Positions 1 to 48,897 of a stretch of 48,897 bases of DNA are shown in pieces (the first letter of the stretch is position 1; each line of letters opens with the position of its first letter). The position numbers were made by a program, and so were the translations under genes. This DNA comes from Clostridia bacterium DTU084 (GTDB lineage: Bacteria > Bacillota > DTU084): assembly GCA_001512905.1 (NCBI GenBank), contig LFTB01000002.1, forward strand, positions 1 through 48,897, written 5' to 3'. The notes under the pieces are model-generated. The model was not told where the DNA came from. It was given only the letters and a program-made list of their open reading frames with translations, and did not search any database.

Positions 1-629
1 TCCACCTGGGCGTCTTGTGCTTCTTTGAGGGTGGAGGCAAAAAGCGGATCCATGGTCTCGTGGGGTGAGAAAGAAGTTGCATCCTCCCTTTGGATTATGA
101 ATAAAGAGATTGCCCGCATGCCTTCTTCTTTGATTTTAATCAGTTCCTTCAGATGTCTTGTCCCTCTTAGTGTAGGTGCATCAGGGAAGAGAGCTAGGCC
201 ATCTTCCACCAAAGTTACAGATTTAACTTCAATAAAGCACTTATCGCTATCATTTGAGAGGCAAAAATCCAAACGGCTGTCGTTATATGTAACTTCTCTT
301 TGGATTTGGGGATAATGGGCCAGATCCTCAAAAAAACCCTCTTTCAGAGCAAGCTCTACCAATTTATTAGGGAGGGTGCTCTCCAGCGAAACTAGGAGTC
401 CTTTGTGCTTAACCAGCACAAGGTCAAATTTGGTCTTTCTTGCTCCCTTCGCCGGCCTCAAATATACTTCTACTCCAGGAACCAATAGTTCTTTAAGCCG
501 GCCTGGATCTGAAACGTGAGCTAAGGCTTCTTCTCCATCGATAAGGACCCGGGCCAAGAATCTATTAGGTCTCTCTTGAAATACAGCGGGAAGAAGCTTT
601 GTTTTACGGTTAAAAACTACTCTTTTCAT
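1..629 (-). CDS. sfsA: SfsA family protein, C-terminus cut by window edge
   Basis: The minus strand is open from an ATG at 629 to the window edge (209 codons), so the last few dozen residues are missing; the family is about 230 long. Hallmarks seen in order are NRFLARV, HVSDPGRLKELLVPG, RKTKFDLVLV, ESTLPNKLVELAL, REVTYNDSRLDF, EVKSVTLVEDGLALFPDAPT, RGTRHLKEL and FIIQREDA. SfsA proteins carry an OB-like N-terminus and a PD-(D/E)xK nuclease-like core and bind nucleic acid; the Escherichia coli member was named for sugar-fermentation stimulation, but its biochemical role is unsettled. The start has AAAGGAGA 7 bases upstream. It lies 16 bases after the stop of the HsdR-N/DUF5655 gene on the same strand, so the two are probably cotranscribed. 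Family identity is clear; function is not. Confidence 0.93.
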   Translation of the reverse strand, partial: MKRVVFNRKTKLLPAVFQERPNRFLARVLIDGEEALAHVSDPGRLKELLVPGVEVYLRPAKGARKTKFDLVLVKHKGLLVSLESTLPNKLVELALKEGFFEDLAHYPQIQREVTYNDSRLDFCLSNDSDKCFIEVKSVTLVEDGLALFPDAPTLRGTRHLKELIKIKEEGMRAISLFIIQREDATSFSPHETMDPLFASTLKEAQDAQV

Positions 630-645
630 AGACTTCTCCTTTGAG

Positions 646-1704
646 TTATCCTGCTTTTTCATAGGCTTTTTTGATTATGTTTGCTATTCTATCTAGATCA
701 GATTTACAAGTTACGTTTGCTTCTATGTCCCCCACACCCCAATGGCCGATTTTGCTCACATCGCGGACAAATAGGGTGTCTTGCTCTGGAAGATCCTTCA
801 TCTCAAGGTTAATCCATAGGGGCAATCCTCTTTTTTGGCCGAGTATCTGACAAAAGCTTCTCTTGCTGTTCCAAAGGCCAACATACACTTTTGTTGGTTT
901 CTCTATAAACTCCAAACCTTTGGCTCTTAACTTTTCCAATAACCCATCGTACAGTTCCTTGCTTTCAGGCAAAACTACCCTCTGGAATTGGTCGTCTGCC
1001 TCTGGTTCAATAGCTTGGGCATCGTTTTCCTGTTCAAGTTGTTCTTGGTTTAATTCAATGGAAAAACAGGCAAGGGCTTTCTTTACTTCATCTGCTCCAA
1101 ACTTATGTCCTAACTTGTTTTTCACAGCCTCGTTCACATCATTAATGAACCGCCTGCTTGGATTTGCAAACAAAGTTTCAACTGCATCTTTTATATTGGC
1201 TAGAATAAACAAATCTCTAGCGTAGTTAACAAGCTCATTCTCAGCAAAAGCTGTGCGGCGCAGCTTTGCAACCAAAATTTCATCCCAGTCCCCAGAAATC
1301 ATAAACTCTGCAAGAAGCTTTTCTTCGCCAATTCCTCTCAGCTGCGAATAATAAATTCGGTAGAGATCGCCGTTAGTAATCAACAATAGTGGCACATTCA
1401 AGTTGCTGCAGTAGTTGAGCTTTTCAATAATCATTTTTTGGTCAGTCAATGGATCTGAAAGGGCTTTGGCTTCAAGGAGAAATAGGGTTTCCCCATTGAT
1501 TTGAAAAGAGTAGTCTGGTCTTTTTCCTGCTTGATCGCTCAGCTCTGGTATTACCTGATTGAAATCGGTAAAATCCCAACCTAAACCTTCGAAAAAGGGC
1601 CTGATTAACCATTCTTTTGTTTGAGCTTCGTTGATATTTCTCGGCCTAAGCTCCTCGATTCTGGCCTGCAAATCCTCCATTAAAGACAATAATTTATCCC
1701 CCAT
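646..1704 (-). CDS. Orphan HsdR-N (PD-(D/E)xK) / DUF5655 protein
   Basis: A protein of 352 residues. The N-terminal half resembles the type I restriction R-subunit N-terminal domain (HSDR_N): a RPDYSF strand followed by LFLLEAKA gives the PD...ExK nuclease triad at about D64, E78 and K80. The C-terminal 100 residues (from SKELYDGLLEKL to the end) resemble DUF5655, with VYVGLWNSKRSF and WGVGDIE typical of that domain. There is no helicase domain, methylase or specificity subunit nearby, so this is not a working type I restriction system. ATG at 1704 is chosen because AGGTGG lies 6 bases upstream; a GTG at 1710 would abut it. A terminator separates it from mazF upstream, and sfsA follows 16 bases downstream. 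The role is unknown; a stand-alone nuclease in defence or repair is a guess. Confidence 0.8.
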   Translation of the reverse strand: MGDKLLSLMEDLQARIEELRPRNINEAQTKEWLIRPFFEGLGWDFTDFNQVIPELSDQAGKRPDYSFQINGETLFLLEAKALSDPLTDQKMIIEKLNYCSNLNVPLLLITNGDLYRIYYSQLRGIGEEKLLAEFMISGDWDEILVAKLRRTAFAENELVNYARDLFILANIKDAVETLFANPSRRFINDVNEAVKNKLGHKFGADEVKKALACFSIELNQEQLEQENDAQAIEPEADDQFQRVVLPESKELYDGLLEKLRAKGLEFIEKPTKVYVGLWNSKRSFCQILGQKRGLPLWINLEMKDLPEQDTLFVRDVSKIGHWGVGDIEANVTCKSDLDRIANIIKKAYEKAG

Positions 1705-1810
1705 ACACACCCACCTGCTTTATTATTTTGTTTTAATTTTCTAGTTCGCTTAATTTCAAGGATATCCTCCTCTACCGCTTCCTGTAAAAGAAGATGCTAC
1801 CTGTTTTGGG

Positions 1811-1839
1811 TAAAATAAAAACCCCGCAAAGTGCAGGGT
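1811..1839 (-). terminator. Rho-independent terminator after mazF
   Basis: On the minus strand an 8-bp stem (ACCCTGCA/TGCGGGGT, one T-G pair, loop CTT) is followed by TTTTTATTTT. It lies 9 bases after the mazF stop and would end the XRE/ImmA/MazF transcript. Confidence 0.8.
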
Positions 1840-1847
1840 ATCATCTG

Positions 1848-2198
1848 TTAAACTGCTCCAATCACAATGCAGACTGCGGCTATGATGTCGTCCAAAGCCT
1901 GTTGGGAAACGTTGCCGATTTTGGCCATAAGCCGCGATTCATCTAGACATCTGATCTGCAGGCCATCTACTGCAGACAGCTTGTCCAAATTGTTCTGAAC
2001 ATCTGGCTGCAAGCGAACAAACCAAGGCTTGCCTTCAAAACTAGGCTTCCAGGCGGTGATGGGCACAACTACGCGCAGTGGCAAGCTGGTGAGGTAATCT
2101 GCACTGATCACAACGCACGGTCTGCGCTTTTGCATCTCGAAGCCTTGAGTTGGGTCCAGATCTACCAGCCAGATTTCTCCTCTCTCTCCCTTACTCAT
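1848..2198 (-). CDS. mazF: MazF/PemK family endoribonuclease toxin
   Basis: A protein of 116 residues with the MazF/PemK fold signature: RGEIWLVDLDPTQGFE, then RRPCVVIS, VVVPITAW, and a C-terminal region with LMAKIGNVS. MazF toxins cut single-stranded RNA at short sequences and are held inactive by a cognate antitoxin. The ATG overlaps the stop of the upstream ImmA-like gene by 8 bases (ATGAGTAA), which implies translational coupling. No AbrB-, MazE- or CopG-type antitoxin is adjacent; the partner could be the C-terminal tail of the ImmA-like protein (rich in acidic residues, ending EDFYAYE). A good terminator follows. The family call is firm; the toxin pairing is inference. Confidence 0.9.
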   Translation of the reverse strand: MSKGERGEIWLVDLDPTQGFEMQKRRPCVVISADYLTSLPLRVVVPITAWKPSFEGKPWFVRLQPDVQNNLDKLSAVDGLQIRCLDESRLMAKIGNVSQQALDDIIAAVCIVIGAV

Positions 2199-3150
2199 AG
2201 GCGTAGAAATCCTCGTTGTTTAATTTTGTGAAGACTGTCAGCTCGTCATCCTCCAAATATTCTCGGGCAAAAGCTGTAGCAACCCGCCTCATATAATCAC
2301 AGCAGATATCGATCTCTCTACTCCTTCTCTCGTTTAAGAGGGCCATTGCTTTTTCTTCAGAAATCAAGCCTTCGGCTAACGCTTGGCGGATGAGCAGGTG
2401 GAAGCGAAGCGGCCTTTCGGGTTCCACCTCATCGCCTGGCTCTTGCCCCTGCCAACTAAGCTTTTGGAAGTCCCTGCAGAGGCAGTGATATTTATCCCGG
2501 GAAACTATGCCTAGATCCAAGGCCCGGCGAGCTAAAGCATTTAAGCTGATCTTGTATTCCTGCTTTAAGAGGCAGAGCTCATCAAAATCAAGTTTTTTTC
2601 GCTTTGTACCGATTTTGTTCAGCAAACCTGTGCGGGGGGCAAGAAATGCCATGGCAAATCTCGTAGCAATCTCTTCCGGGTTTAGCTCTCTGTCTATTTC
2701 CAAAATCAGATGAGCCAGCTGATGGCCTAAAATCTGCCGCTGCAGATCTCCAGGCAAGTTTTCTCGGCAAACAGCCACGGGAATCGTTTCGTTTGCCCAA
2801 CAGCAGTAGCCGAGAACTTTGTCCACTAATCGGGACAACATTAAAACTTTAATCCCGCGCTCTTCTAAGGCTGAGGCCATGTTATGGATGGGCCTGTGGC
2901 CGAGCTCCCAGCGGTTTCGCAGTTCTTCTGCGATCTCTTCCACTTCCTCAATGTGCTTCACAGCAAACCTAGGTCCCTCAAAAGAGACCTGTCTTTCTGG
3001 GGGCAGCAAACTCTCCAGTTCCAGATATTTCTCCAGGATATATTTAATTTGAGCTTCAATAGCTTCCCGTTTGGCTTTAGATATTTTAGCAGTCCAGCTG
3101 AAGTCTGCTGGGGTCAGGCAGATGGATTGCTCCTGCAGAAAGAACTCCAT
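2191..3150 (-). CDS. ImmA/IrrE-type metallopeptidase-like protein with altered active site
   Basis: A protein of 319 residues matching the ImmA/IrrE (DUF955, COG2856) fold: after an N-terminal helix-rich linker, residues 140-172 read like the zinc site. Canonical members have HExxH; here it is H143-Q-L-A-H147, with a downstream glutamate (PEEIA, about 159-160) and FAMAFLAP as in the family. The catalytic Glu is therefore Gln, which should abolish peptidase chemistry while keeping metal ligands. The C-terminal 100 residues hold helices typical of XRE-COG2856 proteins and a short acidic tail. Related proteins usually begin with a fused XRE helix-turn-helix; here that domain is the separate upstream reading frame, in the same frame and split off by one TGA. 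It overlaps mazF by 8 bases. Likely role: sensor or antitoxin partner controlling MazF. Confidence 0.8.
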   Translation of the reverse strand: MEFFLQEQSICLTPADFSWTAKISKAKREAIEAQIKYILEKYLELESLLPPERQVSFEGPRFAVKHIEEVEEIAEELRNRWELGHRPIHNMASALEERGIKVLMLSRLVDKVLGYCCWANETIPVAVCRENLPGDLQRQILGHQLAHLILEIDRELNPEEIATRFAMAFLAPRTGLLNKIGTKRKKLDFDELCLLKQEYKISLNALARRALDLGIVSRDKYHCLCRDFQKLSWQGQEPGDEVEPERPLRFHLLIRQALAEGLISEEKAMALLNERRSREIDICCDYMRRVATAFAREYLEDDELTVFTKLNNEDFYAYE

Positions 3151-3153
3151 TTT

Positions 3154-3318
3154 TCAGTTCAAAGTCCGTGCTATTTGCAATAAGACAGAGGGCCTCGGGC
3201 AGATCTTACCGCTTTCGTACTTGGCAATGGCTGTATGGGAAAGCCCGATCTGCTGGGCTAGCTCTCTGAGAGTAAGCCCAGCTGCGATTCTCGCCTGCCG
3301 AATTCTCTGTCCTAGCAT
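3154..3318 (-). CDS. Short XRE-family HTH regulator (split from ImmA-like protein)
   Basis: A 54-codon gene starting with ATG at 3318, with GGAG 8 bases upstream and a good promoter. The peptide holds one complete XRE/Cro helix-turn-helix: MLGQRIRQARIAAGLTLREL, AQQIGLSHTAIAKYESGK, RPSVLLQIARTLN. It ends at TGA (3156-3154); after one AAA codon the ImmA-like ATG follows in the same frame. In XRE-COG2856 proteins the residues after the HTH (a KMEFFL-like stretch) continue without a break, so this looks like a fused protein cut in two by a single in-frame stop. Reinitiation at the ATG three bases past the TGA could supply both halves. A sequencing error, a recent nonsense mutation or readthrough are alternatives. 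It probably represses its own promoter. Confidence 0.82.
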   Translation of the reverse strand: MLGQRIRQARIAAGLTLRELAQQIGLSHTAIAKYESGKICPRPSVLLQIARTLN

Positions 3319-3339
3319 TTATCTCACTCCTCGGTTTCC

Positions 3340-3368
3340 AGTATACTGCTTTTTTAAGATTTTGTAAA
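3340..3368 (-). promoter_or_regulatory. SigA-type promoter of the XRE/ImmA/MazF operon
   Basis: On the minus strand TTTACA (3368-3363), a 17-base spacer and TATACT (3345-3340) lie 22 bases upstream of the HTH start codon. The -35 begins 6 bases past the stop of the GGDEF gene, so the operon has its own promoter. Confidence 0.7.
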
Positions 3369-3373
3369 CCGCC

Positions 3374-4048
3374 TCAGCTGTTTTCTCTTGTGCGTGTGCG
3401 TTTTGCCTCTTTCATGCTGTACATTGCTTCATCAGCTAGTTTGAATACTTTTCTAAAATCACTGGAATCATTGGGGAAGCTTGCTATACCATAGGAAATG
3501 CTCACATTGTATTCTCTCAGCACTTCGTCAACTTTCTTGGAGATCTGTTCCACCAAAAAAGCAGCTTCAGTCTTTGTGGTATCAGTAAAGACAATACTAA
3601 ATTCGTCTCCGCCTAATCTCCCTACAAAAGCTTCCTCAGGCAGGTTCCCCGCAATGGTCTGTGCTGTGAGGAAAAGGACTCTATCGCCCACATCATGTCC
3701 AAGCTCATCGTTGCACTTTTTGAAGTTATCAAGATCAACCATTACTATTGCCAGTTCCTGTTGTTTCTCCCTGGCGCTTTTGATGACTTTTGCGAGTTTG
3801 TCCATGAAGCAACGGCGGTTGCAGATCTTCGTTAAGGGATCCGTCAGCCCGTAAAAACGAATTTGTTTCACCATCTTGCCAATAAAAAAACCTGCGATGC
3901 AGTTAATGAGCACCAGTATTGAAAGCAACAGAGTATGGTCCATTTTACCGCTATTATGAAACCACACGAGCCCCAAACTATATACAAATCCGAGCCCTAG
4001 GCCAGTTAGTTCATCAAATTTACCTGTAATTTTCATTTTGTTCACCAT
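3374..4048 (-). CDS. Membrane-anchored GGDEF diguanylate cyclase
   Basis: A protein of 224 residues. Two hydrophobic segments near residues 15-31 and 38-57 anchor a C-terminal GGDEF domain. The domain has the usual marks: TDPLTKICNRR (about 69-79), VDLDNFKKCND, GHDVGDRVL, an intact GGDEF at 146-150 and SYGIASFP. It should make cyclic di-GMP from two GTP on the cytoplasmic side. No RxxD inhibitory site is seen just before GGDEF, so product inhibition through that site is not expected. There is no extracellular sensor domain of any size. It is divergent from the beta-barrel candidate gene. The start is ambiguous: GTG at 4045 is slightly better spaced from AAAGG than ATG at 4048. Confidence 0.92.
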   Translation of the reverse strand: MVNKMKITGKFDELTGLGLGFVYSLGLVWFHNSGKMDHTLLLSILVLINCIAGFFIGKMVKQIRFYGLTDPLTKICNRRCFMDKLAKVIKSAREKQQELAIVMVDLDNFKKCNDELGHDVGDRVLFLTAQTIAGNLPEEAFVGRLGGDEFSIVFTDTTKTEAAFLVEQISKKVDEVLREYNVSISYGIASFPNDSSDFRKVFKLADEAMYSMKEAKRTRTRENS

Positions 4049-4218
4049 AATCCTTTACAAATTGCCCACTTCTTGTGTTTGAAAAATGGCTCTTTTATCA
4101 TAGAAATTCTGCAAAAAGGTGCCAGTTCCTGCAAATAGCAGCTTCGAGGAAAATAATGTTCTGTTTTGAGCAGGAACTTCACTGCCTCTTAGCGAATTGA
4201 GCAAATAGGTGAATACAA

Positions 4219-4899
4219 ATGCAAAAAAAAATACCTGCTCTGCTTATCATCTTCATTCTGTTTGTTCCATTATGCGCAGCCAGCGGCAGCTGGTTTTTCG
4301 GCATTGGTATGCACAAAAGGGCTTGGCTGAGCTCGCAGGACGCGGTCAGCTACTGGACAATTCAGGATCAATCTGGATACCTTTTAACTCTAACCCAACA
4401 GGCAAAGGAAAATCCTCAAAGCATTGTCTTATATGTTAGAAACACTATCCCCTGGCAGGGTGCGTTAATCGACGGCATCGCCAGATATTCCCTCAATACA
4501 CCTTCGCTACACGGTCTTTACTTGGGTTTTGGCCCCCGTCTGACCACAAATTGGGGTTCCTTCTATCTAAATTTAGGCGGTGTTTTAGCAGGCGGTGGTT
4601 ACCGTGCAGAGGTGAAGGAAGCACCATCAGCAGCGTCTGCAGAAGGTCTGCCAGGCAAAGGAGATTTTGTAAACGTTAGCTTTCTGGGATTAGTTCCTGC
4701 CATGGAAAGCGGGTTGGATTTTGAAATCGGCAAACTCGGGATTAATCTAGCTTATTCCTTTATTAGCCAGAAAAAAATCGATAAATTCAACTACACTTTC
4801 GCTGGCGAACCAATTGCCCTCAAGCAGATAGATGGTTATCTGGCTCCTGTTTTAACAGGCGGTTCCTTTCTCAGCTGCAGCGTTCTCTACCGCTTTTAG
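4219..4899 (+). CDS. Predicted secreted beta-barrel (outer-membrane-like) protein
   Basis: A protein of 226 residues with no family I recognise. It begins with a clear signal peptide (MQKKIPALLIIFILFVPLCA then AS/GSW); there is no proper lipobox. The mature part lacks long hydrophobic helices but shows alternating aromatic/hydrophobic strands ending in short turns: WFFGIGMHKRAW, GLYLGFGPRLTT, GSFYLNLGGVLAGGGY, GLDFEIGKLGINLAYSFI. The last residues (SFLSCSVLYRF) form an amphipathic strand ending in Phe, the classical C-terminal signal of outer-membrane barrels recognised by BamA. If correct, the cell has an outer membrane, as in Negativicutes, Halanaerobiales and probably Limnochordia. ATG at 4219 has AGGTG upstream. 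The gene stands alone between a divergent GGDEF gene and two tRNAs. A secreted beta-rich wall protein is the alternative. Confidence 0.6.
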   Translation: MQKKIPALLIIFILFVPLCAASGSWFFGIGMHKRAWLSSQDAVSYWTIQDQSGYLLTLTQQAKENPQSIVLYVRNTIPWQGALIDGIARYSLNTPSLHGLYLGFGPRLTTNWGSFYLNLGGVLAGGGYRAEVKEAPSAASAEGLPGKGDFVNVSFLGLVPAMESGLDFEIGKLGINLAYSFISQKKIDKFNYTFAGEPIALKQIDGYLAPVLTGGSFLSCSVLYRF

Positions 4900-4929
4900 G
4901 GCCATTTAAACAAACGGAGATCTTGCTTT

Positions 4930-4958
4930 TTGACATTAGATGTGATATATTTTAAATA
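4930..4958 (+). promoter_or_regulatory. Promoter of the tRNA-Gly/tRNA-Thr operon
   Basis: TTGACA at 4930-4935 is followed by 17 bases and a weak -10 (TAAATA, 4953-4958). The first tRNA base is 7 bases further on. The -35 is consensus; the exact -10 could shift by one or two bases. Confidence 0.55.
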
Positions 4959-4964
4959 CAAAGA

Positions 4965-5040
4965 GCGGATGTAGCTCAGTTGGTAGAGCATCAGCTTCCC
5001 AAGCTGAGGGCCGCGGGTTCGAGCCCCGTCATCCGCTCCA
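4965..5040 (+). tRNA. tRNA-Gly (anticodon CCC)
   Basis: Complete 76-nt cloverleaf: acceptor GCGGATG/CATCCGC, D stem GCTC/GAGC, anticodon stem TCAGC/GCTGA with loop TTCCCAA, T arm with GGTTCGAGCC, discriminator T and encoded CCA. Anticodon CCC reads GGG. Confidence 0.97.
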
Positions 5041-5051
5041 TTTTTTATTTA

Positions 5052-5127
5052 GCCGACGTGGCTCAGCTGGTAGAGCAGCGCACTCGTAATGCGCAGGTCA
5101 CCGGTTCGAATCCGGTCGTCGGCTCCA
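5052..5127 (+). tRNA. tRNA-Thr (anticodon CGT)
   Basis: Complete 76-nt cloverleaf: acceptor GCCGACG/CGTCGGC, D stem GCTC/GAGC, anticodon stem GCGCA/TGCGC with loop CTCGTAA, T stem ACCGG/CCGGT, discriminator T and encoded CCA. Anticodon CGT reads ACG. It follows the Gly tRNA by 11 bases and is probably cotranscribed. Confidence 0.97.
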
Positions 5128-5227
5128 ACGATTTTCCTTTGATATATCAACATTTAAACAAGATCTTAAATACAGAAAAAACGATGTTAAAACTAGTGCC
5201 AAAAGAATTAGTGCCTAACCTAAAAGC

Positions 5228-5256
5228 ACCCCCCTTTGAAGCTAGGGGGGTTTCTT
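5228..5256 (+). terminator. Terminator after the tRNA operon
   Basis: A 7-bp stem ACCCCCC/GGGGGGT with a 10-base loop is followed by TTCTTGTCT. About 100 bases of AT-rich trailer separate it from tRNA-Thr. Confidence 0.75.
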
Positions 5257-5343
5257 GTCTAAAATAATTCTACCTTTATTCAGTATCCATAAGTGAAATT
5301 AGGCTTGGACCTCCTTTGCAAAGAGCTTTGATATAGTACGAAG

Positions 5344-5416
5344 AGCTGGCCAAAAGACCAAATCTGTTGTCCCCACAAACACGGTACTGCAGGTTTTGCA
5401 GTGCCGTTTCTTTTTT
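5344..5416 (+). ncRNA. Candidate small RNA or attenuated leader upstream of cshA
   Basis: An extended -10 (TGATATAGT, TATAGT at 5332-5337) would start a transcript near 5344, which runs about 70 bases into a strong terminator at 5381-5416. No reading frame of note lies in it. A small TTGT-CCCC-ACAA hairpin precedes the terminator. It could be a free small RNA or a leader whose terminator is bypassed to express the DEAD-box helicase 80 bases downstream. There is no consensus -35, and no known RNA family was recognised. Confidence 0.35.
5381..5416 (+). terminator. Strong intrinsic terminator upstream of cshA
   Basis: An 11-bp stem ACGGTACTGCA/TGCAGTGCCGT (one G-T pair) with loop GGTTT is followed by TTCTTTTTT. 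It ends whatever transcript crosses the tRNA-cshA gap and may act as an attenuator. Confidence 0.82.
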
Positions 5417-5497
5417 CTAATAATATTGTTCCCTTAATTGTTTAAAATAAAAAAGAATAGCATTAGCTAATCTTAAAATGAAAGAGGCTAGATACAT

Positions 5498-6880
5498 TTG
5501 AAAAGTTTCAATGAACTAGGACTTAGCCAATACGTACTCCAAGCTATTAGTGAGATGGGATTTGAAGAGCTTACCCCCATTCAAAAGAGCACAATTCCTA
5601 TTGCTTTAGAAGGCAAAGATCTAATTGGTCAAGCACAAACAGGGACAGGTAAAACAGCTGCCTATGGGATTCCCATAATCGAAAAAATTTCACTTGATGA
5701 AGACTTTATCCAAGCAGTTGTGCTCACGCCAACTCGAGAGCTTGCTATGCAAGTTGCTGAGGAATTAAACAGAATTGGCCAATTCAAGAAGACTCGTGCA
5801 CTTCCTATTTACGGCGGTCAGGATATCAACAGGCAAATTAAGGCTTTGAAAAAGAAACCGCAAATTATTGTAGCCACTCCAGGGAGATTGCTAGATCACA
5901 TGCGCCGCAGGACCATTCGCTTAAATAATGTACAGTTTTGCGTCCTTGACGAAGCTGATGAAATGCTGAATATGGGCTTTGTGGAAGACATCGAGAGCAT
6001 ATTAGGCGAAATCCCGATTCAAAGGCAAACGATGTTGTTTTCAGCAACCATACCTAAATCTATTGAAGAACTAGCAAATCGCTTTATGAAAAAGCCCGAG
6101 ATCGTCCGCACGCAAGCTAAGGAAGTAACAGTTCCCCTTACAGAACAAGTATATCTAGAAGTCCACGAAAGGGATAAACTAGATATTCTCTCCAGGCTCC
6201 TAGATCTGAACTCTCCAGAGCTAGCCATTATCTTTGCCAGAACTAAACGCAGGGTAGACGAGTTAGGCGAGGCTTTAGCCAAACGTGGTTATGCTGCTGA
6301 AAGCATTCATGGGGATCTAACACAGGCTAGACGAGATGCGGTAATGAAGAAATTCAGGGAAGGCACTATTGAGCTTCTTGTGGCAACAGATGTGGCAGCC
6401 AGGGGTTTAGACATCAGCGGCATCTCCCATGTGTTCAATTTCGATATTCCTCAAGATCCGGAAAGCTATGTCCACCGCATCGGCAGAACAGGCAGAGCTG
6501 GGAAAAGCGGCCTGGCATTTACCTTTGTGACGCCCCGAGAGTTTAACCAGCTGCGCAATATCGAGAACGTCATCAAAAGAAAGATCAAACGGCTCCCTAC
6601 ACCTACTCTCTTGGAAGCTTTCCGAGGGCAACAACGTTTGACTGTAGAGCGCTTACTGCAAGTTGTGGCTGAAGAAGAGTACGACCAATATAAAGGGATA
6701 GCCCAGGAGCTTTTGGAGCAGACAGATTCTGTGACCTTGCTTGCTGCTGCCCTAAAAATGCTAACCAAAGAGCCTGTGGAAAAACCAACTTTGCTCTCTG
6801 ATCAGCTGCCTAAAAAAAGTTCTAGGAGCAAAGAGCGCAATAGGTACAGCCAGCGTGGGAGAAAAACAAGAAATCGCTAA
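5498..6880 (+). CDS. cshA: DEAD-box ATP-dependent RNA helicase (CshA/DeaD type)
   Basis: A protein of 460 residues with all helicase motifs in order: Q motif ([13 protein letters not shown]), I AQTGTGKT, Ia PTREL, Ib [38 protein letters not shown] and [12 protein letters not shown]. The tail after about residue 360 is short and basic ([20 protein letters not shown]), as in CshA, and would bind RNA. Such helicases unwind RNA duplexes in ribosome assembly, mRNA decay and cold growth. The start is TTG at 5498; AGAGG lies about 10 bases upstream and the protein begins [10 protein letters not shown] as in relatives. A hairpin terminator lies 80 bases upstream and another directly follows the stop. 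Codon use looks more AT-rich than in the origin block. Confidence 0.96.
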
Positions 6881-6908
6881 AGGGCAGGTCTGCGACCTGC
6901 CCTTTTCC
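6881..6908. terminator. Bidirectional terminator between cshA and the reductase gene
   Basis: A perfect 10-bp stem AGGGCAGGTC/GACCTGCCCT with loop TGC begins right after the cshA stop and ends in TTTTCC. Convergent transcription from the reductase gene also reads into it, though the minus side lacks a clear T run. Confidence 0.75.
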
Positions 6909-8824
6909 TATATGGATCTTGCTACCACATGCGCTTCGTAAAATGCTTCAGTAGCCTGGCGCGGCTCTTTTGCATCGCCAATTACCTCTACCTTCGCTAT
7001 AGAGGAAAGAGGTCCTTCCAGATCTCGAATGCTTTGGACGCCTGTTGCGATAACAACGTTATCTGCTGGTATGAATTCGTCTTCCTCGCAGCAAATCTCA
7101 ACCCCATCGGGGGTGATCTCTTTCAGGCGAGTATGAACCCGCAGGTCAACGCCAAGCTCCTCAAGCCTTTCCATCAGGAAATGCTTGCGGGCGGGCCCGA
7201 TTGTGCGGCCTACGTCCTCTAAGATCTCGATTACAGTCACCTTCCTGCCCTGGCCTGCTAGGTACTCTGCAGTCTCAAGGCCTGTAGCCCCGCCGCCTAC
7301 AACCACGACATTCTGTCCTATGGAGTCTGGATTCTCTAAAGCCTCAGGCGCTAGAACAACGTGAGGCAGGTCCACTCCTGATACATCTGGCATGCTGGGC
7401 TTGGCCCCAGTTGCCAAGATAATGAGATCTGGATTCTCTGCCTTGACGTTCTCCACTGTGGCTGGCGTGTTCAATCTCACATCCACACCAGTCCGGGAGA
7501 GGCTTTTAATCAGCCACTGGACATCACCGTGGATTTCTTCCTTCTTCTGCGGAATCGCGGCTAGACGCCACTGGCCGCCTAGCTTCGAACTCTTCTCAAA
7601 GAGGACAACCTCACAGCCTCTTTCCCGCGCAACCCTGGCCGCTTCCATCCCGGCAGGACCTCCGCCTACAACAACCACCTTCTTCGGCTCTGCAACAGGC
7701 GAGTAGGTGAACTCCTCCTCCCTGCCGCAGGCAGGATTGAGAATGCAGGTTGCGTGTTTTCCTTCCAGGAGCAGCCTGTCCACACAGCCTTGATTGCAGG
7801 CGATACAGTACCGCATCTCCTCATATTTGCCTTCCTGGACCTTTTTCGGCCAGGCGGGATCTGTAAGCAGACTGCGTCCGATGGCGATAAAGTCTGCATC
7901 GCCTCGGGCCAAGATCTCCTCTGCAAGGTAAGGATCGTTGATTCTGCCTACAGCAACCACAGGCACTGATACCACTTTCTTAATCTCTCGAGCTGCCCAA
8001 ACGTTAAAGCCGCGATCCAGATCCATCGGCGGGACAGTGTAGCGAAGGCTTTCATAAACTCCCACGGAAACGTGCAGGCAATCTACCCCCTGCTCTACCA
8101 GCATGGGAGCGATTTTCTTGTTGTCCTCGATTGTGAGGCCCCCTGCGACCTTTTCCTCACCACTGAAGCGGTATAAAATTGGATAGTCTGATCCAACTTT
8201 AGAGCGGATGTTGGCGATGATCTCCAGGGCAAAGCGAGCCCGGTTTTCCAAGCTGCCGCCGTATTCATCAGTGCGTTTGTTAGAGTATGGCGACATAAAT
8301 TGAGCGATTAGATAGCCGTGGGCGCCGTGAAGTTCGATGCAGTCGAAACCTGCTTCTTTCGCTCTGCGGGCAGCATCTCCGTATGCTTCAACCAGCTCAT
8401 GTATTTCTTCTTTAGTGAGTTCTTTGGGTTCTTCCTGGCAAAGAGGACAGGGGATAGGAGACGGAGCTACAATCGGCATGCCTGTAATGCTGGAGTTAAG
8501 CTGCCGTCCTGCATGCCACAGCTGTATACAGGCTAAAGCCCCTTCCTGGTGGATCACGTCTGCTAAGCGCTTGAGGCCGGGTATGTATTTGTCGTCATAA
8601 ATGGAGAGCCCAGAACCTTTGCTTGTTGGGTGAACCGCTGCAATTTCCACTGTGAGCATGGCAGTACCGCCGGCAGCCCGCACTCTGTGATAATGATAAA
8701 GCTTGTCTGTGACAGAACCGTCTGCTGCCTGCATGCCTGATCCCATGGCAGGCATTATCAACCGATTCTTCAGTTCCAAGTTCCCGATTTTCCCTGGGCT
8801 AAAGAGATGTTTGAATTCCGCCAT
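6908..8824 (-). CDS. FMN/[4Fe-4S]/FAD enoate or dienoyl-CoA reductase-like enzyme
   Basis: A protein of 638 residues built like 2,4-dienoyl-CoA reductase / 2-enoate reductase. Residues 1-340 are an Old Yellow Enzyme FMN barrel (FSPGKIGNLELKNRLIMPAM, QLWHAGR, ELHGAHGYLIAQF, NKRTDEYGG). A cysteine cluster YCIACNQGCVD plus a later C follows and should hold a 4Fe-4S cluster. The C-terminal part has FAD and NAD(P) Rossmann motifs (VVVVGGGPAGMEAARVARER and VVVVGGGATGLETAEYLAGQ). It would move electrons from NAD(P)H through FAD, Fe-S and FMN to an activated C=C bond. The natural substrate cannot be told; relatives act on enoates, dienoyl-CoA, bile-acid intermediates and bilirubin. It is a single gene with AAGGGGG upstream of ATG, and terminator-bounded on its 3' side. 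Confidence 0.9.
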   Translation of the reverse strand: MAEFKHLFSPGKIGNLELKNRLIMPAMGSGMQAADGSVTDKLYHYHRVRAAGGTAMLTVEIAAVHPTSKGSGLSIYDDKYIPGLKRLADVIHQEGALACIQLWHAGRQLNSSITGMPIVAPSPIPCPLCQEEPKELTKEEIHELVEAYGDAARRAKEAGFDCIELHGAHGYLIAQFMSPYSNKRTDEYGGSLENRARFALEIIANIRSKVGSDYPILYRFSGEEKVAGGLTIEDNKKIAPMLVEQGVDCLHVSVGVYESLRYTVPPMDLDRGFNVWAAREIKKVVSVPVVAVGRINDPYLAEEILARGDADFIAIGRSLLTDPAWPKKVQEGKYEEMRYCIACNQGCVDRLLLEGKHATCILNPACGREEEFTYSPVAEPKKVVVVGGGPAGMEAARVARERGCEVVLFEKSSKLGGQWRLAAIPQKKEEIHGDVQWLIKSLSRTGVDVRLNTPATVENVKAENPDLIILATGAKPSMPDVSGVDLPHVVLAPEALENPDSIGQNVVVVGGGATGLETAEYLAGQGRKVTVIEILEDVGRTIGPARKHFLMERLEELGVDLRVHTRLKEITPDGVEICCEEDEFIPADNVVIATGVQSIRDLEGPLSSIAKVEVIGDAKEPRQATEAFYEAHVVARSI

Positions 8825-8897
8825 TCATAAAACCCCCTTTTCTTTACCTATAGTATGTCCCATCTAATGACAAATGCACCCTTTCTTTGGCTGAAAC

Positions 8898-8925
8898 ACC
8901 CCCTCTCATCAGCTCGCATATAGTA
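8898..8925 (+). promoter_or_regulatory. SigK-like promoter of the LysM protein gene
   Basis: AC (8898-8899), 17 bases and CATATAGTA (8917-8925) match the mother-cell sigma-K pattern AC-N16/17-CATAnnnTA. It lies 22 bases upstream of the start codon. The match is short, so this is an inference that fits a spore-coat role. Confidence 0.45.
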
Positions 8926-8947
8926 AATAAAGAAAGGAGCTGATCAT

Positions 8948-9661
8948 ATGCCTAACGGATGCCCCCCTGGCTCGCGCCGGTACACCATTGCAGCTGGCGA
9001 CACGCTTTTCAGCCTTGCGCAGCGGTTCGGCACCACCGTTAGCGCCATCACCAGTCTCAACCCTGGCATTGACCCCAATCGGTTGCGAGTGGGGCAGGTT
9101 ATCTGCATTCCTGGCAGAAGAGATCCTGGGCCAGGTCCCTGTCCACGCAATTGGGTGCGTTATGCCATCAGGCCAGGGGATACCCTTTTCGCCATTGCCC
9201 AAAGAACAGGCACCACTGTCCAAGAACTGATCAACAATAATCCAGGCATAGACCCTAACAGCCTGCGGGTAGCTCAGCTCATCTGCGTACCCAGAGGTGG
9301 ACCCCCAAGGCCCGGACCTTGCCCGCGAAATTGGGAAAGATACGCCATTAGAGCTGGGGACACTTTGTTCTCAATTGCCCAGCGGAGAGGCACCACTGTG
9401 GCGGAGCTGGAGCGGAACAACCCAGGGATCAACCCCAACAGCCTGCAGGTAGGGCAGCTGATTTGCGTGCCGAGAACCGATCGGCCTGTGCCCCTGCCAA
9501 CTCCCTGTCCCGCTGGTGCCACCCACTACACAATCAGGCCCGGCGACACCCTTTTCCAGCTTGCAAGAGCGCGCGGCACTACAGTTGATGCCATCTTACG
9601 CATTAATCCTTCTTTAGATCCAAATAGTCTGAGGGTGGGACAGATCATCTGTCTGCCTTAA
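8948..9661 (+). CDS. Four-LysM-domain protein, likely spore coat or cortex associated
   Basis: A protein of 237 residues made almost wholly of four LysM domains (YTIAAGDTLFSLAQRFGTTV and three close copies, each ending in an NPGIDPNSL-like turn and VGQ-ICxP). LysM binds N-acetylglucosamine in peptidoglycan or spore cortex. Every repeat is bracketed by two cysteines (a CP before and an ICxP after), eight in all, which suggests one disulfide per domain. There is no signal peptide, so the protein is made and used inside the cell, as expected for coat proteins made in the mother cell. The upstream SigK-like promoter agrees. GGAG lies 8 bases before ATG. Linkers are rich in Pro and Gly. It faces the LysM deacetylase gene across a shared terminator. 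Confidence 0.9.
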   Translation: MPNGCPPGSRRYTIAAGDTLFSLAQRFGTTVSAITSLNPGIDPNRLRVGQVICIPGRRDPGPGPCPRNWVRYAIRPGDTLFAIAQRTGTTVQELINNNPGIDPNSLRVAQLICVPRGGPPRPGPCPRNWERYAIRAGDTLFSIAQRRGTTVAELERNNPGINPNSLQVGQLICVPRTDRPVPLPTPCPAGATHYTIRPGDTLFQLARARGTTVDAILRINPSLDPNSLRVGQIICLP

Positions 9662-9673
9662 TGGGTTATATGT

Positions 9674-9712
9674 AAAAATTGCAGAACCTCATAAAGGGGT
9701 TCTGCAATTTTT
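9674..9712. terminator. Bidirectional terminator between the LysM and deacetylase genes
   Basis: A perfect 15-bp inverted repeat AAAAATTGCAGAACC/GGTTCTGCAATTTTT with a 9-base loop. It gives a T run on both strands and ends both convergent genes. Confidence 0.92.
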
Positions 9713-9715
9713 GCG

Positions 9716-10810
9716 TCATGATTTGTAAGCAGGAGTGCCCAATAGTTTGTCTACAGTGACAAACTTATACCCTTGTACCCGTAAGGTGTAGATGAAATAC
9801 GGCAGCGCGTCGATGGTCGGCTGCAGGCTCTGCCCAACTCCCCCTGCGCTGTGCATGAGCACAATAGCCCCAGGTTTCGAGCCGGGAATAGCGCCTATCA
9901 GCACATCATCCCTGCCTTTTGCCTGCCAATCGTTGGAGTCTGCTGACCAGTTAATCAGGTAGTTGTCCATGGAAGCAAGCTCCGCCATTCCCTCCTCTGA
10001 CATCTCCCCATACGGAGGGCGCATCAGCTTGGGCTCGAGGCCTGTCCACTTTTTGATCTCTTTTGCAGTGTTCTCGACTTGCCAGCGGATCCTGTCAGCA
10101 GATAGGCTGCGCAAATTGGGATGGGACCAGGAGTGTCCGCCGACCACATGTCCTTCCTGGATCATTCTCTGCACCACCTGTGGATATTGGGCCACCCGAT
10201 CGCCCCGCACAAAGAAAGTGGCTGGCACGCCGTGATAAGCTAGTACGTCTAAAATCTGGGGAGTAAAAACCGGATCTGGTCCGTCGTCGAAGGTTAAGGC
10301 AACCACTTTGTCCTGAGCTTGGCCCCGCAAAAAGATCCTGGCGGGGTAGGCCTTCATCAAATCAGGGATGTTGTAGTAGTAGGTGGAGGCTGAGTATGCT
10401 GCCGCCAGTGTCCGGACTGCACTGGGCTGAGGTTTGGTGGGGATCCTCAGCGCCTGACCTGAATAGATAAGTTCGCTTGCCAGCTTGTTGTAGCTCATCA
10501 ATTCGTCTTTGCTCAGACCGTGGGCTTTGGCAATGCTGTAGAGGGAATCGCCTGCCTTAACCCTGTAAATGATCTCTCCTGGCCTGGCAACAGGATCAGG
10601 CACGATTACAACCTGTCCTGGATAAATGGTATAGGGAGCTTCGAGGTTATTGGTCCGGGCTATGGACGGCACATCCACCCCATACCATTCTGAAATCTTA
10701 TAGAGGCTGTCTTTGTTGCTCACGTAGTGAACTTGAGCAGCTGAAACCAGGGAAGCCTCAAGGAGAAGCAAGAATATCAACAACCAGACTAGAAACCCTG
10801 CTCGTCTCAC
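9716..10810 (-). CDS. LysM-containing polysaccharide (peptidoglycan) deacetylase
   Basis: A protein of 364 residues. An N-terminal hydrophobic signal or anchor (residues 5-24) is followed by two LysM domains (about 26-72 and 80-125) and a NodB deacetylase domain (about 165-355). Catalytic motifs are intact: TFDDGPD (D175, D176), the metal pair H226/H230 in HSWSH, RPPYG, and a late VLMHS histidine. It should remove N-acetyl groups from GlcNAc or MurNAc in peptidoglycan outside the membrane, binding the wall by LysM; PdaA-like cortex modification is a plausible role in a sporulator. The start is GTG at 10810 with AAGGAG 8 bases upstream; an overlapping ATG is out of frame. A striking inverted repeat (10824-10886) sits just upstream. 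Confidence 0.93.
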   Translation of the reverse strand: MRRAGFLVWLLIFLLLLEASLVSAAQVHYVSNKDSLYKISEWYGVDVPSIARTNNLEAPYTIYPGQVVIVPDPVARPGEIIYRVKAGDSLYSIAKAHGLSKDELMSYNKLASELIYSGQALRIPTKPQPSAVRTLAAAYSASTYYYNIPDLMKAYPARIFLRGQAQDKVVALTFDDGPDPVFTPQILDVLAYHGVPATFFVRGDRVAQYPQVVQRMIQEGHVVGGHSWSHPNLRSLSADRIRWQVENTAKEIKKWTGLEPKLMRPPYGEMSEEGMAELASMDNYLINWSADSNDWQAKGRDDVLIGAIPGSKPGAIVLMHSAGGVGQSLQPTIDALPYFIYTLRVQGYKFVTVDKLLGTPAYKS

Positions 10811-10823
10811 CCATTACACTCCT

Positions 10824-10886
10824 TCTATATTAAGTTGGCCCCAAAAGAAGAGTATTCTTTTGGCTATAAGGTCAACTTAACATAGA
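10824..10886. repeat. Nested inverted repeat between deacetylase and manA genes
   Basis: Outer arms TCTATATTAAGTTGGCC and GGTCAACTTAACATAGA pair with two mismatches or wobbles; inside them CCAAAAGAA/TTCTTTTGG closes a 5-base loop (GAGTA). The outer arms extend towards AAGGAG-like sequences on both sides. It could be a cruciform operator or a leader hairpin just upstream of the deacetylase start, or a small mobile remnant. No protein is encoded. Confidence 0.75.
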
Positions 10887-10943
10887 AAGGAGACGTAACG
10901 CAAGGTTAAAAACTGCCTCTATTGCCTATTCTAGCCAGAACCT

Positions 10944-11915
10944 TCATGAAGGAAGGTGTGTTTTGAGAACCTCCAGCTCCCCTTCAAGTCTATACTGCCC
11001 GAGGGCTGCAGGAATGAAAACAGACTCTCCTCCCTGGACATCCAGCTTTCCGCCTGAATACGTGATGGTTCCTTCTCCTTTGAGGAAAGTATAGATAAAG
11101 AAGCGGTCTCGGGCCTCCTCAAGGAGGCTTTCCGTTAGCTTGTAAAGCTCAACCACAAAATACTTTTTGGCCACAAGGGTGGCTTTCTCAACGCCTGGAG
11201 CAACATCCTGAAGCTCTGGCCTTAACTTCCCAGAAGCTTTGGCGCTGAAATCGATCACCTCTAAAGCCTTGTCCACATGCAGCGGCCTTTTGTTGCCTTG
11301 GGCATCTACCCGGTCGTAATCGTAGATTCTGTACGTTAAATTAGAGCTCTGCTGGATCTCGGCAAGCAGGATTCCCTCGCCGATCCCATGGACAAGCCCT
11401 GCTGGAATGTCAAAGACATCACCTGGGTTAACTTCCACAGTCTGCAGGAGGCTGCTTATAGTGCCATCCTTGATCGCTTGGGCAAACTGCTCTTTGTCTA
11501 CACCAGCTTTCAGGCCGTAGATTAATTTGGCCCCAGGCTCGGCTTCGATAACGTACCACATTTCATTTTTACCGTACCCGCCCTCATGAGCTTGGACGTA
11601 TTCGTCTGTGGGATGCACCTGCACTGAGAGCTTGTCGTTGGCGTCGATAAATTTAACCAAAAGGGGAAACTCAGTGCTGTAGTCAGCGGAAAGGGCAGAG
11701 CCTATGGCCCGCTCTCCGAATTTCTCCAGGAACTCGGCAAGAGTGAGGCCTTTGTATTCTCCGTTGGCGATAATGCTTGTGCCATCTGGATGAGCAGAAA
11801 CCTCCCAGCTTTCGGCAACCTTCCCCTCAGGCAGGGTTTTTCCTAATTTCTCGAGGTTCCTTCCGCCCCAAAGGTAGTCTTTATATACTGGTTCAAACTT
11901 TAATGGATAAAGCAT
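10944..11915 (-). CDS. manA: Mannose-6-phosphate isomerase, class I
   Basis: A protein of 323 residues, the length of the short Firmicute type I enzymes. It interconverts fructose 6-phosphate and mannose 6-phosphate in the cytoplasm, linking glycolysis to mannose use and to GDP-mannose for surface sugars. Zinc-site and active-site motifs are visible: WGGRNL, AESWEVSAHPDG, LSVQVHPTDEY, KNEMWYVIEA, PAGLVHGIG and the YDYDRVD segment with its arginine. The C-terminal cupin ends at EVLKTHLPS. The start ATG at 11915 follows AGGAGGAAGAA. The mRNA has a leader of about 130 bases, most of it in one folded element (11954-12049) that begins at the predicted transcription start. Confidence 0.95.
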   Translation of the reverse strand: MLYPLKFEPVYKDYLWGGRNLEKLGKTLPEGKVAESWEVSAHPDGTSIIANGEYKGLTLAEFLEKFGERAIGSALSADYSTEFPLLVKFIDANDKLSVQVHPTDEYVQAHEGGYGKNEMWYVIEAEPGAKLIYGLKAGVDKEQFAQAIKDGTISSLLQTVEVNPGDVFDIPAGLVHGIGEGILLAEIQQSSNLTYRIYDYDRVDAQGNKRPLHVDKALEVIDFSAKASGKLRPELQDVAPGVEKATLVAKKYFVVELYKLTESLLEEARDRFFIYTFLKGEGTITYSGGKLDVQGGESVFIPAALGQYRLEGELEVLKTHLPS

Positions 11916-11953
11916 TTCTTCCTCCTCAGCTGAATGCTTATATTCATCATAAA

Positions 11954-12049
11954 TCAGGATTCAGGCTGACGGGCAACAGCAGCTGGAAAACCGAAGGTCA
12001 AAGCTCGGTTTTCCGCACCAGCTGGCTGCAGGAAATAGCTCAATCCTGA
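11954..12049 (-). promoter_or_regulatory. Structured 5' leader of manA, unassigned cis-regulatory RNA candidate
   Basis: The 96 bases are closed by a perfect 8-bp stem (TCAGGATT 11954-11961 with AATCCTGA 12042-12049). Inside is a perfect 10-bp hairpin (GGAAAACCGA 11985-11994 / TCGGTTTTCC 12005-12014, 10-base loop) extended by CAGCAGCT/AGCTGGCTG with one bulge. A TATAAT (12060-12055) would start a minus-strand transcript almost exactly at the base of the outer stem. The element ends 38 bases before the manA ATG, and the AGCTGAGGAGG at the ribosome site could pair with the internal CAGCTGG. It matches no riboswitch class I know. Confidence 0.5.
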
Positions 12050-12054
12050 CCATT

Positions 12055-12060
12055 ATTATA
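12055..12060 (-). promoter_or_regulatory. -10 element of the manA promoter
   Basis: TATAAT on the minus strand, perfect to consensus. No good -35 is seen at 16-18 bases, so the promoter may need an activator or be weak. Confidence 0.5.
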
Positions 12061-12126
12061 GCCTTACTCTAATATTCAGCTTTTATAAGTTAATTCCTGT
12101 CTGATCAATGAGCAGGCTGATAATTT

Positions 12127-12543
12127 TTATTCGCCGATAATTTTGATCAGGACCCGTTTAGGCCGCTTGCCGTCGAATTCGCCGTAGAAGATTTGCTCCC
12201 AGGGACCGAAATCCAGCTTGCCGTCTGTAACTGCCACCACAACCTCTCTGCCCATGATTGAACGCTTGAGGTGGGCGTCTGCATTGTCTTCAAAGGTATT
12301 GTGCTTATAGCGGGAGTGGGGTTTTTCCGGTGCCAGTTCCTCAAGCCAGGCTTCCAGATCCTGGTGCAGCCCTGACTCGTCATCGTTGATGAAAACGCTG
12401 GCTGTGATGTGCATGGCAGAACAGAGGAGCAGGCCTTCTTTGATTTGACTTTCCTCTAAAGCAGCCTGAACCTGTGGTGTGATATTAATGAATTCCCTGC
12501 GGTTTTTAGTCTGAAAAACAAGCTCTTTCCGATAGCTTTTCAT
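12127..12543 (-). CDS. yjbQ: YjbQ family (UPF0047) protein
   Basis: A protein of 138 residues, full length for the UPF0047/YjbQ family. Characteristic segments are [18 protein letters not shown], the histidine-rich stretch around [19 protein letters not shown], and the end [15 protein letters not shown] followed by [11 protein letters not shown]. The conserved histidines form a metal or phosphate pocket on a homotrimer. Weak thiamine-phosphate synthase activity has been reported for some members, but the cell role is unknown. ATG at 12543 has AGGAGG 7 bases upstream. It is transcribed alone, 210 bases before the manA gene on the same strand, with the manA leader and promoter between them, and diverges from the HTH gene. 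Confidence 0.9.
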
Positions 12544-12635
12544 AGAAAAACCTCCTGTTCTATAAAACGTTGTCAGAATTGCGCAGAAATGTTATCTTAA
12601 TATTTGAAATTAGTAAATTGGGAAGGAGGATAAAG

Positions 12636-12920
12636 GTGAAGTCAAAGGGAAGAGTGATTGCAATTCCCCCTGGTGCTACAATCCGCGAGCTGATGGAGGA
12701 TCGCGGCCTCGGGCAAAAAGAGTTAGCCATCAGGATGAAATTAACAGAAGAGCAAACCAGCCGGCTGCTGGACGGACGAGTAGAGTTGACTTGCGAAATT
12801 GCCCGAAAGCTTGAAGCTGCTTTGGGCGCGCCGGCGAGCTTTTGGCTCAACCTGGAGAAAATCTATCGCGAATCCCTCTCACAAATACAAAGAGAGGCGT
12901 CCTCTAAGCAGCGTGCTTAG
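12636..12920 (+). CDS. HigA-like XRE-family regulator without adjacent toxin
   Basis: A protein of 94 residues. The body is an XRE helix-turn-helix of the HigA/VapI antitoxin type: IAIPPGATIRELMEDRGLGQ, KELAIRMKLTEEQTSRLLDG, then ARKLEAALGAPASFWLNLE, the PxxFWLNLE being the classic HigA mark. The GTG start at 12636 is chosen because AAGGAGG lies 6-7 bases upstream; the longer frame back to 12570 has none. HigA proteins bind HigB toxins and repress their own operon, but upstream is divergent yjbQ and downstream convergent clpC, so no toxin is beside it. It may be a solitary regulator or a relic. A 12-bp hairpin spans the stop codon. Confidence 0.85.
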   Translation: MKSKGRVIAIPPGATIRELMEDRGLGQKELAIRMKLTEEQTSRLLDGRVELTCEIARKLEAALGAPASFWLNLEKIYRESLSQIQREASSKQRA

Positions 12921-12925
12921 AGGAC
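12899..12925. terminator. Hairpin between convergent HTH gene and clpC
   Basis: A perfect 12-bp stem GTCCTCTAAGCA/TGCTTAGAGGAC with loop GCG overlaps the HTH stop codon and lies 15 bases past the clpC stop. No T run follows on either strand, so it is a weak terminator at best, or an mRNA-end stabiliser. Confidence 0.45.
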
Positions 12926-12939
12926 TGCCCCTGTTAACT

Positions 12940-15387
12940 TTAATTTGTTACCGCTGCCATCTTCCCTTTAGAGGTAAAGGTCAGTTTGCCGTCTTCAGCA
13001 TCGATGAGGACAACCTCGCCTTTCTTGAAGGTTCCTTTGAGCATTTCTTCAGACAGCTGATCTTCAACCAGCCGCTGAATGGCCCTGCGGAGAGGTCTGG
13101 CGCCAAAAGCGGGGTCGTAGCCTTCCTTGGCTATAACCTCCTTGGCTGCCTCTGTGAGCTCAATGTCCACTTCGTGCTCGCGCAGGGTTTTCCGCACCCT
13201 GTTGATCAGAAGGCTCACTATCTGGTAGAGCTCGTCTTTGTTAAGAGGTCTGAAGACGATGATCTCGTCGAGACGGTTAATGAATTCAGGCCGGAAGGCC
13301 TTTTTCATTTCGTCCAGCACTCTTTCCTTCATCTTCTCGTAGGACTCTTCTTCGTTCTCTGCAGCAGTAAAGCCAAAGCTGCCTGTGGACCTAAGGTGCT
13401 GTGCACCGAGGTTGGAGGTCATGATGATCACAGTGTTGCGGAAATCTACAGTCCGTCCTTTGCCGTCTGTGAGCCTGCCGTCGTCCAGGACCTGCAGCAG
13501 GGTGTTGAACACGTCTGGGTGTGCTTTTTCTATTTCGTCCAGGAGAATCACGGAATAGGGCTTCTGCCTTACCCGCTCTGTCAGCTGTCCTCCCTCATCG
13601 TAGCCAACATAGCCTGGAGGTGAGCCGATGAGGCGGGAGACTGTGTGCCTTTCCATGTACTCGGACATGTCCAGCCTAATCATGGCATCTTCATCGCCGA
13701 AGAGGGCTTCAGCTAGGGCTCTGGCAAGTTCTGTCTTCCCTACCCCAGTTGGGCCAAGGAAGATGAAAGAACCAACGGGCCTTGAGGGATCTTTCAGGCC
13801 TGCTCTGGCACGGCGGACAGCCTTGGAAACAGCAACAACTGCCTCTTCCTGTCCAACCACGCGCTCGTGCAGAACTTTCTCCAGCTTCAGCAGACGCTCA
13901 GCTTCTTCTTCTGCCAGCTTCGCCACTGGAATACCTGTCCACATTGAAACGATTTCGCTGATGTCTTCAGGCGTAACTACTCCTTCTTGTTTGCCCCTCT
14001 CTTTGGTCAGCTCTTCCTGACGTTCCTTAATCTGCTTTTCAAGTTCTTGTTCTTTGTCCCTGAGCTGGGCTGCTTTTTCGAATTCCTCGCTACTGATGGC
14101 TGCTTCTTTCTCTTTGCGAATCTCGCCTAATTGCGCTTCGAGCTCTTTGATGTCCTCTGGCACTTCCAGGTTCCGCAGCCGCACCCTCGAGCCTGCCTCG
14201 TCGATCAAGTCTATGGCCTTGTCAGGCAGGTAGCGGTCGTTTATATAACGGTCTGAAAGCTTCACTGCAGCTTCCAGTGCTTCGTCTGTAATTTTGACCC
14301 TGTGATGGGCTTCGTAGCGGTCCCTCAGGCCTCGGAGAATTTCCAGTGCGTCCTCCACAGAGGGCTCGCCTACCATGATGGGCTGGAAGCGCCGCTCCAA
14401 GGCTGCATCCTTTTCGATGTACTTTCTGTATTCATCGATGGTCGTGGCGCCGATGCACTGCAGCTCTCCCCGGGCCAAAGCGGGCTTGAGGATGTTGGCA
14501 GCATCAATTGCGCCTTCTGCAGCTCCTGCGCCGATGATGGTGTGCATTTCATCCAGAAAGAGGATTACATTCCCCGCCTGCTGCACTTCGTCCATCACTT
14601 TTTTGAGCCGGTCCTCAAATTCGCCCCGGAACTTTGTCCCAGCCACAAGGCCTCCTAAGTCCAGGGAAACAACCCTTTTGTCTGCCAGAACATCTGGCAC
14701 ATCGCCTTTGACGATTTTCAAGGCCAATCCTTCTGCGATAGCGGTTTTCCCCACTCCCGGCTCGCCCAAGAGAGCTGGATTGTTTTTGGTCCTGCGGCTG
14801 AGGACCTGGATCACCCGCTCGATTTCCTGACTTCTGCCGATTACCGGATCCAGCTTGTCTTCTCTGGCCAGCTGCGTCAGATCCCTGCCGAACTGATTTA
14901 ACGTTGGAGTGTTGGTTGGGGTCCGGGCAGGGCCTTTTGGGCCTGCAGCTTTTGCGCCACCGAGTAAAGCGAAGACCTGCTGCCGCACTTTGCCTGCATC
15001 AACGTTCATGGCCCGCAGAACCTGGGCAGCCACTCCCTCTCCTTCTCTGATCAGGCCGAGGAGGATGTGCTCTGTGCCGATGTAATTGACTCCCATTTGC
15101 CTGGCTTCGTCCCAGGCAAGTTCCAATACCCGTTTTGCTCTGGGCGTAAAGGCCAGCTTGAAAATATTGGCTCCCTCTCCCTTGCCCACCAGCTTCAAGG
15201 TTTCGCTGCGAAGCCTGCCCAGATCTACGCCTAAATTCTTTAAGGCCTTGGCAGCTACTCCTTCTCCCTCGTGCACCAGGCCCAAAAGCAGGTGCTCCGT
15301 GCCTACAACATTATGACCTAAACGCCTTGCTTCTTCCTGAGCAAGCATTAATACCTTTTCTGCTCTTTCGGTAAACCTGCTGTACAT
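12940..15387 (-). CDS. clpC: ClpC AAA+ ATPase, Hsp100 unfoldase
   Basis: A protein of 815 residues, standard for ClpC. It has two N-terminal Clp repeats (1-145), a first AAA+ module (Walker A GEPGVGKT about 208-215, with [10 protein letters not shown]), a UVR/M-domain coiled coil (about 415-455, [20 protein letters not shown]) and a second AAA+ module ([22 protein letters not shown]). It unfolds proteins, including those with phospho-arginine made by McsB, and feeds them to ClpP; the ClpP-binding loop would be in the second module. It is the last gene of ctsR-mcsA-mcsB-clpC, 40 bases after mcsB, with GAGGTGAG before ATG. ClpP is not in the window. Expression follows the CtsR-controlled promoter upstream of ctsR. 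Confidence 0.97.
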
Positions 15388-15427
15388 TCGCTCTCACCTC
15401 TCTAGTTTATTTTTCAAGTTTTTCCCC

Positions 15428-16465
15428 TTATTTATCCTTTAAGTTTTCCCGCAGCAGCGCAGCACGGTAGTAGTCCCGCTGCTGGGCGGGGAGCTGCTGC
15501 TTCATGATTCCCTGTACTGCCTGCGGCTGCGCAAGGACTGTAAGCTGATTCAATTTGGTCAATGAAACCTCGGAAAGCAAGCCTAGCCCTATGCCTAAGC
15601 GCAGATCCGAAAGGAGGTTCATGGCTTCCTGGGTAGAGAGGAGCCGCGCCTGGGTGAGGATTCCGTAAGCTCTGTATACCCGGTCTTCGATTTGGGCTTT
15701 GGCATTTGAGCTCAGCACCTCTCTGGCCTGCTGTTCCTGCTGAATGATTTGCTTGGTTACAGAGTTGATGTTTTCAATGATCTCCTGCTCTGTTCTGCCT
15801 AAAGTCACCTGGTTGGACAGCTGGTAGATATGGCCGCTGGCTTCCGTCCCTTCGCCGTATAGCCCCCTGACAGCCAGCCCTACCTGTGTAACGCCTTTAA
15901 ACAATTGCTGAACCTGGTTGACCATGGACAGTGCCGGCAGGTGCACCATTACAGAAGCGCGAATTCCAGTGCCCACGTTGGTTGGACAGGCTGTCAGATA
16001 ACCGTGCTCCTGGGAAAAGGCAAAATCAAGCCGCTCTTCTAAGCGGTCATCCAGCTCGTCAATGAGCTTCCAGCCTTCCTCCAGGTCAAGGCCTGGCAGC
16101 AGGACCTGCATCCTCAGGTGGTCTTCCTCGTTTACCATCACAGAAATGTCTTCTCTGTCGCTGAGGATCACTGCCCTGTTTGCACTTTTTTGAACTAGTT
16201 GCGGGCTGATGAGGTGCTTTGCCAAAAGCAGCTGCTGTTCCAAAGGATCTATTTCAGACAAAGCCCGAAACTGCAGGCGCCCCCAGCTGCCCTTGACTTC
16301 AGATGCCTCTTTCACCTTTCTGGCTACCTCCGCCAGCTGCTTGTCGTCTGCAACCTGAGGGAAGGGCAAGGTTGAGAGGTTTCTTGCCAGGCGGATTCTG
16401 CTGGAGAGGACAATCTCCTGCTCTGGTCCTTTCTCTGTGAGCCATCTGCTGGTCAGTTCAGCCAC
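15428..16465 (-). CDS. mcsB: McsB protein-arginine kinase
   Basis: A protein of 345 residues from the phosphagen-kinase family. It phosphorylates arginine side chains of misfolded proteins and of CtsR, marking them for ClpCP. Motifs seen: IVLSSRIRLARN (nucleotide-binding arginines), NEEDHLRMQ, and CPTNVGTGIRASVMVHLP with the active-site cysteine; the phospho-arginine pocket region follows near DRVYRAYG. GTG at 16465 is preferred: AGGGGG lies 8 bases upstream, whereas the GTG at 16474 abuts that Shine-Dalgarno sequence. It overlaps mcsA by 8 bases, so translation is coupled. McsA is its activator. Confidence 0.95.
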   Translation of the reverse strand: MAELTSRWLTEKGPEQEIVLSSRIRLARNLSTLPFPQVADDKQLAEVARKVKEASEVKGSWGRLQFRALSEIDPLEQQLLLAKHLISPQLVQKSANRAVILSDREDISVMVNEEDHLRMQVLLPGLDLEEGWKLIDELDDRLEERLDFAFSQEHGYLTACPTNVGTGIRASVMVHLPALSMVNQVQQLFKGVTQVGLAVRGLYGEGTEASGHIYQLSNQVTLGRTEQEIIENINSVTKQIIQQEQQAREVLSSNAKAQIEDRVYRAYGILTQARLLSTQEAMNLLSDLRLGIGLGLLSEVSLTKLNQLTVLAQPQAVQGIMKQQLPAQQRDYYRAALLRENLKDK

Positions 16466-16985
16466 TGAGATCACCCCCTAGCTGGCTCTCCAAATCACGG
16501 ATTTTATCGCGTATTTCCGCAGCTTTTTCGTATTCTTCGCGGCTGATTACCTCTTTCAACTGACTGCGCAGCTCTTCTATCTGCCGCTGCAGTTTAAGCT
16601 GCCCTTCATGTTTGGAAGGGACTTTCCCTGTATGGCGCGTATGGCCGTGGATGCGCCGCAGAATGGGTTCCATTTGCTGGCCGAAGGTTTCGTAACAGTG
16701 ACTGCAGCCGAGCTGCCCCAATTCCCGGAAATCGCGATAGCTCAAATCGCAGCTTGGGCAGCGGTCCAAATCTTTCTGCCAGCTGTCCCCTACTTGAAAG
16801 TCCTGATCTAAATCAAAGAAACCAGAGAGAATGTTGGGAAAGTTAATCTGCACATTCCCCAAAAAGCCGAGTTCTCCTCGTTCTGCAGCACACTGCTGGC
16901 ACAGGTGCATTTCAGTCTTCTGATCCCCGATGATTTTTGTCAAGTGAACATTTGCCGGTCTCTTCTTGCATTCCTCACACAACAT
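16458..16985 (-). CDS. mcsA: McsA, activator of McsB
   Basis: A protein of 175 residues. Four CxxC pairs (CEEC, CQQC, CPSC and CSHC) form two zinc-binding treble-clef-like units, and a C-terminal UVR helix hairpin (ISREEYEKAAEIRDKIRDLE) resembles that of UvrB and ClpC. McsA binds and activates the McsB arginine kinase and senses metal or thiol stress. ATG at 16985 is chosen since GGAGG is 8 bases upstream; the GTG at 16994 lies within that site. It lies 5 bases past ctsR and overlaps mcsB by 8 bases. Confidence 0.95.
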   Translation of the reverse strand: MLCEECKKRPANVHLTKIIGDQKTEMHLCQQCAAERGELGFLGNVQINFPNILSGFFDLDQDFQVGDSWQKDLDRCPSCDLSYRDFRELGQLGCSHCYETFGQQMEPILRRIHGHTRHTGKVPSKHEGQLKLQRQIEELRSQLKEVISREEYEKAAEIRDKIRDLESQLGGDLSG

Positions 16986-16990
16986 GGTTT

Positions 16991-17455
16991 TCACCTCCGT
17001 AAAGTAACAATAAGCAGATTCCGCAAGAGGGTTGCCCGCAGCCTATCCTGCATTTCAGGTTCGATGCTGGTGATGCTCTGTTCCACCAGCCCCCTGAGCA
17101 TAATAGCCTCCCGCTCTTCCAAGATCCTAGCTTCCACCAGCCTAATCAGAAGTTCCTCAGCCCTCTGGGCTGAGATGGCATCGGAAATAAGCTCTGCAAT
17201 TTCCGCAAACAAATCCCGTTCTGTACGCCACTGGAGGCGCATAATGCGAATGTAGCCGCCTCCTCCCCGCCTGCTCTCCACAAGGTACCCCTTTTCAAAG
17301 GGGAAGCGGGTTTCCAGGACATAGTTAATCTGCGAAGGCACACAGCGGAACTGATCTGCCAGCTCCCTGCGCCTGATTTCGATGATGCCGTGGGGATTAT
17401 CCCGTAATAATTCTTTTAAATACGCCTCAATTAAATCTGCCATGCTCCCTCCCAT
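16991..17455 (-). CDS. ctsR: CtsR transcriptional repressor of class III heat-shock genes
   Basis: A protein of 154 residues. The N-terminal winged helix-turn-helix includes ADQFRCVPSQINYVLETRF and the glycine-rich wing RRGGGGYIRI, which reads the CtsR box; the C-terminal half is the helical dimer domain that McsB targets. CtsR represses clp genes at normal temperature and its wing acts as a thermosensor. ATG at 17455 follows AGGAGG by 7 bases; an internal ATG at 17443 is also possible. It leads the operon ctsR-mcsA-mcsB-clpC and is autoregulated through the box at 17485-17501. Confidence 0.97.
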   Translation of the reverse strand: MGGSMADLIEAYLKELLRDNPHGIIEIRRRELADQFRCVPSQINYVLETRFPFEKGYLVESRRGGGGYIRIMRLQWRTERDLFAEIAELISDAISAQRAEELLIRLVEARILEEREAIMLRGLVEQSITSIEPEMQDRLRATLLRNLLIVTLRR

Positions 17456-17468
17456 GGGCTCACCTCCT

Positions 17469-17501
17469 CCTGACCAGTTCTGACTTTGACCTTTCCTGAC
17501 C
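17469..17501 (-). promoter_or_regulatory. CtsR operator with an extra third half-site
   Basis: The main box reads GGTCAGG-AAA-GGTCAAA on the minus strand (17501-17485), matching the CtsR direct repeat (two heptads, 3-base spacer). A third GGTCAGG (17475-17469) follows 9 bases later, next to the ribosome site. The main box starts 9 bases after the -10, over the expected transcription start. Confidence 0.85.
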
Positions 17502-17509
17502 TTAATTAA

Positions 17510-17539
17510 ATTATAGAGCCATTACCGAAAAGGTTGCAA
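17510..17539 (-). promoter_or_regulatory. SigA promoter of the ctsR operon
   Basis: TTGCAA (17539-17534), 18-base spacer and TATAAT (17515-17510) on the minus strand; the CtsR box lies just downstream. Confidence 0.75.
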
Positions 17540-17620
17540 CAGGCAATTAATGGTATTTTTGGTTTTCTTCTGCATTTAGCTCGAAATAATTCAAAATTTC
17601 TCCCATTTCCTCTCTAAATT

Positions 17621-17645
17621 AAAAAAGCGCCGGCGTCCGGCGCTT
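17621..17645 (-). terminator. Terminator after ypeB
   Basis: A perfect 9-bp stem AAGCGCCGG/CCGGCGCTT with loop ACG is followed by TTTT on the minus strand, 5 bases past the ypeB stop. Confidence 0.9.
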
Positions 17646-17650
17646 GTCGG

Positions 17651-19039
17651 TTAAATTATTTCAGTTTGTCCGGGTACTTCGCGGATTAGTTTCACTTCAT
17701 CTCCTGTTGCAGCATTGATATAAACCAGGAACTTCTCTTTATTCAAGCTGGCTTTGAACTCGTAGGTGGCCACCATCCTGAACCTGTCGTCCAAAATCAC
17801 TGCCTTGCGCACCCTTTCGATTTTCAACCGCTTGTTCACCCTGGCCCTTGCCTGGGCTTCGGTTAAAGGATAGGCGGGGGCGCTTGCCGCTCCTTTGAAG
17901 GTGAGGAAGTTCATGGCCTCAAAGCCGAGAATTTCGCCGTTGTCCAGGGCAATCTGAAGTTTAATCTCTTCCGGGTAAATCCAAACATCGCCTATTTTTC
18001 GGACATAGGAGCAGTTGACAACGCCGTCGAAGGGATCTGCTGCCAAAGACTCCATGCCCTCATAGCCGAGGTCTTTTAGGTACTTTAGGCCGCGGGCCCT
18101 TGCCTGGGTGACGGAAATAGTCGGCTTGCCGATGTTTCGTTCTGTGAGCATCCAGATGAGGTGGCCGCCTTTTTGACTGATGGACATCATGGTCCGCCAG
18201 GCTTTTGCTCCTCTGCGGTTTTCCTGTCTAGTGGGGACTATCTCCACGTGGAAGGCGGGGACATCGCCTTTTTCAGTGCCCACAACCCTTGCTGTCTGGT
18301 TTCGTTTGTTGGGAGCCATGAATTTACGGGCTATATTTACTGCCTGCTGGCGGCTGATTTGAGGTCCTGTAAAGCCCCGGGGCCGCGCTCTGAAGTTGAG
18401 CATGTTGCCCTCGAAATCGGGATCTGGATATCGTTTGAGCCCGTCTTCCATCATCATGAAGCTTTTGACGATGGGATTGCTCTCGAGAGCCCCCTCTTCG
18501 CTGGGCCTTTTTTTGCTGTCTTGGGCCCTCACAACCTGAGCCATGGTGGCCCGCTGCACGCCCTGCCAGTCTGGACCCTTTTGAAAGTGGGGCTGCATTT
18601 TATCTAGGCTCTCTCTAATGTGCTTTGCCTGCCTGAAAAACCCCTGCAGGCTGTTCCAGGCTTTTTCGTCAAGGGTCTGCCCTTCGCCAATCCGGCGGAA
18701 AGTGCTGAAGCTGAACGCTTCCAGCTGGCTGATAAATTTCTCTGTATTGGCTAACTCAAGGTTGCTTAGAGGCAGCTGGCCCAAATTCGCCTGAGCTGCG
18801 CTTGCCTGCCGCCAGGTGTCTGAGAAGTAATTCATTTGCTGTTTGGGATCGTTTGAGGCTGAGGCTTGGGCTAAGAGGGTTTCCAAGCTCTCGATATTAT
18901 AGGTTAATTCATAAAATGCTCGCTGATAGCCGTTTTCGACCAGGGTGCTCAATCTCTCTTTGGCCATGTATTGTGTGATTCCCCAAACTGCAAAGACAAG
19001 TGCCAAGCCTCCAAAAATCCAGCTAGTCCATCTGCGCAC
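17651..19039 (-). CDS. ypeB: YpeB, germination protein and SleB partner
   Basis: A protein of 462 residues, normal for YpeB. One N-terminal membrane segment (residues 6-24) would hold it in the forespore membrane. The N-terminal domain is helical (SWIFGG..., YQRAFYELTYNIESLETLL is a family hallmark); the C-terminal half carries three PepSY-like repeats, with SRQQAVNIARKF, SVTQARARGLKYLKDLGYEG and PLTEAQARARVNKRL. YpeB and the cortex-lytic enzyme SleB depend on each other for stability and placement in the spore. It follows sleB by 12 bases in the same operon and ends in a strong terminator. Confidence 0.95.
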   Translation of the reverse strand: MRRWTSWIFGGLALVFAVWGITQYMAKERLSTLVENGYQRAFYELTYNIESLETLLAQASASNDPKQQMNYFSDTWRQASAAQANLGQLPLSNLELANTEKFISQLEAFSFSTFRRIGEGQTLDEKAWNSLQGFFRQAKHIRESLDKMQPHFQKGPDWQGVQRATMAQVVRAQDSKKRPSEEGALESNPIVKSFMMMEDGLKRYPDPDFEGNMLNFRARPRGFTGPQISRQQAVNIARKFMAPNKRNQTARVVGTEKGDVPAFHVEIVPTRQENRRGAKAWRTMMSISQKGGHLIWMLTERNIGKPTISVTQARARGLKYLKDLGYEGMESLAADPFDGVVNCSYVRKIGDVWIYPEEIKLQIALDNGEILGFEAMNFLTFKGAASAPAYPLTEAQARARVNKRLKIERVRKAVILDDRFRMVATYEFKASLNKEKFLVYINAATGDEVKLIREVPGQTEII

Positions 19040-19051
19040 CTTATTCCCTCC

Positions 19052-19495
19052 TTAGCGAGCAAATACGTGTTTGCCGATTTGGGTGATGATTCTCCTGGTC
19101 CAGATCCAGCGGCTCACAGGCTTGTATGGATTCCAAAAATAAATGGCACCGCCTGTTGGGTCCCAACCACTGAGGGCTGCCTGGGCTGCCCTGTAGCTCG
19201 TTCTGCGCACTGGAGCCCAGATTTGTCCTCGAGAAACAGCCTCAAAAGCCCCTGGCTGATATGCCACTCCAGCGACAGTGTTGGGGAAGCGGGGATGCTG
19301 CACGCGGTTCAGGATCACAGCTCCCACAGCCACCTGGCCCACAAAGGGCTCGCCTCTGGCTTCGCCATTGATGAGCCGTGCCAGCAGAGTATAGCTGTTT
19401 TGAGCATCCACAGTTGGCTCATCTGGTCTTGTCAGAAACCAGATTCCACCTGCTAGAAGCAACATAAAAATAAAAAGCCCAATTCTTCTGCGCAA
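19052..19495 (-). CDS. sleB: SleB-type spore cortex-lytic enzyme (hydrolase_2 domain)
   Basis: A protein of 147 residues with an N-terminal membrane segment and a SleB/CwlJ lytic transglycosylase-type domain: LLARLINGEARGEPFVGQVA has the catalytic glutamate, followed by ILNRVQHPRFPNTVAGV and GGAIYFWNPYK. The usual N-terminal peptidoglycan-binding domain of Bacillus SleB is absent, but the ypeB partner next door supports SleB over CwlJ. TTG at 19495 is chosen: AAAGGAG lies 9 bases upstream and the resulting protein starts just before the membrane helix; the longer GTG start at 19564 has no good ribosome site. It breaks down cortex muramic-lactam peptidoglycan in germination. Confidence 0.88.
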   Translation of the reverse strand: MRRRIGLFIFMLLLAGGIWFLTRPDEPTVDAQNSYTLLARLINGEARGEPFVGQVAVGAVILNRVQHPRFPNTVAGVAYQPGAFEAVSRGQIWAPVRRTSYRAAQAALSGWDPTGGAIYFWNPYKPVSRWIWTRRIITQIGKHVFAR

Positions 19496-19690
19496 AGACT
19501 TTCTCTCCTTTCTAGAACCTCCTGGTGATACTAGTCTTTGCCCGAAAGAGGGCTTTTTATACACCTTTAGCTTTGCCTGGATTTTAGGGATTTGCCTGCT
19601 TAGGCAGATGTTTCATCCATTCCGGGGCTGCATATAGGAGCAGAGCTTCCACAAAAATTGATGCGGGCAGCTGCAGCTTGGAAAAAGGCA

Positions 19691-19723
19691 TAAAAAAACG
19701 AGCCGTTTACTCTGGCTCGTTTT
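19691..19723 (-). terminator. Terminator overlapping the bactofilin stop
   Basis: A 10-bp stem AAAACGAGCC/GGCTCGTTTT, with the stop codon in its 9-base loop, is followed by TTTTTTTA on the minus strand. Confidence 0.9.
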
Positions 19724-20117
19724 CGTCAACTGCTTTCAAATCAGCAAAAAGGTCTTCTCTGCTCTTTGGAGCTTCTTCTATCATCTTGCACTGCCCTTGG
19801 AAGAGGGCGCCGTCTTCGATTACCAGCGCCCCCACTGTGGCGTCTGCATATAGTTTTCCAGTTCTGCTGATCTCAAGGCGGCCTGCAGCTGTAACTGTGC
19901 CCCGAACCTGACCTGCTGCAACCACGTTTTCGGCTCTGATCTCTGCCTGTACTTCGCCGCCGCTTCCCACCACTACATCCCCTGTGGTTTCAATGGTACC
20001 TACAACCTTGCCGTCAACCCGGATTAGGCCTGTGCCTTTCAGCTCCCCTTGGATAAAGGTGCCTTTGCCGATAATGGTATCTCCAGAGTCTTGGCCTGCA
20101 GCTTTTTTCCTCAGCAT
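19707..20117 (-). CDS. Bactofilin (polymer-forming cytoskeletal protein)
   Basis: A protein of 136 residues with the bactofilin (PF04519, DUF583) beta-helix: GDTIIGKGTFIQGELKGTG, then repeats of about 17-19 residues such as IETTGDVVVGSGGEVQAEI, VVAAGQVRGTVTAAGRLEI and GKLYADATVGALVIEDGALF. Bactofilins form nucleotide-free filaments that place cell-wall enzymes. ATG at 20117 follows AGGAGG by 7 bases; the longer frame reads through the upstream gene. It sits 11 bases behind an M23 peptidase, the classic partnership for wall shaping, here next to germination genes. Short N- and C-tails flank the core. Confidence 0.9.
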   Translation of the reverse strand: MLRKKAAGQDSGDTIIGKGTFIQGELKGTGLIRVDGKVVGTIETTGDVVVGSGGEVQAEIRAENVVAAGQVRGTVTAAGRLEISRTGKLYADATVGALVIEDGALFQGQCKMIEEAPKSREDLFADLKAVDENEPE

Positions 20118-20128
20118 GACCCCACCTC

Positions 20129-21130
20129 CTATGATAAGTAGTCGAGCGGGTTTTTCGGCTGCCCGTTCAGCAGGACCTCGAAGTGGAGGTGCGGTCCTGT
20201 GCTGGTTCCAGTATTGCCTGAAGCACAGATAACCTGACCCTTGTTCACCCACTGGCCAACTTTCACGTGCAACCTTGAATTATGGGCATAGAGCGTTCTT
20301 ATCCCTTGTCCGTGGTCGATAATAATGGTTTTTCCATATCCGCTCCGCCATCCGGCATAAACCACCCTGCCGCACGCTGCAGCTTTGACGCTTGTCCCCG
20401 GGGAAACTGCAATGTCAATCCCGGAGTGGAAAAGCCGACGCCTGCGGATGGGATGAACTCGATAGCCGAAGCGGCTTGTAATTCTGCCCCGAACAGGCCA
20501 CAGGGAAGGGTAGCGCTCTACCAACCACTCATACCGATCTAACTGCTGCAGGAGCTGCCTTAATTCTACCTCCATTTCAGAGATGTCCCTTGCAAGGAGG
20601 TCCAGCTGCTCGCTGAGATTGCTTTCTTTGATCTGGGTGATGCCTCGAGACTGCCGGCTGGAGCCGCGGGATCTGGAAGAAATATTGGAACGCTTCCAGC
20701 CGAGTTTGGCCAGTTCTTTCTCGGGCAGGAGTTTGTTGTCCAAAGCCTTTTCCTGAACCTTTTCGCTTAAAGCTGCCAGCTGGTCCAGACGGTTCTGGAC
20801 CTCTTCAGCTTGTTTGGCCAACTCTTTGACCTGCCTGTTTTCTTCTTCCAAAGCACGCTTTTCTTGGTTGCTGATCTGGATAATTTCTTCCTTTTCTTTT
20901 GCTTCCTGCGCCAGCTGCTGATAGTTGGCATAGAATTTGTAACAAAAGCCGCCAGCTGCAATGAAACAGATGAGCAGCAAGTAGCAAACATAGACAGGAA
21001 GCCTGAGCCTGGCAACGCCGCCACGGGAGGGGACGAACAGGAGGGTAATGCTATTTCTTAAGTGAGACTTGACTTTGTCTAACCTGAAGCGAGGCTTGAT
21101 GTTGTCAAGCCTAACTCGTCCACCAAACAA
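20129..21130 (-). CDS. Membrane-anchored M23 (LytM) family endopeptidase with coiled coil
   Basis: A protein of 333 residues. A transmembrane helix (about residues 45-65, VYVCYLLLICFIAAGGF) is followed by a long coiled coil (about 66-205), and a C-terminal LytM domain with metal motifs HSGID and HLHFEV and the catalytic HGQGIRTLYAH segment. It should cut peptide cross-links in peptidoglycan, or act as a scaffold for sporulation. TTG at 21130 is chosen because GGGAG lies 8 bases upstream; a GTG at 21139 overlaps that site. It is cotranscribed with the bactofilin gene 11 bases downstream. Confidence 0.9.
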   Translation of the reverse strand: MFGGRVRLDNIKPRFRLDKVKSHLRNSITLLFVPSRGGVARLRLPVYVCYLLLICFIAAGGFCYKFYANYQQLAQEAKEKEEIIQISNQEKRALEEENRQVKELAKQAEEVQNRLDQLAALSEKVQEKALDNKLLPEKELAKLGWKRSNISSRSRGSSRQSRGITQIKESNLSEQLDLLARDISEMEVELRQLLQQLDRYEWLVERYPSLWPVRGRITSRFGYRVHPIRRRRLFHSGIDIAVSPGTSVKAAACGRVVYAGWRSGYGKTIIIDHGQGIRTLYAHNSRLHVKVGQWVNKGQVICASGNTGTSTGPHLHFEVLLNGQPKNPLDYLS

Positions 21131-21202
21131 ACAAAACACTCCCTTAATGTCTCATCATCATATTATATGTACCGATTTTAAAAAGTATACCTGCCCTTTA
21201 TA

Positions 21203-21730
21203 TTATTTTCTGCTCCGCTCTTTCCCAGGGTTTTCTATCTTTTCCCAGGCGATTTTCAGGGCTTCTTCCTCTTCTGCAGACAGTGCGTAACGGGACAGCC
21301 ATCTTTCTAGTGGCTTGGCGTAGAAGTAAGCTTCGTCCCTGCCGTGGAGGTTTGTCAGGATAAAGCCGTTGCCCAGCCTGTCGGCGACAGCCAGAGAAAA
21401 ACTCTGCTCTCCGCCTGTGTTGCTGAAAGCATCGAAGCGAACCATCCCCACGCTCTGCAGGGAGGACTGACCCCAAGAGGTTAAGGTGTTCAGGATCTCA
21501 TTAATTTGCCGCTGCTCGCCCTTAACCTCTTCCAGTTCCTGCAGGGATTGTTCGATTAATTCTTCCAGGTTTTTGCCGTCTGTGCCCTTCATCAAGATCC
21601 TGTAGCGGCTCATCAGCCGCTGCAGTTTTATATTGTTGACGATAAAGATAATTAAAGCCAGAAGCAATAGCCCAATAATGCCCAAAGTAACCAAAGCCAA
21701 CTGTTCTTCTAACCAGACTAACATCTCCAT
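21203..21730 (-). CDS. DUF4446 family membrane protein
   Basis: A protein of 175 residues. It has one N-terminal membrane segment (about 9-33), a short coiled coil, and a globular end with FDAFSNTGGEQSFSLAVAD, GFILTNLHGRDEAYFYAKP and LSAEEEEALKIAWE, the marks of DUF4446. Members usually lie near parB in Clostridia, and the same holds here, about 4 kb away. No function is established. ATG at 21730 follows GGAGG by 7 bases. It is 17 bases after the cysteine desulfurase gene and probably shares its transcript. Confidence 0.85.
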   Translation of the reverse strand: MEMLVWLEEQLALVTLGIIGLLLLALIIFIVNNIKLQRLMSRYRILMKGTDGKNLEELIEQSLQELEEVKGEQRQINEILNTLTSWGQSSLQSVGMVRFDAFSNTGGEQSFSLAVADRLGNGFILTNLHGRDEAYFYAKPLERWLSRYALSAEEEEALKIAWEKIENPGKERSRK

Positions 21731-21747
21731 CAGTTTTCCTCCGCCCA

Positions 21748-22875
21748 TCAAAGCTGCAGACAAATCTGCACTGCTGCCTTATAAGCTGCTTCAACATCCT
21801 CTTGGGTGTTACCATAACCAAAGCTGAACCGCACTGTCCCCTGAGTTTCAGTGCCTATTGTCCTGTGGGCCAGGGGGGCGCAGTGCAGGCCGCCGCGGAC
21901 TGCGATTTGGAAAAACTCGCTGAGCACTCTCGCCACTTCTTCTGAGGCTTCCTGGCCAAAGTTTACAGATATCAAAGGCACCGCCAGCTTCTCAGGGCCG
22001 TAGATTTTCACCTTTTCCAGCTCAGAAAGCCGCTGGCGAAACTCCTGGGCTAAGGCCAGGGACTTTTCTGCGATCTCGCTGCCGTGGTTCCGGACAAATT
22101 CTGCGGCAGCGCCCAACCCGAGTATTCCGGGGAGGTTTGGCGTCCCGCTTTCGTAACGGTCCGGCAAGATCTCAGGCTGTTCCACGGAATCAGAGTAGCT
22201 GCCTGTGCCGCCGTAGATCAATGGCTCGAGAACGATGCCGGAGCGGATGTATAATCCGCCTGTGCCCAAAGGCCCCAGCAAGCCCTTATGTCCCGGAAAG
22301 GCTGCCAGATCCACCGGCAGCTCTCCCAGCTTCACCGGCAGGTAGCCAAGGCTCTGGGCTATATCTGCTAAAAAGAGGGCACCTGAGCTTCGGACAAGCT
22401 CTGCCACTTCAGCTAAAGGTATGATGTCGCCAGTGACGTTGGACGCGTGGGAGAGGACGACCAGCCTCGTTTCCTTTTTTAAAGCCTGCGCTAAAGCATC
22501 CAGGTCCAGCCTTCCGCCTGGGGCAGGGAGGACCTCCACCTCAACGCCGCGCTTTTCCAGCGCCGCAAGGGGCCTGAGGACCGAGTTGTGCTCCACGCTG
22601 CTGGTGACCACTCTGTCTCCTGGTTTTAAGATACCGAAGAGGGCCAGGTTAAGGGCTTCTGTGGTGTTTTTAGTAAAGACAATCCTAGTAGCCCCAACTC
22701 CCAGCAGCTCTGCCACCTGCTGTCTTGCTGCCAGGATCCTTCTGCCTGCCTCAAGGCCCATTTCGTGGCCGCCCCTGCCAGGGTTTCCCCCCACCTGACA
22801 GCAGGCCTCTTTCATCGCCTCAAACACTGGAGGCGCTTTGGGCCAACTTGTGGCAGCGTGATCCAAATATATCAA
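21748..22875 (-). CDS. Cysteine desulfurase (class V aminotransferase fold)
   Basis: A protein of 375 residues. PLP motifs: IYLDHAATSWPKAP at the start, SSVEHNSVLRPL, ADIAQSLG, the PLP lysine in FPGHKGLLGPLGTGG (about K197), and a catalytic cysteine in RGGLHCAPLAH. It moves sulfur from cysteine to its own Cys as a persulfide for Fe-S clusters, tRNA thiolation or selenium metabolism. Sequence type is the group II-like enzyme often paired with DUF3343, which is the next gene upstream. TTG at 22875 is chosen (GAGGTGG 5 bases upstream, protein begins MIYLDHAATSWP as in relatives); the GTG at 22884 is inside the ribosome site. A terminator lies between it and DUF3343. Confidence 0.92.
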   Translation of the reverse strand: MIYLDHAATSWPKAPPVFEAMKEACCQVGGNPGRGGHEMGLEAGRRILAARQQVAELLGVGATRIVFTKNTTEALNLALFGILKPGDRVVTSSVEHNSVLRPLAALEKRGVEVEVLPAPGGRLDLDALAQALKKETRLVVLSHASNVTGDIIPLAEVAELVRSSGALFLADIAQSLGYLPVKLGELPVDLAAFPGHKGLLGPLGTGGLYIRSGIVLEPLIYGGTGSYSDSVEQPEILPDRYESGTPNLPGILGLGAAAEFVRNHGSEIAEKSLALAQEFRQRLSELEKVKIYGPEKLAVPLISVNFGQEASEEVARVLSEFFQIAVRGGLHCAPLAHRTIGTETQGTVRFSFGYGNTQEDVEAAYKAAVQICLQL

Positions 22876-22931
22876 TGTTTCCACCTCTAATTATTATTCG
22901 CCTTCTTCGCCCTAAGTCCTTCCTTACACAA

Positions 22932-22956
22932 GAAAAAGGGCCGGTTTCCCAGCCCT
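22932..22956 (-). terminator. Terminator between DUF3343 gene and cysteine desulfurase
   Basis: An 8-bp stem AGGGCTGG/CCGGCCCT with a GAAA tetraloop and one T-G pair is followed by TTTTTCTTG on the minus strand. It starts at the DUF3343 stop codon. Confidence 0.85.
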
Positions 22957-23206
22957 AAAGCCTGTAAATTCCTTCATGGGCAATTTCGTGCTCTTCCAGG
23001 AGTTCCTTTACCTCTGCTTCCTTGGCGCTGGCGAATTCTATGCCGCTCGTGCAGTGGGTAACTATCCCCTGGGGAACAGGAACCACTTTGCTTTGGATCC
23101 CGTGGTCAGACAGAAGTCTTTCTGCCAACAAAAGGTGGTGAGTTGAAGAACAGATCAAAAGGGCTTTGTTATTCTCTTTGGGTGCAAATTTCTCCCACAG
23201 CGACAT
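22955..23206 (-). CDS. DUF3343 (putative Se/S carrier-like) protein
   Basis: A protein of 83 residues. DUF3343 marks are ALLICSSTHHLLLAERLL at the N-terminus and VPVPQGIVTHCTSGIEFA with the conserved cysteine. These small ferredoxin-like-fold proteins are usually next to cysteine desulfurases and selenium-related genes and are thought to carry sulfur or selenium. Here the gene sits between hydG (12 bases upstream) and a cysteine desulfurase. ATG at 23206 has AAGGAG 7 bases upstream. Family call is good; the carrier role is inferred. Confidence 0.82.
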   Translation of the reverse strand: MSLWEKFAPKENNKALLICSSTHHLLLAERLLSDHGIQSKVVPVPQGIVTHCTSGIEFASAKEAEVKELLEEHEIAHEGIYRL

Positions 23207-23217
23207 CTACCTGCTCC

Positions 23218-24654
23218 TTAAAAGAACAAATCACGCTCTCCCTGTTCCAGCTGCAAAAGCCTGCGTTTGGTCTCTTCCCTCAGCTGCTGATTGGGAATTC
23301 CTTCAAGCTGTCTTGCAATGGTTTCCTCTCCCAATTCCACCAGGGAAGGAGGGGCGTAATCCAGAAGATATTCTTTGAAAGTTAAAATCGCATTAGGCTG
23401 ACAAAAAGTTTGAATTTCTCCATCTTTTGCCAGATCCATGAAGTGTTCGCCTGTTCTGCCCTGCCTGTAGCAGGCTGTGCAGTAGCTGGGGAGGTAGCCT
23501 TCACTGCAGATGCTGGCCAGAACCTGGTCTACACTCCTTGTATCGTCTGGCAGAAACTGGGCTGTTTCGCACTCTGCTTCCTTTTTCTCTTCATAGCCCC
23601 CTACTCCTGTGGATGAAGCTGCAGAGACTTGCGAAATACCCAAGCTCAACAGCTCATCCCGCAAGGCTGGCCTCTCCCTTGTGGAAAGGATGAGTCCAGT
23701 ATAGGGCACAGCAAGCCTCAAGATGGCCACTATCTTCCTGAACTCATCTTCACTTACAGGATAGCGAACCACTCGGCTCAAGTCTACGCTTTGAGCCGGC
23801 CTAATCCTCGGCACGGAAATGGTGTGGCAGCCCACGCCATACTTTTCTTCCAGATGCTGGTTATGTGCCAGAAGGGCTAGCACTTCAAAGCGGTAATCGT
23901 ATAGGCCGAACAAGACGCCGAGGCCCACATCATCGCAGCCGCCTTCCATGGCACGATCCATGGCTGTGGTGTGCCAGTCGTAGAGGGACTTGGGGCCTGC
24001 TGGGTGTACTCTTTCGTAGGTGGGCCTGTGGTAGGTTTCCTGGAAGAGAATGTAGGTGCCGATTCCTGCTTCGTGAAGCTTGCGGTATTCTTCCACAGTA
24101 GTAGCAGCGATGTTGACGTTCACCCTTCTAATGCTGCCGTTGCCATCTGTGGTGCTGTAGATGGTCTGGATCACGTCCAGGACATAATCCAAGGGACAGT
24201 TTTCCGGATCTTCGCCGGCCTCCACAGCCAAACGTTTGTGGCCCATGCGCTCCAAGATCTTGACCTGCTGGGCTACTTCATCCAAAGACAGCCTTTTCCG
24301 CTGCAGCCTCTTGTTTCCTCTGTGAAAGGCGCAGTAGGCACAGGAGTTCACACAGTAATTGCTGAGGTAAAGGGGAGCAAAGAGAACGATCCGTTTGCCG
24401 TAAATTTTCTCCTTTACCTTTCTAGCTGTGGCGAAGAGCAGATCCAGTTTGTCTGGATCTTCCACAGCTAACAGGGATGCGACCTCTTCCGTGCTCAGGC
24501 CTTTTGCTTTTTCCGCTTTTGCCATTAGCTTCTCCAGCTGGGAAGCGGAAGGTTCTGCTGCAGAATCCACTAAAGACTGCAGTTGAGCTTGGTCGATAAA
24601 ATCTGCTGGTTGGCTCTGCTTGTTCCTCTCGATTAACTGCTGTGCTGTAAACAT
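23218..24654 (-). CDS. hydG: HydG, radical-SAM [FeFe]-hydrogenase maturase
   Basis: A protein of 478 residues, the normal size. The radical-SAM site is C101-x3-C105-x2-C108 (NYCVNSCAYCAF). The C-terminal site C392-x2-C395-x22-C418 is the auxiliary cluster motif that separates HydG from the thiamine enzyme ThiH. HydG splits tyrosine to p-cresol, CO and cyanide and builds an Fe(CO)2CN unit for the H-cluster; it needs cysteine at the auxiliary cluster. ATG at 24654 follows AAGGAGGAGG. HydE and HydF are not in the window, and no hydrogenase subunit is seen. It is followed by DUF3343 in 12 bases, and its upstream region holds an inverted repeat and the parS cluster. Confidence 0.95.
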   Translation of the reverse strand: MFTAQQLIERNKQSQPADFIDQAQLQSLVDSAAEPSASQLEKLMAKAEKAKGLSTEEVASLLAVEDPDKLDLLFATARKVKEKIYGKRIVLFAPLYLSNYCVNSCAYCAFHRGNKRLQRKRLSLDEVAQQVKILERMGHKRLAVEAGEDPENCPLDYVLDVIQTIYSTTDGNGSIRRVNVNIAATTVEEYRKLHEAGIGTYILFQETYHRPTYERVHPAGPKSLYDWHTTAMDRAMEGGCDDVGLGVLFGLYDYRFEVLALLAHNQHLEEKYGVGCHTISVPRIRPAQSVDLSRVVRYPVSEDEFRKIVAILRLAVPYTGLILSTRERPALRDELLSLGISQVSAASSTGVGGYEEKKEAECETAQFLPDDTRSVDQVLASICSEGYLPSYCTACYRQGRTGEHFMDLAKDGEIQTFCQPNAILTFKEYLLDYAPPSLVELGEETIARQLEGIPNQQLREETKRRLLQLEQGERDLFF

Positions 24655-24749
24655 TGGTTTCCTCCTCCTTCGCTCCGCCCCGCGCACGAACTTTTTAAAA
24701 CTGTCCGTTGAACTTTCCCTTCACAAGGTCAGGAAAGCTCCTGCGCCAA

Positions 24750-24785
24750 ACCCTGAGAAAGGGGAATCAACCGCTTTCTGAGGGT
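24750..24785. repeat. Imperfect inverted repeat upstream of hydG
   Basis: ACCCTGAGAAAG (24750-24761) and CTTTCTGAGGGT (24774-24785) pair with one mismatch around a 12-base loop, about 95 bases upstream of the hydG start. It could be an operator or leader hairpin. The word GCCAAACCCT recurs at about 24745 and 24829. Confidence 0.5.
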
Positions 24786-24859
24786 GGGGAGGAGGTTCTC
24801 TTTTCATGATTATTGTAACTTATGCCAAACCCTCAGTCAAGGAGATCCCTGGGTGCGAT

Positions 24860-24875
24860 TGTTTCACGTGAAACA
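24860..24875. other. parS site
   Basis: Perfect 16-base palindrome TGTTTCACGTGAAACA, the consensus ParB/Spo0J centromere site. It is in the roughly 600-base gene-free stretch between hydG and parB (24655-25264), which holds three parS sites, an inverted repeat and the parB terminator and no gene that I can support. Confidence 0.95.
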
Positions 24876-25089
24876 ATGGGCACTTCGACCACAAAAAAGT
24901 GTCCTCCGGCGTGCAGGGAGGAAGGGCCAGCAGCAATTTAAGGCGAAACTCCTTCTCTGGCAGCAAAGCTCCCGCCGTGTTCGCATTGATCTCCACAGAT
25001 TAATCACACAAGGGGTCTTTTGGCAAGCTGCCGACCGCTGGCTGGCTTCGTTCAAGAGCAACCTTGGCCCTTGCGCAGACTGCTGCTGA

Positions 25090-25105
25090 TGTTTCACGTG
25101 AAACA
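25090..25105. other. parS site
   Basis: Second perfect TGTTTCACGTGAAACA, 230 bases from the first, in the same gene-free stretch. Confidence 0.95.
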
Positions 25106-25222
25106 ATCGGCAGATTGATCCTCTGCATCAGCAAAAAATGCCCCTAAGTATGGGATTCCTCTGCGGCAAGCTGCTGGTTGCTGATAAAGGGCAACAAGGC
25201 TTTAGTGCGGACGGTTGTCAAT

Positions 25223-25238
25223 TGTTTCACGTGAAACA
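25223..25238. other. parS site
   Basis: Third perfect TGTTTCACGTGAAACA, 133 bases from the second and just outside the parB terminator. Confidence 0.95.
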
Positions 25239-25264
25239 TTTGGCAGACTGAACTTTTGCGGAAA

Positions 25265-25309
25265 CAAAAAAGCGCCTCTAAAGCTTGATCAATCAAGTTT
25301 AGAGGCGCT
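25265..25309 (-). terminator. Terminator of the parAB operon
   Basis: A long hairpin on the minus strand: 12-bp stem AGCGCCTCTAAA/TTTAGAGGCGCT topped by a second 6-bp stem (CTTGAT/ATCAAG), followed by TTTTTTGTTT. It lies 26 bases past the parB stop. Confidence 0.93.
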
Positions 25310-25334
25310 CACAAACCTTCCCGCAAACCTATTC

Positions 25335-26192
25335 CTAGGCCAGTTCTTCGGACAAGCCAAAGATTTCCACAAGCCGTTCGAGGTCTTCAGGTCCATAATA
25401 TTCGATTTCGATTTTGCCCCCCTTGGCTTTAGGGGTAATCCGCACCTGAGTGCCCAGCCGGGAGATCAAAGACTCCTCCATAGCCCGCAGCTGGGGATCA
25501 ACCAGCCTCACCTTAGGACGGGCTCTCTTCCCAGCCAGCATAGCCCGCACCATGTTCTCAGTGGCCCGCACTGATAAACCCCGCCGAACCACCTCTCGAT
25601 AAGCTTCCAGCTGCTGGCTGGTGCTGCCCAGGGCCAGCAGGGCTCTAGCGTGGCCTGCTGAAATTGTTTCACGTGAAACACCTTCTCGAATTTCCTCGGG
25701 CAAAGAGAGGAGCCGCAGCGCATTGGCAATAGCAGGCCGGCTTTTGCCCAAAGTTTGGGCCAATTCCTCCTGGGTGAGGGAGAACTCATCGATCAGCCGC
25801 TGGTAAGCTTCGGCTTCTTCTATGGGATTGAGGTTTTCACGCTGCAAGTTCTCGATTAGGGCCAGCATCATCAGCTGTTCGTCCCCAAGGTGCCTGATGA
25901 TCACCGGCACATGGGTGAGACCTGCCTGTCTAGCAGCCCGCCAGCGCCTTTCACCAGCCACCAAAGTGTACATAGTCCCTTCTTGTCTGGCCACCAGGGG
26001 CTGAATGATGCCATGCTCTTTAATTGAAGTGGCAAGCTCTGCCAACTTTTCCGGATCGAACTCTTGCCTGGGCTGATAGGGATTGGGCTGGATGTTCTCT
26101 ATTGGCACTTGCCTGATCGACTCGCCAGAAGGGGTAGAGACGGGCTCGATTAGTGCCTCCAGGCCCCTGCCTAAAACAGACCGCTTATTCAT
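25335..26192 (-). CDS. parB: ParB/Spo0J chromosome partition protein
   Basis: A protein of 285 residues. The N-terminal CTPase domain has the C-motif near LVAGERRWRAAR and the ENLQRENLNPIEEA motif; the central helix-turn-helix (about 130-180, LTQEELAQTLGKSRPAIANA) reads parS; the C-terminal end dimerises. It loads at parS as a CTP-dependent clamp, spreads, recruits condensin, and stimulates ParA ATPase; in sporulators it also affects sporulation timing. It overlaps parA by 8 bases. A perfect parS (25665-25680) lies inside the gene and is translated as part of VSRETIS. Three more parS sites follow. Confidence 0.97.
   Translation of the reverse strand: MNKRSVLGRGLEALIEPVSTPSGESIRQVPIENIQPNPYQPRQEFDPEKLAELATSIKEHGIIQPLVARQEGTMYTLVAGERRWRAARQAGLTHVPVIIRHLGDEQLMMLALIENLQRENLNPIEEAEAYQRLIDEFSLTQEELAQTLGKSRPAIANALRLLSLPEEIREGVSRETISAGHARALLALGSTSQQLEAYREVVRRGLSVRATENMVRAMLAGKRARPKVRLVDPQLRAMEESLISRLGTQVRITPKAKGGKIEIEYYGPEDLERLVEIFGLSEELA
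25665..25680. other. parS site within parB
   Basis: Fourth perfect TGTTTCACGTGAAACA; read on the minus strand it encodes a VSRET segment of ParB itself, as in Bacillus subtilis spo0J, which also has parS inside the gene. Confidence 0.95.
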
Positions 26193-26973
26193 TGGCTGCT
26201 AATCCTCCTTCAGGTGGCAGACCGCAAAATTCTCTGGCCAAATTGCGGTAAGCTTCAGCGCCTCGGGAACGTTCGTCATATAAGATGATGGGCTTCCCGA
26301 AACTAGGTGCTTCGCTTAATTTCACGTTTCTGGGGATCACGGTCTGGTAGACCTTGTCTTTGAAGTAGTTCCGCACCTCTGCAATTACCTGTTGGGCGAG
26401 ATTGGTTCTGGCATCGTACATAGTGAGAACCACGCCTGCAACCTCTAAAGCGGGGTTCAAGTGTTTTCTCACCAAATCAAGGGTTTTCATGAGCTGTCCC
26501 AAGCCCTCTAACGCATAATACTCGCACTGAATAGGCACCAGTGCCCCTGTGGCTGCAGCCAGGGCGTTGAGGGTCAACAGGCCCAGAGACGGAGGGCAGT
26601 CAATTAAAATAGTGTCGTACGCCTCTTGGAAACCTGCCAAAGCTCCTTTCAGGCGCAGTTCCCGGGAAAGGCCGGAAACAAGCTCCACTTCAGCGCCGGC
26701 CAGGGCAATTGTTGCCGGCGCCACATCCAGGTTCGGGATCTCTGTTTTTTGAATCACCTCTGCCAGGGGCAGCTCCTCTAAAAGCACTTGGTAAATGCTT
26801 GCTGAAAGCCTTTTCTTATCGATGCCGAGGCCGCTGGAAGCGTTTCCCTGGGGATCCAGATCCACGATTAAGACCTTTTGCCCCAGTTCAGCCAGGCACG
26901 CACCCAAATTAACAGCCGTCGTCGACTTGCCGACGCCTCCCTTTTGATTGACTACCGCCAGAACCTTGCCCAT
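26185..26973 (-). CDS. parA: ParA/Soj chromosome partition ATPase
   Basis: A protein of 262 residues with the deviant Walker A box NQKGGVGKSTTAVNLG, Walker A' VLIVDLDPQGNASSGLG and Walker B ILIDCPPSLG. ParA binds non-specific DNA as an ATP dimer and is cycled by ParB; it also acts on DnaA in Bacillus. ATG at 26973 follows GGGAGG by 7 bases, the longer start at 26988 having none. parB overlaps its 3' end. It follows rsmG by 26 bases in the same direction. Confidence 0.97.
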   Translation of the reverse strand: MGKVLAVVNQKGGVGKSTTAVNLGACLAELGQKVLIVDLDPQGNASSGLGIDKKRLSASIYQVLLEELPLAEVIQKTEIPNLDVAPATIALAGAEVELVSGLSRELRLKGALAGFQEAYDTILIDCPPSLGLLTLNALAAATGALVPIQCEYYALEGLGQLMKTLDLVRKHLNPALEVAGVVLTMYDARTNLAQQVIAEVRNYFKDKVYQTVIPRNVKLSEAPSFGKPIILYDERSRGAEAYRNLAREFCGLPPEGGLAANE

Positions 26974-26999
26974 AGGCTCGCCTCCCACATAATCTTCAT

Positions 27000-27755
27000 T
27001 TAAATATGTTCTCTTTTTCTCTCCGGGTTCCTCCCTAGAAGAGGTTTCTTTTCAGGGAGGCCTGCCCGGCGGGGGTAGCCCTGGGGCGTTGGCCTGACCT
27101 TCTTGATCAAGAGCAGGTGTCTGGTCCCGTAACCTTGTGGGAGCTGGATCTTAGGCATCTGAACGAGCTCGCCCCCTAACTCCTCGAGAGCGTAGCCTGC
27201 TTCAGCCATTTCTTCTTCAACATCTGGTCCTTTGTATGCTGCAAAAAGCCCTCCTGGGGCAACGTGGGGCAGACAGAGCTCCAAAAGTACCGGCAGCTTT
27301 GCTACTGCACGGCTTGTGACCAGCTGGTATTGTTCCCTGCCCTGGCTGCGGCCGAAATCCTCTGCCCGGGACCAGACCAGCTCCACTGGCAAATCCAGCT
27401 CGCTGCACGCGTTTTCTAGAAACTCGATGCGCTTGCGGAGGGAGTCCAGGAGGGTAACGTGCAAGTCTGGTCTTGCAATGGCCAAGGGCACACCAGGGAA
27501 ACCTGCTCCCGTCCCTACATCCAACACCTTACCTGCCACTTCTACATACGGTAAAACGCTTAAAGAATCCAAAACGTGCTTGTAGAGGTAGGTAGGCCAG
27601 TCCAGCTTGCCTGTGAGGTTGAGGCGTTTGTTGCCCTCCATCACTAGTTCTCCAAAGGCAAGAAGCTTGCTGATTTGGGTCTCTGAAAGCTCGATCTCGA
27701 ATTTCCCTGCTTCCTGTGCCAAAAGCTCTGCTGCCTGCCTTTTATCTGCGTCCAC
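27000..27755 (-). CDS. rsmG: RsmG, 16S rRNA m7G527 methyltransferase
   Basis: A protein of 251 residues. The SAM-binding fold is clear: NLTG near the start, VLDVGTGAGFPGVPLAIARP, TLLDSLRKRIEFLE, and SRAVAKLPVLLELCLP with the RAV motif. It methylates N7 of G527 in 16S rRNA. An extended basic tail (PEKKPLLGRNPERKREHI) goes beyond the usual 235-240. GTG at 27755 (GAGGTG 9 bases upstream) is preferred over GTG at 27767. It overlaps the mnmG stop, so the genes are coupled. Confidence 0.95.
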   Translation of the reverse strand: MDADKRQAAELLAQEAGKFEIELSETQISKLLAFGELVMEGNKRLNLTGKLDWPTYLYKHVLDSLSVLPYVEVAGKVLDVGTGAGFPGVPLAIARPDLHVTLLDSLRKRIEFLENACSELDLPVELVWSRAEDFGRSQGREQYQLVTSRAVAKLPVLLELCLPHVAPGGLFAAYKGPDVEEEMAEAGYALEELGGELVQMPKIQLPQGYGTRHLLLIKKVRPTPQGYPRRAGLPEKKPLLGRNPERKREHI

Positions 27756-29592
27756 TTGCCTTTTCACCTCGTTCCAGATAAATTCCCAAGATGGCTACAT
27801 CTGCTGGAGTGATGCCGCGTCGCAGAGCGTCGCCTAAAGTTGCAGGCCGAAGCTGCGCTAATTTGTCCCTGCCCTCTATGGAGAGGCCGGGCACTTTTGC
27901 CCAATCCAAGTCTTTGGGAATGGACCGGCCTTCCTGCCGCCTGAACCTGGCAACCTGGCTCTCCTGCTTTTTAATATAGCCTTCATATTTTATAAGGATC
28001 TCAACCTCTTCTGCCACCTCATAGGGCAGATCTGGCCTTTCCGGATCGATGGCTGCAAGTTTCCCGTAGGAAATAGTCGGCCTGCGCAGGAGCTGTGCCA
28101 AAGAGAGGTTCTCGTTAGCGTTCTCTCCCAAGGATCTGACCTCCTCGGGGGTGACCATAGTGGAGTTGAGCCGTGCCTGCTCCTCATCGATCTGCGCTTT
28201 TTTCTGCTGAAAAGCAGCATAGCGCCTATCGTCGATGAGGCCGATTTCTCGTCCCAGCTCCACCAGGCGCAGATCTGCATTGTCCTGCCGCAGAAGCAGG
28301 CGGTACTCTGCCCGGGAAGTCATGAGGCGGTACGGCTCATCTGTGCCTTTTCCCACCAGATCATCCAAGAGGACTCCCAAATAAGCCTCGCTTCGATCGA
28401 TGGTGACGGGAGGCTGGTTGTCCAGGAAGCGAACTGCATTTACGCCGGCCAAAAGGCCCTGGCCTGCTGCCTCCTCGTAGCCGGAGGTGCCGTTGATCTG
28501 GCCTGCAGAAAAAAGCCCCTCTACCCCCGGCACTGCCAGGGAATACTCCAGCTGGGTTGGCACCAGACAATCATATTCGATGGCGTACCCAGGCCGCATC
28601 ATTTTGGCCTTTTCCAGCCCTGGGATAGAGGCAAGCATTTCCAGCTGAACTTCCTCTGGAAGGCTGGTGGAAAGTCCCCCCACATAAAATTCCTTGGTAT
28701 GGCGCCCTTCTGGTTCCAGGAAAATGTGGTGGCTTTCCCGATCTGGAAACTGGCAGACTTTGGTTTCGAAGGAGGGACAGTACCTGGGCCCGATGCTTTG
28801 GATCTGCCCTGAATACATAGGCGCCCTGTCCAGGTTTTCCAGCACAAGTTCCCTGGTGCGGGCAGTGGTCTGGGTCAACCAGCAGGGAACCTCCTCCCGC
28901 TTGTGAGCGCGATCCGTCCAGAAGGAGAAAAAAAGCCTAGGATCCCCGTCTTGCCGCTCTGTCTTGCTGAAGTCTATGGAATCGCCGTGCACCCTGGGAG
29001 GGGTGCCAGTCTTGAAACGCCGGATCTGAAAACCAAGGTCTCGGAGGTTGTCAGCTAGTTCGATCACAGGCAGCTGTCCCTGGGGACCGGAAAGGTAGCG
29101 GCTCTCGCCGATGTGCACCTCTCCCCGCAGGTAAGTGCCTGTGGCCAAGATGACTGCCCGCGCTTCAATTACCATATCACTGTTTGTGAGGACACCGCAT
29201 ACTCTTCCATCTTTGACCAAAAGCCGCTTCACTATAGCCTGCCGCAGCTCGAGGTTGGGCTCCCTTTCCAGGACCCTACGCATATGGTTCTGATATGCCA
29301 CCTTGTCTGCTTGGGCACGGAGAGAGCGCACTGCCGGTCCCTTGCTGGTGTTGAGCATCCTGATCTGCAGGGCTGTCCTGTCGATGTTCTGGGCCATCTC
29401 TCCTCCCAGGGCGTCGATCTCCCGCACCAACTGCGCCTTGCCAGGCCCTCCAATAGAAGGATTGCAGGCCATAAGGGTGATATAGTCGAGGTTTAGCGTC
29501 AGGATCAGGGTTTTCTTTCCCAGCCTGCTGGCAGCGAGGGCTGCCTCCACCCCAGCATGGCCTGCACCCACAACCACCACATCAAACTGCAT
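27742..29592 (-). CDS. mnmG: MnmG (GidA), tRNA wobble-U34 modification FAD enzyme
   Basis: A protein of 616 residues, full length. The FAD motif GAGHAGVEAALAASRLGK opens the protein, followed by NPSIGGPGK, a second Rossmann region and the C-terminal helical domain. Together with MnmE it installs the carboxymethylaminomethyl group on U34 of several tRNAs using methylene-THF, FAD and glycine. ATG follows AGGTGAGGAC. It lies 9 bases after mnmE and overlaps the rsmG start. Confidence 0.97.
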   Translation of the reverse strand: MQFDVVVVGAGHAGVEAALAASRLGKKTLILTLNLDYITLMACNPSIGGPGKAQLVREIDALGGEMAQNIDRTALQIRMLNTSKGPAVRSLRAQADKVAYQNHMRRVLEREPNLELRQAIVKRLLVKDGRVCGVLTNSDMVIEARAVILATGTYLRGEVHIGESRYLSGPQGQLPVIELADNLRDLGFQIRRFKTGTPPRVHGDSIDFSKTERQDGDPRLFFSFWTDRAHKREEVPCWLTQTTARTRELVLENLDRAPMYSGQIQSIGPRYCPSFETKVCQFPDRESHHIFLEPEGRHTKEFYVGGLSTSLPEEVQLEMLASIPGLEKAKMMRPGYAIEYDCLVPTQLEYSLAVPGVEGLFSAGQINGTSGYEEAAGQGLLAGVNAVRFLDNQPPVTIDRSEAYLGVLLDDLVGKGTDEPYRLMTSRAEYRLLLRQDNADLRLVELGREIGLIDDRRYAAFQQKKAQIDEEQARLNSTMVTPEEVRSLGENANENLSLAQLLRRPTISYGKLAAIDPERPDLPYEVAEEVEILIKYEGYIKKQESQVARFRRQEGRSIPKDLDWAKVPGLSIEGRDKLAQLRPATLGDALRRGITPADVAILGIYLERGEKASGRR

Positions 29593-29601
29593 GTCCTCAC
29601 C

Positions 29602-30951
29602 TCACTTTCCCAAACAAAAATTACTGAATATTCTATCTAACAGTCCATCCACCAGATTCTCACCTGTGATCTCGCCGAATTTTTCCACAGCAGCCCGCAG
29701 ATCTATGGCCACGAGATCCACAGGGATCTGCTGGTCCCGGGCTGCCAAGGCTGCATCTAAAGCCCTTTTCGCTACAATGAGGGCTTCCTTTTGTCTTGCG
29801 TTGACCAACAATCCCTGTTCCAGCTCCTGACCCTGCATCGCTTTCTGGGCAATGGCGTCTTTCAGCTCCTCAAGGCCAGCCCCTGTTTTTGCAGAAACGA
29901 AAAAGGCAGGGAGGTCCGTGATCTCAGAGAGATCCTGGGGAGTGTAGGCAGCTTGGAGGTCGCTTTTGTTTGCAACCAGCAGAGCTCTCCTGGGGGAAAG
30001 TTCTTTCAGAAGCTCCTTTTCCTCTGGAGCAACAGGCCGGGTGCAGTCGAAAACCAAGAGGACCAAAGCTGCTTCTTCTGCTGTGCGCCTAGCCAGCTCC
30101 ACCCCCAGTTTTTCCACAGGATCCTCTGCTTTGCGGAGGCCTGCTGTATCCCGCAGGACCACAGGAATGCCCCGGATGTTTGCTGCCTCTGCAATCACGT
30201 CCCTTGTGGTGCCTGGAAGATCAGTGACAATTGCCCGCTCTGTGCCCAACAGGGCATTGAGGAGGCTGGACTTGCCCACATTAGGAAGGCCGATAATGCT
30301 CACTGGCAGTCCTTCACGAAGGATCTGGCCGCTGTCTCCCCGGGCAATGAGCTTTTCTGTTTCAGCGGCAACTTCTCTGATCTCGTCCCATACTTCCTCT
30401 GGCAGGGAGGTTTCGATCTCATCTGGAAAATCCAGCCTGCCCTCGATTTGGGCGAGAGCATCCAAAAGGAAATCCCGGAGCCTTTTGATTTCGCGGCTGA
30501 GGCTGCCTTCAAGCTGGGCAATGGCCATGGACGCTGCCTTTTGGGTTTTGGCGCAGATCAGATCGTTCACAGCTTCTGCCTGAGTCAGATCCAGCTTGCC
30601 GTTGAGGAAAGCCTTTTCTGTGAACTGGCCTGGTTTGGCCAAAGTTGCTCCAGCTTCCAGGCAGCGCTCCAGGACCCTCCTCAACACCACAGTTCCACCG
30701 TGGCAGTGCAGCTCAAGGAGGTCTTCGCCTGTGTAGGAGTTGGGAGCAATCATCAACACGAACAGACACTCATCAATGGTTTCGCCTGTGGAAGTCAGGA
30801 TTTTGGCGAAATACATCCGGCGGGGCTGGGGCTTTGTTCCTTTCCAGCTGAGAATCTCCTTTCCTACTTTCCAGGCGTCCTTTCCACTAATCCGCACAAT
30901 ACCAATTCCACCAGGTGTACCTGTGGAAATAGCAGCAATAGTTTCTTCCAT
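29602..30951 (-). CDS. mnmE: MnmE (TrmE), tRNA modification GTPase
   Basis: A protein of 449 residues. The N-terminal tetrahydrofolate-binding domain (TIAAISTGTPGGIGIVRISG) is followed by a helical domain with an inserted GTPase: G1 GLPNVGKSSLLN, switch DLPGTTRD, G3 DTAGLR and G4 NKSD. The C-terminus ends FCLGK, with the cysteine needed for modification. It forms a complex with MnmG for U34 modification. It follows jag by a hairpin-containing gap of about 110 bases. Confidence 0.97.
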   Translation of the reverse strand: MEETIAAISTGTPGGIGIVRISGKDAWKVGKEILSWKGTKPQPRRMYFAKILTSTGETIDECLFVLMIAPNSYTGEDLLELHCHGGTVVLRRVLERCLEAGATLAKPGQFTEKAFLNGKLDLTQAEAVNDLICAKTQKAASMAIAQLEGSLSREIKRLRDFLLDALAQIEGRLDFPDEIETSLPEEVWDEIREVAAETEKLIARGDSGQILREGLPVSIIGLPNVGKSSLLNALLGTERAIVTDLPGTTRDVIAEAANIRGIPVVLRDTAGLRKAEDPVEKLGVELARRTAEEAALVLLVFDCTRPVAPEEKELLKELSPRRALLVANKSDLQAAYTPQDLSEITDLPAFFVSAKTGAGLEELKDAIAQKAMQGQELEQGLLVNARQKEALIVAKRALDAALAARDQQIPVDLVAIDLRAAVEKFGEITGENLVDGLLDRIFSNFCLGK

Positions 30952-31004
30952 TTTTCCTCACCTTTTTTCATCTTCCATATGCTGGAAAAGTGCAGTTAAA
31001 TGAC

Positions 31005-31033
31005 AAATGCGTGTTCTAAAGGAACACGCATTT
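31005..31033. terminator. Hairpin between jag and mnmE
   Basis: A perfect 12-bp stem AAATGCGTGTTC/GAACACGCATTT with a 5-base loop. The minus side has only ATTTGTCATTT after it, so termination of the rpmH-jag transcript is plausible but weak. Confidence 0.6.
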
Positions 31034-31063
31034 TTAAAAACCTTAACTGTTTTTCGCCGCTTT

Positions 31064-31705
31064 TCAGGAAGGATTTTCACTGTTCTTGGGAGCGATGATC
31101 ACTCTCCTGAAAGGTTCTTTTCCTTCGCTGTAGGTGTAAACGTTATTATTATCCTGCAGAGCTGTGTGGATTATCCTCCGTTCCCGGGGATTCATAGGCT
31201 CCAGTGCTTTCCTTCTGCCCTGAGCAACAACCTTTTCAGCGACGCTGTTTGCCAGGTTGCTCAACGCCTCAGCCCGCTTCCGCCGGTATCCTCCCACATC
31301 CAGGCTTATCCGCAGAAACTCTCCGCCTGCACGGTTGGTGGCAAGGCTGATTATGTATTGGAGATCGTTTAAGGTTTGTCCCCGTTTGCCAATTAAGGTT
31401 CCGAGATTGGGCCCTGTAAGCTCCAAGCTCAGCTGCGTGCCGTCGTATTTCGCCTCTAGCTGATAATTGTTTATGTCCATGGCAGCCAGGATTTGCCTGA
31501 GGAATTCTTCTGCTTTTGCCACTTTGGGATTCTCTTTTTGGCGTAATGTCACTTCAACCACATAAGGCCTGCTGCCGATCCCCAAAAAACCGCGACTCCC
31601 TTCTTCCAGAACCTGCACGTCCACTTCTTCCCGGCTGACATTAAGCTCGTTTAAGGCTTCTTGGATTGCTTCCTCAACGGTTCTTCCGGTTTTTTCGACT
31701 TTCAA
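31064..31705 (-). CDS. jag: Jag/KhpB RNA-binding protein (SpoIIIJ-associated)
   Basis: A protein of 213 residues with the three usual parts: Jag-N (VEKTGRTVEEAIQEALNELN), a KH domain with GxxG in LIGKRGQTLNDLQ, and a C-terminal R3H domain (NPRERRIIHTAL). It binds RNA with KhpA and affects cell division and sporulation. TTG at 31705 (GGAGG 9 bases upstream) is chosen; the longer frame has no ribosome site. It overlaps yidC by 32 bases. Confidence 0.92.
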   Translation of the reverse strand: MKVEKTGRTVEEAIQEALNELNVSREEVDVQVLEEGSRGFLGIGSRPYVVEVTLRQKENPKVAKAEEFLRQILAAMDINNYQLEAKYDGTQLSLELTGPNLGTLIGKRGQTLNDLQYIISLATNRAGGEFLRISLDVGGYRRKRAEALSNLANSVAEKVVAQGRRKALEPMNPRERRIIHTALQDNNNVYTYSEGKEPFRRVIIAPKNSENPS

Positions 31706-32357
31706 GTTTTTTCGCCTCCCTTTGCTCCTGTGCCTGCTTTTCCTTTTCATCCCATTTTTTGTTGAAAAGATACTGGTGGGCCATGGAAAGGAAGTTGAAA
31801 ACCGACCAATACAGCGCCAGTCCTGCTGGAAAGTTGAAACTCATGAAAAACATGAAAGCAGGCAGCATCCAGAGCATCGTTTTCGAATTGGGATTTTGGT
31901 CCACAGCTACTATAGTCCTAGAATGACCAAAGGAGGTGAGAGCTACCAAAAAAGGCAGGATGTAGCGATCAGGCTTGCTAAGATCCGCAATCCAAAAAAA
32001 AGAGGCAGCCTCAGCTGTGGTAATCTGCTTCATGAGAACGTTGTAGAGGGAAATCATTACTGGAAACTGGATAATGGTGGGCAGGCAACCGCCAAGGGGA
32101 TTGACCTTATGCTTCTGGTATAATTCCATGGTCTTCTGCTGGTACTCTTGCGGATTATCTTTGTACTTTTCCTGGATTTCAGCAAGAAGTGGCGAGAGCT
32201 TCCGCATCTGGGCGGAAGCTGTAAACTGCTTTTGGAAAAGGGGATACAAGACCACCCGCACCAGAAGCGTCAGCAAAATTATGGCAATACCGTAATTGCC
32301 TGTCCAGTTGTAAAAAAACTCTAATAGGTAATTAATGCCGTTTGATAATGCTCCCAA
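31674..32357 (-). CDS. yidC: YidC/OxaI membrane protein insertase
   Basis: A protein of 227 residues of the short Gram-positive type without the large periplasmic domain. Membrane segments lie around GNYGIAIILLTLLVRVVLYP (with the conserved arginine of the hydrophilic groove), GCLPTIIQFPVMISLYNVLM, LPFLVALTSFGH, and TMLWMLPAFMFFMSFNFPAG. It inserts membrane proteins alone or with SecYEG; paralogues act in sporulation. No lipobox cysteine is present at the start, unlike Bacillus SpoIIIJ. TTG at 32357 with AGGA/CAGG upstream is a probable start; the longest frame (GTG 32429) has a ribosome site too close. It overlaps jag. Confidence 0.93.
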   Translation of the reverse strand: MGALSNGINYLLEFFYNWTGNYGIAIILLTLLVRVVLYPLFQKQFTASAQMRKLSPLLAEIQEKYKDNPQEYQQKTMELYQKHKVNPLGGCLPTIIQFPVMISLYNVLMKQITTAEAASFFWIADLSKPDRYILPFLVALTSFGHSRTIVAVDQNPNSKTMLWMLPAFMFFMSFNFPAGLALYWSVFNFLSMAHQYLFNKKWDEKEKQAQEQREAKKLESRKNRKNR

Positions 32358-32409
32358 ATTTTTCCTGTCCTGAAAGGACAGTTCCACCTGCCTTAAAATG
32401 AAATATCCA

Positions 32410-32646
32410 CTACGGTGGATCGAATCCACTGCCTCCCCAAGGATGACAGCGCAATATTCTTTTGACAGCTTTCACTGTTCCGCGAAAAAAACCGTACTTT
32501 TCGATGGAAAGCTTTGCGTACTCGGAACAGCTTGGGCTGTACCGACAAGAGGGCGGAAAAAGTGGTGAGAGAGCTTTTTGATATAAGCGAATTAAAAAGA
32601 CAGCAGCCTCACCTAATCCTCTTTCCAAACTCCACTTTTTTTCCAC
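32410..32646 (-). CDS. yidD: YidD membrane protein insertion efficiency factor
   Basis: A protein of up to 78 residues with the family core FLIRLYQKALSPLFPPSCRY, SPSCSEYAKLSIEKYG, and CHPWGGSGFDPP. YidD helps membrane protein insertion by YidC. The start is uncertain: GTG at 32646 overlaps the rnpA end by 34 bases, and no in-frame start closer to the core has a better site. It is between rnpA and yidC as usual. Confidence 0.88.
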   Translation of the reverse strand: MEKKWSLERGLGEAAVFLIRLYQKALSPLFPPSCRYSPSCSEYAKLSIEKYGFFRGTVKAVKRILRCHPWGGSGFDPP

Positions 32647-32954
32647 AGGTAGATCATCTCCTGGGTGAGTTCCGCGAAGCTGCTCACTTTGGCTCTTCCT
32701 CTGACCACGTTGACGATCATGTAGCCGGGCTTGAAATTCGAGCTGTTCAGACGGTACAATTCCCGAAAAACCCTTTTCAGACGATTGCGAACCACTGCAG
32801 AGCCAACTTTTTTGCTCACCACAATCCCGATCCTGGTAGGCTGCTGGAAAGCAGGTGCCACATATAAAACAGCGCGCTTTCCAGTTATTTTCCGCCCTTT
32901 TTCGTAGACAAAGCGAAAATCCTGATTTTTTTTTAAAAACAGGGTGCTGCTCAT
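32613..32954 (-). CDS. rnpA: RNase P protein component
   Basis: A protein of 113 residues. RNase P motifs are KNQDFRFVYEKGRKITGKR near the start and RNRLKRVFRELYRLN, the conserved RNR helix that contacts precursor tRNA and the RNA subunit. It works with the RnpB RNA (not in the window). ATG lies 2 bases after the rpmH stop, so it is coupled to rpmH translation. Confidence 0.96.
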   Translation of the reverse strand: MSSTLFLKKNQDFRFVYEKGRKITGKRAVLYVAPAFQQPTRIGIVVSKKVGSAVVRNRLKRVFRELYRLNSSNFKPGYMIVNVVRGRAKVSSFAELTQEMIYLWKKSGVWKED

Positions 32955-32956
32955 AG

Positions 32957-33091
32957 TTAAGCAGACAATCTCGCTCTGCCCTTGGCCCGCCTGTTGGCTA
33001 AGACTTTGCGGCCCGCTTTAGTGCTCATTCTGTGGCGAAAGCCGTGTCTTCTTTTTCTGCGCCTTACCTTAGGTTGATATGTCCGTTTCAT
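32957..33091 (-). CDS. rpmH: Ribosomal protein bL34
   Basis: A 44-residue basic protein, [20 protein letters not shown] at the start and ending [11 protein letters not shown]; the canonical bL34 of the large subunit. ATG at 33091 follows GAGGGGG by 8 bases. It begins the rpmH-rnpA-yidD-yidC-jag operon and has a strong promoter 46 bases upstream of its start. The operon diverges from the dnaA region across oriC. Confidence 0.97.
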
Positions 33092-33136
33092 TCATCTAAC
33101 CCCCTCTTGTCCCAATAGGCACATATAAGCAGATTA

Positions 33137-33165
33137 ATTATAACCAACTTTTCCTAGCTAGTCAA
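33137..33165 (-). promoter_or_regulatory. SigA promoter of the rpmH operon
   Basis: TTGACT (33165-33160), 17-base spacer and TATAAT (33142-33137) on the minus strand. An 11-base tandem repeat CCTGCAACGAG occurs at 33191-33212; no gene is seen in 33213-33490, which is AT-rich. Confidence 0.85.
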
Positions 33166-33490
33166 GGAAAACCTGAAGCCTGGAGGTGCACCTGCAACGA
33201 GCCTGCAACGAGCAGCCTTTCCATATTAATTCCAATTAGGAAGCAGTTTAGTCTTTGCTTTTTAAAAAAGAAGGAAATCGACCCCGGAAAGCGAAATAAA
33301 ATTATTGGTCTCACGTTGGGGTGAGGCCTTCACACTGCATTTAATATTTCGAAATATTCGGTTAATTTGTTTGGTTGACATAAATTTCCAAATCTTTCGA
33401 CACGTAAACTGCTTTTAGTTGTCAGAACGCTAATGTTTTGTTATTATCTATAATAGAGGTTTTTTCGCTTTCAATAATTTTCTTTTTACC

Positions 33491-33837
33491 TGTGGATAAC
33501 TTGTGGATAAGCTTGTCTGCAGGCATTTTTATCTGCTAATCAGCTTTTTAAAAAGAGTTGTGGATAACTATAAAAGTCCAGCTAAATTCGTTTTTCAGAG
33601 CACAAAACCCGCATAAATTCGACAAATACTTATCCACAAAAGCATGTGGATATCCCTGTGGATAACCTTTGGATAACTATAATCCCACTTAAACAGCTTC
33701 CAGAAATTTTCCAGAAAAACATTGTGGATAAGCGGAAATCTCTGCTAAAACCTTTTTTCATAGTTCCAAATGCTGTATAATAGCACTTGCAGTTATCCAC
33801 AGTTTTTGTGGATAAGCTGTGAACAGTTTTTGGATAA
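33491..33837. other. oriC, upstream DnaA-box cluster
   Basis: Eight perfect 9-base DnaA boxes (TGTGGATAA or its complement TTATCCACA) start at 33491, 33502, 33559, 33630, 33657, 33723, 33793 and 33807. Near matches lie at 33645 (TGTGGATAT), 33668 and 33829 (both TTTGGATAA). Box orientation is mostly the same, with 33630 and 33793 reversed. The region lies in the gene-free gap between rpmH and the GHKL gene and forms one half of a bipartite origin. Confidence 0.95.
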
Positions 33838-33923
33838 CCGGGAAGAAATGTTGATATTTCAACGCTAAACAGGTTGTGTATAATTTTGTCCAGGCTGTGG
33901 ATTGTTTGAAGGGAGGCGAGGTA

Positions 33924-34733
33924 TTGTTTTCTCTTTTTCGAAAGAAGAAAGGGTTGATGCCAGAGATTTGCATCGCTATTTACGACTCTTTCGCTTGCTC
34001 TCCCAGGATAATTAATTGCCAGGAGAAAAACCTGGCTGAAGCCATTGAAAAGTTTTCACAGAAAATATATCAGCTCGCTCAGGAAAAGGGCGGAAAGATG
34101 CCCTTTTCAGTGATTAAGGAATTGGTGGAAAACCTACTCCATGCCAAGTTTGCAGATGCCACTGTGACCATTTATCCAGACGGAAACACCATCCGCTTTT
34201 CAGACCACGGGCCTGGAATAGAAGATCCCGAGAAAGCTTTTCAACCTGGTTTTTCCAGTGCCACCTCTTTTGAAAAGAAATATATAAAAGGGGTGGGCTC
34301 GGGGCTGCCTGTGGTCCTGGAAGCGCTGAAAAACTTGGGTGGAAAAATTGAAATCGAGGAAAATCTCCAAAGGGGGGCTGTTGTCACCATTTCTCTGGGG
34401 GAGACGGCGAGCACCTCGGAAGATTTTGAAATCGATCCTTCAACAGAAGAGCAGGACGGTCAAGCAGGAAAATCCCCGCCTGACCTCGAACAATATAATG
34501 CTCTAGATAATCCCCCGAAGCTAACTAAAAGACAACTGAGGGTTTTTCTGTTGATTACGGAAGAAGGGGAGGTTGGTCCCAGTTCTGCTGCAAGCAAACT
34601 GGGGCTCAGCCTTACTACTGCTTTTCGCGAACTGTCAGCTTTAGAAGAACTAGGTCTTGTCAAAACTACAGAAGGGGGAAAGCGGTGCCTTACTCCTTTG
34701 GGCATGAAACTAGTTCCTGAATACATTAAATAG
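33924..34733 (+). CDS. GHKL ATPase fused to winged-helix domain, gene next to dnaA
   Basis: A protein of 269 residues. The first 160 form a GHKL/HATPase_c ATP-binding domain: N-box ELVENLLHA (about 66-74), G1 DHGPGI (about 94-99) and G2 GVGSGLPVV (about 123-131). There is no histidine-phosphotransfer domain, so this is not a typical histidine kinase; relatives by fold are SpoIIAB, MutL and GyrB. A linker of about 30 residues, acidic and rich in Ser, precedes a MarR/ArsR-like winged helix (about 200-262, TKRQLRVFLLI, PSSAASKLGLSLTTAFREL, ALEELGLVKTTEGGKR). The TTG start at 33924 follows GGAGG by 7 bases. It starts 87 bases past the last DnaA-like box and 25 bases separate it from dnaA, so it probably shares the dnaA transcript. 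A replication or sporulation checkpoint role is inferred only. Confidence 0.78.
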   Translation: MFSLFRKKKGLMPEICIAIYDSFACSPRIINCQEKNLAEAIEKFSQKIYQLAQEKGGKMPFSVIKELVENLLHAKFADATVTIYPDGNTIRFSDHGPGIEDPEKAFQPGFSSATSFEKKYIKGVGSGLPVVLEALKNLGGKIEIEENLQRGAVVTISLGETASTSEDFEIDPSTEEQDGQAGKSPPDLEQYNALDNPPKLTKRQLRVFLLITEEGEVGPSSAASKLGLSLTTAFRELSALEELGLVKTTEGGKRCLTPLGMKLVPEYIK

Positions 34734-34758
34734 AGCATAATAGAGCGAGGCGAAGGTA

Positions 34759-36087
34759 ATGAGCGATCAGAAAATGGACAACATGTGGAAGAAAATTATG
34801 GACCTAGTTAAGCAGAGGATAAGTCCTTCCAGTCTGGAAACCTGGGTGAACGAATGCAGCCCCCTTGCCATCGCCGATCAAAAGCTTTACGTTGAGGTCA
34901 CTGAAAACGCTACCGGAGATTGGGTGGAACTCCGCTACCTGCCAGTGCTGGTTGAAGCTTTGCGGTTAGTAGGCGGCCCTGAGTGGGAATTACGTTTAGT
35001 CTACCCCAACGAAAAAGAGGAAGTACTGCAGAGCATACAGGAAGCAGCTGCAGCAGACTCTCTGATTACTCCTTTAAACCCTAAATATACCTTTGAAACT
35101 TTTGTTGTAGGCAACAACAACCGTTTTGTCCACGCAGCAGCCCAGGCTGTGGCACAATCCCCTGGACATGCCTACAACCCCCTGTTTATCTACGGTGGTG
35201 TCGGTTTGGGCAAGACCCACCTGATGCACGCCATCGGCCATTGGATTTTGGAGCATAATTCTCAGGCCAAAGTGGCTTACGTTTCTTCTGAGCATTTCAC
35301 CAATCAGCTCATCAATGCCATCAGGGATCAAAAAACCGATGATTTCCGCAACGCTTACCGCACAGTAGACATCCTCCTGGTTGACGACGTCCAGTTTTTG
35401 GCAGGCAAAGAACAGACCCAAGAGGAATTCTTCCACACTTTCAACACACTCCACGGCGCAAGCAAACAGATCGTTCTGACCAGTGACCGTCCGCCAAAAG
35501 ATATTGCAACCTTGGAAGATCGGCTGCGCTCTCGTTTCGAATGGGGACTAATCGCAGACATCCAGCCGCCGGATCTGGAAACGAGAATAGCTATTTTAAA
35601 GAAAAAAGCTAACTTGGAAAACATGGATATACCAGGTGATGTTCTGGTTTACATCGCAGACCAATTCAGCTCCAACATCAGAGAGCTGGAAGGAGCTTTG
35701 GTCAAGGTTACAGCTCACTGCGCCCTGAAGCAGACGCCAGTCACATTGGAAGAGGCCAAACAGGTGCTGGCAGATATCCTGCCTGTTCAGAGGAAAACAA
35801 TCTCTATTGATCTGATCCAGCAAAAAGTGGAAGACTATTTCGGCGTCAGCGTTTCAGATCTGAAAGGCAAGAAAAGAACCCGGGAAATCGCCCATCCCAG
35901 GCAAGTTGCCATGTATCTGTGCAGAGAGCTGACTGACGCTTCTCTCCCTAAAATCGGCCAGGAATTCGGCGGCAGAGATCACACGACAGTCCTCCACGCC
36001 TGGGAAAAAATCAAAGCAGAGCAAGAGAAAAACGAAACCTTTTCCAACGAGCTGAAAGAGCTGATCCATCTGATCCAAACAGACTGA
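34759..36087 (+). CDS. dnaA: DnaA chromosomal replication initiator
   Basis: A protein of 442 residues with all four domains: an N-terminal helicase-loading domain, a linker, the AAA+ module (Walker A GGVGLGKTHL, Walker B ILLVDDVQFLAG) and the C-terminal DNA-binding domain with GRDHTTVLHAWEKI. It binds DnaA boxes, melts the origin and loads the helicase. ATG at 34759 is preceded by GAAGGT. It lies between the two DnaA-box clusters and is read in the same direction as dnaN and gyrBA. Confidence 0.98.
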   Translation: MSDQKMDNMWKKIMDLVKQRISPSSLETWVNECSPLAIADQKLYVEVTENATGDWVELRYLPVLVEALRLVGGPEWELRLVYPNEKEEVLQSIQEAAAADSLITPLNPKYTFETFVVGNNNRFVHAAAQAVAQSPGHAYNPLFIYGGVGLGKTHLMHAIGHWILEHNSQAKVAYVSSEHFTNQLINAIRDQKTDDFRNAYRTVDILLVDDVQFLAGKEQTQEEFFHTFNTLHGASKQIVLTSDRPPKDIATLEDRLRSRFEWGLIADIQPPDLETRIAILKKKANLENMDIPGDVLVYIADQFSSNIRELEGALVKVTAHCALKQTPVTLEEAKQVLADILPVQRKTISIDLIQQKVEDYFGVSVSDLKGKKRTREIAHPRQVAMYLCRELTDASLPKIGQEFGGRDHTTVLHAWEKIKAEQEKNETFSNELKELIHLIQTD

Positions 36088-36246
36088 CTTGTTGATAGAT
36101 TTGTGGAAAACCTGTGGAAAGGCTGTGGAAAATTGAAATGAATTTTTTTCCATCCACAAGGCCTGTGAGTACTGTGGACAACTATCCACAAATTTTTCAC
36201 AGGCAGCAAACACCTTTTCAGCTTGAAAATCAATCGTTTTTCACAA

Positions 36247-36280
36247 TTATCCACATATCCACAGGCCCTACTACTACTAC
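36247..36280 (+). other. oriC basal unwinding element (DnaA boxes plus DnaA trios)
   Basis: TTATCCACA (36247-36255) is followed at once by ATATCCACA (36255-36263), GGCCC, then CTACTACTACTAC (36268-36280). On the complementary strand the last is four 3'-GAT-5' DnaA trios. Tandem boxes, a GC-rich joint and trios are the arrangement of the Bacillus basal origin unwinding system. An A/T-rich stretch (TTTAAAATAAAAAA, 36291-36304) follows. The 36088-36317 gap also has CTATCCACA (36182-36190) and several TGTGGAAA near-boxes. Confidence 0.85.
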
Positions 36281-36317
36281 GATCAATGTCTTTAAAATAA
36301 AAAAGGGGTAGATTGAT

Positions 36318-37430
36318 TTGAAATTTACGTGTAACAAAGACGTGTTGGCTAAAGCAGCGCAGATCGTCCATAGGGGAACCAAAGACATAGAGCTACCCAT
36401 TATGTCCGGAATTCTCCTGCGCACAGAGGGCGAACAATTAATTTTGGCTTCTACTGACACAGAAGAGGGAATTGAATGCAGGGTTCCCATCCAGTGCGAA
36501 ACTGAAGGCGGCGCCATTTTGGACGGCTATTATTTTACAGAGATCATCCGCAAAATGGCGGGCCCCAACATTTTGATCGAGCAAAACCAGCAGGACCACA
36601 CAGTCCGGGTTATGTCCGGTGAATCCTTTTTTGATTTGGTCTACATAGATGAAGAAGAGTTTCCCCAGTTTCCGCAAGTGGATGTGAACAGCACTTTCAC
36701 AGTCCCTCAAGCCCTGCTGAGGAAAATGATTGCCAAAATCATCCCGTCCCTTGCAGACAACGACACCCGGTACCTCCTCATGGGCGGACTAATCGAGGGA
36801 AGGGATGGGAACCTTAAGCTTGTTGGTACAGACAGCCACAGGCTCGCCATCGCAAGCAAGGAAGGCGCTTATCTTGAGGAACTTCCTTCTTTCAGCATTA
36901 TTCTGCACAAGAAGATGCTGGCAGAAGTGGCTGGGGTCTTGAATCAGGATGAAAAATCCACTGTTGAAGTGGCCATGGGAACCAATCATGTGGTTTTCAA
37001 ACTGCCAGGGGTTACCATCATCGCCAGAAAAATGGAGGGGGAATATCCCCAGTATGAGGCTGTAGTGCCCCAGGAATTCAGCACCACCCTTTTGGTTGAC
37101 AGACAGCAGCTGCTGGCAGCTGTGGACAGGCTGTCTCTTTTAGGGGTGGGAAAAGAGAGCACTCCCCTCATCCGCTTCCACATCGGCGACCAGCAATTGC
37201 TCCTTACCTCCCGGGATCAGACCAAAGGACAGGGAGAAGACAGGCTCTCCTGCGAAAAGGAGGGAGAGAACCTGGAGCTTTCTTTTAACGGCAAGTTTCT
37301 GCTGGACGGACTGCGGGCTCTTGAAGGGGAAGAAGTAAAAATAAAGTTTTCCGGCCCAATGAGCGCAGCCTTGCTCACAGATCCAGAGAGCGATGAGTTC
37401 AAATATGTGCTGATGCCCACCTTTGACTGA
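36318..37430 (+). CDS. dnaN: DNA polymerase III beta sliding clamp
   Basis: A protein of 370 residues in three similar domains (MKFTCNKDVLAKAAQIVHRG at the start, LPIMSGILLRTEGEQ, then YLLMGGLIEG and TDSHRLAIAS, ending YVLMPTFD). It forms the ring that tethers polymerases and mismatch-repair proteins to DNA. The start is TTG at 36318 behind AAGGGG. It follows dnaA after the 230-base gap that holds the second DnaA-box cluster. yaaA starts 13 bases after its stop. Confidence 0.97.
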   Translation: MKFTCNKDVLAKAAQIVHRGTKDIELPIMSGILLRTEGEQLILASTDTEEGIECRVPIQCETEGGAILDGYYFTEIIRKMAGPNILIEQNQQDHTVRVMSGESFFDLVYIDEEEFPQFPQVDVNSTFTVPQALLRKMIAKIIPSLADNDTRYLLMGGLIEGRDGNLKLVGTDSHRLAIASKEGAYLEELPSFSIILHKKMLAEVAGVLNQDEKSTVEVAMGTNHVVFKLPGVTIIARKMEGEYPQYEAVVPQEFSTTLLVDRQQLLAAVDRLSLLGVGKESTPLIRFHIGDQQLLLTSRDQTKGQGEDRLSCEKEGENLELSFNGKFLLDGLRALEGEEVKIKFSGPMSAALLTDPESDEFKYVLMPTFD

Positions 37431-37443
37431 GGAGAGAGTACCT

Positions 37444-37662
37444 TTGCAGATAGTTGAAATCCATACACCTACCATAGACTTGGGGCAGTTTCTCAAGTGG
37501 GCAGGAATTGTGGGCACAGGAGGAGAAGGAAAGCTGCTTTTGTCTTCAGGGGAGGTTCTGGTCAATGGAGAAGTTGAAACCAGGAGGGGCAGGAAACTCG
37601 TGGCTGGAGATCAGGTGACGGTCTTGGGGGTTGGAGAGTTCAAGCTGGAGGTTAAGCCTTGA
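37444..37662 (+). CDS. yaaA: YaaA-type S4 RNA-binding domain protein
   Basis: A protein of 72 residues, a single S4-like domain (LGQFLKWAGIVGTGGEGKLL, then GEVLVNGEVETRRGRKL). Small S4 proteins beside dnaN and recF are conserved in Firmicutes; RNA or ribosome binding is expected but unproven. TTG at 37444 (GAGGAGAG 5 bases upstream) gives a standard length; the frame back to 37423 overlaps the dnaN end. Its stop overlaps the recF start by 4 bases. Confidence 0.88.
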   Translation: MQIVEIHTPTIDLGQFLKWAGIVGTGGEGKLLLSSGEVLVNGEVETRRGRKLVAGDQVTVLGVGEFKLEVKP

Positions 37663-38750
37663 AGCTGAAAGCCATCTCTGGGCAAAACTTCCGCAATTAC
37701 CAATCCTTCCTTTGGGAGCCAGCCGATTGGCTGAACGTTTTGGTGGGAGACAATGCCCAGGGCAAGACCAACCTCTTGGAAGCAATTCACGTCCTTGCCA
37801 CAGGAAAATCCTGGCGCACCCGCCGGGATCTGGAATTAATCGGTAAAGGCGAAAGCCACATGTGGCTGAGCGCCCAAGTTGCCAACAGGTACACCACCTC
37901 GAAAATAGATTTTCGCCTCACTCCCCAGAAACAAATAGCGGTCAATGGGAAAGCAGTCAGGCGGCAGATAGACCTTTTGGGAAAATTTTTAGTTGTGACT
38001 TTCACCCCCGAAAACCTTGCCTTGGTGAAGGGCAGCCCCCAAATCAGGAGAAGGTTTTTAGATCTGTGCCTCGTGCAAATGAGCGAGAGCTACAGAACAA
38101 ATCTCGTCCAATACAACAAAGCCCTCAAGCAGCGCAACAGCCTCCTGAAATCGGGCATGGCCCACCCGAGCCTTCTGAATCCCTGGAGCGAACAGATGGT
38201 GAATTTCGGGGTGCGGCTGATGATCGAGCGCTATAAGGCCTTGGAAGAGCTGGGGAGGCTGGCAGCTGAATATCAACAGCAGCTCTCAGGGCAGGTTGAA
38301 AGTTTGTCCATTGTCTACGAGCCGGCTGTTCCCCTTCCCAAAGAGAGAACTGCCAGAGCCTGGGGAAGGGAGTTCAGGGAGAGGCTGGAGGAGCTCCTGC
38401 CTCAGGAGCGGCTGCGGGGCCTTACTTTAACAGGACCACAGCGGGACGACTTTGCATTGGTCCTCAACGGTGCAGACCTGAAGCTGTACGGTTCCCAAGG
38501 GCAGATGAGAACAACCTCTTTGGCCCTGCACCTGGCAGCTTTGGAGTTTTTGGAGCAGCAGCTTGGAGAAAGACCTCTGTTGCTTTTGGACGATGTCCTT
38601 TCAGAGCTGGACGAAAAGCGGCGGGAAAGACTTTTCTCCCTTTTGGAAGAAAGCACCCAGACAATTCTCACCACCACAGGGGCTGACCTGTGGGTGAAAA
38701 AAGAAGACAACTGCTGGCGGATCGTATCTGGCACCATCAGCCGGCTTTAG
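37659..38750 (+). CDS. recF: RecF, recombination mediator
   Basis: A protein of 363 residues: Walker A GDNAQGKTNLLEA, ABC signature region (GSQGQMRTTSLALHLA) and Walker B LLLLDDVLSELD. It binds DNA near gaps and helps load RecA. TTG at 37659 overlaps the yaaA stop, with GGAGG 7 bases upstream. It is in the usual dnaA-dnaN-yaaA-recF-remB order. Confidence 0.96.
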   Translation: MKLKAISGQNFRNYQSFLWEPADWLNVLVGDNAQGKTNLLEAIHVLATGKSWRTRRDLELIGKGESHMWLSAQVANRYTTSKIDFRLTPQKQIAVNGKAVRRQIDLLGKFLVVTFTPENLALVKGSPQIRRRFLDLCLVQMSESYRTNLVQYNKALKQRNSLLKSGMAHPSLLNPWSEQMVNFGVRLMIERYKALEELGRLAAEYQQQLSGQVESLSIVYEPAVPLPKERTARAWGREFRERLEELLPQERLRGLTLTGPQRDDFALVLNGADLKLYGSQGQMRTTSLALHLAALEFLEQQLGERPLLLLDDVLSELDEKRRERLFSLLEESTQTILTTTGADLWVKKEDNCWRIVSGTISRL

Positions 38751-38766
38751 AAAAGGAGGAGGGGCC

Positions 38767-39078
38767 TTGGCATATCTGCACTTAGGAGGAGAAGTAGCGA
38801 TCCTGGATCGGGAAGTGATCGCCATTTTGGACTTGAAATCTCAGGCAACATCTGAGGCTAGTTTGGAGTTTCTGCAAATCGTCAAGGAAGAAGGTTTTGT
38901 CAAGGACTTGGCGGGAGATAAAGCGAAATCGCTGATCTTGGCCACGGAAAACCGCGTTTACATCTCGCCTATCTCGTCCTGGACGCTCTTGAAAAGAGCA
39001 AATTTAGAGCATCTGCTTACTGGCGAGACAAAAGGATACAAACTGGAGGACGGTCAGATAACGAGCCTTGAGAATTAG
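38767..39078 (+). CDS. remB: RemB (YaaB) extracellular-matrix regulator
   Basis: A protein of 103 residues. DUF370/RemB marks are YLHLGGEVAILDREVIAILD and the conserved RVYISPISSWTLLKRA. RemA and RemB act in Bacillus biofilm matrix control. TTG at 38767 follows AGGAGGAGGGGCC. It is in the same operon as recF, 16 bases downstream. Confidence 0.9.
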   Translation: MAYLHLGGEVAILDREVIAILDLKSQATSEASLEFLQIVKEEGFVKDLAGDKAKSLILATENRVYISPISSWTLLKRANLEHLLTGETKGYKLEDGQITSLEN

Positions 39079-39081
39079 CGT

Positions 39082-39111
39082 TTGCCCCTTTTGGCGGGGT
39101 TGTGGTATGAT
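39082..39111 (+). promoter_or_regulatory. Promoter of gyrBA
   Basis: TTGCCC (39082-39087), 18-base spacer, and TATGAT (39106-39111) preceded by TGG, an extended -10. It lies 64 bases upstream of the gyrB start. Confidence 0.7.
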
Positions 39112-39163
39112 AAAAGGTGGACGTCCTTTCCCGGAGGAATATCCTTCGGGGTTTTACTTGTAA

Positions 39164-43512
<4,349 letters not shown>

Positions 43513-43532
<20 letters not shown>

Positions 43533-44151
43533 AAGGGATATCCAGGTTGTACTCAGCCGCGCTGGCGCATTCGCTGGCGCGGTTTGCTTTTAGGAGGCTG
43601 GAAAGGGCCCACTCCAGGCCTTCTGAGATGAGCTCTGCCATTTTCATCACCAAATTGAGCCTGGTGTTCTGCAGCACGAAATACTCCATAAAACCCCCAA
43701 CATTCACCACCCCGATGATGTGCATGTCGCCAACTTGAGGCAGTTTTTTGTTGACGCCTGTGCCCGGGCGCAGGGGCCCTTTTTTGATGCTCACACAGCC
43801 CACGCTCTCGCTTTTTCCCAGGCACGCATCCACAGCGATAATGAAAGAGTTGGGGTGAGCCTTCTGGATCTCAGCCAGTTTTTCGTTCAGGTTCACAGCG
43901 TGCACTGGTTCTGCCAAGGTTCCATATACTGGAACAGTGCTCGTGCGGGATAGCATTGTCCCCACAAGGGGCCCTAGAGAATCTCCAGTGGAGCGGTCTG
44001 TGCCAATACAGACCACCACAAGCTCTTTGCTGCTGCCGAGCAGCTCCCCGCTGAGCTGGCGGAGAAGAGCCAGGGAGAAGAGCTCTTTGCTGTACTGGTG
44101 ATCTATTTGAAAACGGTTTTCTCCAGCAGCTGGCCTGAAAGCTGTGATCAT
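43513..44151 (-). CDS. yyaC: YyaC, sporulation-associated DUF1256 protein
   Basis: A protein of 212 residues. DUF1256 marks are [44 protein letters not shown] and [20 protein letters not shown]. The fold resembles germination protease (GPR) and hydrogenase-maturation proteases. It is found only in sporulators. ATG at 44151 has GGAGG 7 bases upstream. The upstream SigE-like promoter and the family fit a mother-cell sporulation role. The stop region overlaps the gyrA end. Confidence 0.92.
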
Positions 44152-44182
44152 GATTTTCCTCCTCTAAATCCTATTCCATCCA

Positions 44183-44211
44183 AGTATATGCAGAGGTGGA
44201 TGATTTTATGC
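44183..44211 (-). promoter_or_regulatory. SigE-like promoter of yyaC
   Basis: GCATAAA (44211-44205), 14-base spacer and CATATACT (44190-44183) on the minus strand fit the sigma-E pattern (kmATAtt-N14-CATACAnT) with one -10 mismatch. It is 32 bases upstream of the yyaC start. Confidence 0.5.
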
Positions 44212-44264
44212 CCTACTTCTGTTAATTGGGAATTCGGCATATGATTTAGGAGGGAGGGGAAGCT

Positions 44265-45278
44265 ATGAACAGGGGCCTGGCTTGGGTGTTTATTGGCGGG
44301 ATTGTGGGGGCTGGCTTTGCATCAGGGGAAGAAATTTGGCTTTTTTTCGGCCGCTACGGCAGCTTTGGCTTTTTAGGGATCGTACTTTCCGGCTTTATGC
44401 TGGGCGCTTTCGGCGGAGCCATCCTCAGCTGGGCAGCCAAAGAGCGGACACGGGATCACAGGGGGCTTTTCGAGAGGCTCATGGGAAAGAGAACAGCCCT
44501 TTTTGCAGACATTGTCCTTTCCTGCTTTCTCTTTATTATTGTGGCTGTGATGGAGGCAGCAGGCGGGGAGATCGGCAGGCAATTCTCTCCAGCTTCAGGG
44601 AATCTCTTCATTTTCTTTATGATCATTCTAGCAGGGCTCTGTCTGTGGCGGCCAGGCGGGATCGTGGCTATCAACAGCATATTGGTGCCAGTGCTTTTGC
44701 TGCTCCTTCTCTTGATCAGCGCTGCCAGCTTCAAGCTGCCTGCAGCAGCAGATCCTCTTCCAAAACCTGCTCTTCCCTGGTGGCTGGCTGCCTTCTTTTA
44801 TGCTTCCTACAATCTCCTGTTGGTCTTCTCTGCCCTGGTTGGTTTGGCAGAAAAGCTGGACTCCCTCAAAGCGGGGAGGAGCACGAGCTTCTTTGCAAGT
44901 TTCATTCTCTCAAGCTTAAACTGCATTGTACTGGCAGCCATCCTGCGCCAGCCGCAGAGCAACTTGCCGATTCTGGCCCTGGCAAACAGCTTGGGCTCGG
45001 CATTTCGCCTGAGCTATATAGTGACCCTCTTCTGCGCGGTCTTCACGTCCCTTCTGGCAGCAGTCTGGGGACTGGGCAAAAGGCTTGAAAACATTATCCC
45101 TGAGCTGTGGGGGGAACTTGTAATTCTCATCCTGGCCTGGCCTGTGAGCCAGTTTGGGTTTGCAAAAATCGTTGCCGGCTGCTACCCTTTATTCGGCAGC
45201 CTGGGATTTTTATTGCTGATCCTCCTTTGGGCAGGGAGCGTCAGGAAAAACCGGGTGGCCCTTTTATGGGTGAAATGA
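44265..45278 (+). CDS. YkvI family polytopic membrane protein
   Basis: A protein of 337 residues with about ten hydrophobic helices. The first one holds the family mark FIGGIVGAGFASGEEIWLFF. The family (YkvI, COG3949) has a LeuT-like fold and is assumed to be a transporter of unknown substrate. ATG at 44265 follows AGGAGGGAGGGG. It diverges from yyaC and lies upstream of the VanW gene by 62 bases in the same direction. Confidence 0.85.
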   Translation: MNRGLAWVFIGGIVGAGFASGEEIWLFFGRYGSFGFLGIVLSGFMLGAFGGAILSWAAKERTRDHRGLFERLMGKRTALFADIVLSCFLFIIVAVMEAAGGEIGRQFSPASGNLFIFFMIILAGLCLWRPGGIVAINSILVPVLLLLLLLISAASFKLPAAADPLPKPALPWWLAAFFYASYNLLLVFSALVGLAEKLDSLKAGRSTSFFASFILSSLNCIVLAAILRQPQSNLPILALANSLGSAFRLSYIVTLFCAVFTSLLAAVWGLGKRLENIIPELWGELVILILAWPVSQFGFAKIVAGCYPLFGSLGFLLLILLWAGSVRKNRVALLWVK

Positions 45279-45340
45279 TCCTCGACAGAAAAAGGGGAGC
45301 GTGATAAAATGGAAACAAAATGAGAAGAAGAGGTTTTTTT

Positions 45341-46714
45341 GTGAAAGCAAAAATAATCTTCGTGCTTTGCGCATGTTTCCTCCTGGGCTCCTTTTTAGGC
45401 CTTTGGCTGCAGGATAGGGCACAAGATGCAAAGGGCATCGCCAGTGGAGTCTGGGTGGGGGAGTTTCAGCTTGCAGGCCTCAGCCCGGAAGAGGCGCAAG
45501 AGCTCTTGACTAGAGAGTATCAGCGGCTTTTCCAGCGGACCCTTGTCATCGCCCACGGCGACCAAACCTGGCAGCTGGAGCCGGAAGAGCTGGGGGTGAA
45601 GGCAAATCTTTCCAACCTTGTGGCAGAAGCGTACAAAGTGGGCAGAGAAGGGAATCTCCTGCAGCGCTTTTTAGTGCGGCTGCAGGTGAAGAAGCAGAAG
45701 CTGGTCCTCGAGCCCCAGCTGGCGGTAGATGAGGAGAAAATTGCAGAAATAGGTGCGAAACTTGCTGCGGAAATAGACAGGCGTCCTCAAAACGCCAGGC
45801 TAGAGGTTAAAGGGACGAAGGTGGAAGTGGTTCCTTCAGTTTCGGGCAAGCGAGTGGAAGTGGAAAAGCTCCCGGATTTTTTCAAAGGAGCAGTACTTTC
45901 TCCGAAAGAGAAGCACCCTTTGCCTGTGGAGGTCGTCTCGCCCTCCCTGACCACAGAAGAGGTTAGAAGCTGGGGAATAAGAGAACAAATTGCAGGTTTT
46001 GCCACCCGCTTCAACCCGGAAAACACGGGTCGCCTCAAGAACATCAAAATCGCTGCAGGCAAGCTGGACGGCTTTGTGCTCATGCCTGGTGAGGAGTTTT
46101 CCTTCAACAAAATTGTGGGAAACCGGGGTGTCAAGGAAGGTTATGCAGAGGCGCCTGTGATCATCGACGGAGAACTTGTGCCTGGAGTGGGAGGAGGAGT
46201 ATGCCAGGTTTCCAGCACCCTTTATAATGTGATCCTCCTTGCAGGCCTGAAAGCCAGCAAACGCAGCCACCACAGCATGCCTGTCTCGTATCTGCCCATC
46301 GGCAGAGATGCTGCTGTGGCTTACGATTATCTGGATTTGCGCTTCAAGAACACCTTGAGCTCTGCCCTCCTGTTCAAGACCTATGTAGAAGGGGACAGGC
46401 TCAGGATCGCCCTCTATGGGCCCAGCACGAAGCAGGAGATATCTCTGGAGTCCATCATCGAAGAGGAGATCCCCGCTGGGGTGGAGGAGAAGGCAGACCC
46501 TTCTTTGGCTCCCGGCACGGTGAAAGTCCTCCGGCAGGGGGTTTCAGGCTACAGGGTGAAGGTTTGGCGGGTATTTAAAGAAGGGGGAAAGGTCAAGAGG
46601 CGTGAGCTTATTTCCTCAGACTACTACAAGCCTGTGAGCAAAATAGTGATCAAAGGCCCTGAGCCGGAAAAAAAAGAAACTGTCTCGGAGACAGTTTCTG
46701 AAGAAGAAATATAA
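45341..46714 (+). CDS. VanW family wall-associated protein
   Basis: A protein of 457 residues. An N-terminal hydrophobic signal or anchor (about 3-24) is followed by a peptidoglycan-binding-4-like domain (WQLEPEELGVKANLSNLVAE). The central VanW domain has MPGEEFSFNKIVGNRG, GGGVCQVSSTLYNV and YLDLRFKNTL, and the C-terminal G5-like domain is rich in beta strands. These proteins are cell-surface and common in spore formers; VanW itself is linked to vancomycin clusters, but no van gene is here. GTG at 45341 has AGAAGAGG 7 bases upstream, better than ATG at 45320. The tail is rich in acidic residues and has a repeated ETVS, encoded by an inverted repeat (46684-46697). Confidence 0.9.
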   Translation: MKAKIIFVLCACFLLGSFLGLWLQDRAQDAKGIASGVWVGEFQLAGLSPEEAQELLTREYQRLFQRTLVIAHGDQTWQLEPEELGVKANLSNLVAEAYKVGREGNLLQRFLVRLQVKKQKLVLEPQLAVDEEKIAEIGAKLAAEIDRRPQNARLEVKGTKVEVVPSVSGKRVEVEKLPDFFKGAVLSPKEKHPLPVEVVSPSLTTEEVRSWGIREQIAGFATRFNPENTGRLKNIKIAAGKLDGFVLMPGEEFSFNKIVGNRGVKEGYAEAPVIIDGELVPGVGGGVCQVSSTLYNVILLAGLKASKRSHHSMPVSYLPIGRDAAVAYDYLDLRFKNTLSSALLFKTYVEGDRLRIALYGPSTKQEISLESIIEEEIPAGVEEKADPSLAPGTVKVLRQGVSGYRVKVWRVFKEGGKVKRRELISSDYYKPVSKIVIKGPEPEKKETVSETVSEEEI

Positions 46715-46715
46715 G

Positions 46716-46742
46716 AAAAGAGGCTGCGCAGCAGCCTCTTTT
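46716..46742. terminator. Bidirectional terminator between VanW gene and groEL
   Basis: A perfect 12-bp stem AAAAGAGGCTGC/GCAGCCTCTTTT with loop GCA, T runs on both strands. It directly ends both convergent genes. Confidence 0.93.
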
Positions 46743-46743
46743 T

Positions 46744-48369
46744 TTAATACATATCTCCGCCTGGATAGCCGCCGGCAGGTGCTGGGGGCTCCTTCTCAGG
46801 CAGATCTGCAATCAAGCACTCGGTGGTCAGAAGGAGGGATGCGATTGATGCTGCGTTCTCCAGAGCTGTTCTGGAAACCTTGGCAGGATCAACGATTCCA
46901 GCTTCAACCAGGTTCACGTACTCTTCGGTTAAAGCGTTCAGGCCGTAGTTTGGATCTGAATTGCTGCGGACTTTATCCACAACAACGGATCCTTCAAGGC
47001 CAGCGTTGTTGGCGATGACCCGGAGCGGCTCTTCCAGAGCTCTGCGGACGATGTTCACGCCGACCTGCTGGTCTCCCTCAAGCTGGAGCTTCTCCAGGGC
47101 AGGAATGACGTTGAGCATGATCTTGCCGCCGCCAGGAACGATGCCCTCTTCGACAGCTGCCCGGGTAGCAGCTAGAGCATCCTCAATGCGGTGCTTCTTC
47201 TCTTTCATCTCGGTTTCAGTGGCAGCACCAACGTGGATCACTGCAACTCCACCAGCCAGTTTGGCCAGGCGCTCCTGGAGCTTCTCCCGATCGTAGTCGG
47301 AGTCGCTCTCTTCAATCTCTTTGCGGATCTGGTTGATCCGGCCCTCGATGGCTGCCTTGTCGCCCTTGCCCTCTACAATGGTGGTGCTGTCCTTGGTTAT
47401 GTTGACCTTCTTGGCCTCGCCTAACATATCCAAGGTTACGTTTTCGAGCTTGAAGCCCAGATCTTCGCTAATGAAGGTACCGCCTGTGAGGATGGCGATG
47501 TCTTCCAGCATTGCCTTGCGGCGGTCGCCAAAGCCAGGAGCCTTCACTGCAGCAACCTTCAAGACGCCTCGGATCTTGTTGACAACCAAAGTTGCCAGAG
47601 CTTCGCCGTCCAGATCCTCGGCTATGATAACCAAAGCGCGGCCGGTCTTGGCAACCTGCTCCAGTACAGGCAGGATGTCTGACACAGCGCTGATCTTCTT
47701 CTCGTAGATGAGGATGTATGGTTCTTCGATGTCTGCCACCATGGTCTCGGAGTCTGTGGCAAAGTAGGGAGAAATGTAGCCTTTGTCGAACTCCATTCCT
47801 TCAACAGTCTCCACTGTGGTGTCCGTACCTTTGGACTCTTCAACAGTGATTACGCCGTCTTTGCCAACTTTGTCCATTGCCTCTGCGATGAGTTTTCCGA
47901 TTTCCTCGTCATTGCCGGAAACTGATGCTACGTGTGCGATATCCTGTTTCCCTACTACAGGGATGGCAAACTTCTTGATCTCTTCCACTGCTGTGGCTAC
48001 TGCCTTGTCGATGCCCCGCTTGATCTGCATGGGGTTGGCACCAGCTGCCACGTTTTTCAGGCCCTCTTTGACGATGGCCCGAGCCAGAACAGTAGCTGTG
48101 GTTGTGCCGTCGCCTGTGGTGTCGTTGGTCTTGGAAGCTACCTCGCGGCAGAGCTGTGCTCCCATGTTTTCATATGCATCTTCCAGCTCGATCTCTTTGG
48201 CCACTGTTACACCGTCTTTGGTGATTACAGGTGAGCCGAATTTCCGGCCTAAAACAACGTTGCGGCCTTTGGGTCCTAATGTTACTCCAACAGCATTAGC
48301 TACGATATCCACGCCGCGCTGCAGCGCTCTGCGTGCGTTTTCGTTGAATTCAAGCTGTTTTCCAGCCAT
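46744..48369 (-). CDS. groEL: GroEL chaperonin
   Basis: A protein of 541 residues, the usual size. Motifs: [35 protein letters not shown] with the ATP pocket, and GIVPGGGKI. The C-terminus ends [12 protein letters not shown] instead of the usual GGM repeat tail. ATG at 48369 is 9 bases past GAGGGGGG; TTG at 48375 is too near. It is downstream of groES by 33 bases, under the CIRCE promoter. Confidence 0.98.
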
Positions 48370-48402
48370 TTTCAATAGCCCCCCTCTTAGTAGATGTTAT
48401 GT

Positions 48403-48684
48403 TTATTTTACTGCAAGAATATCAGACTCGCGGAGAATAAGATATTCCTCACCGTCGATTTTGATCTCTGTGCCGCCGTATTTCGAGTAAATGACCTTGT
48501 CCCCAACCTTTACCTCAGGGGCAACCCGCTGTCCGTTGTCAGCGAGCTTGCCAGGTCCTACTGCCACAACTTCCCCTTCCTGGGGCTTCTCTTTGGCAGT
48601 GTCAGGCAGCACAATTCCTCCACTGGTTTTCTCCTCGTAAGGGAGAGGTTTGACCACAACGCGGTCAGCTAATGGTTTGATCAT
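48403..48684 (-). CDS. groES: GroES co-chaperonin
   Basis: A protein of 93 residues. The mobile loop [19 protein letters not shown] and [19 protein letters not shown] are typical. It caps GroEL during folding. ATG at 48684 follows GGAGG by 8 bases; the longer frame lacks a ribosome site and overlaps the promoter region. Confidence 0.98.
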
Positions 48685-48724
48685 CCTTCGAACCTCCTTT
48701 GTAATGTCTGATTTCGTCACGCTG

Positions 48725-48751
48725 TTAGCACTCTCTTGAGAGGAGTGCTAA
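48725..48751. promoter_or_regulatory. CIRCE element (HrcA operator) of groES-groEL
   Basis: Perfect TTAGCACTC-N9-GAGTGCTAA. It lies 9 bases past the -10 and 41 bases before the groES start. HrcA would repress here; hrcA is outside the window. Confidence 0.97.
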
Positions 48752-48759
48752 CAAGTATA

Positions 48760-48787
48760 ATTATAACCAACAGCCAAAAAAAGTCAA
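48760..48787 (-). promoter_or_regulatory. SigA promoter of groES-groEL
   Basis: TTGACT (48787-48782), 16-base spacer and TATAAT (48765-48760) on the minus strand, with CIRCE immediately downstream. Confidence 0.85.
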
Positions 48788-48806
48788 GGGAAAGAGGAAT
48801 TTTTTT

Positions 48807-48897
48807 TCATAACAGATAATCTCTGCTAAAAAACAGACCTCCAACTTGCTCGATCCAAGCAAAGTACCTGCTAATAACCTTTTGTCCAAGTCCATTC
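48807..48897 (-). CDS. Possible 3' end of a gene cut by the window edge
   Basis: The minus strand is open for 29 codons from the window edge to a TGA at 48809-48807, with an ordinary-looking end (GLGQKVISRYFAWIEQ, then VGGLFFSRDYLL). It would end 20 bases before the groES -35. Not recognised, and 29 open codons can happen by chance. Confidence 0.25.
   Translation of the reverse strand, partial: NGLGQKVISRYFAWIEQVGGLFFSRDYLL

Follow-up and report, generated by a model that had tools for sequence, protein, structure and literature searches.

Position of the gene within the replication origin

The locus raises the question of what a protein combining an ATPase domain with a DNA-binding domain does when its gene lies inside a replication origin, directly before dnaA. 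The gene was examined in a stretch of 48,897 nucleotides from Clostridia bacterium DTU084 (contig LFTB01000002.1), referred to here as the window. The divergent flank of the origin is formed by rpmH (L34; 32957 to 33091, minus strand), after which comes rnpA (32613 to 32954, minus strand). A box scan with at most one mismatch placed 12 DnaA boxes, 8 of them exact, in the upstream half of oriC (33491 to 33883) and 6 in the downstream half (36102 to 36263), with 0 to 2 boxes per kb in the rest of the window. The GHKL-winged-helix gene starts 41 bp past the 12-box cluster and occupies 33924 to 34733 on the plus strand (269 amino acids; TTG start at 33924, stop at 34731 to 34733). A Shine-Dalgarno sequence, GGGAGG (33911 to 33916, plus strand), lies 7 bp 5' of the start, and a similar one is present at the orthologue of Firmicutes bacterium UBA5473 (L003 in G001). 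dnaA follows on the same strand, 25 bp 3' of the gene (34759 to 36087, ATG at 34759), and then dnaN (36318 to 37430, plus strand). The gene coordinates, the 25-base gap and the position between two DnaA-box clusters given in the initial annotation were therefore borne out.

The gap between dnaA and dnaN carries a canonical unwinding element (BUS) of the DnaA-trio type, TTATCCACA-TATCCACA-GGCC-CTACTACTACTAC (36247 to 36280, plus strand), in textbook form with four CTA trios. BUS-like elements were also seen at loci L002, L063 to L066 and L071, while the pattern used for the window gave no match at L062 and L067 to L070. The arrangement of boxes and BUS is as described for bacterial origins, and like the dnaA-dnaN oriC of B. 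subtilis, the origin is bipartite, with boxes on both sides of dnaA and the BUS in the dnaA-dnaN gap (PMC8287927). It differs from the B. subtilis origin in the extra gene between the upstream boxes and dnaA and in a composite element within the upstream half.

Domain structure of the encoded protein

The protein consists of a conserved N-terminal hairpin (IAIYDS...PRI) with a GHKL domain (33957 to 34406), a disordered linker (34407 to 34514) and a winged helix (34515 to 34709), all on the plus strand. The linker varied in length in the orthologue alignment and had a pLDDT below 50 for residues 162 to 193. Residues 62 to 159 matched Pfam HATPase_c (E=8.4e-13, 49.2 bits against a cut-off of 26.4), and the N box (residues 65 to 74, KELVENLLHA), G1 box (94 to 99, DHGPGI) and G2 box (123 to 129, GVGSGLP) within the GHKL domain are intact, as previously proposed. 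On the strength of this match and the three boxes, the protein was assigned to the GHKL (Bergerat-fold) ATPase superfamily. An AlphaFold2 model of the N-terminal/GHKL part, built with 38 orthologues, had a pLDDT of 86.

Residues 200 to 260 form a winged helix, a pattern also present in the predicted structure, with a nearly invariant recognition helix at about residues 228 to 242. The best Pfam match over the cut-off was HTH_IclR (E=3.2e-05), and other winged-helix models, including MarR (E=0.0066), fell below it; the earlier label "MarR-like" was thus loosely right. No effector domain of the IclR, MarR or TrmB type was found by Pfam, the remainder of the protein being GHKL. The claimed absence of a kinase phosphotransfer part also held, as the Pfam search found neither HisKA/DHp nor another phosphotransfer domain with a phospho-acceptor His. 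No family covering the full length of the protein was found in Pfam or NCBIfam.

Distribution and linkage to dnaA

Orthologues were collected from 53 genomes, one in each, belonging to about 14 families of one phylum; some are partial, with the contig ending inside the gene (e.g., L070 and L158). In 50 of the 53, the gene immediately precedes dnaA in the same orientation; the contig ends first in the other 3, and in none was the gene located elsewhere, so that homologues are not scattered away from dnaA. Among 61 relatives, 10 had a full-length orthologue, followed immediately in every case by dnaA in the same orientation. A profile search of 398 genomes of the phylum returned 39 carriers with one gene apiece, 38 of which adjoin dnaA, the contig of the 39th stopping after the gene; 14 further carriers came from one class (12 adjoining dnaA, 2 at contig ends).

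The gene was present in all 15 near-complete genomes of one class and in 11/12 of a second, the dnaA contig of the twelfth stopping short of the place where the gene would lie. A third class had the gene throughout families f17, f95 and f148, with the remaining families lacking it. Non-carriers with readable flanks had an ordinary rnpA-oriC-dnaA order, with an rnpA-dnaA interval of 364 to 1237 bp. No remnant of the gene was detected upstream of dnaA by profile in the 26 non-carriers that could be read in two classes with carriers, or by tblastn in other non-carriers.

On the DnaA tree, the distribution of carriers needs 5 changes, compared with 27 when labels were shuffled. The tree of the GHKL-winged-helix gene groups by family, which fits the prediction of vertical descent. 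The simplest reading of these patterns is vertical inheritance with losses, possibly from a single origin of the gene. A viral or mobile origin was considered and set aside, as the pattern search used found no relatives in IMG/VR. In three f36 genomes (G036, G339 and G296; L048, L051 and L070), the adjoining dnaA is extremely divergent, with about 34% identity and a tree branch of 5.6; the GHKL-winged-helix gene is ordinary despite this, and Spo0A was undetected in the same genomes.

A composite element in the upstream half of the origin

When carrier and non-carrier origins were compared with DnaA boxes masked, the top k-mer was CCAGCTAA. In the window it forms part of a composite element (33559 to 33585, plus strand), in which the DnaA box TGTGGATAA is followed after 10 bp by CCAGCTAA (12 bp to AGCTA); this element matched once in the window and in none of 100 shuffles. 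In its general form, TGTGGATAA followed after 10 to 12 bp by AGCTA(G/A), it was found in 31/51 gene-positive origins and 1/51 gene-negative origins, whereas shuffles keeping the boxes yielded on average 0.7 such origins of 51 and never more than 3. Nothing comparable was seen for AGCTA after the TGTGGATAA box at other spacings. Taken alone, the k-mer barely exceeded the best k-mers obtained when non-carriers were split at random. The strong evidence for the element is the box-to-AGCTA spacing, which had played no part in k-mer discovery. Eight f17 genomes outside the discovery set all carried it (8/8).

The element occurs in families f1, f13, f40, f49, f17 and f62 (inverted in f62); the corresponding position is taken by CCCTGCTA(A/G)A in f2 and in one genus of f116. 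It was not seen in origins of f26, f28, f81, f95 and f148, and f36 has degenerate forms only. At the family level, Fisher's test gave p of about 4e-4, assuming some 45 non-carrier families and leaving kinship uncorrected; common descent of the genomes inflates the motif statistics as well as those for linkage. Two more C(A/T)GCTA(A/G) sites lie in the upstream half of the window origin, at 33533 and 33742, with a spacing to the box unlike that of the main site.

The element is a candidate binding site of the GHKL-winged-helix protein. It is also conceivable, if somewhat doubtful, that the element, though real, serves DnaA or another origin protein and merely shares its ancestry with the gene, a reading compatible with others discussed below. 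The five positive families in which it was not seen favor this, as does its spacing, which resembles the 10 to 13 bp between DnaA box and DnaA-trio in a BUS (PMC8287927). An identity as a DnaA-trio BUS was rejected, however, since the box has the opposite orientation, no trio repeats follow it, and a separate, canonical BUS lies past dnaA. These features, together with its absence from 50/51 gene-negative origins, 15 of them from a class that also holds carriers, argue against assigning the element to DnaA or another origin protein.

Operon arrangement and conservation of residues

Wherever the region 5' of the gene could be read in carriers, it contained DnaA boxes, and no box fell between the gene and dnaA. 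The distance to dnaA ranges from -4 to 308 bp, with a 4-bp overlap in five genomes (L041, L062, L064, L065 and L066). As such overlaps occur in several lineages, the gene appears to be the first of the dnaA operon, and dnaA is most simply expressed behind it. The spacing suggests that transcription of dnaA would begin at promoters located within the upstream box cluster or 5' of it. A candidate operon promoter, TTGTCA-17-TATTAT (33419 to 33447, plus strand), lies 5' of the boxes as a pattern match only, matches of this kind in the window being no more numerous than in shuffles. Family f49 likewise has a conserved stretch resembling TTGCCA-N17-TAATAT, read by eye, 5' of the boxes. A shared upstream GCTAATAT/ATTATAGCC motif was considered as an operator and rejected, as it probably represents -10 boxes along with the promoter or start of rpmH.

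Orthologues of different families share 34 to 73% identity, which places the gene far beyond chance. In 39 sequences, the ATP-site residues N70, D94, G96, G98, G123, G125, G127, N147 and G151 are invariant where present, so the ATP site has not been lost. E66, which we take to be the counterpart of the hydrolytic Glu in GyrB, MutL and SpoIIAB, is retained except in family f95, where both aligned sequences have Ala, a point that weighs against the function proposed below. In the winged helix, S229, R235 and L240 of the recognition helix and G252-K253-R254 of the wing show no variation in 39/39 sequences. Such constancy of the recognition helix between families suggests a conserved target site.

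The same evidence bears on a further alternative, which we consider unlikely: that the protein serves other genes as a transcription factor, or has mild autoregulation as its sole role at the origin, its linkage to dnaA being old and selectively neutral in a very stable part of the chromosome. The rpmH-dnaA-dnaN-recF region is syntenic in any case, and the element is missing from some carrier families. Against this stand the lack of any relocation across deep lineages (50/53 linked, 3 uninformative), the 4-bp overlap with dnaA in some lineages, and the near-invariant recognition helix, which would be unusual if targets varied.

Relationship to known GHKL proteins

The best Foldseek matches of the N-terminal/GHKL model were the CA domains of histidine kinases. 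The protein resembles these (e.g., HK853, WalK and CpxA) in fold and in its G1 and G2 boxes; it differs in having no DHp/HisKA, phospho-acceptor or sensor and in an N box like that of MutL and GyrB. It resembles SpoIIAB/RsbW (HATPase_c_2) as a small GHKL protein with a Glu before the N-box Asn and a GPGI...A.QP stretch, but has a winged helix, a histidine-kinase-like G2 box and no partner operon, and scores below the family cut-off.

The latter likeness leads to a second reading, in our judgement quite improbable, of the protein as a switch directed at another protein, or a Ser/Thr kinase, in the manner of SpoIIAB/RsbW, with DnaA or a sigma factor as partner and the winged helix as an origin anchor only. 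Anti-sigma F factor structures gave profile matches at E of about 5e-4, three orthologues matched HATPase_c_2, and the Glu is four residues before the N-box Asn, presumably as in SpoIIAB. The NCBIfam model for anti-sigma F factor (TIGR01925) also matched, at E=3.8e-4 but with only 20.4 bits against a cut-off of 135. The N-box His is at N+3 rather than at N+4, where we take it to be in SpoIIAB, none of the adjoining genes is a partner of the anti-anti-sigma type, and the best structural matches are to histidine kinases instead. Less probable still is an ATP-operated DNA clamp of the GHL type (with N-terminal dimerization like MutL, GyrB or topo VI) serving origin topology or repair rather than regulation: the N box KELVENLLHA is close to KELVENSLDA of MutL, which was among the better sequence matches, but the transducer and dimerization domains of MutL/GHL proteins are absent (only linker and winged helix follow the ATPase domain in Pfam and the model), the G2 box is of the histidine-kinase-like GxGxGL form, and orthologues are mostly only about 270 to 330 amino acids long.

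Among the 50 structural matches listed, the only one spanning the whole query was 3lmm (TMq 0.40, 13% identity). This COG2865 protein (DIP2311, PDB 3lmm) likewise has a GHKL-type domain followed by a winged helix, its make-up presumably being AlbA_2, HATPase_c_4 and winged helix, whereas neither AlbA_2 nor HATPase_c_4 was matched by Pfam in the present protein. We know of no COG2865 protein located at dnaA. As the pairing of a GHKL-type domain with a winged helix already exists in COG2865, the domain combination is not new.

Sporulation and other replication factors

The initial annotation had proposed a regulator of replication initiation or a sporulation checkpoint. Both the operon arrangement and the origin element that accompanies the gene strengthen the replication half of this proposal, whereas the sporulation half found no support. 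Spo0A was found in 35/39 carriers and was undetected in four, including G036 (98% complete) and G040 (96%), and many relatives with Spo0A lack the gene. Because the gene persists in carriers without detectable Spo0A, sporulation does not appear to be its reason to exist.

YabA was found above the cut-off in 0/39 carriers and 25/41 non-carriers. The gene as a replacement for YabA was nevertheless rejected, since YabA is also missing from gene-negative relatives (0/73 genomes of the class holding both carriers and non-carriers), indicating a phylogenetic pattern. DnaB_2 (DnaD/DnaB) was found in 9/39 carriers and 33/41 non-carriers, with ancestry uncontrolled; this skew may reflect ancestry or a different helicase-loading route.

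Proposed function and significance

On balance, the protein probably binds DNA under the control of ATP and in this way regulates dnaA expression, origin firing or both. It would be dedicated to the origin and encoded, in many Bacillota lineages, by the first gene of the dnaA operon. In the mechanism proposed from these sequences, the GHKL domain would most likely bind ATP, with hydrolysis possible where E66 is kept, and the nucleotide state would shift dimerization or the placement of two winged helices. These would bind the upstream half of oriC, where the most plausible site is CCAGCTA(G/A)A, roughly a helical turn away from a DnaA box, and so tune transcription of the dnaA operon and/or DnaA assembly, with a predicted influence on initiation in either direction. 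Counting against a regulator, about half of the positive families have no element or variants only, although the recognition helix is conserved there, and linkage to dnaA can last without a functional tie.

More speculatively, and rather unlikely as it stands, the system may represent a new class of initiation switch, in which an ATP-sensing GHKL-winged-helix protein co-expressed with DnaA recognizes CCAGCTA(G/A)A at a distance of some one helical turn from the box and acts as a gate for orisome assembly, protein and site being co-inherited as an origin module in deep Bacillota lineages.

No description of the protein was found in the open-access literature searched. What is new is where the gene sits, the origin element associated with it, and a linkage to dnaA that holds lineage-wide. 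Lineages differ in their regulators of DnaA, the majority of which have been described in two model bacteria. YabA, Soj, SirA, Spo0A, Rok and SeqA would share with the present protein the job of controlling DnaA or oriC; to our knowledge, none of them has a GHKL domain or is encoded by the first gene of the dnaA operon. Nor do we know of an earlier case of a GHKL ATPase fused to a DNA-binding domain working at a bacterial origin, and if the proposal is true, this would be the first. The candidate site yields a short, testable protein-DNA prediction. The protein is a strong candidate for the control of when carrier cells copy their DNA, and a gene that stays locked to dnaA throughout several deep classes and has a candidate site of its own in the origin would offer a direct handle on replication timing in uncultured, deep-branching Firmicutes.
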